From Candidatus Kerfeldbacteria bacterium (lineage in GTDB: Bacteria; Patescibacteriota; Patescibacteriia; UBA9570): 44,218 nucleotides of DNA. Numbering within the stretch: the first letter of the stretch is position 1; the number at the start of each line of letters is the position of its first letter. Under the pieces are notes generated by a model. It was not told the origin of the DNA and did not search any database. It was given only the letters and a program-made list of their open reading frames with translations. This document shows, piece after piece, positions 1 through 44,218 of the stretch. The stretch lies in contig JACPGK010000029.1 of the NCBI GenBank assembly GCA_016182495.1, positions 1 to 44,218 of the forward strand, written 5' to 3'. The translations under genes were made by a program, and so were the position numbers.

Positions 1-676
1 AGTCGCGAATGCAGACGTTGTCGCTGTATTCGCCGTTCTGGTAGTACAGGTGGGGGTCGTTGGTGGCGGTGCCGATGAAGGAGCCGTAGCTGGTCTTCAC
101 CGCAGAGATCTCGCTGCTGTAGTCGGTGCAGTCGATCTGGTGGGAGGTGATGAAGTCGGTGGGGTCGTACCAGTTGGCGGTGTTCGTTCCCCTACCATAG
201 AAGACCCAGGAACCCGAGTAGGATCCGTAGTAGATCCCGAAGTGCAGGTGTGGACCTCCATCGCCGTTTTCATCATCGTAGCCAGCATAGCCGATCACAT
301 CGCCTTGGCTCACGTCGCCGCTGGTCTTGAGACCTTCCGACCTCATGTGTCCACTGACAGAGTACACAATGTCTCCGTCGGGAAGCTCATGCTCGATCAC
401 CACGACGTACCCGTAGCTCTCGTGCCACCCAGTGATGGGAGAAGGCACGATGTGCCCGTTGGCAGAAGCGTAGATGGGATCGAGTGCAGCAGCGGTCGCG
501 TCCTCACCGAGATGCAGGACATCGCTTGAGACCGTATCACCGAAGTCGTAGCCGGTGACGTTGTAGTTGGGGACGGGGAACTCGAAGCTGCTCGCGATGT
601 CTGCCGCTTCAGAGTTGTTGGTGAGCCCGAGCATCACGAAGATGCTGAGCAGGAAGATACGAACGTACCGTTCCAT
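1..676 (-). CDS. Secreted M23 (LytM-type) metallopeptidase, 3' end cut off by the window
   Basis: The reading frame opens at the ATG at 676 and runs off the left edge, so 225 residues are visible. Residues 1-25 form a signal peptide (hydrophobic core, then SEA before ADIA). The M23 zinc site is recognisable: HLGED (H55, D59), GHM (H110) and PHLHFG (H143, H145). Members of this family cut peptide cross-links in peptidoglycan or other glycine-rich peptides outside the cytoplasm. A GGAGAAC ribosome-binding site lies 4 nt before the ATG, unlike nearly every other gene here. The DNA is clearly richer in G+C (roughly 55-62% in lines sampled by eye) than the rest, which suggests transfer or a chimeric contig end. 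The family call is secure; the C-terminal part and the true host are unknown. Confidence 0.85.
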   Translation of the reverse strand, partial: MERYVRIFLLSIFVMLGLTNNSEAADIASSFEFPVPNYNVTGYDFGDTVSSDVLHLGEDATAAALDPIYASANGHIVPSPITGWHESYGYVVVIEHELPDGDIVYSVSGHMRSEGLKTSGDVSQGDVIGYAGYDDENGDGGPHLHFGIYYGSYSGSWVFYGRGTNTANWYDPTDFITSHQIDCTDYSSEISAVKTSYGSFIGTATNDPHLYYQNGEYSDNVCIRD

Positions 677-768
677 TGTAGTTCTCCATTGTCGAAGAGC
701 GTTCTAGAATCAGGCTAATTCCTGACCTAGCAAATCCCACTTAACTTGCTAAGTGAGACTTTGCTAAA

Positions 769-1392
769 TCATGAATTCGCTGAAAAAGATTTTATCCAAT
801 CGCGAATAATACTCTGATCGGTATAGGGATTAGCTACCCAAACTATAGTATATTCGGAACCATAACTTTGAATATAATAATCAACTAATGATCCTATAGC
901 TGATAGTACTGAAAGATATTTATAATTATTAGCATTAATGATAATATCTTTTTCTGCCTTTAGGAAAGATGCCGAGGGATCACTATTTTTTATTTCTTCA
1001 GTAATATTTTCTACATTATTTTTATATAGAACCATGTGATATTCACTCTCATCTGAATTAAACTGTAAACGCAACGCTTGATCCGGGATGTCAACAAACA
1101 AATTAGTTGAACTATAATCATTAATTTCCCATTCCTCCGGATACTTAAAACTAAACCCATACTCCTCATTGGTGTAGGTGAGCCAGTCTGCTTCGCCCTC
1201 TGGACTTCGCAGAACTCCATCACTCGTATCGACTGCACTCCCCTGCTCGGTATTCGCAGTTTCATTGGTATTCACAACAACAGTGGTAGTTGCGGTATTC
1301 GTATTAGCCGTCTGAAACGTTGTACAGCCAGCCAGTACGGTTATACTGGTGACCAAGAGGGTGGAAATAACAATGGTTTTAGATGGGTTCAT
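769..1392 (-). CDS. Lipoprotein with PsbP-like domain
   Basis: The product has 207 residues. The N-terminus is a lipoprotein signal: a short charged start, a hydrophobic stretch and the lipobox LAGC with Cys23 as the likely lipidated residue. A Thr/Asn/Val-rich linker follows to about residue 60. The rest begins YTNEEYGFSFKYPEEW, a motif common at the start of PsbP-like domains in bacterial lipoproteins, and probably folds as one alpha/beta domain facing outward. No catalytic residues are recognised, so the function is unknown. No Shine-Dalgarno site is seen before the ATG. The gene stands alone between the GC-rich peptidase segment and a long non-coding stretch. Copies of TTAGCAA and one inverted copy lie just past the stop (728-767) and could form a weak hairpin. 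Confidence 0.8.
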   Translation of the reverse strand: MNPSKTIVISTLLVTSITVLAGCTTFQTANTNTATTTVVVNTNETANTEQGSAVDTSDGVLRSPEGEADWLTYTNEEYGFSFKYPEEWEINDYSSTNLFVDIPDQALRLQFNSDESEYHMVLYKNNVENITEEIKNSDPSASFLKAEKDIIINANNYKYLSVLSAIGSLVDYYIQSYGSEYTIVWVANPYTDQSIIRDWIKSFSANS

Positions 1393-1569
1393 AGTGCGTT
1401 TGTCGCGGTATTAATGAGAGAGGTTTAATAAAATAACGTCCTAACCAGTACTCCACCGATGTTGAATCGCTGTGGGTATAAGGTGGACGCCTTTGGATGA
1501 GTTACGTTGTAAAGCTACACTAGCACAGGTTAAAAAGGATGGGAAGTGGATAAGTGAGGGTGCTTTCGC

Positions 1570-1624
1570 CTCCCTCGTGATCCCGATTCATCCGTTGTAG
1601 ATTGAATCCGGATCGCCGAGGGAG
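1570..1624. repeat. Long imperfect inverted repeat (about 20-bp stem)
   Basis: The left arm runs 1570-1590 (starting CTCCCTCG, ending GATTCA), the loop covers 1591-1602, and the right arm 1603-1624 starts TGAATC and ends CGAGGGAG. The stem has about 20 pairs with one C/C mismatch, one bulge and one G-T pair. No T-tract follows on either strand, so it is not a standard terminator. An upstream segment (GGATG 1537-1541, GGAT 1548-1551, GAGGG 1556-1560) can pair with parts of the left arm and would compete with this hairpin. Confidence 0.6.
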
Positions 1625-1748
1625 AACCAGAGCATGAAGAGTTCAGTTCCTTGGCCGTCCGGATATGACACAATAGACAAGGGGTGGTATGCGACGGCGC
1701 AAGGTGATAAAAGTTGATGTTAGTATTGTAATTGTGACACGAGATGCG

Positions 1749-1757
1749 TGTGGATAA
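1749..1757 (-). promoter_or_regulatory. Perfect DnaA box
   Basis: The minus strand reads TTATCCACA, an exact match to the high-affinity DnaA box consensus TTATNCACA. It sits next to the small hairpin ACACG/CGTGT (1737-1751) and just before the AT-rich stretch. Near matches are at 1545-1553 (TTATCCACT, minus) and 1834-1842 (ATATGCACA, plus). A single exact 9-mer is unlikely by chance in 600 bp but is not proof of binding. Confidence 0.4.
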
Positions 1758-2001
1758 ATTTTGAGGCGACGGCGCTGGTTTGTGAAAAAACGACCTAACG
1801 CTAATTAAGAATCAAAGCATTGCAGCAAAAATAATATGCACAGCTTATACTAAAAAAACGGTAGACGCTCAACCCATTGCTCTTGAAACACCAGATTGAT
1901 ACACTGGTGAGGAAGATCTTTACCAGACCAACTCGGTAACACCATGACTGTTCTATTCCAGGAATCTTGGTAACACTTAATTATTGTCTAATGCGGCCCC
2001 C

Positions 2002-3276
2002 CTAACGTAATTGTGCCACGTAGCGGCCAAATTGGCGGCCACGCTCAAATTCATTCATCAATGGTAGCCAGGTAACCCCAGGCGATAACACAATGGTATC
2101 GCCAGATTGTGAATGTTGCCAGGCCAACTGCACCGCTTGACGCATGTTACGCACTAATATGCCAGCCGGAAACTGACTAGTAGCATTACCTGGTAGCAAA
2201 ATCAATGTTTTAACGTGCTGTGGAATGAGTTTTACCAAAGCAGTCAACGACAAATTTTTAGAATTTCCTCCAGCAATTAAAATGATCTTGTGACGAAACG
2301 ATAACAAGGCAGCTATAGTAGCATCGGGCGTGGTGGCAGTAGTATCGTTATAAAATGTTCGCCCACGATACTGACGAATTTTTTCTAAACGGTGCGGTAT
2401 ACCTGAAAAACGACGCATCACCCGTTGGCGCGTATTTATCGGTACGCCAAAAATTTTCGCTACTTCCCAAGCTGCTCCAAAATTACGACGATTATGTTCG
2501 CCCAGTAATTGCATACCGAGTAAACGATGTGCCGTAAACGGAACAATCTTAGCTGACGTATGCTTAATCATACGACGCACTCGGGTATCAGTGACATCAA
2601 CAACAGCGTAATCGCTATTGGTTTGTCCTAAAAAAATTCTCTCTTTATCGCGCTGGTATAAACGCATATTAGGATAGTAATTCATATGATCGCGTAGCAT
2701 GTTGGTGATCACCGCCACCGTAAAATGAGGGTGATGTAAATCACGTAATAACCAACTGGACATTTCTAACACTACAATATCCCCTAATGTGACCTGGTTC
2801 AAAAAAAATAATGGTGAGTGGCCAATATTACCTCCCACATGTACTCGCCGACCGTATTTGGCTTGGAGTAGTTTGGCAATCAAAGCTGTGGTGGTGCTTT
2901 TCCCTCGAGTGCCTGTTACCGCCACTGTCTGTACTCCCTGATCGCCAAATCGGCCATGCAGTTCAGCCAAAAATACGCCGACATCATTAGTGATGGGCTT
3001 ACCGAGTGTTTGAGCATACTGCATATACTGATTATCTGGTACCCCTGGATTACGGATAATCACGTCAGCCCAGGCTATATCCGAACGGCGATGCTTACCT
3101 AAAATAAACTGGACATTGCGTCGCCGTTGTAATAATCGGATAGTGGCTTGATGTAATTGCTGGGCTGGTTGAATATCAGTAATACGAACATCATGCCCCT
3201 GCTTGGCAAAATAACGAGCGGCGGCTGAACCACTGCCATACTGATATTGACCTAAACCAAAAATAACTACCCGCAT
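2002..3276 (-). CDS. murD: UDP-N-acetylmuramoyl-L-alanine--D-glutamate ligase
   Basis: This cytoplasmic Mur ligase adds D-glutamate to UDP-MurNAc-L-alanine in peptidoglycan precursor synthesis. The 424-residue length is normal. An N-terminal Rossmann part (VVIFGLGQYQYGSG) binds the UDP substrate. The ATP loop is GTRGKST (residues 122-128; most MurD proteins have GTNGKST). Further landmarks are NMLRDHMNYY, the GEHNRRNFGAA motif, and NDTTATTPDATIAAL in place of the usual NDSKATNPDATIAAL. The C-terminal domain carries LSPGVTW, usually LSPAxAS. These changes are modest and leave the fold intact. Its ATG overlaps the trpS stop by one base (TAATG), so the two are probably co-translated. murD appears to be the last gene of the minus-strand series starting at 10307. 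Confidence 0.9.
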   Translation of the reverse strand: MRVVIFGLGQYQYGSGSAAARYFAKQGHDVRITDIQPAQQLHQATIRLLQRRRNVQFILGKHRRSDIAWADVIIRNPGVPDNQYMQYAQTLGKPITNDVGVFLAELHGRFGDQGVQTVAVTGTRGKSTTTALIAKLLQAKYGRRVHVGGNIGHSPLFFLNQVTLGDIVVLEMSSWLLRDLHHPHFTVAVITNMLRDHMNYYPNMRLYQRDKERIFLGQTNSDYAVVDVTDTRVRRMIKHTSAKIVPFTAHRLLGMQLLGEHNRRNFGAAWEVAKIFGVPINTRQRVMRRFSGIPHRLEKIRQYRGRTFYNDTTATTPDATIAALLSFRHKIILIAGGNSKNLSLTALVKLIPQHVKTLILLPGNATSQFPAGILVRNMRQAVQLAWQHSQSGDTIVLSPGVTWLPLMNEFERGRQFGRYVAQLR

Positions 3277-4262
3277 TACAGTACGCCTAATTTTGTTTTC
3301 ACCTGTGTCAGCGTAACATCACCTAAAACACGGGCTCGGTTGGCTCCATCAGCTAACAGTGATTGAATCAACTGTTCAGGATCTTCCATCAATTCGTTAT
3401 AAGCAGATCGAATGGGTTCAAGGCTGGTAATAATTACTTCACCTAAATCGGTCTTAAATTTTCCATACCCTTGGCCAAGATACAACTGCTCAAGGTCAGT
3501 GACGCTTTTTCCTGATAAGACCGAATAGATGGTCAATAAATTAGTAATGGCTGGCTTATTTTTTCCTGCCCTTATTTCGCTACCCGAATCGGTCACCGCT
3601 TTCTTTATTTTTTTCATAATGACATCGGGGTTATCCGTCAAGGCAATGTATCCCCATTCGGTTGTAGCGGATTTACTCATTTTTTTAGTAGGGTCATCTA
3701 AACTCATAATCCGAGCACCTTGCGGTGCCGCAAAGTATTCTGGCAAGGTGAATACCTCACCGTAGATAGTATTAAAGCGTTCGGCGAGCTGGCGAGTAAG
3801 TTCAATGTGCTGTTTTTGATCTTCGCCTACCGGTACTAAATTAGCTTGGTATAATAAAATATCAGCGGCCATCAACACTGGATAGGTAAATAAACCAACG
3901 TTATTATTCTTTTTATGCTGTTTAACCTTATCTTTATATTGCGTCATGCGTTCTAATTCACCCATATAGGTAAACGTACTCAAAATCCAAGCTAACTCGG
4001 TATGAGCCGACACATCGGATTGCTTAAACACCACTACATTTTTTGCAGTTAACCCAACGGCCCTATACAGGGCTGCTAATGCATAGATATTGTGCAATAA
4101 ATCATCTGGGTTCTGCCGCACGGTCATGGCATGGTAATCAACAATACAAAAATAACACTGATAACTGTGTTGTAAATCTAGCCATTGCCGCAAAGCTCCA
4201 ATGTAATTACCTAAATGCAAAGCGCCAGAGGGTTGAATGCCCGACAGAATACGTTGTTGCAT
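3276..4262 (-). CDS. trpS: Tryptophanyl-tRNA synthetase
   Basis: This class I synthetase charges tRNA-Trp with tryptophan in the cytoplasm. The 328-residue length is typical of bacterial TrpRS. The HIGH-like signature is HLGN (16-19) after GIQPSGAL, and the KMSKS loop is exact at 194-198. The tryptophan-pocket region NVGLFTYPVLMAADILLYQA and the segment VPVGEDQKQHIELTR are typical of the family. The start at 4262 gives the standard MQQRILSGIQPSG opening. It lies 12 bp after the preceding small membrane-protein gene and overlaps murD by one base. A TATACT box ends 6 nt before the ATG, so a leaderless transcript from an internal promoter is possible besides read-through from upstream. Confidence 0.97.
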   Translation of the reverse strand: MQQRILSGIQPSGALHLGNYIGALRQWLDLQHSYQCYFCIVDYHAMTVRQNPDDLLHNIYALAALYRAVGLTAKNVVVFKQSDVSAHTELAWILSTFTYMGELERMTQYKDKVKQHKKNNNVGLFTYPVLMAADILLYQANLVPVGEDQKQHIELTRQLAERFNTIYGEVFTLPEYFAAPQGARIMSLDDPTKKMSKSATTEWGYIALTDNPDVIMKKIKKAVTDSGSEIRAGKNKPAITNLLTIYSVLSGKSVTDLEQLYLGQGYGKFKTDLGEVIITSLEPIRSAYNELMEDPEQLIQSLLADGANRARVLGDVTLTQVKTKLGVL

Positions 4263-4268
4263 GATTAC

Positions 4269-4274
4269 AGTATA
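4269..4274 (-). promoter_or_regulatory. Possible internal -10 box for trpS
   Basis: The minus strand reads TATACT, with 6 nt between the box and the trpS ATG, the same distance seen at 30075-30080 and 36383-36388. No good -35 hexamer is found 16-18 bp upstream, so this is a weak call resting on position and the -10 match. Confidence 0.3.
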
Positions 4275-4835
4275 CTACAATAATACGCCACGCGGCAGAG
4301 GTTGCATATTATGGCGTAACTGAATGGTAACGGCCAATAATAAACAAATAATAGCTACGGCAGTTGTTAGTAAAAATAACCAAGTGGCATCGGATAAGGT
4401 TTGCGCTCGATTCACTGTAAAACTGGCTACGGTTTGTGCATCACTGACACCAGCTTCGGTAATTACCTCTACAGCAGCAGTATGGTTTCCATCTGTTAAC
4501 CGATCGGCTTCAAAATCAATCAACCAACTACCATCAGTCGCTACTATGCTGGTTTTAGCCACTGGTAAATCACGAAAAAATACTCGAATAACGCTGCCTG
4601 GTTCGGCTTGATTTCCCGAAAACTGAATAACTGGATTCATGGGAGGTTCACTAAAACTCTCTAATCCAATCGACTGGGTGGTTTGCACAACAATGGCTCC
4701 ATCAGTGCTAGTAGATACAATCGGTTCATTATCTTGCAATGCCTGGACGGTAATATTAGGCAATGCTTGCGCACCAACACCAATAATGGGCCAAACCAAG
4801 AGCATAATTACTAGAGCGACGAATCTTTGCATCAT
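4275..4835 (-). CDS. Small surface protein with signal peptide, Ig-like domain and C-terminal membrane anchor
   Basis: The 186-residue product starts with a signal peptide (residues 1-22, ending GVGA). It has a beta-rich middle (about 65-145) of Ig/glucodextranase-like type and one C-terminal transmembrane helix (about 150-172), with a short basic tail inside the cell. The last ~75 residues resemble the end of the 1739-residue protein at 5088-10307: both have a GxW...GxHT pattern, then LS(D/N)xTWL, a membrane helix and QL(R/K). The start overlaps the upstream gene by 4 nt (ATGA), showing translational coupling. It probably works with, or derives from a copy of, the large surface protein. No enzymatic motif is visible. 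Confidence 0.75.
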   Translation of the reverse strand: MMQRFVALVIMLLVWPIIGVGAQALPNITVQALQDNEPIVSTSTDGAIVVQTTQSIGLESFSEPPMNPVIQFSGNQAEPGSVIRVFFRDLPVAKTSIVATDGSWLIDFEADRLTDGNHTAAVEVITEAGVSDAQTVASFTVNRAQTLSDATWLFLLTTAVAIICLLLAVTIQLRHNMQPLPRGVLL

Positions 4836-5086
4836 AGCTCTTGAGGTAATAGCGACAATACATAGTTAGAAATCACTACAGCTGTGAGTACAACGGCAAT
4901 GGAACCAAATGAAGCCAATCGACGAGCCCGACGTTTTAAAGCAACATGTTTAACATAGGAATGTTGCCAGGTACCAACCTGATCAGTCACCGCCACTAAA
5001 GCAAAACTTTTAGTAGGATGGGCAAATAACAACACTACGGTGCGTTGAATGCCTTGCATAAGAATGGTTAGAGCGGATCCTGGCAT
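4832..5086 (-). CDS. Small membrane protein resembling the N-terminus of the giant surface protein
   Basis: The product has 84 residues: a hydrophobic N-terminal part, a basic middle (HVALKRRARRL) and one clear transmembrane helix (about 58-78). Residues 18-72 align by eye with residues 50-100 of the 1739-residue neighbour: both show L(L/F)...P..SF...DQ, then (Q)xSYxxH, a basic stretch and a VLxTxVI membrane segment. The gene lies 1 nt after the stop of the giant gene and overlaps the next by 4 nt, so the three form one translational unit. No known domain is recognised. It may be the N-terminal remnant of a duplicated surface protein, or a small partner of the large one. Confidence 0.65.
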   Translation of the reverse strand: MPGSALTILMQGIQRTVVLLFAHPTKSFALVAVTDQVGTWQHSYVKHVALKRRARRLASFGSIAVVLTAVVISNYVLSLLPQEL

Positions 5087-5087
5087 A

Positions 5088-8000
5088 TTAGTGAGCTGAA
5101 CTAGTTAAGGCAGCTTTTCGTTTTTTTAATTGCAGTACAATCGAAATCAATACTGCCAGTAAGGCTATCCCGATATTAACAATCACTAACCAGGTAGTGT
5201 TCGATAAACGGTTTTCTTGTTGAATCACGAACCGAGCCACTTCAACTTGTTGTCCACGAGCACCATTAATTTCGCCACTGGCATAGACGGTATGATCACC
5301 AACGGCTAACAGTTCAGCGGGGATGGTCATGGTCCAGCGTCCCTGATCATCGGCTTGAGCGATTTTCACCACTGGCGTTGAAAAAGTGGTAATAATAACG
5401 TACTGTGGTTGACCACGCACAATCTTGACTGCATCGGTTTGCTCGTTAAAATCACCAGACAATATTATCCGGGTAGTATCGCTATCGGGAGTAATGCTGC
5501 CGCCTTGTAGCCAGGCCAAAATATCACTGATGCCAATTTCATTACGTACTTTTACCACCCAAGTTTGTCCAGCAGTAACAGAACTGAATTCACCCGGGAT
5601 AATATTAACTTTAGTATTTTTTATATCATTATCTAATTGTTGTACCAAAGCACTATGCTGTTCGGCTGTTAATGGTACGGCCTGTTTGGTAATATATGGA
5701 TAATTGGCTGGGGTGGGTTTACCACTATACGCAGCAGTCGCAAATTGCTGTAAGGTTTGTTCTAATTGATCAGTAGCTGCTACCACTATCACATCAAGAT
5801 TATCAGCCACGCCATCACCATCACTATCAGCCGAGCAAGCTAAGGTACCACGGGCCGCTTCATCACCGTCAGCAATACTATCATCATCACTATCCCAATC
5901 GTTGGGATCAGGACAATCAGTGGCTTCATCACCATCAACTAAGCCATCGTCATCGGAATCAGGGTCCAATGGGTTAGTATCACGCACTAATTCATTGGCA
6001 TCATCCGAACCATCAACGTCGGTATCATTATTGCTGGGATTTGTACCTAGAGTAATTTCTTGACCATCATTCAAGCTGTCATCATCCGTATCGGCATCAA
6101 TGGGATCTGTCTCGAGAATAACTTCGTCACCATCACTTAAATTATCATCATCCGTATCGGCATCAGTCGGATCGGTTTGATACCGGGGTTCTTCGCTATC
6201 GGCTAAACCATCACCATCGGTATCGACAATGCCAGTAGTAGTATCAGGGTTATCGGCTTTGATTGGGTTGGTGTGTTGCTGTTGTTCAGTGCCATCATTA
6301 ACGGTGTCGCCATCGGTATCAGGCACAGTGGGATCGGTGCCATAGTATTGCTCCAAACCATCAGTCAGGCCATCGTTATCGGTATCGGATTGATCTGGAT
6401 TAGTTTGTAAGACTTGTTCGGTAATATTATCAACGCCGTCGTTATCATTATCATGGTCGGCTGTATCCGGTACACCATCGTTATCACTATCAGTGGGTGT
6501 TTCAGTCGGTGTCACTGGTTCTGGTTCTGGTTCTGGCTCTGGACTAACCACCACTGGTTTGGGACGATAGGTAGTAAAATTAAAATCCACTTTGCGTGAG
6601 CGTAAACCAAGGCTATTACGATTGCGTAACTGAATGGTTTGCTCACCTAGTTTAGTAATAAACTCACTTAAATCAATAATTTGTTTACCAGCGCTATATT
6701 GACCATGATAAATTAATCGATCATTATTAAACACCTCTAGCTGATGATCGTTTGGTCCAAGCACTGTAATGATTGGGGCAAATAGAGCAAAGCGTTGATG
6801 ATCGGCTGGATCAATCACTGCGGGATCAACTGGTCGGTGAGTGCGAAATACTGGATAATCTAATTGACTAATAATGTTACCGGCTGGATCACGATCAATG
6901 ATGGTAACATAGGTTACGCCAATCGGCAGTTGCACTAACTGTAAAGAAAATTGCCAGGTGGTAATACCATCTGTAGCTGGTGCCACTACGGCCATCATAT
7001 CGCCATCAATGCCTGGTATACGAACAGCGATAGTGTGTTTGGCTGTAGTAATACCGGTGAAAGTTGGATTAGCCGTGTAGGTAATACGATTCCAGTACTC
7101 ATTGCTACGACTATCGGTCACAAACGTAGTATCGGTTTGACCACTAATAATCATCACTTGACTAGTAGTGCCGCCATCACTGCCTTCGGCCGTCAGGGTA
7201 AATTCTTCCGGTGTTAGCCCAAAGGGTGGCTGACAACTAGCCACGTTATCAACGGTTTCACCAACACAGTGATGTACATAATTACCTGCGCTATCCGTCA
7301 CTGTAAATGTAACGCTGGTATCAACGGTAGTAGCCATATACTGCTCTGGCATACCGTAGGAAATAATAGTAGCTGGAGTAATAATAGTAGGTGGGCCAGA
7401 TACTACTGTAAAATTAAACCGCGGTTGTAAACCAGATGGATTGGTGTAGGCAGCGCTATTTTTAGCTACTAACCCCGTGTACACTTTATACCGTTCTTTT
7501 AATTTTAATAAATCTTTCGAGATATTAAATTCTACCAATTGTTTTTTGGTAAAAGCTTCTTTACGATTATAAATTTCTTTGGCCTGATTCTGTTTATTTT
7601 TATTAATCTGATCAATCACCAAATGCACGCGCTGATCAATAAATTTTGCCTTACCGTCGAAAGCAAAGGTTAAATCACCACGTTGTAAATTAATAACAGC
7701 AGTAGTGTTATCAGTGGTAATAGTGTTGCCACTACCATCAGTAATACGTATATCAGTAACCACTGCTTCGGCGTCGGCGTCGGTTTTGGTGAGAGTGGTA
7801 AAGGTTTGATCAGTGGATTCAGCAGTATTACCTGCCTCGTCTACTGATACTATACGGTAGTGATACGTGGTGTTAGCTTCTAAACCGGTAAGGGTGAGTG
7901 AATGATTCTTAACTAAGGTATCGTTGAGTTCAATTTCGCCATAGCTATCTGTAGTACCGTACTCTACCTGACTAGTAGCTAGCTCGTCAGTGCTCCAAGT

Positions 8001-10307
8001 AATAACAGCCTCATTTGCCGTAATGCCGCCGCTGGCTGTATTTGATAGCACTGGCGCTGTCACATCACCGGAATCATCAGTCAATAGTGTAGTAAACGAA
8101 TAAATCGTATCGCCGGTATCAGCATAATTCAACGCATTAGTCGTATCATCAGACCGAGCACTGTGATAATACGTTGTATTGGGCGACAAATCAGTAATGG
8201 TATAACTATGACTAGTGACTGATTCGGTTGTATTGCCAACTAAGGTTGGATTGGTAAGATCGACATTACTGGTATATCCTATCTTAGTGTTTCCAGCGAT
8301 AGTGGTTGTCCAGGTAATGGTGGCCGTAGTGCTGGTAGTTGTAGCCGCGATATCGCTTAACGTCATGGAAGTAGTTGGTTGCAGATCATTCACAAACCTA
8401 GCGGTACCGCTAGATGTACTAGCGGTAAAAAATACAGTGTGATAGCTTGATAAATCTCGTTCCAGGCGCCAGTTATCTGCTGCTACTTCGGCTTGGGCAA
8501 TAAAGGCAACGTCACCAGTGGCAGAGGTTCGACCATACACATCAACTACTGTTCCGGTAGCGCCGGTACCACTAATTTCATCAGCTGTATGTAGTGTGGC
8601 CGTGAGCGCTGATACCGGGGCAGTAGCACCGACCGTGTAGGTAATAAAATTATCAACCTCATCAAGATTAAAAGTATTCTCGCGAATCACGACATTTGAA
8701 AAAAAAGTAGTACCTTGAATTTCCACTGCGCTGTTCGCATCACGAAAAGTATTGCCGCTACCTGAACTCAATAAAGTTGCGCCAATTATAATGTTATCTG
8801 AATCACCAGAAACGACTAAGCCACTATTGGTGATATCTTCAATAGTATTATTAGTGTAGGTGATACTATCACTGTTATCATTTTGGATACCGGCATGAGA
8901 ATTACCGGCGCTAATACTATTACCTGTAACGGTAGTGTTGGTAGTGTTATGAATTGAAAACACTATGCCATCAACATTAGTGATGATATTACTCACAATA
9001 GAGATGGCTGAACTGCCATTATCAGTGCGAATAGCTTGAGAGTAGGATGATGCGGCAGCGTTTGTGCCAGTAAAGTTTTGAATGGTATTATCTTCCACTG
9101 CACTATTGGTAACGCCTTGTAAATTGATAGCGATATCAGCCCCACTGGTACCGGTAAAGGTATTACCGTTGATGGTTAAATCATCAGCGCCGGAAGCATA
9201 AATAGTATTACCTTCAATACTGCTAAAAGTATTGATACTGATATAGGTTCCAGTGCCATCAATTACGCTAATAGCACCGTTACCCGTGCCGCTGGTAAAG
9301 GTGTTAGGGCGAATACTTGTGCCATCTTCATCATAACCAATCATGGCTTGGGCATCATCGTACATAAAAATGCAGTAATTGCCACAATCGGTAAAGGTAT
9401 TAGTGCCAAGCAAGGCGTTTTCTCCACCGGCAATACTAATGGCATTATTAATGCTACTGAAGGTGGTATTTTTAATCACTACATTATCAACCGCTCCAAA
9501 ATTAATTCCGGTTTGAGTGATGTTATTACCAGTAATGGTGGAACTATCTATTTTAGCAGTAGCGCTTAAGGTGATGCCATCGGATTGATTGCTTTCTAAG
9601 GTAACACCGCGAATAATAGCCCCGCCGCCGGCTCCACCCACCGCCAAACCAGTGGTGGTACAATTTTTAATTGTAATACTGTTTACTGTAATGTTGGTCG
9701 CATTTAAGCTTAAACCGGTATCGATGGTATTATTACAATTCAATTCGACGGTGTTAGTGCTGCCATTAATTAATAAATTAGCAGCGGTGGCATTAAGAGT
9801 ACTGGTGAGAGTGATAGCGGTGTTACCAGAAAAAGTAATCACATCGCTTGCTGCTGCCACAGCCAAGGCTTCTCGTAAGGTGCAATCACCCGGGGCACTA
9901 TCACAACTACCATCGTTATCATCGTTGGCTGAATTCACTACCAAACTAGCTGCCAATACTTGTGGCGTAGTATCTTGCCGCACAATAAATCGAAAAAATG
10001 ATGTTACAAAGATAACACTGGTCACTAATACCAAAGAATACGATAGTGTGCCAAAACGTAGATTATGTTTCCAGCGCCGATGAGCAATATACGATGCCTG
10101 ATAGCCTTTAGTCTGATCCAGCGGATGAAAATGTTCAAAACTTTCTTGCGGTGGCAAAAATAAAGCCGCCAAAGCATGCTGGCAGGCTAACATGATATAA
10201 AAACCTAATAAAATCAAGGCTAATAATAGACGATACCCAATACCATGGCTTGATTGACGCAAACTGTTTTCGCAGCTATTGATTTGAGCCTGTAACCAGC
10301 GACGCAT
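5088..10307 (-). CDS. Giant cell-surface protein: CSLREA segment, beta-helix, FnIII domains, TSP3-type Ca-binding repeats
   Basis: The product has 1739 residues. Two hydrophobic segments lie near the N-terminus (about 25-50 and 83-109). A CSLREA-type start (SCDSAPGDCTLREAL, about 134-148) leads into a long right-handed beta-helix (about 160-590) built of N-[TS]-rich rungs. Two fibronectin type III domains follow (about 650-745 and 755-845), then further Ig-like stretches, a short Pro-Glu linker, and about a dozen acidic DxDxDG(L/V)xDxxE repeats (about 1270-1500) that should bind calcium. An Ig-like domain and one membrane helix (about 1706-1725) with a KKRK tail end the protein. It is predicted to be an anchored exposed protein for attachment or glycan contact; the ligand is unknown. 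A strong promoter puts the transcript start about 3 nt before the ATG. Confidence 0.85.
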   Translation of the reverse strand: MRRWLQAQINSCENSLRQSSHGIGYRLLLALILLGFYIMLACQHALAALFLPPQESFEHFHPLDQTKGYQASYIAHRRWKHNLRFGTLSYSLVLVTSVIFVTSFFRFIVRQDTTPQVLAASLVVNSANDDNDGSCDSAPGDCTLREALAVAAASDVITFSGNTAITLTSTLNATAANLLINGSTNTVELNCNNTIDTGLSLNATNITVNSITIKNCTTTGLAVGGAGGGAIIRGVTLESNQSDGITLSATAKIDSSTITGNNITQTGINFGAVDNVVIKNTTFSSINNAISIAGGENALLGTNTFTDCGNYCIFMYDDAQAMIGYDEDGTSIRPNTFTSGTGNGAISVIDGTGTYISINTFSSIEGNTIYASGADDLTINGNTFTGTSGADIAINLQGVTNSAVEDNTIQNFTGTNAAASSYSQAIRTDNGSSAISIVSNIITNVDGIVFSIHNTTNTTVTGNSISAGNSHAGIQNDNSDSITYTNNTIEDITNSGLVVSGDSDNIIIGATLLSSGSGNTFRDANSAVEIQGTTFFSNVVIRENTFNLDEVDNFITYTVGATAPVSALTATLHTADEISGTGATGTVVDVYGRTSATGDVAFIAQAEVAADNWRLERDLSSYHTVFFTASTSSGTARFVNDLQPTTSMTLSDIAATTTSTTATITWTTTIAGNTKIGYTSNVDLTNPTLVGNTTESVTSHSYTITDLSPNTTYYHSARSDDTTNALNYADTGDTIYSFTTLLTDDSGDVTAPVLSNTASGGITANEAVITWSTDELATSQVEYGTTDSYGEIELNDTLVKNHSLTLTGLEANTTYHYRIVSVDEAGNTAESTDQTFTTLTKTDADAEAVVTDIRITDGSGNTITTDNTTAVINLQRGDLTFAFDGKAKFIDQRVHLVIDQINKNKQNQAKEIYNRKEAFTKKQLVEFNISKDLLKLKERYKVYTGLVAKNSAAYTNPSGLQPRFNFTVVSGPPTIITPATIISYGMPEQYMATTVDTSVTFTVTDSAGNYVHHCVGETVDNVASCQPPFGLTPEEFTLTAEGSDGGTTSQVMIISGQTDTTFVTDSRSNEYWNRITYTANPTFTGITTAKHTIAVRIPGIDGDMMAVVAPATDGITTWQFSLQLVQLPIGVTYVTIIDRDPAGNIISQLDYPVFRTHRPVDPAVIDPADHQRFALFAPIITVLGPNDHQLEVFNNDRLIYHGQYSAGKQIIDLSEFITKLGEQTIQLRNRNSLGLRSRKVDFNFTTYRPKPVVVSPEPEPEPEPVTPTETPTDSDNDGVPDTADHDNDNDGVDNITEQVLQTNPDQSDTDNDGLTDGLEQYYGTDPTVPDTDGDTVNDGTEQQQHTNPIKADNPDTTTGIVDTDGDGLADSEEPRYQTDPTDADTDDDNLSDGDEVILETDPIDADTDDDSLNDGQEITLGTNPSNNDTDVDGSDDANELVRDTNPLDPDSDDDGLVDGDEATDCPDPNDWDSDDDSIADGDEAARGTLACSADSDGDGVADNLDVIVVAATDQLEQTLQQFATAAYSGKPTPANYPYITKQAVPLTAEQHSALVQQLDNDIKNTKVNIIPGEFSSVTAGQTWVVKVRNEIGISDILAWLQGGSITPDSDTTRIILSGDFNEQTDAVKIVRGQPQYVIITTFSTPVVKIAQADDQGRWTMTIPAELLAVGDHTVYASGEINGARGQQVEVARFVIQQENRLSNTTWLVIVNIGIALLAVLISIVLQLKKRKAALTSSAH
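5800..6500 (-). repeat. Coding repeats: thrombospondin type 3-like calcium-binding array
   Basis: This is the DNA for the acidic repeat region of the giant surface protein. Units of roughly 12-30 codons carry D-[ST]-D-x-D-G-[LV]-x-D-[GS]-x-E. The nucleotide repeats have diverged but keep a visible period (ATCATCATC/CATCACCATC-like runs on the plus strand). It is not a CRISPR or tandem satellite. Confidence 0.85.
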
Positions 10308-10316
10308 GATTGAAGT

Positions 10317-10345
10317 ATTCTAGCAAAAAAAATGAGTCTTGTCAA
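10317..10345 (-). promoter_or_regulatory. Promoter of the giant surface-protein operon
   Basis: On the minus strand TTGACA (10340-10345), 17 bp, then TGC-TAGAAT (-10 at 10317-10322). Nine bases separate the -10 box from the ATG at 10307, so the expected start point is about 3 nt before the start codon and the mRNA is nearly leaderless. Confidence 0.8.
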
Positions 10346-10401
10346 TTTTTTTTATGCGTGTGTAAAAAAGCTATTACGGGATCAATGATGTGATGAATTT
10401 A

Positions 10402-13400
10402 TTATTTTGTTTTAGCTTTGGCTACAAAAGTATCATATTTTGACCAGGCTCCATACAAACCATTGCTACCAACCGCTCGTACCCGTACCTTATAGCGCTT
10501 ACCGACATCAACCCATTTAGCTTTTAGAGTGTACTTTATTTTGGTAATATTTTTTACCGTTTTGATGATTTTATTCTTTTTATTACGCAATTGTAATTGA
10601 TAGCTAGTGCTCGTGTTTACCTTTTTCCAATTCACTTGATTCACTTTTTTCACGTTCACATTTTTTACCCGCCCCGGCGCGGCTCCAGCAATGCGATTAT
10701 CATATAACAAGGCAAACTGAGTAAAGTGATCAGTATTAAAGGTCACCATATTGGCGGTGGTATCAACGGCAAATCCACCCATGGTTTGCCATGAACCAGT
10801 TGATTCGTCGAAAAATTTTGGAGCCAGGTCTGTTTCTAGTATACCGGCTTCTTCCAAGACAGTCTCATTATACGGCAGGGTAACCGTCACTTCCTGATTC
10901 AGGCTTGGTTTTAAGCTGCCATTACTATCAAAAGCTTTGATGTTTACCGGCATACCCAACACTAAATTTTCTTCATTTTGTGGAATGTCATTGGGACTAG
11001 GAGTGACGGTAATAGTAACGTCGCCATCGGTTGGAACGGTATTGGCTGGTACTGCCATCGTTACTGTATCTAACACCACGCTATGTTCACCACTGCCATC
11101 AAACACCATTGACGTAGCGTCGGGTACAGCTTGTAAAGTATTTTCTTCAATCGGAACCGTGGCAGTTTCATTGGCTTGATTGACAATGACTGCTGTTGGC
11201 TCGGTTGGAGTAAACCAAGTTTCACCATCAGCCGCACTACATGATACCTTCCAGTCTTTACCAGCTTCCTGACTGACTGCTAAATTAACCGTGCCGTCAC
11301 CATCACTATCAACGGCATTCACCATACCAGTGCCATCTGCTACCCAAGCTTGGCATTGGGTATTAGCTAGTTCGGCATCAGCGGGCGCATCGTAGGTAAC
11401 CGCAATCGTGGCATCGGGTTCAAATACAGTAAAATCAAGATCCGCGCCAGGTTCAATATCTTCTTGAGTGGCCGGTGTGATAAAATCTTGATTCTCTGAT
11501 ACCGAAATACCGCAGTTGTAGTTTAAAGCCACACCGTGATCTTCGGTAACAACCGGAATTGAGACTGCACCATTCTCATCAGTTTCGGCTGATACCGTGA
11601 CTACCCGTCCACCAGCAAAATCACCCTTCTCACCATCAGGCAAATAACTGCAGCTGACTGCGGTAAACGGTAAAGGGGTTGATCCATCTGGCTCGGTGAC
11701 AGTGGTAGTAATGGTATCATCGGCGGTAAAAGTGTTCACTTCCGTGGCGCTGGCAGTGGCCCCACTGGCCACGGTGACAGTTTGTTCGGCTAAACCCAAC
11801 ACTGGTACAACATCGCCGCCAGTTGGATTAATGGTAAAAGTATCAGCCGGAACATTAGCACTCCAAGTGCCATCACTATTAACCGTGGCTTCAAAGCGAC
11901 CAAAATTTTCACTATCCAATAATACAGTCATTGGGTCGCCAGTATCGGATGGTATTACTGGGTCACCATTTTGATCAAGCAGTGTTCCAGATACCACCGC
12001 ATCATGTTCAACTAAGGTGGCGGTGACGGTTTGATCTTGGCCATCACTGACTACTAAATCGATTTCGGGTTGCATTGAATAATCAGCATTTTTAGGAGTC
12101 ACGGCGTTACAACTATAGGTACCCGCTAATACATTAAGATCGCCAGTACCACGAGTGAGATTCACTCCTGTACCCCATTGTTGTGTTTCATCCCAACAGT
12201 TCAAAAAGGAATTAAATTCAGGAGCATTACTGCCATCGGCATGTTCTAAAGTAAACGATACAGTACCAGCGGCTGGCAGCATGGTAAAAATAACCTCTTT
12301 TTCTTGATTAGCGCCATTAACGGTGATAGTTTGTGAAGCTTGCAGTGGGAAAAAATTCTGGCTGGGGTCGTACACGCTAATGCGATAAGTACCTTCATGC
12401 GCCTCTGAACCGATGCTCGCACCCTGATCACCCTGGATAATAATTTTACGCCATTCACCGCCATTATCTAACCAAAAATTAGCTACCATCCCAGTCGCTT
12501 GCGTGCCCAAATCATTACCATTAGCATCTTGCAATACGGCACTAATAGTAGAGCTTTCGTATGAAGCATTCAACGTTCCTAAATCATTAGCCCCCGTAGT
12601 AATAGTAAAGGCTGTTTCAGCAATATAGTAGCGCACCACATCGGGATTCGACTGGCTTTGTTGCGGTAACAAATCAATATTATACACTCCAGGAACACCA
12701 TATACGGTAAAGGTGCCGGTATCGTCGGCCCAACCACGAAATAAATGGTCAGCATTATAAAAATCAATATATCCTCGAAACCCTTGCCCTTCATATGCTA
12801 GTTGGCCGGTAATGGTGCTAGTGGTTTCCTGAACGGTCATAGTAACTTGTTGCGTTTCAGCAGTGGCAGCTGGTTGACTAAATGTCACAGTCACTGGTTC
12901 GCCATCATAGTACCAAGGTTGGCAGTTACTTTGCTGATTTTGAACACAGTTATTTACATTGACGATAAATGGCTGTCCAACCGGGTTAACCGTAAAACTG
13001 GCTGTACCATTTTGTAGGTTACGTACTTCACTTAAACCATTACCGCCGCCGCTACCAGTCACTAACACTTCACCAGATACAGCCACTCCGTTGGCATCAA
13101 CCACGTTCACCTGGATTTGTTTTGAAACACTGCCGAGCGTGATATTTTGCTGTAATGGAGCGCTGTTGTAATTGATAGTGGTGGAAGTCACCAAAAATCC
13201 ACCATAGGTGGCGGTATCAGGAAAAACGCGTACAGTATAAGCACCATTCGTCCAGGCGGTATCAGTTGAATCACGCGTAATGGTGTATTGACCAGAAACA
13301 ATTTCTGCTCCGGCATAGGGCGTATTGTTAGCGCCATATACTTCTACCCACCCAGAGTTCACCGGGCTACCGTTAGCAGTCACACTGCCGCTAACCACAT

Positions 13401-13476
13401 TTTGGGTAACAGCTAAGCCAGCTTGGCCAAACCCTAACCCAAACACTACCACCGCTGCATATAAAAATTTTCGCAT
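10402..13476 (-). CDS. Large secreted protein with repeated Ig/CnaB-like domains and a C-terminal FnIII domain
   Basis: The product has 1024 residues. A signal peptide (about 1-22, MRKFLYAAVVVFGLGFGQAG) is followed by repeated beta-sandwich domains of the carboxypeptidase-regulatory/CnaB type. Each has the pattern SGxVxxxxGxPVxxGxVxVY...DGTWSxNVPAGTY-like, for example near residues 28-115, 490-580 and 590-680. The last ~95 residues form a fibronectin type III-like domain very rich in lysine, which stands out from the acidic rest. There is no membrane helix or sorting motif at the C-terminus, so it is likely released or held non-covalently. Its own promoter gives a ~27-nt leader. The role is unknown; adhesion or a structural surface coat is plausible. 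Confidence 0.8.
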   Translation of the reverse strand: MRKFLYAAVVVFGLGFGQAGLAVTQNVVSGSVTANGSPVNSGWVEVYGANNTPYAGAEIVSGQYTITRDSTDTAWTNGAYTVRVFPDTATYGGFLVTSTTINYNSAPLQQNITLGSVSKQIQVNVVDANGVAVSGEVLVTGSGGGNGLSEVRNLQNGTASFTVNPVGQPFIVNVNNCVQNQQSNCQPWYYDGEPVTVTFSQPAATAETQQVTMTVQETTSTITGQLAYEGQGFRGYIDFYNADHLFRGWADDTGTFTVYGVPGVYNIDLLPQQSQSNPDVVRYYIAETAFTITTGANDLGTLNASYESSTISAVLQDANGNDLGTQATGMVANFWLDNGGEWRKIIIQGDQGASIGSEAHEGTYRISVYDPSQNFFPLQASQTITVNGANQEKEVIFTMLPAAGTVSFTLEHADGSNAPEFNSFLNCWDETQQWGTGVNLTRGTGDLNVLAGTYSCNAVTPKNADYSMQPEIDLVVSDGQDQTVTATLVEHDAVVSGTLLDQNGDPVIPSDTGDPMTVLLDSENFGRFEATVNSDGTWSANVPADTFTINPTGGDVVPVLGLAEQTVTVASGATASATEVNTFTADDTITTTVTEPDGSTPLPFTAVSCSYLPDGEKGDFAGGRVVTVSAETDENGAVSIPVVTEDHGVALNYNCGISVSENQDFITPATQEDIEPGADLDFTVFEPDATIAVTYDAPADAELANTQCQAWVADGTGMVNAVDSDGDGTVNLAVSQEAGKDWKVSCSAADGETWFTPTEPTAVIVNQANETATVPIEENTLQAVPDATSMVFDGSGEHSVVLDTVTMAVPANTVPTDGDVTITVTPSPNDIPQNEENLVLGMPVNIKAFDSNGSLKPSLNQEVTVTLPYNETVLEEAGILETDLAPKFFDESTGSWQTMGGFAVDTTANMVTFNTDHFTQFALLYDNRIAGAAPGRVKNVNVKKVNQVNWKKVNTSTSYQLQLRNKKNKIIKTVKNITKIKYTLKAKWVDVGKRYKVRVRAVGSNGLYGAWSKYDTFVAKAKTK

Positions 13477-13509
13477 AGAAAAAAATTAAGAATGAAACAA
13501 CTGTTCTTC

Positions 13510-13539
13510 ATTGTATGAAATAACTGTAGTAGTCGTCAA
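13510..13539 (-). promoter_or_regulatory. Promoter of the secreted Ig-like protein gene
   Basis: On the minus strand TTGACG (13534-13539), 18 bp, TACAAT (13510-13515). The expected start is near 13503, giving a ~27-nt leader before the ATG at 13476. A small hairpin GTCGT-attg-ACGAC overlaps the -35 box. Confidence 0.65.
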
Positions 13540-13550
13540 TACGACAGTGA

Positions 13551-15338
13551 TTACACTTCAATCACTACGGGCAAAATCATTGGCCGCCGTTGGGTGCGTT
13601 GAAACAAAAATTGTCCAATATCATCACGTAATTTGTTTTTCACGTACATAGCATTACGAGCGCCGTTACCGCCAGCATGTTCACAAATTTTTCGTACTTT
13701 GGAGCGCGCTTCTTCAATTAAGTGTTTAGCATCTTTCATGTAAACAAACCCTCGCGAAATGATATCTGGATTGCCCACCAGTTCACCAGTTTGAGCACGC
13801 AGCGTTACAATAATGACAAACATGCCATCTTCCGACATTAACTGACGATCGCGTAACACTACTTCTTGCACGTCACCCACCCCCAAACCATCAACCATCA
13901 CGTAATCTGATGGAATTTTATCTTTGGTCAAACGACCTTCTCCGCCAGAAAATTCAATCACTTGGCCATTCGTGGTTACATAGACAGTATCTTCGGACCA
14001 GCCAAGCTGCAGAGCAATATCTTTAGAGGCTTCTAGCAAAAAACGATTGCCTTCCACTGGTACAATATATTTCGGATTCAGTAACCGAAATAATAATTTT
14101 AAGTCTTCCGCTTTAGCATGGCCTCCGGCATGCACGTCCATCATTTCATAATGGATCACTCTAGCACCTTCTTTGAGTAGAGTATCTTTCAAGCGTTGCA
14201 CGGTGCGTTCGTTGCCAGGAATAACTGATGAAGAAAAAATGACGGTATCGCCTTTTTGCACTCGAAAAAAACGATGTTCACGTGTGGCAATACGCATTAA
14301 GGCAGCGTTACTTTCACCTTGAGCGCCAGTACACATGATGGTTACTTTATCTTCTGGCAAACGCAAGGCTTCTTGTGGGCTGATCACTGTTTTGGGATGC
14401 ACCGATAAATAACCAAGTTCTTTAGCAATTTCAATATTACTACGCATACTGAATCCTTCTATTACAATTTTTCGGCCGTATTTTTCCGACACCCAAATGA
14501 CTTGCTGTAACCGATTCAATAATGAAGCAAAGGTACCCACAATTACCCGACCAGACGCTTTGCGAAAAATATCATCCAGTGTTACACCAATGGCACTTTC
14601 AGAAATTTGATGCCCAGGCGCTGGGGCGTTGGTTGAATCTGATAATAAGGCCAGCACGCCTTGTTTACCTAAATTAGCGATCTTAGCAAAATCGGTCACC
14701 TCATCCATAATCGGTGTCAGATCGAATTTAAAATCGCCAGTATGAACTAAAGTGCCTTCTGGAGTATGAACCACAATGCCCACACAATCGGGAATATTAT
14801 GGTTCACCCGAAAAAATTCAACATTGAATACCCCTAATTGCAACGTTTGATTAGGATCAATTTCACGCAAGTCGATTTGGCCTTTATCGCGAAAATCATC
14901 TTGCCGTTTGGCAATAATACCATTGGTTAACTTGGTGCCATAAATTGGTGGGTGGTGCAACATCGGTGATACATGCGGGATACCACCAATATGATCGTAG
15001 TGTCCGTGAGTAATAATAATACCTTTCACATCAGCTTCGCGGCCTTTTAAATACGACACGTTGGGAATAATATAATCAACGCCTGGTTGATCTTCTTCAG
15101 GAAACTGTAAACCACAATCAATCAAAATAACATCGTTACCATATTCAATCAAGGTCATGTTGCGGCCAACTTCTTCGGCTCCACCAACAATCATGACCTT
15201 TAATTTATGGCGCTGAACAGACCCGCTGATCATGGCCGTAGGTACAGACACTATTTTTTTCCGACTACCAGCTTTTGTCACCGTGCGCTGGATAGTGCGA
15301 GCACGCCGCTGAAACGGCTGCGAAGGATATGCAGACAT
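13551..15338 (-). CDS. rnj: Ribonuclease J
   Basis: RNase J is a metallo-beta-lactamase/beta-CASP nuclease with 5'-3' exonuclease and endonuclease activity that processes mRNA and rRNA in the cytoplasm. The 595-residue protein has a basic ~45-residue N-terminal extension, then the metal motif HGHYDH (111-116), HTGDFKFD, and SDSTNAPAPG. The beta-CASP segment has VIFSSSVIPGNE, then HAGGHAKAEDLK and the C-terminal RNase J domain with NKLRDDIGQFL. All metal ligands appear intact. The gene follows the peptide-binding protein by 23 nt on the same strand, so it is probably transcribed with secG and that gene. No Shine-Dalgarno site is seen. Confidence 0.95.
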   Translation of the reverse strand: MSAYPSQPFQRRARTIQRTVTKAGSRKKIVSVPTAMISGSVQRHKLKVMIVGGAEEVGRNMTLIEYGNDVILIDCGLQFPEEDQPGVDYIIPNVSYLKGREADVKGIIITHGHYDHIGGIPHVSPMLHHPPIYGTKLTNGIIAKRQDDFRDKGQIDLREIDPNQTLQLGVFNVEFFRVNHNIPDCVGIVVHTPEGTLVHTGDFKFDLTPIMDEVTDFAKIANLGKQGVLALLSDSTNAPAPGHQISESAIGVTLDDIFRKASGRVIVGTFASLLNRLQQVIWVSEKYGRKIVIEGFSMRSNIEIAKELGYLSVHPKTVISPQEALRLPEDKVTIMCTGAQGESNAALMRIATREHRFFRVQKGDTVIFSSSVIPGNERTVQRLKDTLLKEGARVIHYEMMDVHAGGHAKAEDLKLLFRLLNPKYIVPVEGNRFLLEASKDIALQLGWSEDTVYVTTNGQVIEFSGGEGRLTKDKIPSDYVMVDGLGVGDVQEVVLRDRQLMSEDGMFVIIVTLRAQTGELVGNPDIISRGFVYMKDAKHLIEEARSKVRKICEHAGGNGARNAMYVKNKLRDDIGQFLFQRTQRRPMILPVVIEV

Positions 15339-15361
15339 ACAAACAAATATAATAAGATTAA

Positions 15362-17107
15362 TTAAGAGGTTGATTTTACTCGAATAGTATCGCGATACCA
15401 GTAGGTAATATTGCTAAAACGATCAGCTGGATTAGTGACTACTTGATGATCAACACCATGAATATCTTTTGACATGGCGTAACTGTAGTATGGATTATAT
15501 AAAAAAATGGCTGGTAACTCCTCGGCTAAAATATTTTGAAAGTTAAAATATTTTAAACGGCGTTGTTCAGCATCACTGGTTTTACGAGCTGTTTCTAGTA
15601 AATTATCGATATTTTTTTGATAAAATACAGCTAACGCCAAGCCCGGATGTTCCATTTGGGTAGAATGCCAAAAGGCGTAAGGATCAGGGTCAACCCCGAT
15701 AATTTCTCCGAACAGCAAAGCTTCGTAATTGCGTGGTTTAATAATTTGCTCTTGAATATCAGCGGCCTCATACACATTCACATTCACTTTAACACCCATA
15801 CTGGTCCAGTTGGATTGTAAAATATCAAGTGCGGCCACAAATTCTGGCTGGTTGACTGTGGCAATGGTAAATTCTAACAGCTCATCCCCTTTGCTACGGA
15901 TGCCCGATTCAACATCAAGTTTCCAGCCGGCTTCTTCTAAAATCTGTTGGCCAGCGGCGAGATCAAAGCCATAGTGTTCTAGCTCGGTATTATAGCCTAA
16001 ATATCCGGGTAAAATGGGGCTATAAATTGGCTCCCCTTCGCCCCCTAGTACTTCGGTAATAATCCGATCGCGATCGACCCCCCACACCAGGGCTTGGCGC
16101 ACGGTATCGTTCGATAAAATATCAGAATGTTCTTGGTTGAAAAAAATAGCTGTGTATTGTGGCAATTGTAAATGGTAGTACTGCAAACCACGCTTTTTAT
16201 CACGTACATTTTCTTGAGTGGCACGATCTAAAAAGGCCACTCCATCAATGGTGCTACGCCGGAGATCTTCAGTGGCGCTATAGATATCTGGATAAAATAC
16301 AAAAGTGATGCGTTCTAAATACGGTATATGATCGTAGTAATCGGCGAATGGCACCACACTATACGATTTCATCACGCCAGCAGTATCTTTGACTAGTGTA
16401 TCAAACATAAATGGTCCAGAGCCAATTGGTTTAATATTGTACTCCGATAAGGTAATATTTTGTAACGATACTTTGTAAGCATCAAACCAAATATGTTCTG
16501 GTAAAATACCAAAGGTTAAACTTGATAAAAATGGCGCGAATGGTTCATCCAGCGTAATGGTAAAAGTGTAATCATCAATTCGATGAGTGGTCACGCCCCG
16601 TAAACTAGGTTCAAGTGGACTATGATAATTTGGATCCTGAATAGCTTGAATAGTAAACAATACATCATCAACGGTCAGTGGCTCGCCATCATGCCATTTG
16701 ACATTACGACGTAAATAAAACGTGTAGGTGAGTTGATCTTCGGAAATTGAATAATCACTAACTAAATCTGGTTGTAAAGTTTGATTACCCGTGCGACTAA
16801 ATAAACGAGAAAATAATAATCTGGATAAATCTAAATCAACGTCGTTGGCTTGGGCTAAAATCGGATTGATATATTGTGGTTGCCCTACTACGCCTTCAGT
16901 ATAGGTACCTCCTTGAGTTGGTTGAGCGGTGGTACTAGCATAGTAATACACTATGCCCAAACTCAAGGCAGATACAATAAACCCAGTCGTGGCTATACCA
17001 ACGAGTAATCGTTCACGAAATGATAATAAATTGTTGAGATAGCGCAATTGCGCCAAGGTTGGCCAACGCCGTCGCGCTATGCCAAGCACTAACTTTTTAT
17101 CGCTCAT
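15362..17107 (-). CDS. Extracytoplasmic peptide-binding protein (SBP family 5, OppA/DppA-like)
   Basis: This 581-residue protein belongs to the solute-binding family that captures oligopeptides or similar ligands for ABC importers. A basic N-terminus is followed by one hydrophobic segment (about 34-57) with no lipobox, so it is probably held by an uncleaved signal anchor. Family features are GGTYTEGVVGQPQYINPILAQAND at the start of the mature domain, then YTFYLRRNVKWHDGEPLTVDDV, and VRQALVWGVDRDRI in the second lobe. No ABC permease or ATPase genes are beside it; instead it lies between secG (13 nt before) and rnj (23 nt after). The ligand cannot be told from sequence. Confidence 0.9.
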   Translation of the reverse strand: MSDKKLVLGIARRRWPTLAQLRYLNNLLSFRERLLVGIATTGFIVSALSLGIVYYYASTTAQPTQGGTYTEGVVGQPQYINPILAQANDVDLDLSRLLFSRLFSRTGNQTLQPDLVSDYSISEDQLTYTFYLRRNVKWHDGEPLTVDDVLFTIQAIQDPNYHSPLEPSLRGVTTHRIDDYTFTITLDEPFAPFLSSLTFGILPEHIWFDAYKVSLQNITLSEYNIKPIGSGPFMFDTLVKDTAGVMKSYSVVPFADYYDHIPYLERITFVFYPDIYSATEDLRRSTIDGVAFLDRATQENVRDKKRGLQYYHLQLPQYTAIFFNQEHSDILSNDTVRQALVWGVDRDRIITEVLGGEGEPIYSPILPGYLGYNTELEHYGFDLAAGQQILEEAGWKLDVESGIRSKGDELLEFTIATVNQPEFVAALDILQSNWTSMGVKVNVNVYEAADIQEQIIKPRNYEALLFGEIIGVDPDPYAFWHSTQMEHPGLALAVFYQKNIDNLLETARKTSDAEQRRLKYFNFQNILAEELPAIFLYNPYYSYAMSKDIHGVDHQVVTNPADRFSNITYWYRDTIRVKSTS

Positions 17108-17120
17108 TCAAAAATACTAC

Positions 17121-17345
17121 TTAGTTGAGAAAAAAGGCTGCTAAACCCAGGCTAAGAAACAAGCCTGATAATACGATAGACGAATAAAAGATGAACTTTT
17201 CTGGGCCACGACGAGTTGTATACACACTATCACCACCACCAAAACTTGAACTTAGGCCCACACCTTTCTGTTGCAATAATACTGTCGTAATTAACAATCC
17301 CACTACAATAATTTGAACAACTGAAATGATAGTTTTGACATCCAT
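17121..17345 (-). CDS. secG: Protein translocase subunit SecG
   Basis: SecG is a small accessory membrane subunit of the SecYEG export channel. The 74 residues form two transmembrane helices (about 4-24 and 51-72) joined by the conserved cytoplasmic loop LLQQKGVGLSSSFGG, which is the family signature, and the loop ends in TRRGPEK. The gene heads a minus-strand series with the peptide-binding protein and rnj. The promoter overlaps that of the divergent pcrA gene. The ATG at 17345 lies about 11 nt after the predicted transcript start, with no ribosome-binding site. Confidence 0.93.
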   Translation of the reverse strand: MDVKTIISVVQIIVVGLLITTVLLQQKGVGLSSSFGGGDSVYTTRRGPEKFIFYSSIVLSGLFLSLGLAAFFLN

Positions 17346-17362
17346 AGAAAAAGGTCTACGCT

Positions 17363-17391
17363 ATCCTACCTTACTGGCTTGATTCTGTCAA
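17363..17391 (-). promoter_or_regulatory. Promoter of secG
   Basis: On the minus strand TTGACA (17386-17391), 17 bp, TAGGAT (17363-17368). The expected start is near 17356, about 11 nt before the ATG. The spacer and -35 region overlap the pcrA promoter on the other strand. Confidence 0.65.
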
Positions 17392-17407
17392 CTACTCATG
17401 CTATTGT
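17379..17407 (+). promoter_or_regulatory. Promoter of pcrA
   Basis: TTGATT (17379-17384), 17 bp, TGC-TATTGT (-10 at 17402-17407). Nine bases lie between the -10 box and the ATG at 17417, giving a predicted leader of about 3 nt. Confidence 0.65.
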
Positions 17408-17416
17408 AGCCTGCGC

Positions 17417-20400
17417 ATGCATGAGCTGTTAGCACCACTTAACGAACCGCAACGACAAGCCGTACTGGCCACCGATGGACCAGTTTTAATTTTAGCTGGC
17501 GCCGGTTCAGGAAAAACCAAAACGTTAATTCATCGCTTGGCCTATTTAATTGCTATAGGTAAGGCTAAGCCTACAGAAATTTTAGCGGTAACGTTTACGA
17601 ATAAAGCCGCTGGAGAATTGCGCGATCGTTTGACTGCACTGTTGAATCACAAAGTGCGTAGTTGGCCGACGTTGGGAACATTTCATAGTGTTTGCGTACA
17701 AATTTTACGTCGCGAAATTGCCACACTGGGCTATAGCAATCACTTTGTGATTTATGATGCTGATGATAGTTTGCGTTTGCTCAAAAAAGTCATCAAAGAT
17801 TTAGGATTTGATCCGAAAACAGTATCACCCACCTTAGTACAGGCCCTGATTAGTCGAGCCAAAAATAGTTTGTACACACCAGACCAGTATGCCAATGTGG
17901 TTGATTCGCCCCTGGAACAAACCGTGGCCCAAGTGTACCAAGGATATCAAACGGAACTACACACTAATAATGCTTTGGATTTTGACGATTTGATTCGATT
18001 AACTGTTGCCTTGTTTAGGGATAACACCTCCATTTTAAAAAAATACCAACAAGCCTGGCGTTATATTTTAGTTGATGAGTATCAAGATACCAACCATGCA
18101 CAATACAGCTTAGTAGAGCTGCTCGCTCAAGAACATCAAAACTTATGTGTGGTGGGCGATGATTTTCAATGTGTTACTCCTAATACTAAAATTAAGATAC
18201 CGAGTGGTTGGAAGCGTGCCAAAGATATTCAAATTGGCGATAAAATTATTGCTGGTGGTGGCAGAAATTCCACGCTCACTACTACGATTAAAAAAAAATA
18301 CAGCCGTACGGTGACAACTGATTTGTTTCAAATAACAACTAAACAAGGTCATACGGTAAAGTTGACACCCAGACATATAGTGTTTGCATCTCTATCAAAC
18401 CAATCGTTATATTATTATGTTTATTTAATGTATCGACAAACCCTAGGCTATAGAATTGGTTTAGTACAAGGTAAACGCACCAGCAGTGGCCGTACGCAAC
18501 ATGGTTTACAAGTACGCGGTAATCAAGAACGAGCTGATAAAATGTGGATTATACGGGTATGTACAAACAAACAAGAGGCACAGTATTGGGAAATGTATTA
18601 TGCTTTTTACTATGGTATTCCCACGACTGTTTTTAGTCCTGATAATCTAACATCAATTGGCCGTCAGGAAATTAATCAATTATTTCAAAATATTAATACA
18701 GCCGAACGAGTTGAACAACTATGCCAAGACCTCTATTTAGATCTAGACTTTCCGCATTATCGCCCGTCTGGAACGACGCGCTTTAAAACTGAACGAAAAG
18801 TTTTACGACTTGATTGGTTTGCCGATACACGACGATCAACTGCTTCGCCGTGGTGTGCTACCCGGGTTGCGTTGCATACTACGAATGCCCAATTGAAACG
18901 AACTGTCGTTAAGCACGGCTATAGTGCTCGACGCTCTAAAAAAAACACCTGGCGCTTAGAACTGACCCGCCTGAAGATTGCTGCAGCTGAACAAGAAGCC
19001 AAAAAATTACAGTTATTGTTGCCTGGTGTTGAAATGGTACGTTCAGCTTGGCTGACAGATACGAAAAAAATGTTATTAATGCCAGCGGCGCACTTACGCG
19101 TTTCGATGTTGTTGCCAATATTAAAAAATAATAAAATTATCGCTGATGAAATTGTTGCTGTAAAAAAAATGCCGTATCATGGCCCGGTGATTGATATAGA
19201 CGTTCAGACAGTTCATAACTACTGTGCCAATGGAGTGATGATACATAACTCTATTTATTCTTGGCGCGGCGCTAATCTGCAAAATATTTTAGATTTCGAA
19301 GATGATTATCCAAAAGCCACCGTGGTGGTGTTAGAACAAAACTATCGATCAACCCAATCTATTTTAGCGGCTGCTAATGAGGTAATTAAGTATAACACTA
19401 AACAAAAAGATAAAACATTATGGACCGAGAATGGCCGTGGTGAAAAAATTATTGTGCAGGTAGTACCAGATGAACGAGCTGAAGGAGAATATATTATTGC
19501 CGAAATTTTTGGGCTCACTACTACTGAACGTGCGGCGGGAGATGAGCTAAATGAAATCCAGTATGTTCGTGAGAATGAACCGACGCCAGCGGCATCAATG
19601 TTAGATCGTATTATGCACAGTCGATCATTTCAACAACAGCAACGGGCTATTCACTGGCAACATTCTATTCAACAACGGTTACGCCAGCTTAAACTATCTG
19701 ATTACGTTGTACTGTATCGTACCAATGCCCAATCGCGAGCCCTAGAAGAATCCTTTTTAAAATACCATGTACCGTACCGGATTATTGGCGGCATCACCTT
19801 TTATCAACGCCGCGAAGTGAAAGATGTCATCGCCTATCTACGAGTAGTGGTGAATCCAGCTGATTGGGTGAGTTTAGAACGAATCATTGCTGTGCCGGCT
19901 CGAGCGCTTGGCCCAAACAGTTGGCAAAAAATTGAACAGGCTTGCCGCCAACAGCATTGTACCTATTTAGAAATTACACCGGAACAATTGCCTAGCCTAC
20001 GCCAACAACAGCGTGAAGCCTTTGCACAGTTCCAAACCATCATGCAAGCCATTACCAAACAAGCCGCTAAGCTTACTCCGTCAGAGACACTTGAATTACT
20101 GTTACGTAAAACTGGCTTGCGTGATCAATATACCAGTAAAAATCGGGATGATCTGGCTCGCTTAGAAAATATTGAGGAATTAAAATCCGTTACTAAGCGC
20201 TTTGACCATACAGTAGGTAGTGACGGTTTGCATGCTTTTTTAGAAGAGGTTAGTTTAGTATCCGATCAAGATCAACTAGATGATACTCACAATGCCGTGA
20301 ACTTAATGACGGTGCATGCGGCCAAAGGTCTAGAGTTTCCGCAAGTATTTATTACTGGTTTGGAAGAGGGTTTATTTCCGCACGCTCGCAGCTTATTTAA

Positions 20401-20587
20401 TCCGATTGAAATGGAAGAAGAACGTCGCTTATGTTATGTGGCCATTACTCGGGCGAAACACCATTTATACTTAAGTTACGCCCGCCAACGCACCGTGTAT
20501 GGTAAAACACAAATTACGGCGCCATCGCGTTTTATTGCCGACATTCCTGAACAATTACTTGATCACCGCGACCCAGACGGTGTATGA
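17417..20587 (+). CDS. pcrA: UvrD/PcrA-type DNA helicase interrupted by an intein
   Basis: This superfamily 1A 3'-5' helicase acts in nucleotide excision repair and in clearing replication blocks. The translated product is 1056 residues, of which 252-611 are an intein; the spliced helicase would be 696 residues, close to the family length. Motif I is AGAGSGKTKT (28-37), motif Ia FTNKAAGEL, motif II VDEYQDTN (about 221-228), and motif III GDDFQ/SIYSWRGA is split by the intein. Motif IV is YRTNAQSRALEE, motif V VNLMTVHAAKGLEF, and motif VI EEERRLCYVAITRAK. The C-terminus is shorter than in typical PcrA and lacks the usual tail. Promoter placement supports the ATG at 17417. It is followed 12 nt later by a membrane-protein gene. 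Confidence 0.95.
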   Translation: MHELLAPLNEPQRQAVLATDGPVLILAGAGSGKTKTLIHRLAYLIAIGKAKPTEILAVTFTNKAAGELRDRLTALLNHKVRSWPTLGTFHSVCVQILRREIATLGYSNHFVIYDADDSLRLLKKVIKDLGFDPKTVSPTLVQALISRAKNSLYTPDQYANVVDSPLEQTVAQVYQGYQTELHTNNALDFDDLIRLTVALFRDNTSILKKYQQAWRYILVDEYQDTNHAQYSLVELLAQEHQNLCVVGDDFQCVTPNTKIKIPSGWKRAKDIQIGDKIIAGGGRNSTLTTTIKKKYSRTVTTDLFQITTKQGHTVKLTPRHIVFASLSNQSLYYYVYLMYRQTLGYRIGLVQGKRTSSGRTQHGLQVRGNQERADKMWIIRVCTNKQEAQYWEMYYAFYYGIPTTVFSPDNLTSIGRQEINQLFQNINTAERVEQLCQDLYLDLDFPHYRPSGTTRFKTERKVLRLDWFADTRRSTASPWCATRVALHTTNAQLKRTVVKHGYSARRSKKNTWRLELTRLKIAAAEQEAKKLQLLLPGVEMVRSAWLTDTKKMLLMPAAHLRVSMLLPILKNNKIIADEIVAVKKMPYHGPVIDIDVQTVHNYCANGVMIHNSIYSWRGANLQNILDFEDDYPKATVVVLEQNYRSTQSILAAANEVIKYNTKQKDKTLWTENGRGEKIIVQVVPDERAEGEYIIAEIFGLTTTERAAGDELNEIQYVRENEPTPAASMLDRIMHSRSFQQQQRAIHWQHSIQQRLRQLKLSDYVVLYRTNAQSRALEESFLKYHVPYRIIGGITFYQRREVKDVIAYLRVVVNPADWVSLERIIAVPARALGPNSWQKIEQACRQQHCTYLEITPEQLPSLRQQQREAFAQFQTIMQAITKQAAKLTPSETLELLLRKTGLRDQYTSKNRDDLARLENIEELKSVTKRFDHTVGSDGLHAFLEEVSLVSDQDQLDDTHNAVNLMTVHAAKGLEFPQVFITGLEEGLFPHARSLFNPIEMEEERRLCYVAITRAKHHLYLSYARQRTVYGKTQITAPSRFIADIPEQLLDHRDPDGV
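18170..19249 (+). mobile_element. In-frame intein in pcrA (360 residues), possible GIY-YIG-like endonuclease domain
   Basis: The intein starts at Cys252 (CVTPNTKIKIPSGW, block A) and ends VIDIDVQTVHNYCANGVMIHN (blocks F and G) before extein Ser612. Block B is GHTVKLTPRHIVF with the TxxH residues. It sits between Q and S of helicase motif III, a conserved ATPase site of the kind inteins favour. No LAGLIDADG motif is seen. Instead YYVYLMYR...GYRIG followed by a downstream Arg-rich stretch and YWEMYYAFYYGIP resembles the GIY-YIG arrangement. All residues for self-splicing appear present: Cys1, block B His, terminal HN, and +1 Ser. Confidence 0.9.
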
Positions 20588-20599
20588 TAACTGACAATT

Positions 20600-21343
20600 A
20601 TGGCAGGAGGAAAAACGAAAAGTGCGTCCAAGGTTAAAACAACCAAGCGGCGTTCAACCAAAGCAACCGCCAAACGGCCTAAACGAGCAGTTAAACGGGT
20701 AGTAAAGCCACGCCGAGTGCGCACGGCTGTACCAATCCCGGTGACCTTGCCCAAGCCAATTGCGGTAACATCATTAGCACCAAAACCGCCATCGCGTTTT
20801 AAACTTGAAGCATTAGTTGACCATCTACTGAACATTACTATTGTAGTGGCTAGTGGTGTGATTGGCGCGGTCACTATCCTTGGTTATGCTAATGTCACCA
20901 ATACTATTATCCAAACTAGTCAAACAGCGGCCACAGTAACTAATCCGGTGCAATTGATAGAACAAACTTTCCCAATAACAGCTGGTCAATTAACGGTACG
21001 TTTTCCAAAACAATGGCAACTGAATGATATTACTACTGAAACAATTGGTTGGGATGTTGTGCAAATACACTTATATCAAACGGATCAAACTACTGTGCTT
21101 GATTGGTTAAAACAAGCTAATATCGCTTACCAATTACGACGAGTAATAGACCCGCTACCAGCTGTACAACTACGACATGGCTTAAGTATTGTTGGCACTA
21201 CCAGTGATACTACCCCAATGACAGCGCATTATTTTATCAGTCATGGCCGAGTGATAGAAATAATCGTACAACATTCCGTACTACCAAACTTGGTTGATCA
21301 ATTTATTACAACAATGACGATAACGAACGAAGACGGGGAGTAG
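20600..21343 (+). CDS. Membrane-anchored protein with Lys/Arg-rich cytoplasmic N-terminus and PsbP-like outer domain
   Basis: The product has 247 residues. Residues 1-50 are strongly basic, with many Lys, Arg, Ala and Thr residues, as in nucleic-acid-binding tails. One transmembrane helix follows at about 77-98. The outer part includes TVRFPKQWQLND (about 133-144), similar to the FKYPEEWEIND segment of the lipoprotein at 769-1392, so it is probably another PsbP-like fold. No catalytic motif is seen. It begins 12 nt after pcrA and is likely co-transcribed. The only AGGAGG in the area lies inside codons 2-4, downstream of the ATG, and so cannot act as its ribosome-binding site. Function is unknown; a basic tail tethered to the membrane could contact DNA or RNA. 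Confidence 0.7.
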   Translation: MAGGKTKSASKVKTTKRRSTKATAKRPKRAVKRVVKPRRVRTAVPIPVTLPKPIAVTSLAPKPPSRFKLEALVDHLLNITIVVASGVIGAVTILGYANVTNTIIQTSQTAATVTNPVQLIEQTFPITAGQLTVRFPKQWQLNDITTETIGWDVVQIHLYQTDQTTVLDWLKQANIAYQLRRVIDPLPAVQLRHGLSIVGTTSDTTPMTAHYFISHGRVIEIIVQHSVLPNLVDQFITTMTITNEDGE

Positions 21344-21723
21344 ATACCACGAAGGGGTACACCACTAGTACACCACACTACTCCCAGGCCCTCTATCGAC
21401 CAATCACGCCACTGTTACAATGGCGCAACTTGATCGAAGGACTCCATCTACAGAACGGCCAGTCACATCTATCCGGCACAACACCGTAATAGTGTGGCAC
21501 AGTAACCGCCCACTGCACCTAGTGCCATGGCACCACGTGTAGTGGGCAGTTGAAGTTGTGAGCTAAACCGAGCTTGGTGGTAGCAAAATTGCAACAGCAA
21601 GCTTATTATTCCGTCTTTATCAAGGACATCGTCTTCAACAACTCAAGATACACCGGCTTGACGAGTATGAAAGAAATAGGGCATAAAAACCGGTAGTTGA
21701 GTTGCTATTCCCACCAAAGGGAA
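21336..21723. ncRNA. Hairpin-rich non-coding region, candidate structured RNA of unknown class
   Basis: No gene is seen between 21344 and 21782. The region is packed with nested inverted repeats. GGGAGTAG 21336-21343 pairs with CTACTCCC 21378-21385, and CGCCA/TGGCG pair around 21415. GCCCACTGCAC 21508-21518 pairs with GTGTAGTGGGC 21537-21547 around the palindrome GTGCCATGGCAC. AGCTTG 21571-21576 pairs with CAAGCT 21598-21603. CAACTC 21639-21644 plus CCGG pair with CCGG plus GAGTTG 21699-21704, and TTCCC 21708-21712 with GGGAA 21719-21723. No RNase P, tmRNA, SRP or T-box signature was found. The strand is undetermined. Confidence 0.4.
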
Positions 21724-21744
21724 CCAAAAAATGTAGCGAATTTT

Positions 21745-21773
21745 TTGAAAAAAGTCAAGTATTATGGTATAGT
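21745..21773 (+). promoter_or_regulatory. Promoter of the coiled-coil protein gene
   Basis: TTGAAA (21745-21750), 17 bp, TGG-TATAGT (-10 at 21768-21773). Nine bases lie between the -10 box and the ATG at 21783. The promoter sits inside the open frame that extends upstream to 21702, which argues for the start at 21783. Confidence 0.75.
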
Positions 21774-21782
21774 AGTCAACCT

Positions 21783-22418
21783 ATGACCGATCAAGGACCC
21801 ACCATTGTACTACCACCTATGTCACAGATGCCGCCAGCTCAAGCGCCAGGGCCGCTGACACCAGAATCACCCGCTGTACCACCATTACCGGCTGGTTTAA
21901 CTACTATTGAACAGCAACGGCAAAATTTGTTGTCTCAACTCAAAGACTCATTGAGTCAGGAAGAAAATCTCAAAACTAATCTCGATCAGTTGAGTCAGGC
22001 AGCTCAAACTATTGAAAGTAAAAAGGCTGAACTGACTAAACAATTAGAGCAACTCAATCAGCAAGAGGCTAACTGGTATTCTCAACACACGGCTCAATTA
22101 CAACCCTTGCTACACAGCCCTGCCGTGACGACTACTGCAGTGCCATCGACCTCACCAACTGTTGCCACTCCGGCCCCGATTGATCGACTCGCCCTAGTAA
22201 AACAAACCTTGGTTGATAAGCTTACGCATGTACCACCACAAGGCATCGCGACTGATCAATTAGAGCGGGTGCTTACTGCCACAGCTGACTTCTTTCTGTC
22301 GCCTGATTTAAATGGAATTATTGTGCGCCATGGTCAAGAACAAATTCACATTGCTAGCGCCGATTTAATTGCCGCCGGTGCGCTGGTTGATTTAACCTTA
22401 CTCCCAAAATTACAATAA
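21783..22418 (+). CDS. Proline-rich coiled-coil protein of unknown function
   Basis: The product has 211 residues. The N-terminal ~40 residues are rich in Pro, Ala and Met (TIVLPPMSQMPPAQAPG). Residues about 41-105 form a long heptad-like coiled coil rich in Gln, Leu, Ser and Glu. A Thr/Pro/Ala linker leads to a small folded C-terminal domain (about 135-211). There is no signal peptide or membrane helix. No known family is recognised. An upstream ATG at 21702 would add 27 residues, but that start lies before the promoter and is rejected. The HEPN gene begins 7 nt after the stop, so the two are probably one transcript. The coiled coil suggests a scaffold or oligomer-forming role. Confidence 0.75.
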   Translation: MTDQGPTIVLPPMSQMPPAQAPGPLTPESPAVPPLPAGLTTIEQQRQNLLSQLKDSLSQEENLKTNLDQLSQAAQTIESKKAELTKQLEQLNQQEANWYSQHTAQLQPLLHSPAVTTTAVPSTSPTVATPAPIDRLALVKQTLVDKLTHVPPQGIATDQLERVLTATADFFLSPDLNGIIVRHGQEQIHIASADLIAAGALVDLTLLPKLQ

Positions 22419-22425
22419 GTTTACT

Positions 22426-22809
22426 ATGAATGTGACGGCGTTAATGCACTACTGCCAGGTGCAATCAGCAAAAAAATGGAATACTGCTACAGCCTTATTG
22501 CGATCAAAACGATACGCTGATTGTTTATTCTTTTGTCATTTGACTTTAGAGTTTGCTCTTAAAGAAAAGGTAGTGAAAGTTACACAAAAACCTTTTCCCA
22601 TGACTCATGATTTGTCAGACTTAGCAATAAAAGCTCATTTGATGCTAACGACTGAACAGAAAGAGCAGTTGGCTATCATTAATACATTCAATATAGCCGG
22701 ACGATATGATGATTATAAATTGTCATTTTATAAAAAAGCTAAGTCGGTATTTACAAAAAAATATTTTGATATTACAAACCATTTTTTAGTATGGCTAAAA
22801 AAAATATAA
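22426..22809 (+). CDS. HEPN-domain protein, partner of the adjacent nucleotidyltransferase
   Basis: The 127-residue all-helical protein matches the HEPN pattern: WNTATALLRSKRYADCLFFCHLTLEFALKEKVV (the A..LL..G.Y..A.F..H.A.E..LK theme), a middle THDLSDLAIK segment and a last helix after AGRYDDYKLSFY. HEPN proteins paired with MNT nucleotidyltransferases act as toxin and antitoxin in type VII systems, or as substrate-binding partners. The RNase motif Rx4-6H common in toxic HEPN proteins is not evident, so toxicity is uncertain. The gene overlaps the nucleotidyltransferase start by 19 nt. Composition is more AT-rich than its neighbours, hinting at transfer. Confidence 0.8.
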   Translation: MNVTALMHYCQVQSAKKWNTATALLRSKRYADCLFFCHLTLEFALKEKVVKVTQKPFPMTHDLSDLAIKAHLMLTTEQKEQLAIINTFNIAGRYDDYKLSFYKKAKSVFTKKYFDITNHFLVWLKKI

Positions 22810-23120
22810 CTTCAAAAAAAAGTAAACGCTTTGCTCAAGAATATGTTGAATATCTTCAGGTTGAACATCATCTACCAATTAAGCAAGCGTATCTATTTGG
22901 ATCGTACGCCAAAAAAAAACAACGTCATTGGAGTGATATTGATGTATGTATTATTTCTCCCGATTTTAAAAAAATTGATCCGCTAGCGTACTTATGGACG
23001 AGACGGCGTGACATTGATATCGAACGTGGCATTGAACCGTATGGCATAGCACCGGAAGATTTTGTTGAAATCAACCCAATTGCCTATGAAGTAAAAAAGT
23101 ATGGTATTACTTTACTCTAG
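22791..23120 (+). CDS. MNT-type minimal nucleotidyltransferase (likely antitoxin)
   Basis: The 109-residue protein has the minimal nucleotidyltransferase core: GSYA (37-40) and SDID (48-51), with the metal-binding Asp49 and Asp51, then a beta-strand VCIISPDF. In known HEPN/MNT pairs this protein modifies the HEPN partner with AMP and silences it. The N-terminus is lysine-rich. The gene overlaps the HEPN gene upstream, and its 3' end overlaps the convergent uvrC stop by 14 nt. All catalytic residues seem present, so this half of the pair looks active while the HEPN half lacks its usual RNase motif. Confidence 0.85.
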   Translation: MAKKNITSKKSKRFAQEYVEYLQVEHHLPIKQAYLFGSYAKKKQRHWSDIDVCIISPDFKKIDPLAYLWTRRRDIDIERGIEPYGIAPEDFVEINPIAYEVKKYGITLL

Positions 23121-24381
23121 TAGATCGCATGGTTTTACGATGCAGTAAACGGTAGTAAGTAATGGCAAAGCGATGGGCTTCATCACGCATGCGCTGAATC
23201 AAAAACAAACCCTGACTACCTGGAGCTAAAATGATTGGTACGGCAGTGGCAGGTTGAAAAATTTCCTCGCGTCGTTTCGCTAACCCAATCACTGGCACCT
23301 GGGCAATTTGCCATAATCCAGCCACAGCACTTAATTGCCCTTTGCCACCATCAATAATAGTTAAATCAGGTAACGGCCAAGTACGGCGCAACCGCCGGGT
23401 AACCACTTCACGTAAACTGGCAAAATCATTTGGGCCTGATACTGTTTTAATTTTAAAACGACGATAATCAGCCTTGGCTGGCAAACCATCTTGAAATACG
23501 ACCATGGAACCGACACTATGACTACCTTGCACATTAGAAATATCATAAATTTCAATACGCTGGGGTGGTTTGTTCAATTGTATGGCGGCAGCTAATTCCA
23601 CTAACCCTTGGGCAGCATCACGTTGACGATGAGCATAATATTCCTGCACATAGCGTTGCGGGGTTTTACGGAGTGATTGTAAAGTGGTGATAGCTTGTAA
23701 CTGATCACGGATCCGAGCAGCTTGTTCGAACTGTTGATGTTGCACCGCTTGTTGCATAGTTTGTTCCAGTCGAGCAACGAATGGTTGAGCATTCCCCTCC
23801 ACACAATCAATCACTTGATCAATCATCGTAGCGTAATCAGCTGCACTAATACCATTAATGCACGGGGCCTGACAGCGCCCCAAATAGTATTCTAAGCACG
23901 GCTTTTTTGGCAGCGTGGTGCAGGTACGATAGGGAAAAATATTATGGAGTAATTTTAAAAAAGCACGCAAACTGCGAGCAAATGGATACGGTCCGTACAC
24001 TAACCCACCTTTGGTCAAATTGGGCCGGCGCACCGCTAACACCTGTGGGAATGGTTCGGCAGTAATATGAACGTATAAAAAACTTTTATCATCTTTTGCC
24101 AAAATATTGAAACGAGGCTGAAAATCTTTAATCAACGTATCTTCCAATACCAACGCATCCGTTTCGGTTTTAGCTTCAATCCAATCCACTGTCACGATTT
24201 GTTGTACCATAATGGCTTTGGCATCCGATAAGTCGGTACTGGTTTGAAAATAGGAAGTTACCCGGTGTTTGAGTGACTTGGCTTTGCCCACGTACAGCAC
24301 ATTACCTTGACGGTTTTTGAATAAATATACTCCAGGTTTAGCAGGTAAATTGGCTATTGTATCTTTCAGTGTGTTGATCAT
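23107..24381 (-). CDS. uvrC: UvrC, short form of the excinuclease incision subunit
   Basis: UvrC makes the cuts on both sides of a lesion in nucleotide excision repair, working with UvrA and UvrB. The 424-residue protein has the N-terminal GIY-YIG nuclease (GVYLFKNRQGNVLYVGKAKSL, about 17-37), a Cys-rich part (CLEYYLGRCQAPC), one UVR motif (about 205-230) for UvrB contact, and the RNase H-like domain with DISN, IIDGGKGQ and RDEAHRFA motifs. It ends soon after YYRLLHRK, so the C-terminal tandem HhH DNA-binding domain of standard (~600-residue) UvrC is absent. The gene diverges from uvrA; a 34-bp palindrome covers its start codon. No ribosome-binding site is present. Confidence 0.95.
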   Translation of the reverse strand: MINTLKDTIANLPAKPGVYLFKNRQGNVLYVGKAKSLKHRVTSYFQTSTDLSDAKAIMVQQIVTVDWIEAKTETDALVLEDTLIKDFQPRFNILAKDDKSFLYVHITAEPFPQVLAVRRPNLTKGGLVYGPYPFARSLRAFLKLLHNIFPYRTCTTLPKKPCLEYYLGRCQAPCINGISAADYATMIDQVIDCVEGNAQPFVARLEQTMQQAVQHQQFEQAARIRDQLQAITTLQSLRKTPQRYVQEYYAHRQRDAAQGLVELAAAIQLNKPPQRIEIYDISNVQGSHSVGSMVVFQDGLPAKADYRRFKIKTVSGPNDFASLREVVTRRLRRTWPLPDLTIIDGGKGQLSAVAGLWQIAQVPVIGLAKRREEIFQPATAVPIILAPGSQGLFLIQRMRDEAHRFAITYYRLLHRKTMRSTRVK

Positions 24382-24412
24382 GTAAAGATGTAGTATGCTA
24401 CGTCTTTACATG
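24379..24412. repeat. 34-bp palindrome between uvrC and uvrA; possible operator or mRNA hairpin
   Basis: CATGTAAAGATGTAG (24379-24393), centre TATG, CTACGTCTTTACATG (24398-24412): 15-bp arms differing by one T-for-C. The left arm contains the uvrC start codon (24381). The right arm lies 12 bp before the uvrA -35 box. It could bind a dimeric repressor of both repair genes or, in a longer uvrC transcript, hide the start codon. Confidence 0.7.
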
Positions 24413-24424
24413 ATACCACGCATC

Positions 24425-24453
24425 TTGACCGGCTTACTAACAGCGTGTATACT
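24425..24453 (+). promoter_or_regulatory. Promoter of uvrA
   Basis: TTGACC (24425-24430), 17 bp, TATACT (24448-24453). Ten bases lie between the -10 box and the ATG at 24464, the same geometry as other genes here. Confidence 0.75.
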
Positions 24454-24463
24454 ACTCCCGTTT

Positions 24464-27304
24464 ATGGCCATGAGTAACATGATTGCAATCAAAGGAGCCC
24501 GGGTACATAACCTGAAAAATGTATCAGTTGATATTCCACGAAATAAATTGGTAGTGATTACCGGTTTATCTGGTTCTGGCAAATCATCCTTGGCCTTTGA
24601 TACCATTTATGCCGAGGGTCAGCGCCGTTACGTAGAAAGTTTATCGGCCTATGCTCGCCAATTTTTGGGCTTAATGGATAAACCGGATGTTGATCATATT
24701 GACGGCCTATCGCCAGCCATTTCGATTGACCAAAAAACCACCTCGCATAATCCCCGCTCAACGGTTGGTACGGTTACTGAAATTTATGATTACCTACGCT
24801 TGTTGTATGCCCGCATTGGTATGCCACATTGTCCGAACGATAATGAACCAGTCAGCAAACAAACCATTGGTCAGATCATTGAACAAATTGTGCACTATCC
24901 AACCGATAGTAAAATTTTAATTTTAGCACCGGTGATTCGCGATAAAAAGGGTGAACATAAGGCTATTATCAATGAGGCTCGTAAAGCCGGCTATGTTCGT
25001 ATACGGATTGATGGGGTGATGATGCCAATTGAAGAAGCTGAAGATAAAACCATGGATAAAAAGAAAAAACATTCTATTGATGTGGTAGTAGATCGCGTTA
25101 CCATTAGTACAACACTCGATAAAGAACGGCTGACCGAATCGCTCGAAACGGCTTTAGAACTGGCCAATGGCGTGGTATTAGTGCATAACTCCGATACCGA
25201 AACGGATCAGTTATTTTCGGAAAATTTTGCCTGTGCCAAGTGTCAACTTAACTTTGAAGAATTGGAACCACGCAATTTTTCGTTTAATAGTCCGCACGGG
25301 GCTTGTAACGATTGCACCGGTTTAGGCACTAAGCTAGAGGTGGATGCTGATTTAGTGATCCCCAACAAAAAATTATCCATTGCCGAAGGGGCGATTCGGC
25401 CCTGGTCGCGCACGTCATCCAATCAAACCTGGATGATGCGAATTTTAGAAGCGGTGGCGGCGACGCATAATTTTTCACTGCGCGAACCAATCAATACACT
25501 ACCAGCCAAAGCCATACACATTGTACTGTATGGCACCTCTGGACAACAGTACGATGTGAATTCGCCCTTTAGTACAGGCCGGACAGCCGCTTTTTTATCA
25601 CAGTACGAAGGGGTTATTCCAAACCTGGAGCGGCGCTACCGCGAAACCGAATCCGACTACATGCGTTCTGAAATTGAACGGTATATGCGTATTTTTGCCT
25701 GCCCAACCTGCCATGGTAAGCGCTTGAATCCCACTGCTTTAGCGGTAACAGTGAATGACCAATCCATTGCCAGCGTTTGTGCCATGAGTATTGTTGAACT
25801 GCGTAATTATTTTGCAGCCCTTACCCTAACCGCTCGCCAACTGACCATTGCCCAACAAGTGGTAAAAGAAATTCGGGCACGTTTAGAATTTTTACATAAT
25901 GTTGGCTTAGATTATCTTACACTTGATCGGGCGGCGGCCACGCTATCGGGCGGCGAAGCCCAACGGATTCGTTTAGCTACTCAAATTGGTTCGGCCTTAA
26001 CTGGTGTGATTTATATTTTAGATGAACCATCGATTGGTTTGCATCAACGCGATAACGAGCAACTGATTACAACCTTAAAAGCTTTGCGCGATTTAGGTAA
26101 TACCGTCATTGTGGTAGAACACGATGCTGATACCATTATGGCTTCGGATTACGTGGTAGATGTTGGACCCGGCGCGGGTAAGCATGGCGGTGAAATTGTG
26201 GCAGTGGGAACACCGCCAGTCATCATGAAAACCAAGGCCTCACTCACGGGACGATATTTATCCGGCAAAGAAACTATTCCTACTCCCAAACAGTATCGTG
26301 TTGGTAATAAAAAATCACTCACCATTGTAGCGGCTGAAGAATTTAACTTAAAGCAAATTGACGTCACTATTCCTTTAGGCAAGTTGGTGTGCGTTACCGG
26401 TGTATCAGGTTCAGGTAAATCTACTTTGATTATTGATATTTTGGCCAAAGCTTTAGCCCAACATTTTTTTAACGCCAAAGAACATCCCGGCAAGCACAAA
26501 ACCATTGAGGGTTTAGAACAATTAGATAAAGTGATTCATATTGATCAATCTCCCATTGGTCGCACACCGCGCTCGAACTCGGCCACCTATACCGGGGTGT
26601 TTACCTACATACGCGATGTGTTCACTCAAATTCCCGAAGCCAAAATGCGTGGGTATAAAGCCGGCCGATTTTCATTCAATGTTAAGGGCGGCCGGTGTGA
26701 GGCCTGTCAGGGTGATGGCGTGCAACGGATTGAAATGCAGTTATTGCCAGATGTGTATGTGAAATGCGATGAGTGCAAAGGCCGACGCTATAATAAACCA
26801 GCTTTAGAAATTCATTACAAAGGTAAAAATATTGCTGACGTATTGGAAATGACGGTTGAAGAAGCTTTACATTTTTTTGAAAATATTCCAGCCATTCGAG
26901 AAAAACTACAAACCTTATTTGATGTTGGCCTAGGCTACATTCAATTAGGTCAAAATGCTACTACCTTATCGGGTGGCGAAGCTCAACGCATTAAACTCGC
27001 TACTGAATTATCACGCCGGGCTACTGGTAAAACTCTCTATATTTTGGATGAGCCGACGACTGGCTTGCACTTTGCCGATGTTAAACGTTTATTAATAGTG
27101 CTGAATAAACTGGTTGATAAAGGTAATAGTATTATTGTGATTGAACATAATCTCGATGTGATTAAATGTGCCGATTGGCTGATTGATTTGGGGCCTGAAG
27201 GCGGTGAGGCTGGTGGCCAAGTGATTGCTCAAGGCACCCCACGTGATGTGGTGAAAATGCCACAATCATATACCGGTAAATTTTTACACTCGGTGTTGTC
27301 ATGA
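24464..27304 (+). CDS. uvrA: UvrA, excinuclease ABC damage-recognition ATPase
   Basis: UvrA finds bulky DNA lesions and loads UvrB. The open frame extends upstream to 24395, but the promoter lies at 24425-24453, so the ATG at 24464 ([11 protein letters not shown]) is chosen, giving 946 residues; 24470 and 24479 are alternatives. Features include Walker [13 protein letters not shown], a zinc-finger CAKC...CNDC, the first ABC signature [16 protein letters not shown] and [12 protein letters not shown]. The second half has [15 protein letters not shown]...[19 protein letters not shown] and [12 protein letters not shown]. Both ATP sites and both Zn modules look intact. It overlaps the next gene by 4 nt. 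uvrB is not in the window. Confidence 0.97.
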
Positions 27305-28218
27305 CCAGCTTGCAACGCGCCATTGTTGAAACGATTTGTTACTTTGATCTGTTTGATTACCCCCTTACGTTAGCTGAATTAGAACGCTACTTATGGCAAG
27401 CCAATAGTGTATCCACTGTCACGCTAGCGAACACGGTAGCACAATTATCAACCATCATTGCCTGTACTAATGGTTGGCTCACCTTGGTTGGCCGCGAACA
27501 GATTATTCAAACTCGACATGAACGCTACAATGCTAGCGAACAGAAATGGCATAAACGTTTGCCTTATTTACGTTTACTATCGTTTTTACCTGGCGTGGAA
27601 GCTATTTTGATAGTGAATACGTTAGCCTATCACAATGCTCGACCAGCTAGTGATATCGACTTACTGATTATCACGCGCCCAGGAAAAATTTGGTCGACTC
27701 GTTTTTTTACTACGCTGTTGGCAAAACTGCTGCGGCTGCGCCCACGGCCTGGTTATACTAAAGATACTTTATGTTTAAGTTTTTATCTCGATCGATCACA
27801 GCTTGATTTGAATGCTCTCAACAACGGTTCAGCCGACCGGCATCAAGCCTATTGGCTAGCTCAAGCTTTCCCTGTATATGATCCTCAACAACTCGCTACT
27901 GCTCTGCTGATAGCTAACCCTTGGGTAAAGCAACGTTTACCGCAAACCGTTCCATTGCAACTGCATCCGTATCGCACTATCCGGCATACTTGGCTTCATC
28001 ACATAGTACAAAGTGGGCTTGGGTTATTGGCCTTTGAAGGCTTACTAAAACGATTACAGTTAGCCATTCTACCAAGGCAACTTAAACAATTACATGGTCC
28101 GATACAATCTGCCGTTGTGGTATTATCCGATCGTTTACTGAAATTTCATACCTATGATCCACGGCCTGAATTAACCAAGCGTTTTCAAGCCAATCTAACA
28201 TTGGCCTACTCTCGATAA
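27301..28218 (+). CDS. Winged-helix / nucleotidyltransferase-like protein
   Basis: The 305-residue product starts inside the uvrA stop (ATGA overlap), so it is coupled to uvrA. Residues 1-80 look like a winged helix ([26 protein letters not shown]). Residues about 98-125 resemble the nucleotidyltransferase core: a strand, then a loop, then [13 protein letters not shown] with Asp118 and Asp120. The usual GS before that loop is replaced by NT (VNTLAYHN), so catalysis may be weakened. The C-terminal half is helical with no clear match. The 3' end overlaps the convergent sigma-like gene by 13 nt. Its link to repair rests only on coupling to uvrA, and the substrate is unknown. Confidence 0.65.
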
Positions 28219-30068
28219 GGTCCACGCAATTCGATATCATTCGTAGCCGCCACTACATACAAACGGATATCATCATCTGGTCCGGTACCATCTATTCCTT
28301 CACCGCTAAACACATAGTATGGTTCAATAGAATGATTCAACGTATCATAAACGTATTCAAGTTGCACATCATATAACGTCAGACTGTTCAAGCGATCATT
28401 ACCATGTAAATGATCCCACTGGGCAAACACTTTGGCATAGCGTTGCGTTTCACTATTATTCTTGGTATCGGGATAGTAAAAAGATTGTGCTAGGGTAATG
28501 GCTTCATGCAACGGACGTAAGGTGACTGTATTGGTTTTAACGATCTGTTGTTGCAGGCTATGCAATGGATCAATTCGTACATTTGTCACATCGTTACCAT
28601 GCAGCTGTACAGCGATGCCACGCAAACGCATTGGCAAAAATTCATTAGCCCCGTCACCATAACGCAACACGGTATGTGGCGGATAAAATACAAACTCACG
28701 GTCTTGCACTTGGGTAGTGGCGTCACTAGTGCACAATTTGCCTTTACTGATAGTGCGGTCATCTTTACTTAAACGCACAATTTTCAGATCGGTTTCGTCT
28801 ACACTAATAAACTGATGACTGATTAAAAAATCAAAAACGGTATGTTGAGCCGCTGTATGATCAACCGCTAAGGTCAAATTTGGTAAAGCGCAAATGGCGG
28901 CTTGACGCATTTGAAATTCAACTGCGCCAGTGTTGTTAAAGGCGATAAACAATGGCCGAAACTCATTCGGTGTTTCGGTGACATAATACGTACCATTGAC
29001 ATAACTAAACTGATTGAGTGGTAACGATGAAAAATGTTTTAAAGCGGCGAACTGCAACTGATCTTCAGTGAGGGCTTCTGGTACAGCATAAGCAAACGCG
29101 TCAGGCACTGCTCGATAGTCAGCACTGTTAATATCAAAACGCATAGTTGGTCGTAATTCAGTTTCGGCAGCAGTATCTATGCTGCGTTGTACGACATAAT
29201 CAGTACCATATAAAACGGTATCAATTACTACCAGTGATTGGCGACTACGAGCAATGGTTGGCAATGTAGTATTGGGGGTAATATCATGTGGTCGTTGTTT
29301 CAGTACTACCGCTACTGGTTGAGCTGATTGTTGAGCTAGTGGCGTAGTAGTGACTGGTCCGTACACGTACCATAACAAGCCAACGCCAAAGGCTACCAGG
29401 CCTAAAGCAAAGCCAGTTGGAATAGGCCCTAGCATAGTGTGCCACCAGGCTGGGTGAACAAAACTTGGGGCCCGCTGTTGAGTGGCAGTTACTTGGCGCA
29501 GTAACCGTAGGCGTTGGGTTGATGGCATAGTGACTGACTGTTCGATGTTTTTATAACAACGCAATAAAGCCGCGGTATCTTTTGAGATATAATCAAGCCA
29601 AGCTTGAATAGCACTGTCATCACGCTGCACTACCTGGGCAATTTCAGCCAGTGATAAATGTGCCCCATACCATAATTGGGCCACCAACACCTGAAAAGCA
29701 TCCGCCTGCTGAAACTGATGCCAAAAAGCTAGATCTGGTTCTAACCAGTGTTTGCGTAGCGCCCGTGGCCAAGCCTGACGCTGGCTGCGCTGGCGGTGGT
29801 GCATAACCATTGGTACGGCAAGAGCATAGAGATAGGCTCGAAAACTAACGTAACCTAATTTATCGTGTGGTGTAAATTTATGAAAGTACTGGTAGGCTTT
29901 GCCAAAAATAAATCGTACTATCTGTACGGCAGTAGTGGGATGGTACCAGACACTGATATAACAAAAGCGATACAGTTCTTCACGATATAAATCAAACATA
30001 TCAATAAAGGCTTGGTCCAGTTTGGCTGTACGCCGCTGTAGGATTTGATTTTCGGTCAGCTTAGCCAT
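28206..30068 (-). CDS. Membrane-tethered ECF sigma-factor-like protein with large outer domain
   Basis: The product has 620 residues from the ATG at 30068. The open frame extends to 30119, but a TGC-TATACT box ends 6 nt before 30068, and the longer frame would overlap the previous gene. Residues about 20-95 resemble sigma region 2 (FDLYREELYRFCYISV...IFGKAYQYFHKF...FRAYLYALAVPMVMHH). Residues about 122-170 resemble region 4 (LSLAEIAQVVQRDDSAIQAWL). One transmembrane helix lies at about 215-238. The remaining ~380 residues form an outer domain of unknown fold. The design joins a transcription-factor-like part to a sensor in one chain. Region 2 seems degenerate, so promoter binding is unproven. 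It starts 19 nt after the Cys-rich array. Confidence 0.65.
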   Translation of the reverse strand: MAKLTENQILQRRTAKLDQAFIDMFDLYREELYRFCYISVWYHPTTAVQIVRFIFGKAYQYFHKFTPHDKLGYVSFRAYLYALAVPMVMHHRQRSQRQAWPRALRKHWLEPDLAFWHQFQQADAFQVLVAQLWYGAHLSLAEIAQVVQRDDSAIQAWLDYISKDTAALLRCYKNIEQSVTMPSTQRLRLLRQVTATQQRAPSFVHPAWWHTMLGPIPTGFALGLVAFGVGLLWYVYGPVTTTPLAQQSAQPVAVVLKQRPHDITPNTTLPTIARSRQSLVVIDTVLYGTDYVVQRSIDTAAETELRPTMRFDINSADYRAVPDAFAYAVPEALTEDQLQFAALKHFSSLPLNQFSYVNGTYYVTETPNEFRPLFIAFNNTGAVEFQMRQAAICALPNLTLAVDHTAAQHTVFDFLISHQFISVDETDLKIVRLSKDDRTISKGKLCTSDATTQVQDREFVFYPPHTVLRYGDGANEFLPMRLRGIAVQLHGNDVTNVRIDPLHSLQQQIVKTNTVTLRPLHEAITLAQSFYYPDTKNNSETQRYAKVFAQWDHLHGNDRLNSLTLYDVQLEYVYDTLNHSIEPYYVFSGEGIDGTGPDDDIRLYVVAATNDIELRGPYRE

Positions 30069-30074
30069 AGTGTT

Positions 30075-30083
30075 AGTATAGCA
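30075..30083 (-). promoter_or_regulatory. Extended -10 promoter of the sigma-like gene
   Basis: The minus strand reads TGC-TATACT, with 6 nt to the ATG at 30068. No -35 match is visible 17 bp upstream; the extended -10 may compensate. It overlaps the last codons and stop of the upstream gene, and the predicted transcript would be leaderless. Confidence 0.55.
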
Positions 30084-30087
30084 CAGC

Positions 30088-31737
30088 TTAGTAGACTTCT
30101 TTCTGATAGCATTGCTCACAATACACTATCTCTGGGCGGTTTGGCACAAATGATGTCATGATAGTAACGCCACATTTCATACACTGCCGTTGCCATAACC
30201 GTAAGGGGTTGCGTCGACGTAAACGATCATAGTGCCGACAATTCGGACACAGCTGTGGTAGAGCCAGGTTTCTGGATTGATAATAGATTATTTCCGCTGG
30301 CAATATTTTATAGACGCCAATACACTGTTCATTGCAATGCGCCTGATGAGCGCATGTTTTAATATCGCGATTGTTAGCAATATGAGTACTGTTGGGCTGA
30401 TCACGCCAACGATACCCCTGCGCTTTGGCCTGGTTTGATGTCAACGTAAAATATTCTTGCGCCACCGTTTCATTATAAGCAAACGGTGATAATTCTGTCG
30501 GAAAAAATTCACCAAAGCCATAGCTACGACCAGTTTGATCGCGATACGGTTGTTTCATCATGTGTTGTTGTATTTGAGGCAACAATTGTTCATAGTCTGC
30601 TTTACTGTATTGTTTATTTAAAATACAGTATTGTGCACCGCGTAAACCAACGCAGCCGAAACAATCTTTACAATTATGACAATTATAACTGTACCACATG
30701 TTGGAACTGCTCCAGACTACCAATACAAAAGCAATGCGTGAACCAGCCACACCAGCATCAACTGCTTCATACAGTAAGTCGGCTTTGGCGCCAACACCAT
30801 AGCCATCATAGACATCGGTCATGGCACCGCCGTTGACACAATATTTACAATCCGACACACCATCCTTTAAACCAAAACATTCCGTGCAATTGTGAGCGTA
30901 CTGCAAATTATCACCGGTGGCATTATCAGAATTATAAATTGAAGCATAACGATGAATGGATTGTTGTTTTATCGCCATGAACTGATTATGCACCGCTGCT
31001 AACCCTGCTGTTGTATCAAGCTGTAAGGCTTTCACTTTAGCATGATAGTCAGCTTCACTATATGGTTCATTAAAAATATAAAAAGACTTATTACGCAAAT
31101 TGACGCAACCGATACAGTTAGAACAGCCACGGCACTCGTATAACCACAGGCTATCGCGACAATTTTCGGAATTCTGCACCCACTGACAGTTATATACATG
31201 ATCAGAATTAATACAATCACTGGATAATTCACTATTACTAACAGCCAGTAAATCGTAGGAATCGCGGCAATACCATTCTTGCTCACAATAAGCTAAATGT
31301 TCACCGCCCCATGAAGCAAATGTCAAATAACAATCCTTCAGTTCACCAACATGATTGCAGTAATTTGAATTAACACATTTATTATTGAACACTGCTGGTT
31401 GCGGTACGTGTCGGAATAGTTCACGAAATTGCTCAAAAAAAGTTTTCTTAAAATCATAGTCGCTACCATAGTCAAATGGGTTCCAACCATCGCTCCACCA
31501 ATAGTCGCGATCATAAATAGTCAAACCACTGTCGGGCGCAAAAATAGTGATGATTGATTTATGGGTAGCGGCACATTGACTAGTATAGAGTGAGCGTTCA
31601 TTGCGCCAAGACATCCGGCGCTGCATGCGGCATACATGACAAAATGTTGGTGGCGGCACGGCCATTTTTTTATAAAATTCTAAATCATCAGCTCCGAGCG
31701 TAAATGTTTGTTGACAGTTTTGACAGGTATTGGTCAT
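30088..31737 (-). CDS. Cys-rich zinc-ribbon repeat protein, third of three tandem paralogs
   Basis: The product has 549 residues with an unusual density of Cys. The N-terminus is a zinc ribbon (TCQNCQQTF...CHVCR) followed by QRRMSWRNERSLY. The core has many NCxxC and CxxC units, including two copies of a block C..C..C.GC(V/I).LR....(F/Y)CILN..YS..DYE (the first with FYIFNEP), suggesting internal duplication. The C-terminus is another ribbon (CPNCRH...CMKCG...YCEQCY). It is probably cytoplasmic, since there is no signal or membrane helix. Metal binding, probably zinc, is likely. The family occurs widely in CPR genomes without a known role, in my recollection. Its ATG directly abuts the stop of the previous paralog. 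Confidence 0.8.
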   Translation of the reverse strand: MTNTCQNCQQTFTLGADDLEFYKKMAVPPPTFCHVCRMQRRMSWRNERSLYTSQCAATHKSIITIFAPDSGLTIYDRDYWWSDGWNPFDYGSDYDFKKTFFEQFRELFRHVPQPAVFNNKCVNSNYCNHVGELKDCYLTFASWGGEHLAYCEQEWYCRDSYDLLAVSNSELSSDCINSDHVYNCQWVQNSENCRDSLWLYECRGCSNCIGCVNLRNKSFYIFNEPYSEADYHAKVKALQLDTTAGLAAVHNQFMAIKQQSIHRYASIYNSDNATGDNLQYAHNCTECFGLKDGVSDCKYCVNGGAMTDVYDGYGVGAKADLLYEAVDAGVAGSRIAFVLVVWSSSNMWYSYNCHNCKDCFGCVGLRGAQYCILNKQYSKADYEQLLPQIQQHMMKQPYRDQTGRSYGFGEFFPTELSPFAYNETVAQEYFTLTSNQAKAQGYRWRDQPNSTHIANNRDIKTCAHQAHCNEQCIGVYKILPAEIIYYQSRNLALPQLCPNCRHYDRLRRRNPLRLWQRQCMKCGVTIMTSFVPNRPEIVYCEQCYQKEVY

Positions 31738-33333
31738 TTAATATATCTCTTTAGCATAACACTGCTCACAATACACTATTTCTTTACGGTCTGGCGAATA
31801 AGTTGATTGTACGGTTATACTGCAACGGACACATTGACGATTCCATAGCTGCCGAGGGTTGCGTAATGTCATACGCCAAATATGGCGGCATTTAGGACAG
31901 ATACGCGGTAACGGTAGTTGCTGGGCTTGATAAAACGCTCGTTCTTCATTAAGGAATTTAAACATTTTATAACACTGCTGACACTCACTGGTCTGTTCCG
32001 ATCTGGTGTTGGTGATTCTATTTGATTCATCAAACCAGCGAAAACCTTGAGCTAATGCCGTGATTTTATCGAGCGGGAAACAGATTTGCGCTGTAGTTTC
32101 ATTATACCCAAAGCAGGCTAGTTGTTTTGGGAAAAATTGACCCCATTCACTTGTTCGCCGCATCTGTTGAATAATATTTATTCGTAACTTTTCATATTCG
32201 TCGAGACGATAACGTTTATTTAAAATGCAATATTCTTGATGACGCAAACCAATACTACCAAAAATATTTTTACTATTGAGAATAAATTCGCTATAAGTGA
32301 CATCAGACGAATCGATCACAAAAAAAGAGTGCTGGATATTATAAGCTTGATATGTGGAGATAGCGTTATAACAGAGCTCGCTATTATCGCCCTGCAAACT
32401 GCTATTCAAACAATCTCGACTGTTCACAGCAAAAATAACATTGGTCATCTGTTCACTAGCACTGACATCAAAACAATGATGGCAGCGTTGGGAATTTTTG
32501 ATATAATCGCCGCTGCACTGTTCACACGATACAGTATTGGCATATTTTACTTTGCGTTGCTGCCGTAGTTGTGACCAAGCTTGAATATTATGTTGTTGTT
32601 GTTCATAACGATCGTTAAGCAATTGTTTTTTCTTTTTTAAATAATCTTCTTTGGAATACGGCTGATTATAAATGTAATAAGATTTATTTATTAAATTAGT
32701 TGATAATATACACTCGGTACAACCACTGCAATCGCTGATAAAAAAACAATTGGTACAATTTTTTGAACTGCTGACAAATTGACAACCATAACATTGATCG
32801 CTATCTAACAACATGTAACATAGCTCATTCTTATTACTATAATCCAAATCCAATGAATTTTTATTGCGCATGCCAAGGGTATTAAACATAACATCTTCAT
32901 TCCAATCACCACCGAATACTAAATAACTATTCTTGTTGCCATAGGTCATATTGCAATACTCACTGTTGTCGCCTTTGATATTTGATAAGGCTAAACGCGG
33001 CACAACGGCTTGCAATTCTGCGAATTGCTCAAAAAATGATCTACGAGGATTATAATCTCGGCCGTAATTGAGTGGATTCCAGATGTCACTATACCAATAG
33101 TTACTTTTATATACCGGATAGGAGGTATTGGGTTGATAAATTGAAATGATATCTTCACCGCTACCATCACATTTGCGTTGATACAAGTTCCATTCACTAC
33201 GAAAACACAGTCGTTGTTTTTGATCACAAACAAAACAAAGCCCTGTCGGTTCAGTCTTAAACCTTTGATAATGGTCGCGTTCCGGTTGCGCCAACTGAAA
33301 AGTTTGACTGCAATTTTGACAGGTCTTAGTCAT
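31738..33333 (-). CDS. Cys-rich zinc-ribbon repeat protein, second of three tandem paralogs
   Basis: The 531-residue product has the same plan as its neighbours: N-terminal ribbon CQNCSQTFQL...CFVCDQKQRL, the WNPLNYGRDY...FFEQFAEL segment, a Cys-rich core (GCQFVSSSKNCTNCFFISDCSGC), then the CILNKRY.LDEYE block and C-terminal CPKCRH...CVRCS...YCEQCY. In this copy several core Cys of the other two are Ser or Phe, so metal loading may differ. Its ATG follows the TGA of the first paralog with no gap, and its TAA is followed directly by the ATG of the third. Such perfect abutment suggests coupled, balanced translation. Function is unknown. Confidence 0.8.
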   Translation of the reverse strand: MTKTCQNCSQTFQLAQPERDHYQRFKTEPTGLCFVCDQKQRLCFRSEWNLYQRKCDGSGEDIISIYQPNTSYPVYKSNYWYSDIWNPLNYGRDYNPRRSFFEQFAELQAVVPRLALSNIKGDNSEYCNMTYGNKNSYLVFGGDWNEDVMFNTLGMRNKNSLDLDYSNKNELCYMLLDSDQCYGCQFVSSSKNCTNCFFISDCSGCTECILSTNLINKSYYIYNQPYSKEDYLKKKKQLLNDRYEQQQHNIQAWSQLRQQRKVKYANTVSCEQCSGDYIKNSQRCHHCFDVSASEQMTNVIFAVNSRDCLNSSLQGDNSELCYNAISTYQAYNIQHSFFVIDSSDVTYSEFILNSKNIFGSIGLRHQEYCILNKRYRLDEYEKLRINIIQQMRRTSEWGQFFPKQLACFGYNETTAQICFPLDKITALAQGFRWFDESNRITNTRSEQTSECQQCYKMFKFLNEERAFYQAQQLPLPRICPKCRHIWRMTLRNPRQLWNRQCVRCSITVQSTYSPDRKEIVYCEQCYAKEIY

Positions 33334-34959
33334 TCAATATATTGCTCGTTGGTAACACTGTTCACAATATATCATTTCCGGTCGATCGGGCGAATAGGCT
33401 GTATCCAGTTGGCGCTGACACTGTTGACAGTGGCGCTGCCATAATTGTCGCGGACGCCGTAAGCGTAAACGCGCTAAATGACGACAGTTAAAGCATTGAT
33501 CTGGTTTTGGTAACTGCATGGTCTGATAAAATTGTAGCTCGGCGGTGGTGCAGCGAAACAATTTTTTACACGTGGCACAAGTGATGGCTGTTGGATTATC
33601 GGTACGAGTGGCATCTGGCAAATGATCGTTCCAATTAAACCCCTGATCAAGGGCTTGCTGACGAGTTAATGGAAAATAATCTTGAGCAATAGTTTCATTA
33701 TAACCATAAAATGATAAATTGGACGGTAAAAATCGACCCCATTGCCCAGATTGTTGCAATTGTTCAATGATAATGTTTGTTAATCGCTGATATTCGGCTG
33801 GTGTATATTGTGTATTCAAAATACAATATTGTTTATTGCGTAAGCCGATGCAACCAAAACAATCTTGCACAGTATTAAAACAAAACTGACAATATGTTAA
33901 ATTCTTGATATTCCACCACACCGTCGTTGAGCCATAAATATGATACCCACTCACACAACCCATATTTTCTAAACACAGTTCATTGCCGCCCGAATACGAT
34001 GCATCGTAAATTTCTTTATTATTTTTCACAGAAAACTGTAAATACTGACACTGCTCTGAATCGGTAGTATCAAAACACTCACTACACTGGCTGGAACGCA
34101 CAATATAATCGCCGGTGCATTGTTCGCTATTCAATTGGTAAGAAAACACCGCTGGAATCATACAACGCCAATCATTAAAGGTCTGCCAGGCTTTTTGCCA
34201 TCCATCTGGCTGATCAATCTGCCAACGTTGTAATTCTGCTTCGTAACCAGCTTGATCATATTGCTTATTCAAAATACAAAATTGTTTATTGCGTAAACCT
34301 TTACACATAAAACAATTACGGCAATTCCGACAATCTTCTAGAAAAGCCGAGTCTAAACAATGATCACACATGTTGCCATGGATCAACCGATAACTATTGG
34401 CGCAATCAACACAATCATAACATAGTTCACAGTTTTCAATTTGCATGGTATCAACACAATTCCTGGACTTTGATAATTGTGTACCATAATAACAATCCTC
34501 GTTGTCGCCAAAGGCATTGCTAAAAATCATATAGCAATTTTTGTTATTGGCCGTGTAGTGGGTGTAAGCAGAATTGATGCTGTTGGTATTCATTAAAGCA
34601 ATGCGCGGTACGCGAGCATGCAATTCAGCATATTGTTCAAAAAATGGACGTTCTACATCAATAGGTTGAGCATACTCTGCAGCTGACCAACGATCACTCC
34701 ACCAACATTCCTGACAATAAATGATAAAAGGCTGCGGTTTTAATACTGTGCCATGTGGCGCATAGGTTGTAATAACTGATCTATGACAGAGCGTGCAAGT
34801 TGATGGGTATAACATTCGCTCATTACGCCATGCTAACCGTCTCTGCTGCCGACAGTGTGGACATAACGTTGGTGGCGATACAGTCATTTTTTTATAAAAT
34901 TCCAAATTGTCCAGAGTGATAATGAACGTTTGGTGACAATTTTGACATTGTTGGGACAT
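33334..34959 (-). CDS. Cys-rich zinc-ribbon repeat protein, first of three tandem paralogs
   Basis: The product has 541 residues and is the most Cys-rich of the three. It opens CQNCHQTFII...LEFYKKM...CPHCRQQRRLAWRNERMLY. The core contains NCELCYDCVDC, DCRNCRNCFMCKGLRNKQFCILN and later DCFGCIGLRNKQYCILN. It ends CFNCRH...CQQCQ...YCEQCY. The two GLRNK(Q)(F/Y)CILN blocks mark an internal repeat. The regular spacing of Cys along a repeating core suggests a beta-solenoid or ladder lined with metal sites, an inference from pattern only. It starts 3 nt after the RelE-like toxin stop and probably shares its promoter. Confidence 0.8.
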   Translation of the reverse strand: MSQQCQNCHQTFIITLDNLEFYKKMTVSPPTLCPHCRQQRRLAWRNERMLYPSTCTLCHRSVITTYAPHGTVLKPQPFIIYCQECWWSDRWSAAEYAQPIDVERPFFEQYAELHARVPRIALMNTNSINSAYTHYTANNKNCYMIFSNAFGDNEDCYYGTQLSKSRNCVDTMQIENCELCYDCVDCANSYRLIHGNMCDHCLDSAFLEDCRNCRNCFMCKGLRNKQFCILNKQYDQAGYEAELQRWQIDQPDGWQKAWQTFNDWRCMIPAVFSYQLNSEQCTGDYIVRSSQCSECFDTTDSEQCQYLQFSVKNNKEIYDASYSGGNELCLENMGCVSGYHIYGSTTVWWNIKNLTYCQFCFNTVQDCFGCIGLRNKQYCILNTQYTPAEYQRLTNIIIEQLQQSGQWGRFLPSNLSFYGYNETIAQDYFPLTRQQALDQGFNWNDHLPDATRTDNPTAITCATCKKLFRCTTAELQFYQTMQLPKPDQCFNCRHLARLRLRRPRQLWQRHCQQCQRQLDTAYSPDRPEMIYCEQCYQRAIY

Positions 34960-34962
34960 AGA

Positions 34963-35232
34963 CTATTGATAAATATCGCGACGATGGCCAACATCTAAGA
35001 CAAAAAATTCTACCTGTTGAGAACTGGCTTTCGTTAATTGTAAAATCAGCCGATAATTTCCAATTCTCAAACGATGACTGGCCGGCTCAAAATTATGTAA
35101 AGGTTTCAAAATAGAGAATATATCTGGATGCGATTTGAATTCTTGCAATTTTGTGATCACCCGATCTTGTTCTGATCTGCCTAACTTCCTCAAGCGCTTT
35201 TCAGCAAACTTCGAAAAAACAAATATCACCAT
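34963..35232 (-). CDS. RelE/ParE-family toxin
   Basis: The 89-residue protein has the RelE/ParE layout: N-terminal helices with FAEKRLRKLGRSEQDRVITKL, then LHNFEPASHRLRIGNYRLILQL and a final strand FFVLDVGHRRDIYQ. The RIGNYRLI and VGHRRDIY segments are standard for this family. RelE proteins cut mRNA on the ribosome, whereas ParE acts on gyrase; the C-terminal GHRxDIY points to the RelE side. The gene lies 2 nt after its antitoxin gene and 3 nt before the first Cys-rich gene. The active-site arginines appear present, so it is probably functional. Confidence 0.88.
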   Translation of the reverse strand: MVIFVFSKFAEKRLRKLGRSEQDRVITKLQEFKSHPDIFSILKPLHNFEPASHRLRIGNYRLILQLTKASSQQVEFFVLDVGHRRDIYQ

Positions 35233-35234
35233 GA

Positions 35235-35483
35235 CTAAATCACTAAACGGCTACGGCCAGATTCAGCTGCTGTCTGATAACGTTGCTTCAATGTTTGAGC
35301 ATTTTTCACCATCGCAAAATCTTCCAAATAATCAGCCACGGTATCATCGCAACCTTCAAAATACGGCAACATAACAATTCTGCCTTTGCCACGATTAGTG
35401 ACTATATAACTTTGGTCAGTAATGGTCTTCGAAATAGTGCCAATAGATTGTTGCACTTCAGTTGTAGTAATAATATTGGACAT
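35235..35483 (-). CDS. YefM/Phd-family antitoxin
   Basis: The 82-residue protein starts IITTTEVQQSIGTISKTITDQSYIVTNRGKGRIVMLPYFEG, the usual DNA-binding N-terminal fold of Phd/YefM antitoxins. The C-terminal part, rich in charged residues, should wrap the toxin. It would neutralise the RelE-like toxin and repress its own operon. A perfect 11-bp inverted repeat over the promoter (35490-35521) fits as its operator. The gene comes first, as is normal for this family. No ribosome-binding site is seen. Confidence 0.85.
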   Translation of the reverse strand: MSNIITTTEVQQSIGTISKTITDQSYIVTNRGKGRIVMLPYFEGCDDTVADYLEDFAMVKNAQTLKQRYQTAAESGRSRLVI

Positions 35484-35489
35484 AGTAAT

Positions 35490-35521
35490 ATATATGATTA
35501 GATATATACGTAATCATATAT
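35490..35521. promoter_or_regulatory. Operator-like inverted repeat of the toxin-antitoxin operon
   Basis: ATATATGATTA (35490-35500), 10-bp spacer, TAATCATATAT (35511-35521): perfect 11-bp arms. It overlaps the -10 box and the expected start, the position where antitoxin autorepression would act. Confidence 0.7.
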
Positions 35522-35540
35522 TAAATAGTATACCTGTCAA
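35513..35540 (-). promoter_or_regulatory. Promoter of the toxin-antitoxin / Cys-rich operon
   Basis: On the minus strand TTGACA (35535-35540), 16 bp, TATGAT (35513-35518). The expected start is near 35506 with a ~23-nt leader. The -35 box overlaps the end of the alkD-like gene. No other promoter is evident before the three Cys-rich genes. Confidence 0.7.
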
Positions 35541-36229
35541 GATAAATACTGTCGTCGCTGCCGTGAGCTTAATTTCTCAATAGCATACCGCAACATGGTG
35601 CGAGGCATGGTGTGATAGTGCTGATCTAAAAATTTCACCAGAATTATTTGGTCGCGTTTACCCACTTCGCGCAACATCCAGCCCACTGCCTTATGGATCA
35701 AATCATGATCATCGTGCAGTAATATTTTAGCCAAGTGCAGCGTATCGCTATAGTGTTGCTGCCGAATAAAATATTGGGTACTAATAATAGCCAGGCGGCG
35801 ATTCCACAATGATGTTCCTTTGGCTAAACGGTACAATATGGTTTTGTTTCTTGTAAATAAATACTGTCCCAAAATATAGGGAGCTGAAGTATCAACTAAA
35901 TCCCAATTATTAATCCAGCGCCGATTAGCCAAATACCACTTGGCTAATGCCTGCTGTTTATGTACTGTGGTGTGTTGATACTGCCATACGGCAATAATCA
36001 AGGCGGTTAAGCGATATTCATGCCACGGACTGCGTAATAACTTAGTTAAATCTGCTACCGATAGTTGATAAAACTGTTTGGCAATCTGCCGTTGTTGCGG
36101 TACAGTAATGCCTAAAAATTTATCACCGGCAGCATATTCCCCTGGTGCTGTTCGAAAAAAACGTTGTAAAAAAATGGCCTTCTGTGGATTAGCCATTGTA
36201 TGTAACTGACTCTTTATTGCTTTTATCAT
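35537..36229 (-). CDS. AlkD-like DNA alkylation repair protein
   Basis: The 230-residue helical protein belongs to the HEAT-like AlkD family, DNA glycosylases that remove alkylated bases such as 3-methyl- and 7-methylpurines. Typical features are FLGITVPQQRQIAKQFY near the N-terminus, then SPWHEYRLTALIIAV, the conserved WINNWDLVDTSAPYILG with the key Asp, and HDLIHKAVGWMLREVGKRD. The ATG at 36229 is chosen: the open frame extends to 36337 but that part reads through the tRNA. The length is normal. It lies 26 nt after the initiator tRNA on the same strand and is probably transcribed with it. Confidence 0.87.
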   Translation of the reverse strand: MIKAIKSQLHTMANPQKAIFLQRFFRTAPGEYAAGDKFLGITVPQQRQIAKQFYQLSVADLTKLLRSPWHEYRLTALIIAVWQYQHTTVHKQQALAKWYLANRRWINNWDLVDTSAPYILGQYLFTRNKTILYRLAKGTSLWNRRLAIISTQYFIRQQHYSDTLHLAKILLHDDHDLIHKAVGWMLREVGKRDQIILVKFLDQHYHTMPRTMLRYAIEKLSSRQRRQYLS

Positions 36230-36255
36230 AGCATCAACTGTTCTGTATTCAAATG

Positions 36256-36327
36256 TTGCGGGGGCCGGATTTGAACCGGCGACCTCCTGGTTATGAGCCA
36301 GGCGAGCTGCCACTGCTCCACCCCGCG
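36256..36327 (-). tRNA. Initiator tRNA-fMet (anticodon CAT)
   Basis: The 72-nt cloverleaf starts CGCGGGG and ends CCCCGCA-A. It has the C1/A72 mismatch that marks bacterial initiators, A11/T24 in the D stem, anticodon loop CTCATAA and T arm GCCGG-TTCAAAT-CCGGC. Both ends closely match E. coli tRNA-fMet. The anticodon stem is CCTGG/CCAGG, so pair 29-41 is T-A instead of the usual G-C. CCA is not encoded (ACA follows). Confidence 0.95.
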
Positions 36328-36337
36328 ATGCAGGCAT

Positions 36338-36366
36338 ATTCTAATCGAAGCAAGCAACATTGTCAA
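36338..36366 (-). promoter_or_regulatory. Promoter of the initiator tRNA
   Basis: On the minus strand TTGACA (36361-36366), 17 bp, TAGAAT (36338-36343). Ten bases lie between the -10 box and the tRNA 5' end. The -35 box overlaps that of the divergent O-antigen-ligase-like gene. Confidence 0.8.
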
Positions 36367-36388
36367 TCCTACAGTCAACCCCTACAAT
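36360..36388 (+). promoter_or_regulatory. Promoter of the O-antigen-ligase-like gene
   Basis: TTGTCA (36360-36365), 17 bp, TACAAT (36383-36388). Six bases lie between the -10 box and the ATG at 36395, so the transcript would start at or next to the start codon. Confidence 0.7.
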
Positions 36389-36394
36389 ACGGTT

Positions 36395-37570
36395 ATGCTC
36401 TGGCAACGATTATTGTATAGCAGTGTCGCTGTATGGATATTTCTGCTTCCTTGGCAAACGCACTACATCCTGGCAGCTAATACGAATCAGTATCAAATTA
36501 TTAGTCTCTATCTCACTGATGTCATTTGGTTAGTAGTGATGGTGCTGTGGTTAATACATTGGTATCGTCAACCGCGGACCACAACACTCAATGTGATTGG
36601 TCTTATCTTACTGGGTGGCCTAGTGTGTTTGGTTGGGGCATCAGCCTACTGGGCTGATAATCGCGATGTTAGTTTTTACTATTGGTTGCGTAGTATTCAA
36701 GCCAGTTTGGTTTGCATCGTGGCTTTAACTACAGCACCCCCGTTACCGTGGCTGACGTTGCCGTTAACCAGTAGTGGACTAGTACAGGCTGGTTTATTGT
36801 TTTGGCAATTTTTTCAACAAAAGGTTATGGCCAATAGCTGGCTAGGCCTAGCTGAACAATTTCCAGAAACAGCTGGAGTACCAGTGATCGTGACAGACGT
36901 TGGTCGATGGTTACGACCATTTGGCAGCTGGCCTCATCCTAATACCGCTGGTGGTTGGCTCGTATTATGTGGTGTGGCGGCGATTAGTCTTTGGTATTGG
37001 CAAAGTGGTCGATGGTGGCGCTATGCCAGTTTGATCAGCACAATACTTATTAGTGCTGGGATAGTATTATCGTTTTCACGTGGAGCGATGATGGTATGGT
37101 ATGTTATGTTAGGCGCGATCGTCATAGCGTTTGGTAAAGCTATTTGGCCGATTATTACAGTAGCTTTAATAAGCACCCTAATCTTTATGGCTAGTTTTTT
37201 TAACCTGTGGCAAAGCCGTATCATCGCTAGTGATTTTGTTGAACAGTATTCTTTACAACAACGCCACGATCAGTGGCAGGCGGTGTGGCCAATCATTCAG
37301 CAGTATTGGCCTCGTGGTGTTGGCATGGGCCATTACCCGCCAGAACCTATCCACTTTGTTCCATTATTAATAGCTGCTGAAATTGGTATATTTGGGGCTG
37401 TTTTACTGTATACCTTGGTTGCCTGGTCACTACGACACCGCTATGAGTATGTTAGTGTATTGTTGATTACTATTTTATTGCTAGGATTATTTGATCATTA
37501 CCTGTGGACATTACCCAGTATGTTGCTATTGTGGTTTTACATTATTGGCCTAAACTTAGCCAAAAAATAA
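36395..37570 (+). CDS. O-antigen ligase / polymerase-like membrane protein
   Basis: The 391-residue protein has about ten hydrophobic helices. The longest loop, near residues 290-330, carries RHDQWQAVWPIIQQYWPRGVGMGHYPPE, close to the Wzy_C/O-antigen ligase pattern R..W..A......P..G.G.G.y. Earlier FGSWPHPNTAGGWLVL and SFSRGAMMVW also fit (the family has PNxxAxxL and TxSRgA). Members join or polymerise lipid-linked surface glycans at the outer face of the membrane. No other glycan genes are nearby. The open frame extends to 36293, antisense to the tRNA, but the promoter supports 36395. It may act on exported glycans of this cell; the substrate is unknown. Confidence 0.8.
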   Translation: MLWQRLLYSSVAVWIFLLPWQTHYILAANTNQYQIISLYLTDVIWLVVMVLWLIHWYRQPRTTTLNVIGLILLGGLVCLVGASAYWADNRDVSFYYWLRSIQASLVCIVALTTAPPLPWLTLPLTSSGLVQAGLLFWQFFQQKVMANSWLGLAEQFPETAGVPVIVTDVGRWLRPFGSWPHPNTAGGWLVLCGVAAISLWYWQSGRWWRYASLISTILISAGIVLSFSRGAMMVWYVMLGAIVIAFGKAIWPIITVALISTLIFMASFFNLWQSRIIASDFVEQYSLQQRHDQWQAVWPIIQQYWPRGVGMGHYPPEPIHFVPLLIAAEIGIFGAVLLYTLVAWSLRHRYEYVSVLLITILLLGLFDHYLWTLPSMLLLWFYIIGLNLAKK

Positions 37571-37588
37571 ACTTTTCCAGTTTGGTTA

Positions 37589-37617
37589 TTGACAGTAATT
37601 CTGGCCTTGTATAAGAT
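37589..37617 (+). promoter_or_regulatory. Promoter of groES-groEL
   Basis: TTGACA (37589-37594), 17 bp, TAAGAT (37612-37617); TATAAG at 37610-37615 with a 15-bp spacer is the alternative. The start point would fall inside the CIRCE operator. Confidence 0.75.
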
Positions 37618-37620
37618 AGC

Positions 37621-37647
37621 TTAGCACTCTCGATTTAAGAGTGCTAA
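37621..37647. promoter_or_regulatory. CIRCE operator (HrcA-binding site)
   Basis: TTAGCACTC, 9 bp, GAGTGCTAA: an exact match to the CIRCE consensus. It overlaps the transcript start of groES-groEL, so the HrcA repressor should control the operon and release it on heat shock. hrcA is not in this window. Confidence 0.97.
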
Positions 37648-37680
37648 TTAATCATTAAATCTAGTCAACTTATCACGACT

Positions 37681-37959
37681 ATGAATTTACAACCTGTTGG
37701 GGATCGTGTCCTGGTGCGTCCCCTAACCGAGCAAGAAGTAACGGCTTCGGGCATTGTATTGCCTGATACCGTTGACCGCGAAAAAAAAGCGGAAGGTGAG
37801 GTATTGGCAGTTGGTGACGGTGAAGATGTGAAAAAACTCAATCTAACAGTTGGCGCTACCGTACTATTCGGTAAATATGCCGGTGATGATATTGAGTACA
37901 ATGATGAGGATTTAAAATTCCTCAAACATGACGAAATTTTAGCAGTGGTTAAAAAGTAA
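37681..37959 (+). CDS. groES: Co-chaperonin GroES
   Basis: GroES caps the GroEL chamber during protein folding. The 92-residue protein has the family opening LQPVGDRVLVRPL, the mobile loop with ASGIVLPDT (about 22-30) that contacts GroEL, and the ending EILAVVKK. Length and composition are normal. The leader is about 58 nt and contains half of the CIRCE repeat, but no ribosome-binding site precedes the ATG. groEL follows 18 nt later. Expression should rise on heat stress through HrcA. Confidence 0.97.
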   Translation: MNLQPVGDRVLVRPLTEQEVTASGIVLPDTVDREKKAEGEVLAVGDGEDVKKLNLTVGATVLFGKYAGDDIEYNDEDLKFLKHDEILAVVKK

Positions 37960-39612
<1,653 letters not shown>

Positions 39613-39632
39613 TACAAACTGATTGATAGCGT

Positions 39633-39661
39633 AGTAGGGATCAGCACAACTGATCCCTACT
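39633..39661 (+). terminator. Terminator after groEL
   Basis: AGTAGGGATCAG (39633-39644), 5-nt loop, CTGATCCCTACT (39650-39661): a perfect 12-bp stem. The T-tract after it is weak (TGTATTTG), so termination may be incomplete. The -35 candidate of the next gene begins at its last base. Confidence 0.8.
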
Positions 39662-39688
39662 TGTATTTGATGGTATGCTTGCTATACT
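39661..39688 (+). promoter_or_regulatory. Promoter of the DUF4870-like gene
   Basis: TTGTAT (39661-39666), 16 bp, TGC-TATACT (-10 at 39683-39688). TTGATG (39667-39672) with TATAAT (39688-39693) and a 15-bp spacer is an alternative. The expected leader is about 30 nt. Confidence 0.6.
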
Positions 39689-39729
39689 ATAATTATCTAT
39701 TTAAATAAATTAATTGCTTGAATATACGT

Positions 39730-40056
39730 ATGGATCAACCGATGAATCAGGCCGACATGACCTTTGACGCTAAAGACGTCCAAGATAATAAGGTGATGGC
39801 CGCCTTAAGTTACCTAGGAGTGCTAGTATTTATTCCGTTATTAGCTAAAAAGGATAGCAAATTTTGTCAGGCGCATGCCAAGCAAGGTTTAGTGACCTTT
39901 ATTGCTGCCGTATTGTTAGGCTTCATTCCATTTGTAGGCTGGGCACTTGATATGGTAGTGCTGGTGGTGAATATTATTGCCCTCGTCAATGCCTTAATGG
40001 GTAAATTTTGGAAAATTCCTGGAGCCTACGATTTGTCCAAGAAATTCAATTTCTAA
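39730..40056 (+). CDS. Small DUF4870-like membrane protein
   Basis: The 108-residue protein has a polar N-terminus (about 30 residues) and DNKVMAALSYLGVLVFIPLLAKKDSKFCQAHAKQGLVTF, the pattern of the DUF4870 family. Two hydrophobic helical stretches follow, then a soluble end. These proteins are small inner-membrane proteins of unknown function. An in-frame TTG at 39718 would add four residues, but the ATG at 39730 is preferred. The stop lies 3 nt from the convergent recA stop, so the two genes share a tail-to-tail junction without a visible terminator. Confidence 0.8.
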   Translation: MDQPMNQADMTFDAKDVQDNKVMAALSYLGVLVFIPLLAKKDSKFCQAHAKQGLVTFIAAVLLGFIPFVGWALDMVVLVVNIIALVNALMGKFWKIPGAYDLSKKFNF

Positions 40057-40059
40057 ACA

Positions 40060-41100
40060 TTACTCCTGGGGACGATTTTCAGTTTCATGTACCGCCACCA
40101 TAATATCTTGACGTAATCGATCCATCACCTCAACATGTTCACGTAAGTATTGGCGAGCACTTTCTCGACCAACTCCTAATTTTTCTTCTTTATAGGTATA
40201 GGTGTTGCCACTCTTTTCAATTACGCCAAATTGCACACCGGTATCTAGTAAATCTCCAGCTATCGAAATGCCTTCATTGTACATGATATCAAATTCAGTA
40301 GTACGAAATGGTGCCGCCACTTTATTTTTTACAATTTTGGCATTAACTCGATTACCAATCACTCGATCACCTTGTTTAATTTGAGCACTGCGGCGCACTT
40401 CAATTCTTACCGAGCTATAAAATTTCAAAGCCACACCACCAGTGGTGGTTTCGGGATTGCCAAACATCACTCCAATTTTTTGACGTACTTGATTAATAAA
40501 GATAACCGTAGTATTACTTTTGCCGACAATGGCTGTTAGTTTACGCAAGGCTTTACTCATTAAACGAGCTTGCAAACCCATTTGAATATCGCCCATTTCT
40601 CCTTCGATTTCTGCTCGGGGTGTTAGGGCAGCCACAGAATCGATCACAATCAAATCAATTCCGCCAGAGCGTACCAATGTTTCAACGATATCTAAGGCTT
40701 GTTCACCCGTATCGGGTTGAGAAATCAATAATTCTTCTATCTTTACACCAATACGTTTAGCGTATTCTGGATCAAGGGCATGTTCAGCATCCACAAAAGC
40801 AGCCACTCCGCCCATTTTTTGGATTTCACTAACGATGTGTTGGGTGAGAGTAGTTTTACCAGAAGCTTCTGGTCCATAAATCTCAACTACTCTACCACGG
40901 GGTACGCCACCAATGCCTAAAGCTAAATCGAGTGAGATGCAGCCAGTGGGTATAGCCTCTACTTTCATTTGACTAGCTTCGCCGAGCTTCATAATGGCAC
41001 TGTTGCCAAAACGTTCACGAATTTGCGCAATGGCTGCTGCCATGGCTTTATTTTTTCCAGTACCGACGGGTTCTTCTGTTTTTTTAGCTATTTTCGACAT
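40060..41100 (-). CDS. recA: Recombinase RecA
   Basis: RecA forms filaments on single-stranded DNA, drives homologous recombination and triggers the SOS response where present. The 346-residue protein has Walker A GPEASGKT (76-83), Walker [11 protein letters not shown], the L1/L2 DNA-binding loop regions ([26 protein letters not shown]) and the C-terminal domain, with an acidic/polar end. All main motifs are intact. It lies 41 nt after the RodZ-like gene, in the ftsK series. I found no clear promoter or SOS box directly before it, so it may depend on upstream transcription. No Shine-Dalgarno site is seen. Confidence 0.98.
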
Positions 41101-41141
41101 ATTAAATGATGTGAAATAATTAACTATGCTTGATACGCTAC

Positions 41142-41822
41142 CTATAAATTAGATGATGATACAATAGTATGGTATTGAACATTACTTTTACTGCGTTTGG
41201 TTTTAGCCATCATCTTAAACACATTGGCACCAGGCTGTAACACTACATCAATACTAAAGCTACCATCGGCTTTTACTGGCACAGCTTGATCGTTAATGGC
41301 GACAGTAGCTTCTGGCACAGTTTGTCCGGCAATGGTAATAAAACGCTGATCAGCCGCCACCTGGTTTGGTAAAGGAACAATTTCTAAAATGGGTGGTTGA
41401 ATAATATTCGTCACCTCAAATACAAAATAGGTGCTGACTAAAACAATGAAAAAGACTACTCCCACCATCATGATGATTTGCGTAACTTGCAACGGCCGCT
41501 TAGTGAGGTGGCGACGCAAAGCAGGGATTGATTGTGCTTGGTTATAAACCGTTAATTCTTGGTCGAGTACCTGACTGATTGATCGTGGGTTCAACTGTAA
41601 AAATTTGGCGTATTTTTTAACATAATTTTTAATAAACACACTACCAGGTAGGGCAGTATAGTTACCTTGTTCAAGGGCTAATAAATATTCAACCCGAATA
41701 TGAATGGCCTCGGCAATCTGCTGTAGTGATGCTCCAGTATCATTACGTCGACGCTGCAAACGTTCCCCCACCGTTTCACTCCCTGTTAAAGATCGCTGAC
41801 TAAAATCGGTCAGTGTCGTCAT
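41142..41822 (-). CDS. RodZ-like protein: cytoplasmic HTH, membrane helix, outer Ig-like domain
   Basis: The 226-residue product begins with a helix-turn-helix of the RodZ/HTH_25 type ([43 protein letters not shown]), with the conserved [16 protein letters not shown] that follows. A transmembrane helix lies at about 115-138, and the outer part (about 150-220) is a glucodextranase/Ig-like domain ([22 protein letters not shown]). RodZ links MreB to the cell-shape machinery; this version has the same layout but no mreB is nearby. The start at 41822 overlaps the ftsK stop by 23 nt; the open frame extends to 41870, a less likely start. It probably works in cell-shape or envelope control. Confidence 0.82.
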
Positions 41823-43962
41823 GATTGGTATCATCTTCATTATCGTTAAAATTAGTATCATCAGCCTCATCGAGTTGTCCTAAAATCTCACGTGGTTTAG
41901 CGCCATCAGCCGGACCAATAAACCCTTGTTCTTCTAAAATATCCAGCAAGCGAGCCGCCCGAGCATATCCAACCCGTAACCGCCGTTGTAGTAAGGAGGC
42001 AGAAGCCTTTTGAGCCTGAACAATAATTTTTTTGGCGTCCGGTAATAACGTATCTTCATCGCTACTATCATTCCAGGCTTGGGGCATAACACTGCTGCTT
42101 TGTACAGTAATCACTTCGTCATCATATTCAGCGGTGCCTTTACTTTTCAGGTGATTAACTACTCGCATAATTTCTTCTTCTTGCACAAAGGCTCCTTGAA
42201 TACGTTTTGGCTTCGATGATTCTGCACTGACGTATAGCATGTCACCTCGACCGAGTAATTTTTCTGCACCGGCTGCATCCAAAATGGTACGTGAGTCGAT
42301 GAGAGAAGCCACATTAAAAGCGCAGCGTGAGGTAATGTTTGCCTTAATTAAACCAGTAATTACATCAACTGATGGCCGTTGAGTCGCTAACACTAAATGA
42401 ATACCAACCGCCCGAGCCATTTGGGCTAAACGCACAATGGCTGCTTCTACTTCGCGAGGGGCTGATGCCATTAAATCAGCCAACTCATCAATCATAAACA
42501 CGATGTACGGCATACTGGCCTGCGGATGGCTGGCATTATAGCCAGCAATATCACGTTTCTTCGCATTAGATAATACTTCGTAGCGTCGATCCATTTCATT
42601 AACACACCACTTTAAAGCATTGATTGTTTTTTGCACATCGGTGACCACTGGCGTGAGTAAATGTGGAATATCATTATACATGGTAAATTCAACTCGTTTA
42701 GGATCAACCATCACTAATTTTAAATCATCGGGTCCATTTTGATACAGTAAACTTAAAATAATCGTGTTAATGCACACCGACTTACCCGAACCAGTGGCTC
42801 CCGCAATTAATAAATGTGGCATAGCACCAAGATCGGCTGTAAACGACTTACCAGCCACATCCCGGCCCAGCAACAACGTTAAGTTTGACTGACGTTGTTT
42901 AAAATTATCGGCCTCGAACAGTTCGCGCAAACCTACTCGAGCGGCAGCTACATTTGGCACTTCTACCCCAATCAGTGATTTACCGGGAATAGGAGCTTCA
43001 ATACGAATAGGATGAGCCGCTAAGGCTAGGGCAAGATCGTTCTGTAATGACACTATTTGAGCTACTTTTACACCGCTAGCTGGTTTAAAGGTATATTGGG
43101 TGACTGTTGGCCCCACACTGACAGGGCCCATCTCGACTGCAATATCAAAATTGAGCAAAGTTTTATGAATAACATCTTTATTACGATTAATATCCCCGCT
43201 GGTTGGTTGACCGCGTTTATTGGATAACAAATCGAGCGGTAAATCAATTTTGCGGTGCTGTTTGGCTACATGAATCAGTTCCATTTGTTCAGGTTCAGTA
43301 GTATCTGTTTTCGGCTGCTGTCCGGTTAAGGTTTTATGTGAAAAAACCACCACGTCATCTTCATCGTCTGCTTGAGTCGATGTTTGAACAGTTTGACTGG
43401 TGGCAACTGCTGCCCGTTCTCGAGCAATCACTAACCGCTGTTTGGCACTAGAAAATAAGGCTACCACAAAACGTAGCACCTTACCGATAATGGTTGTGGC
43501 CGGTATCTGCTGCACCAAACGTTCAAGTGATGTATTAAAAACAATCAAAATAGCCATCACGATCATGGCACAAAAAATGATCACGGCTACAGCGCTGCTG
43601 GAAAATTGATGAAATAAATAGGTGGCGGCGGTACCAACGACACCAGCACTATGGGGTTGCATAATATCAAGTAAGCCAAAAATACCGCTGGCTAACAGCC
43701 CCAGCCCAACCAAATCAACTGGTTTAATGGTGTGATCGGTGGGATACAATAAACGATAGACCAAAATGAAAAAAATGATCGGTATTAAAAATCGACCATA
43801 GCCAATAGCACTGGTCAACAATCGGTTAATAACCTCACCAACAGTGCCCGCTAAACCAAATAAGCTAAAAGCGGTAATTAAGCCAGCGGCCAATAAGGCC
43901 ACAGTAATGATACCGCGTTGGGTATCGGGAGAGGTGGTGGGAGGAACAATTTTTTTCGGCAT
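41800..43962 (-). CDS. ftsK: DNA translocase FtsK
   Basis: FtsK pumps chromosomal DNA through the division septum and coordinates segregation with division. The product has 720 residues from the ATG at 43962. An upstream ATG at 44004 is rejected because the TGC-TATAGT box (43973-43981) lies after it. Four transmembrane helices occupy about residues 15-145. A flexible linker follows, then the motor domain with Walker A GATGSGKS (388-395) and Walker B VFMIDELAD. The C-terminal gamma winged helix (LLQRRLRVGYARAARLLDILEEQGFIGP) reads KOPS-like signals. Length is close to SpoIIIE/short FtsK. It overlaps the RodZ-like gene start. Confidence 0.96.
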   Translation of the reverse strand: MPKKIVPPTTSPDTQRGIITVALLAAGLITAFSLFGLAGTVGEVINRLLTSAIGYGRFLIPIIFFILVYRLLYPTDHTIKPVDLVGLGLLASGIFGLLDIMQPHSAGVVGTAATYLFHQFSSSAVAVIIFCAMIVMAILIVFNTSLERLVQQIPATTIIGKVLRFVVALFSSAKQRLVIARERAAVATSQTVQTSTQADDEDDVVVFSHKTLTGQQPKTDTTEPEQMELIHVAKQHRKIDLPLDLLSNKRGQPTSGDINRNKDVIHKTLLNFDIAVEMGPVSVGPTVTQYTFKPASGVKVAQIVSLQNDLALALAAHPIRIEAPIPGKSLIGVEVPNVAAARVGLRELFEADNFKQRQSNLTLLLGRDVAGKSFTADLGAMPHLLIAGATGSGKSVCINTIILSLLYQNGPDDLKLVMVDPKRVEFTMYNDIPHLLTPVVTDVQKTINALKWCVNEMDRRYEVLSNAKKRDIAGYNASHPQASMPYIVFMIDELADLMASAPREVEAAIVRLAQMARAVGIHLVLATQRPSVDVITGLIKANITSRCAFNVASLIDSRTILDAAGAEKLLGRGDMLYVSAESSKPKRIQGAFVQEEEIMRVVNHLKSKGTAEYDDEVITVQSSSVMPQAWNDSSDEDTLLPDAKKIIVQAQKASASLLQRRLRVGYARAARLLDILEEQGFIGPADGAKPREILGQLDEADDTNFNDNEDDTNHDDTDRF

Positions 43963-43972
43963 GGGTTCGCCT

Positions 43973-43981
43973 ACTATAGCA
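43973..43981 (-). promoter_or_regulatory. Extended -10 promoter of ftsK
   Basis: On the minus strand TGC-TATAGT (-10 at 43973-43978); 10 nt to the ATG at 43962. No good -35 box 17 bp upstream. A second promoter candidate lies at 44037-44066. Confidence 0.55.
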
Positions 43982-44004
43982 TATTGTACTAGCAAAATCC
44001 ACAT

Positions 44005-44025
44005 AAAAAACGCCCTTGGCGGCGC
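44005..44025 (-). terminator. Putative short terminator before ftsK
   Basis: On the minus strand GCGCC-GCCAAG-GGCGT (44025-44010), including one G-T pair, followed by six Ts (44010-44005). It may end the upstream gene, or attenuate transcripts from the promoter at 44037-44066. Confidence 0.5.
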
Positions 44026-44036
44026 TCATTACAATC

Positions 44037-44066
44037 ATTCTAGCCTATGCTGGCGGCTGGTGTCAA
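44037..44066 (-). promoter_or_regulatory. Second promoter candidate upstream of ftsK
   Basis: On the minus strand TTGACA (44061-44066), 18 bp, TAGAAT (44037-44042). The expected start near 44030 lies immediately before the terminator-like hairpin. Confidence 0.55.
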
Positions 44067-44087
44067 CCGGCGCTATTCCTGACCCGC

Positions 44088-44218
44088 CTACACTTCCCGG
44101 AGAGTTGAATAATGAGCATATAATGTGCGCTGGACCATTTGCTGACGTTCATGGGCGAGTGTTTCCCACCAGAAATGGAGTAAGCTAAAATTTTCATGGT
44201 ACCGTTGCGCGTTCTGTC
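44088..44218 (-). CDS. C-terminal end of an unidentified protein, cut by the window edge
   Basis: The last 42 residues of an open frame are visible on the minus strand, ending LREV before a TAG stop at 44088-44090. They are mostly helical and rich in aromatic and charged residues (RYHENFSLLHFWWETLAHER). The other two frames on this strand give less protein-like sequence or early stops. The visible part is too short for a family call. It lies upstream of ftsK on the same strand, with a promoter and hairpin between them. Confidence 0.5.
   Translation of the reverse strand, partial: QNAQRYHENFSLLHFWWETLAHERQQMVQRTLYAHYSTLREV

Follow-up and report, generated by a model that had tools for sequence, protein, structure and literature searches.

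Does the intein that interrupts the pcrA/uvrD helicase gene of this Patescibacteria genome carry a homing nuclease of the GIY-YIG type, as an earlier note made from the DNA letters alone had proposed, and is such an intein an isolated oddity? Within the window, the 44,218-nucleotide stretch analysed here, the open reading frame at 17417..20587 (+ strand; 1056 aa, or 696 aa after splicing) was assigned to PcrA/UvrD by family profiles (TIGR01073, E 2.8e-235, 783 bits, which does not reach the curated cut-off of 911; PF00580, E 1.3e-86). It is interrupted by an intein of 360 aa at 18170..19249 (+), which sits in helicase motif III between the Q of GDDFQ and the S of SIYSWRGA. The coordinates given in the earlier note proved exact: the C1 codon lies at 18170, the last Asn codon ends at 19249, and the +1 residue is Ser. 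The set of splicing residues was likewise as complete as had been claimed, with C1, H69, H359, and N360 present in 44/44 relatives and the +1 Ser in the window. Matches to Pfam Intein_splicing (E 1.7e-11) and the NCBIfam N-terminal splicing region (E 1.1e-5) were also detected, and the insert is, judging by these residues and profiles, a class-1-type intein predicted to self-splice out of PcrA. It was the single intein copy found in the genome (1.3 Mb, 38 contigs). GC content differs little between intein (0.397) and extein (0.428) and was therefore left out as evidence.

The surrounding genes were also annotated. Near the PcrA gene, uvrC (23107..24381, −; with a recognised GIY-YIG domain, 1.4e-7) and uvrA (24395..27304, +) adjoin each other in divergent orientation, and a 127-aa HEPN-domain protein (PF05168, 9.6e-11) is encoded at 22426..22809 (+). 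The product of 5088..10307 (−), 1739 aa long, combines beta-helix, fibronectin III, and TSP3 repeats and probably is a large protein of the cell surface.

An AlphaFold2 model of the whole intein (30 sequences; mean pLDDT 92.7, pTM 0.89) places residues 1–75 and about 301–360 in a Hint fold that is interrupted by two domains. The Hint part superposes on Hint/intein structures, at best with Z 22.1 over 138 residues (rmsd 1.8). Its N-terminal splicing half (18170..18394, +) holds C1 and the block B TxxH with T66 and H69, and its C-terminal half (19070..19249, +) ends in H359-N360, directly before the +1 Ser. Between the halves, the model and profile comparison delimit a first module (residues 78–158; 18401..18643, +), the model and alignment a helical linker with a conserved F/Y-P-H segment (residues 165–200; 18662..18769, +; helices within residues 165–188), and the model a second domain of strands and helices (residues 211–293, about 205–295 in all; 18800..19048, +) that may bind DNA.

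GIY-YIG domains follow a set order of elements, namely a first Tyr, the YIG motif, an Arg in a helix, and a Glu in a later helix. The two strings on which the proposal had been based, YYVYLMYR...GYRIG and YWEMYYAFYYG, are both present in the sequence, and the first Tyr, Arg, and Glu stand in the expected order; the second of the two supposed Tyr motifs does not, since it reads RIG, with Arg at the canonical Tyr position. In the model, Y85, the Tyr of the GIY motif (YVY; 18422..18424, +), lies on strand 1 (residues 82–89), R95-I96-G97 at the YIG position (18452..18460, +) on strand 2 (93–100), the catalytic-type R116 (18515..18517, +) in helix 1 (112–119), and the putative metal-binding E141 (18590..18592, +) in the helix (134–148) that follows strand 3 (124–131). 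Structure prediction, which the earlier note had put forward as a check, thus returned elements in GIY-YIG order, and the modelled module has GIY-YIG topology (strand-strand-helix-strand-helix) with the motif residues in those elements, as in the fold described in the available text of PMC1564403. Conservation was counted over 44 distinct relatives of bacterial, plasmid, or phage origin. One alignment of relatives (A4) was made without the partial locus L083. Strictly invariant were C1, H69, M87, R95, E141, H359, and N360, so that the invariance of M87, R95, and E141 equals that of the splicing residues. Y85, R95, G97, R116, and E141 were kept in 43–44 of the 44 relatives, which is beyond chance (Y85 and R116, 43/44; R95 and E141, 44/44). 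Y85, G97, and R116 were changed together solely in L080 (4001-5077; Y85C, G97S, R116Q), where the splicing residues are intact, a pattern that fits an apparently decayed homing nuclease. Every conserved motif residue is intact in the window copy.

Profile-profile comparison, another check put forward, linked the module to GIY-YIG. By hhalign, the module (39 sequences) matched 27 GIY-YIG sequences with a probability of 87.8% (E 3.3e-6, score 34.3), versus 0.1% for each of LAGLIDADG_3 and HNH; none of 300 column shuffles reached 34.3 (best 21.6), the reversed control gave 2.1%, and Hint-N and the second domain gave 0.1–0.5% against GIY-YIG. A second, distinct subfamily of five inteins matched GIY-YIG with 92.1%. 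The GIY-YIG comparison set was drawn from PF01541 matches, with 3/30 loci left out, and the other comparison alignments left out 2/16 LAGLIDADG_3 loci and 1/17 HNH loci; of the 30 T5orf172 loci, 2 were used. Run in the other direction, a GIY-YIG HMM matched, at E ≤ 0.01, 25 of the 41 module rows, which comprise 39 sequences and 2 consensus rows, and the lowest E of any control was 1.6 (117 controls given, 104 reported); the window's own module scored −0.3 bits (E 8.9). When a profile of five full inteins was searched against 379 genomes, there were three module-region matches outside inteins, and all three were free-standing PF01541 proteins (Pfam E 1.2e-14 or better). The sole Pfam match of the family consensus was to GIY-YIG as well (E 0.048; 14.4 bits vs a cut-off of 22.6). 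Based on the modelled order of elements, the profile-profile match, the free-standing proteins, and this sub-cut-off consensus match, the first module is best explained as a GIY-YIG-like putative nuclease domain, as the earlier note had supposed.

A LAGLIDADG or HNH fold in the first module was looked for by the same profile-profile comparison and not seen, and on that comparison both identities were rejected.

Several results nonetheless weigh against full GIY-YIG membership. The YIG Tyr is absent, with Arg in its place, in all 44 relatives; the two best matches of T5orf172 (PF10544), which we take to be a member of the GIY-YIG clan, carry KIG at that position. Pfam scans yielded no GIY-YIG match above the cut-off in any family member covered, and single-sequence searches of Pfam, NCBIfam, PHROGs, and PADLOC recognised the intein/Hint parts but no convincing nuclease in the middle. 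Sequence searches of the PDB likewise gave Hint/intein matches and no convincing middle-domain nuclease, and the module profile matched no PDB sequence. Because Hint rows filled the Foldseek and VIA lists of the whole intein, the insert was modelled separately (AlphaFold2 pLDDT 89.9). Foldseek of this insert against the PDB gave no match at E ≤ 0.001, with GIY-YIG absent among the rows listed, and VIA gave 1zg2 (Z 4.9, rmsd 4.3, 82 aligned, model range 3..218) at a score ranking below second-domain rows, e.g., microcompartment shell proteins and eIF1, in a list filled by such rows, the query holding both domains together. According to the available text of PMC1564403, 1ywl and 1zg2 are Slx1-family GIY-YIG structures, and the C-terminal Asn is absent in the Slx1 family. 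A GIY-YIG protein encoded in the window's genome matches 1zg2 by sequence. Against two T5orf172 proteins and the window's UvrC, hhalign gave 0.2–0.5%, with very shallow profiles for which the GIY-YIG set itself gave 47% and 28%, so that these comparisons were uninformative; when one GIY-YIG protein of the same genome was compared as a single-sequence profile, the probability was 2.6%. In BFVD, three large proteins matched at E ≤ 7.3e-9, one of them called a helicase and all presumably members of the intein family, and GIY-YIG proteins appeared at weak E-values. Given RIG in place of YIG, Pfam matches below the cut-off, and weak PDB matches, we therefore name the module GIY-YIG-like rather than PF01541. 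The same three observations would suit a non-nuclease alpha/beta domain with a mere resemblance to GIY-YIG, perhaps stabilising the intein or only binding DNA. Such a domain would, however, have to account for profiles that match whichever side is the query while the controls stay clean, for an intein profile that retrieved free-standing GIY-YIG proteins, and for the strict conservation of catalytic-type residues, and we regard it as very unlikely.

The GIY-YIG-like module is only one part of the middle region, and the second domain, at about residues 205–295, had been left out of the earlier reading. Foldseek with the insert returned many LAGLIDADG meganuclease rows at E 0.04–0.24 (best 0.039), along with phage T4 MotA, and VIA returned PI-PfuI (Z 4.0, insert model 133..208) and I-DmoI (Z 3.9) within a LAGLIDADG range of Z 3.8–4.0. 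The predicted fold is thus weakly similar to a LAGLIDADG half or to MotA. These matches could suggest a reduced LAGLIDADG nuclease in the second domain as the actual homing enzyme, with the GIY-like module as an accessory, but their VIA scores were tied with or below the microcompartment and eIF1 rows, hhalign of the second domain against LAGLIDADG_3 gave 2.2%, and no LAGLIDADG family occurred among the Pfam matches of 19 members at E ≤ 1. Short members without the second domain also keep the GIY-like module, and we accord this alternative hardly any probability. An HNH profile gave 0.1–0.6% by hhalign. The short members are the inteins of SPO1/CampHawk (275 aa), the Thermobispora plasmid (274 aa), the Stanieria plasmid (281 aa), and Vibrio phage RYC (296 aa), and the second domain is absent in loci L047, L048, L052, and L053. 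Since these members retain the first module, that module is the constant part of the family; they also show a stretch resembling the linker and F/Y-P-H segment.

How far this architecture extends was surveyed in genomes, plasmids, and phages. Full-length relatives were found in 5/285 genomes of the class and 11/379 genomes of the phylum, the window's included in both counts; other matches in these lists were Hint ends alone, save the three free-standing GIY-YIG proteins and two pieces in one genome (G394). That genome, with matches on contigs C21, C25, and C30, has one full intein plus two partial matches on other contigs, possibly representing several inteins or a broken assembly. A first scan of genome contigs with the single window sequence gave no match, and a further scan detected 30 loci, all but one of full length, in hosts that include Saccharibacteria, Daviesbacteria, Wolfebacteria, Taylorbacteria, Nomurabacteria, Kazan, and Howlettbacteria, as well as two Anaerolineales, one Phycisphaeraceae, and one Actinobacteria record. 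Misbinning is possible for these hosts because all records of the 30-locus scan are labelled MAG or uncultured. Phage records yielded 46 matches, of which 37 span 80% or more of the query; most come from coliphages of the phi92/Justusliebigvirus group, SPO1-like Bacillus phages and Vibrio phage RYC gave partial matches, and further partial matches were found on plasmids of Stanieria and Thermobispora. With the CampHawk intein as the query, 65 phage records matched, 15 of them from Streptococcus. One scan of viral contigs gave seven loci matching the N-terminal Hint part alone, and another gave none. Based on sequence matches, the intein family appears to occur across Patescibacteria, Chloroflexota, Planctomycetota, plasmids, and phages (SPO1, phi92-like, and Streptococcus prophages).

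The motif III insertion site is shared by 41/41 members in the site listing. Deviating sites were read in the Stanieria and Thermobispora plasmids (L047 and L048; GDP or GDS before CQAI), an uncultured 485-kb phage (L051; motif II region), and Vibrio phage RYC (L052; shifted). Outside helicases, Streptococcus phage Javan558 (L206:625-2736), the one Streptococcus record that was read, carries an intein of the same GIY-like type inside an N6/N4 DNA methyltransferase whose N-terminus is ParB-like; the intein stands before CLYGWK. A Providencia rettgeri plasmid (L208) has a similar intein-bearing N6/N4 DNA methyltransferase gene, also before CLYGWK. This sequence resembles the SIYSWRG that follows the intein at the helicase site, and such local similarity of targets may have let the intein jump from helicase to methyltransferase.

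Intein-free alleles, which the earlier note had suggested seeking in relatives, were read in 7 genomes belonging to the window's order. Each of the 10 genomes covered there matched the C-extein, and 8 besides the window's gave a strong PcrA match (E ≤ 2e-129) with an ORF of 705–740 aa; the uninterrupted motif III site was read in 7/8 of these intein-free orthologues (e.g., GDDYQSIYSWRGA or GDDFQSIYSWRGA), and one (L184) did not match the empty-site pattern. With empty sites present and no intein in any of the other 9 genomes of the order, the intein is best seen as a local addition to an otherwise intact gene. Intein and extein trees were built from the same 37 loci (4/41 rows left out). The window intein fell outside a 20-row clade (98/98) holding L071 and L068, whereas the window's PcrA extein grouped with both in a 17-row set (81/84, weak). 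In AU tests of groups that were picked after the trees were viewed, the intein data rejected window plus L071 (p 0.0009) and the 16-row host-tree clade (p 0.0005), and the extein data rejected the window with L054, L056, and L059 (p 0.0195). Together, the disagreement between trees, the empty alleles, and the patchy spread support horizontal movement of the intein, as would be expected from homing.

These data also bear on whether the window copy is still active. If the GIY-YIG-like domain were real by descent and this copy no longer cut, the intein having become fixed and now only splicing, then the poor match of the window module to the GIY-YIG HMM (E 8.9), the long branch of the window intein in the intein tree (1.48), and the existence of the decayed relative L080 would all be understandable. 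We nevertheless judge this unlikely, given that the window copy keeps every conserved motif residue and that none of the order's 9 other genomes has the intein, which is thus not an old fixed copy there.

Instead, we consider it quite probable that the window holds a homing intein composed of a GIY-YIG-like putative nuclease, a helical linker, and a small alpha/beta domain, with cleavage and homing predicted from these parts. Under such a scheme, the intein would splice out of PcrA and be freed as a separate protein, which would then bind the uninterrupted motif III sequence of a pcrA/uvrD gene, the linker and second domain probably supplying sequence specificity. The GIY-YIG-like module would cut near the insertion site by means of Y85, R95, R116, and a metal ion bound by E141, and repair from the intein-bearing copy would insert the intein. 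For the family as a whole, we see about even chances that a separate lineage of inteins acquired a nuclease of GIY-YIG type in which RIG is obligate, independently of LAGLIDADG/HNH inteins; that homing then spread this lineage among the SF1 helicases of phages, plasmids, Patescibacteria, Chloroflexota, Planctomycetota, and Actinobacteria; that it jumped into phage and plasmid DNA methyltransferases with a motif III-like site ((S/C)(I/L)Y(S/G)W); and that longer members gained a second, possibly LAGLIDADG-derived, DNA-targeting domain.

The nucleases of inteins are mostly LAGLIDADG in the available portions of PMC8966425, PMC6801210, PMC5050341, and PMC7765530, and in the reviewed literature, as far as its accessible text goes, intein homing nucleases are LAGLIDADG and less often HNH. 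The 2006 superfamily survey (PMC1564403) reports, in its available text, that up to then no intein with a GIY-YIG domain had been found. The expectation that a nuclease of this type in an intein would be unusual agrees with that survey; what does not hold is the idea of a singular oddity, as the intein belongs to a widespread family. Our literature search, which covered journals open to all and the text of some of the papers that mention both inteins and GIY-YIG, found no paper on a GIY-YIG intein, on a GIY-YIG intein in UvrD, or on inteins in Patescibacteria; an earlier description is possible. If true, a widespread family of in-frame GIY-YIG-like inteins would represent a further independent union of a splicing element and a nuclease, would explain the unlabelled middle domains of annotated helicase inteins, and would offer candidate enzymes from laboratory phages (SPO1 and the BASEL coliphages). 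With Arg never varying at the YIG position, there is also the question of how the active site works.

Compared with known systems, the window's intein shares features with each of several groups. Like the LAGLIDADG inteins PI-SceI and PI-PfuI, it has a predicted nuclease nested between Hint halves, with the Hint part superposing at Z 15–22 across the 50 entries listed; unlike theirs, its putative nuclease is of another fold and without a LAGLIDADG profile match. Slx1/URI-type GIY-YIG nucleases (PF01541; 1zg2, 1ywl) are the best profile-profile match of the module and share its element order, first Tyr, YIG Gly, helix-1 Arg, and later-helix Glu, whereas the module differs in the Arg at the YIG Tyr, its nesting in an intein, its score below the Pfam cut-off, and, in the main subfamily, an insertion of about 11 residues after strand 2. 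I-TevI, I-BmoI, and Seg are homing endonucleases of the GIY-YIG type from group I introns and phages, a group treated also in the available text of PMC3943268. With these the intein shares homing logic and a catalytic module joined to separate, here presumptive, DNA-binding parts, although they are free-standing or intron-encoded and the module here lies inside an intein; no NUMOD-type match occurred among the Pfam matches of 19 members. A GIY-YIG homing gene is also tied to the AceL NrdHF split intein, described in the available text of PMC7891396 as having an intervening GIY-YIG gene, but there the nuclease lies between two split-intein genes, while the putative one of the window is in frame within one intein. 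Closest is the UvrD intein of SPO1/CampHawk, which belongs to the same family, occupies the same insertion site, and has the same Y/R/R/E residues as the window's; it is shorter (275 aa), has no second domain, and is annotated as an intein only, its nuclease type being named neither in the SPO1 database record, which notes the UvrD intein, nor in the available text of PMC3868849.

Follow-up and report, generated by a model that had tools for sequence, protein, structure and literature searches.

A hairpin-rich gap beside uvrD in a Patescibacteria-like genome as a possible minus-strand orphan-gene unit without its reading frame

We interpret the hairpin-rich gap at positions 21336-21723 of the window (the whole 44,218-nt stretch of DNA analysed here), with moderate confidence and on the strength of sequence comparison, as a minus-strand orphan-gene unit that has lost its reading frame and retained its promoter and its 5' and 3' RNA structures. 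The unit would correspond to an orphan gene found in the same slot of sister genera; it would be divergent from a coiled-coil protein gene and convergent with a gene associated with uvrD. RNA polymerase would be expected to start near 21723, and the transcript would open with a hairpin similar to the 5'-terminal hairpins that slow mRNA decay, continue through a leader with a CCCUAUU motif, and finish in a purine-left hairpin that would also close the convergent mRNA. Between these ends the reading frame would have been lost (there is no Shine-Dalgarno sequence and a stop follows after 7 codons), leaving a body that is shortened and decayed and still folds. The synteny, the strand, the promoter, the position of the 5' hairpin and the leader motif were directly observed to be common to the window and its sisters. 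The absence of an ORF from the gap was likewise observed.

The original prediction had been that the region encodes a large structured RNA. A structured transcript is indeed likely, but the density of hairpins is unexceptional, and a large structured non-coding RNA is not the reading that fits best, because the comparison favours the minus strand and at least two of the sister slots are protein-coding. The striking "structured RNA" becomes instead a case, open to testing, in which an orphan gene is without its frame and its regulatory ends persist. Should those ends turn out to be conserved in their own right, the slot would offer a way into the regulatory RNA of Patescibacteria.

Gene neighbourhood and the sister slots

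On one side of the gap lies the gene for a hypothetical membrane protein that follows uvrD (20600-21343, plus strand); it is convergent with the minus-strand unit and has homologues after uvrD in three sister genera (G001-G003). On the other side is the coiled-coil protein gene (21783-22418, plus strand), which has a promoter of its own (TTGAAA-17-TATAGT, 21745-21773). The order uvrD-hypothetical-slot-coiled coil-uvrC-uvrA is maintained in all three genera, whose UvrC proteins show 63% identity to that of the window. A search identified the G001 coiled-coil gene as a homologue; the G002 and G003 counterparts were assigned from position and protein type, and one additional gene is present at that place in G003. 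The window shares both synteny and strand with these orphan-gene slots, each of which holds, on the strand that corresponds to the minus strand of the window, a transcription unit in which a sigma70-like promoter precedes an open frame (192 aa in G001, 146 aa in G002 and 322 aa in G003).

Codon periodicity is strong in the G001 and G003 slots, and their open frames exceed those of shuffles in length; by these sequence measures both slots are clearly protein-coding. In the G002 slot periodicity is absent overall, the low-GC phase moves to another frame part-way along, and a stop interrupts the frame that suits the first part; the gene looks frameshifted or itself decaying, unless the assembly is in error. 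Given this phase switch and the stopped upstream frame, the loss seems to be a recurrent one. The three orphan proteins gave no family match of note in Pfam or PHROGs and no similarity to one another was found, so that homology of the sister ORFs is unproven. AlphaFold prediction of the G001 orphan without an alignment returned a pLDDT of 43, too low to be informative.

A DNA search for the gap in 57 relatives plus the order yielded only self-matches or short chance matches, scans of genome and viral contigs with the neighbouring protein gave no match, and a UvrC scan for near relatives recovered only G001 (L064). No genome with alignable DNA at the gap was found, and the comparison is therefore limited to four genera. 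Viral contigs contained nothing notable when compared with the G003 orphan protein, and no report on such slots was found in the literature. At the level of the order, none of the neighbourhoods of G005-G009 contains the leader motif; near uvrD, G005 carries a different orphan ORF, which has a similar 3' hairpin and no leader motif.

Other features of the window were recorded along the way. The UvrD/PcrA-like helicase encoded at 17417-20587 (plus strand) has 1056 aa and is about 350 aa longer than the versions of G001-G003 (700-705 aa); the extra block, with GDDFQ before it, HN at its end and SIYSWRG after it, resembles an intein. At 22426-23120 (plus strand), a HEPN and nucleotidyltransferase (MNT-like) gene pair with Pfam hits is inserted ahead of uvrC, next to the coiled-coil gene; it is absent at that place in the sister genera and resembles a HEPN-MNT toxin-antitoxin pair. 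Farther off are a GC-rich gene at 1-676 (minus strand; 57% against 43% for the genome) that is cut by the contig end and whose product matches endolysin/metallo-endopeptidase families, three paralogous cysteine-rich proteins (531-549 aa) encoded in tandem at 30088-34959 (minus strand), and, at 37588-37680 (plus strand), a CIRCE-like inverted repeat, TTAGCACTC...GAGTGCTAA, immediately past a promoter and before groES-groEL.

Promoter, leader and terminal hairpins of the proposed minus-strand unit

A consensus scan placed a sigma70-like promoter, TTGACT-17-TACATT (9 of 12 matches), at 21730-21758 on the minus strand; promoters at the same place in G001-G003 combine TTGACA, at the same 17-nt spacing, with TATGGT, TATATT and GATAAT. 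The 5'-terminal hairpin, TTCCC-TTTGGT-GGGAA followed by TAG, occupies 21705-21723 (minus strand), 6 nt past the -10 box. A hairpin of at least 5 bp starts at exactly this offset in all four slots, the G002 hairpin having been read by eye. The arms are TTCCC/GGGAA in the window and G002, TCCCC/GGGGA in G001 and TCCTC/GAGGG in G003, such that two of the five pairs are altered on both sides between genera, in a compensatory manner. Per-slot shuffle frequencies for a hairpin at +6 multiply to 8.5e-7, a figure that includes an offset chosen post hoc and a G002 value taken at a mis-set offset.

The leader motif ATGCCCTATTTC (21673-21684, minus strand) contains CCCTATT, the sole 7-mer common to the four leaders; any shared 7-mer arose in 1 of 3000 shuffled leader sets. 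CCCTATT lies 47 to about 95 nt past the -10 box and about 50-60 nt ahead of the start codon. The wider motif pattern had 19 matches in ten genomes, and the context of promoter and hairpin accompanied only the slot copies; the other GCCCTATTTC copy in this genome (contig C22) was set aside as lying within coding sequence. Promoter, hairpin 6 nt past the -10 box and CCCTATT leader motif thus occur together in the window as they do in the sister slots. In this genome alone, a second leader hairpin is predicted at 21639-21704 (minus strand; CAACTCAA/TTGAGTTG, inner ACCGG/CCGGT), with CCCTATT in its loop. In three of the four leaders, moreover, no other segment complements the 3' arm of the 5' hairpin as well as CCCTATT does, with P values of 0.004 for G002 and 0.036 for the window; the pairing is not significant in G001 and is absent in G003. 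Pairing of the leader motif CCCTATTTC with the 5' hairpin is put forward as a lead only.

Where the sister genes have their start codon, the window has an ATG (21606-21629, minus strand), 100 nt from the -10 box and with a motif-to-ATG spacing that matches G001, from which seven codons (MSLIKTE) run to TAA TAA. There is no Shine-Dalgarno sequence, nor an intact ORF, and we therefore file the window as a decayed or RNA-only counterpart rather than as an intact member. Beyond the short shared features, alignment of the window leader with those of the sisters was insignificant.

The opposite end of the unit is formed by a hairpin with inner hairpins (21336-21385), GGGAGTAG/CTACTCCC, which is common to both convergent ends. 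Its outer stem, at 21336-21343/21378-21385, uses the stop codon of the upstream gene, as had been predicted. In all four slots a purine-left hairpin, which in the window is this stem, stands at the 3' end towards the convergent gene, and its sequence differs in each genome. Elsewhere in the genome, contig C21 at about 40770-42250 carries a GC-rich (61%) ORF of 414 codons whose leader is rich in hairpins and whose purine-left hairpin at the 3' end (GGGGAGGAGAGC...GCTCTACTCCCC) resembles the one of the slot unit; similar GC-rich islands recur across the genome.

Fold strength and coding content of the gap

The inverted repeats that had been described within 21336-21723 were found at the coordinates given. 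The best pair, 21508-21518/21537-21547, has arms of 11 nt with one G-T pair among them, and these arms are part of a longer imperfect palindrome in the body of the gap, which the repeat finder placed at 21504-21551 (24-nt arms, 83%, centre GTGCCATGGCAC). Several long-range pairs from the same repeat finder are probably chance matches. The region folded better than 100 of 100 dinucleotide shuffles on both strands (z of -4.0 for plus and -4.2 for minus), which is more than chance would give. As a background we took, in stretches, 760 kb of the same Patescibacteria-like genome and examined gaps of at least 250 nt that lack an 80-aa ORF. There were 74 such gaps, many with z below -3, and in this genome-wide scan (24 shuffles) the 358-nt gap under study reached a z of about -2. 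Because many of the 74 fold equally well or better, its hairpin density is not exceptional, and in this genome hairpin density by itself is a poor signal of an RNA gene. The 245-nt body of the gap, folded as the minus strand, gave z values of -2.8 to -3.6 and 150-nt windows elsewhere in the 44-kb window averaged -0.5, with 8% below -2, so that the body is still above background; the coding slot of G001 folds as strongly as this body.

The most strongly folded of the gaps examined (L180 16445-16834, contig C20; z of -10.5 and -16) has a long terminator-type hairpin, then several more, and precedes a small ssb-like gene beginning MDLNKVTLIGNL. Within the window, a second hairpin-rich, ORF-free gap of about 600 nt (1392-2001; z of about -3 on both strands) lies upstream of a putative lipoprotein gene.

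The gap has no long ORF: on either strand the longest run without a stop is 57 codons, which is not above that of shuffles. The proposed lack of known RNA signatures was borne out. None of the Rfam 15 covariance models matched 21336-21723 above its family cut-off, nor was a family found by permissive search, of which the best match, a nematode snRNA (E 0.17), was judged to be chance. RNase P and tmRNA were ruled out as identities of the gap, the copies of the genome being located on other contigs (C1:189-550 and C12:71203-71600, respectively). The 245-nt body had no codon periodicity, no excess open frame and no similarity to the sister slot proteins, and a plus-frame similarity between the gap and the G001 protein continues across stop codons and was put down to chance. 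The gap lacks, in other words, the residual similarity or codon periodicity by which a former ORF is recognized as a pseudogene; the similarity test has little power here, since the sister proteins are themselves not alignable.

Alternative readings and comparison with known systems

Transcription of the unit, decay in preference to replacement, and the roles of the hairpins are inferred. It weighs against decay that a decaying body should lose structure, but this body keeps its z of -2.8 to -3.6; the lack of a detectable coding remnant, the insignificance of the leader alignment past the short shared features and the unproven homology of the sister ORFs weigh against the decayed-gene reading as well. 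The structure of the body, together with the retention of the promoter and of both ends and the complementarity, seen in three of the leaders, between the motif and the hairpin's 3' arm, would suit a functional minus-strand non-coding RNA of about 390 nt that arose from the slot gene by ORF loss, with leader motif, body hairpins and 3' element acting as RNA, for example in a switch between CCCUAUU and an arm of the 5' hairpin. We consider this doubtful, however: ORF-free gaps that fold equally are common in the genome, the coding version in G001 folds as strongly, and the arm-motif pairing fails in G003 and is insignificant in G001. The frequency of such folds among gaps and the weakness of the slot and leader alignments to the sisters (for the best, 3 of 100 shuffles were equally good) could equally be taken to mean ordinary intergenic DNA, in which a terminator-like hairpin upstream and a promoter downstream enclose an unrelated spacer and the likeness to the sisters comes from chance and post hoc choice. 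That, too, is unlikely, as promoter, fixed-offset hairpin and shared 7-mer coincide in four syntenic slots.

A further reading, which we hold to be rather improbable, makes the slot cassette-like: an RNA frame that comprises the promoter, the 5' hairpin, the CCCUAUU leader and the 3' element would be kept across a Patescibacteria family as the functional, conserved part, and the insert would be swapped for unrelated orphan ORFs or, here, for a non-coding structured RNA. If the large structured RNA of the original prediction lay on the plus strand, it would be made by processing of the uvrD operon transcript. The plus strand does fold with a z of -4.0 and a long-range helix encloses most of the region, but the consensus scan gave no promoter-like site just upstream and no terminator-like site, the sister slots favour the opposite strand, and two imperfect helices retain more wobble pairs on the minus strand, all of which makes this a very improbable reading and the least likely among those that invoke RNA. 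That the minus strand encodes a short peptide, from the 7-codon ORF or the 57-codon open run, is hardly credible: the ATG is placed at the sister gene starts, but it has no Shine-Dalgarno sequence, and the open runs are no longer than those of shuffles.

Read as a unit that has lost its frame, the gap invites comparison with three known arrangements. Like the 5'-terminal stem-loop mRNA leaders exemplified by ompA, papA and aprE (in references given in PMC3997798), it has a stable hairpin that lies a few nucleotides from where the transcript is expected to begin and is placed alike in four genera; in contrast to them, no coding sequence follows the hairpin, and a stabilizing role here is putative. 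Units that meet tail to tail, or that are inverted within an operon, are known (PMC7821165). As in the convergent genes with overlapping 3' ends described there, two opposing units finish at one structured element, and a unit in the opposite orientation stands amid co-oriented genes; the purine-left hairpin of the window differs in having no U tract, so that intrinsic termination is not evident. Compared with pseudogenes of lineage-restricted orphan genes, the body of the window has no detectable coding remnant that ties it to the sister proteins; as in such pseudogenes, the frame is lost, the regulatory ends are retained, and the slot is limited, as far as seen, to one family.
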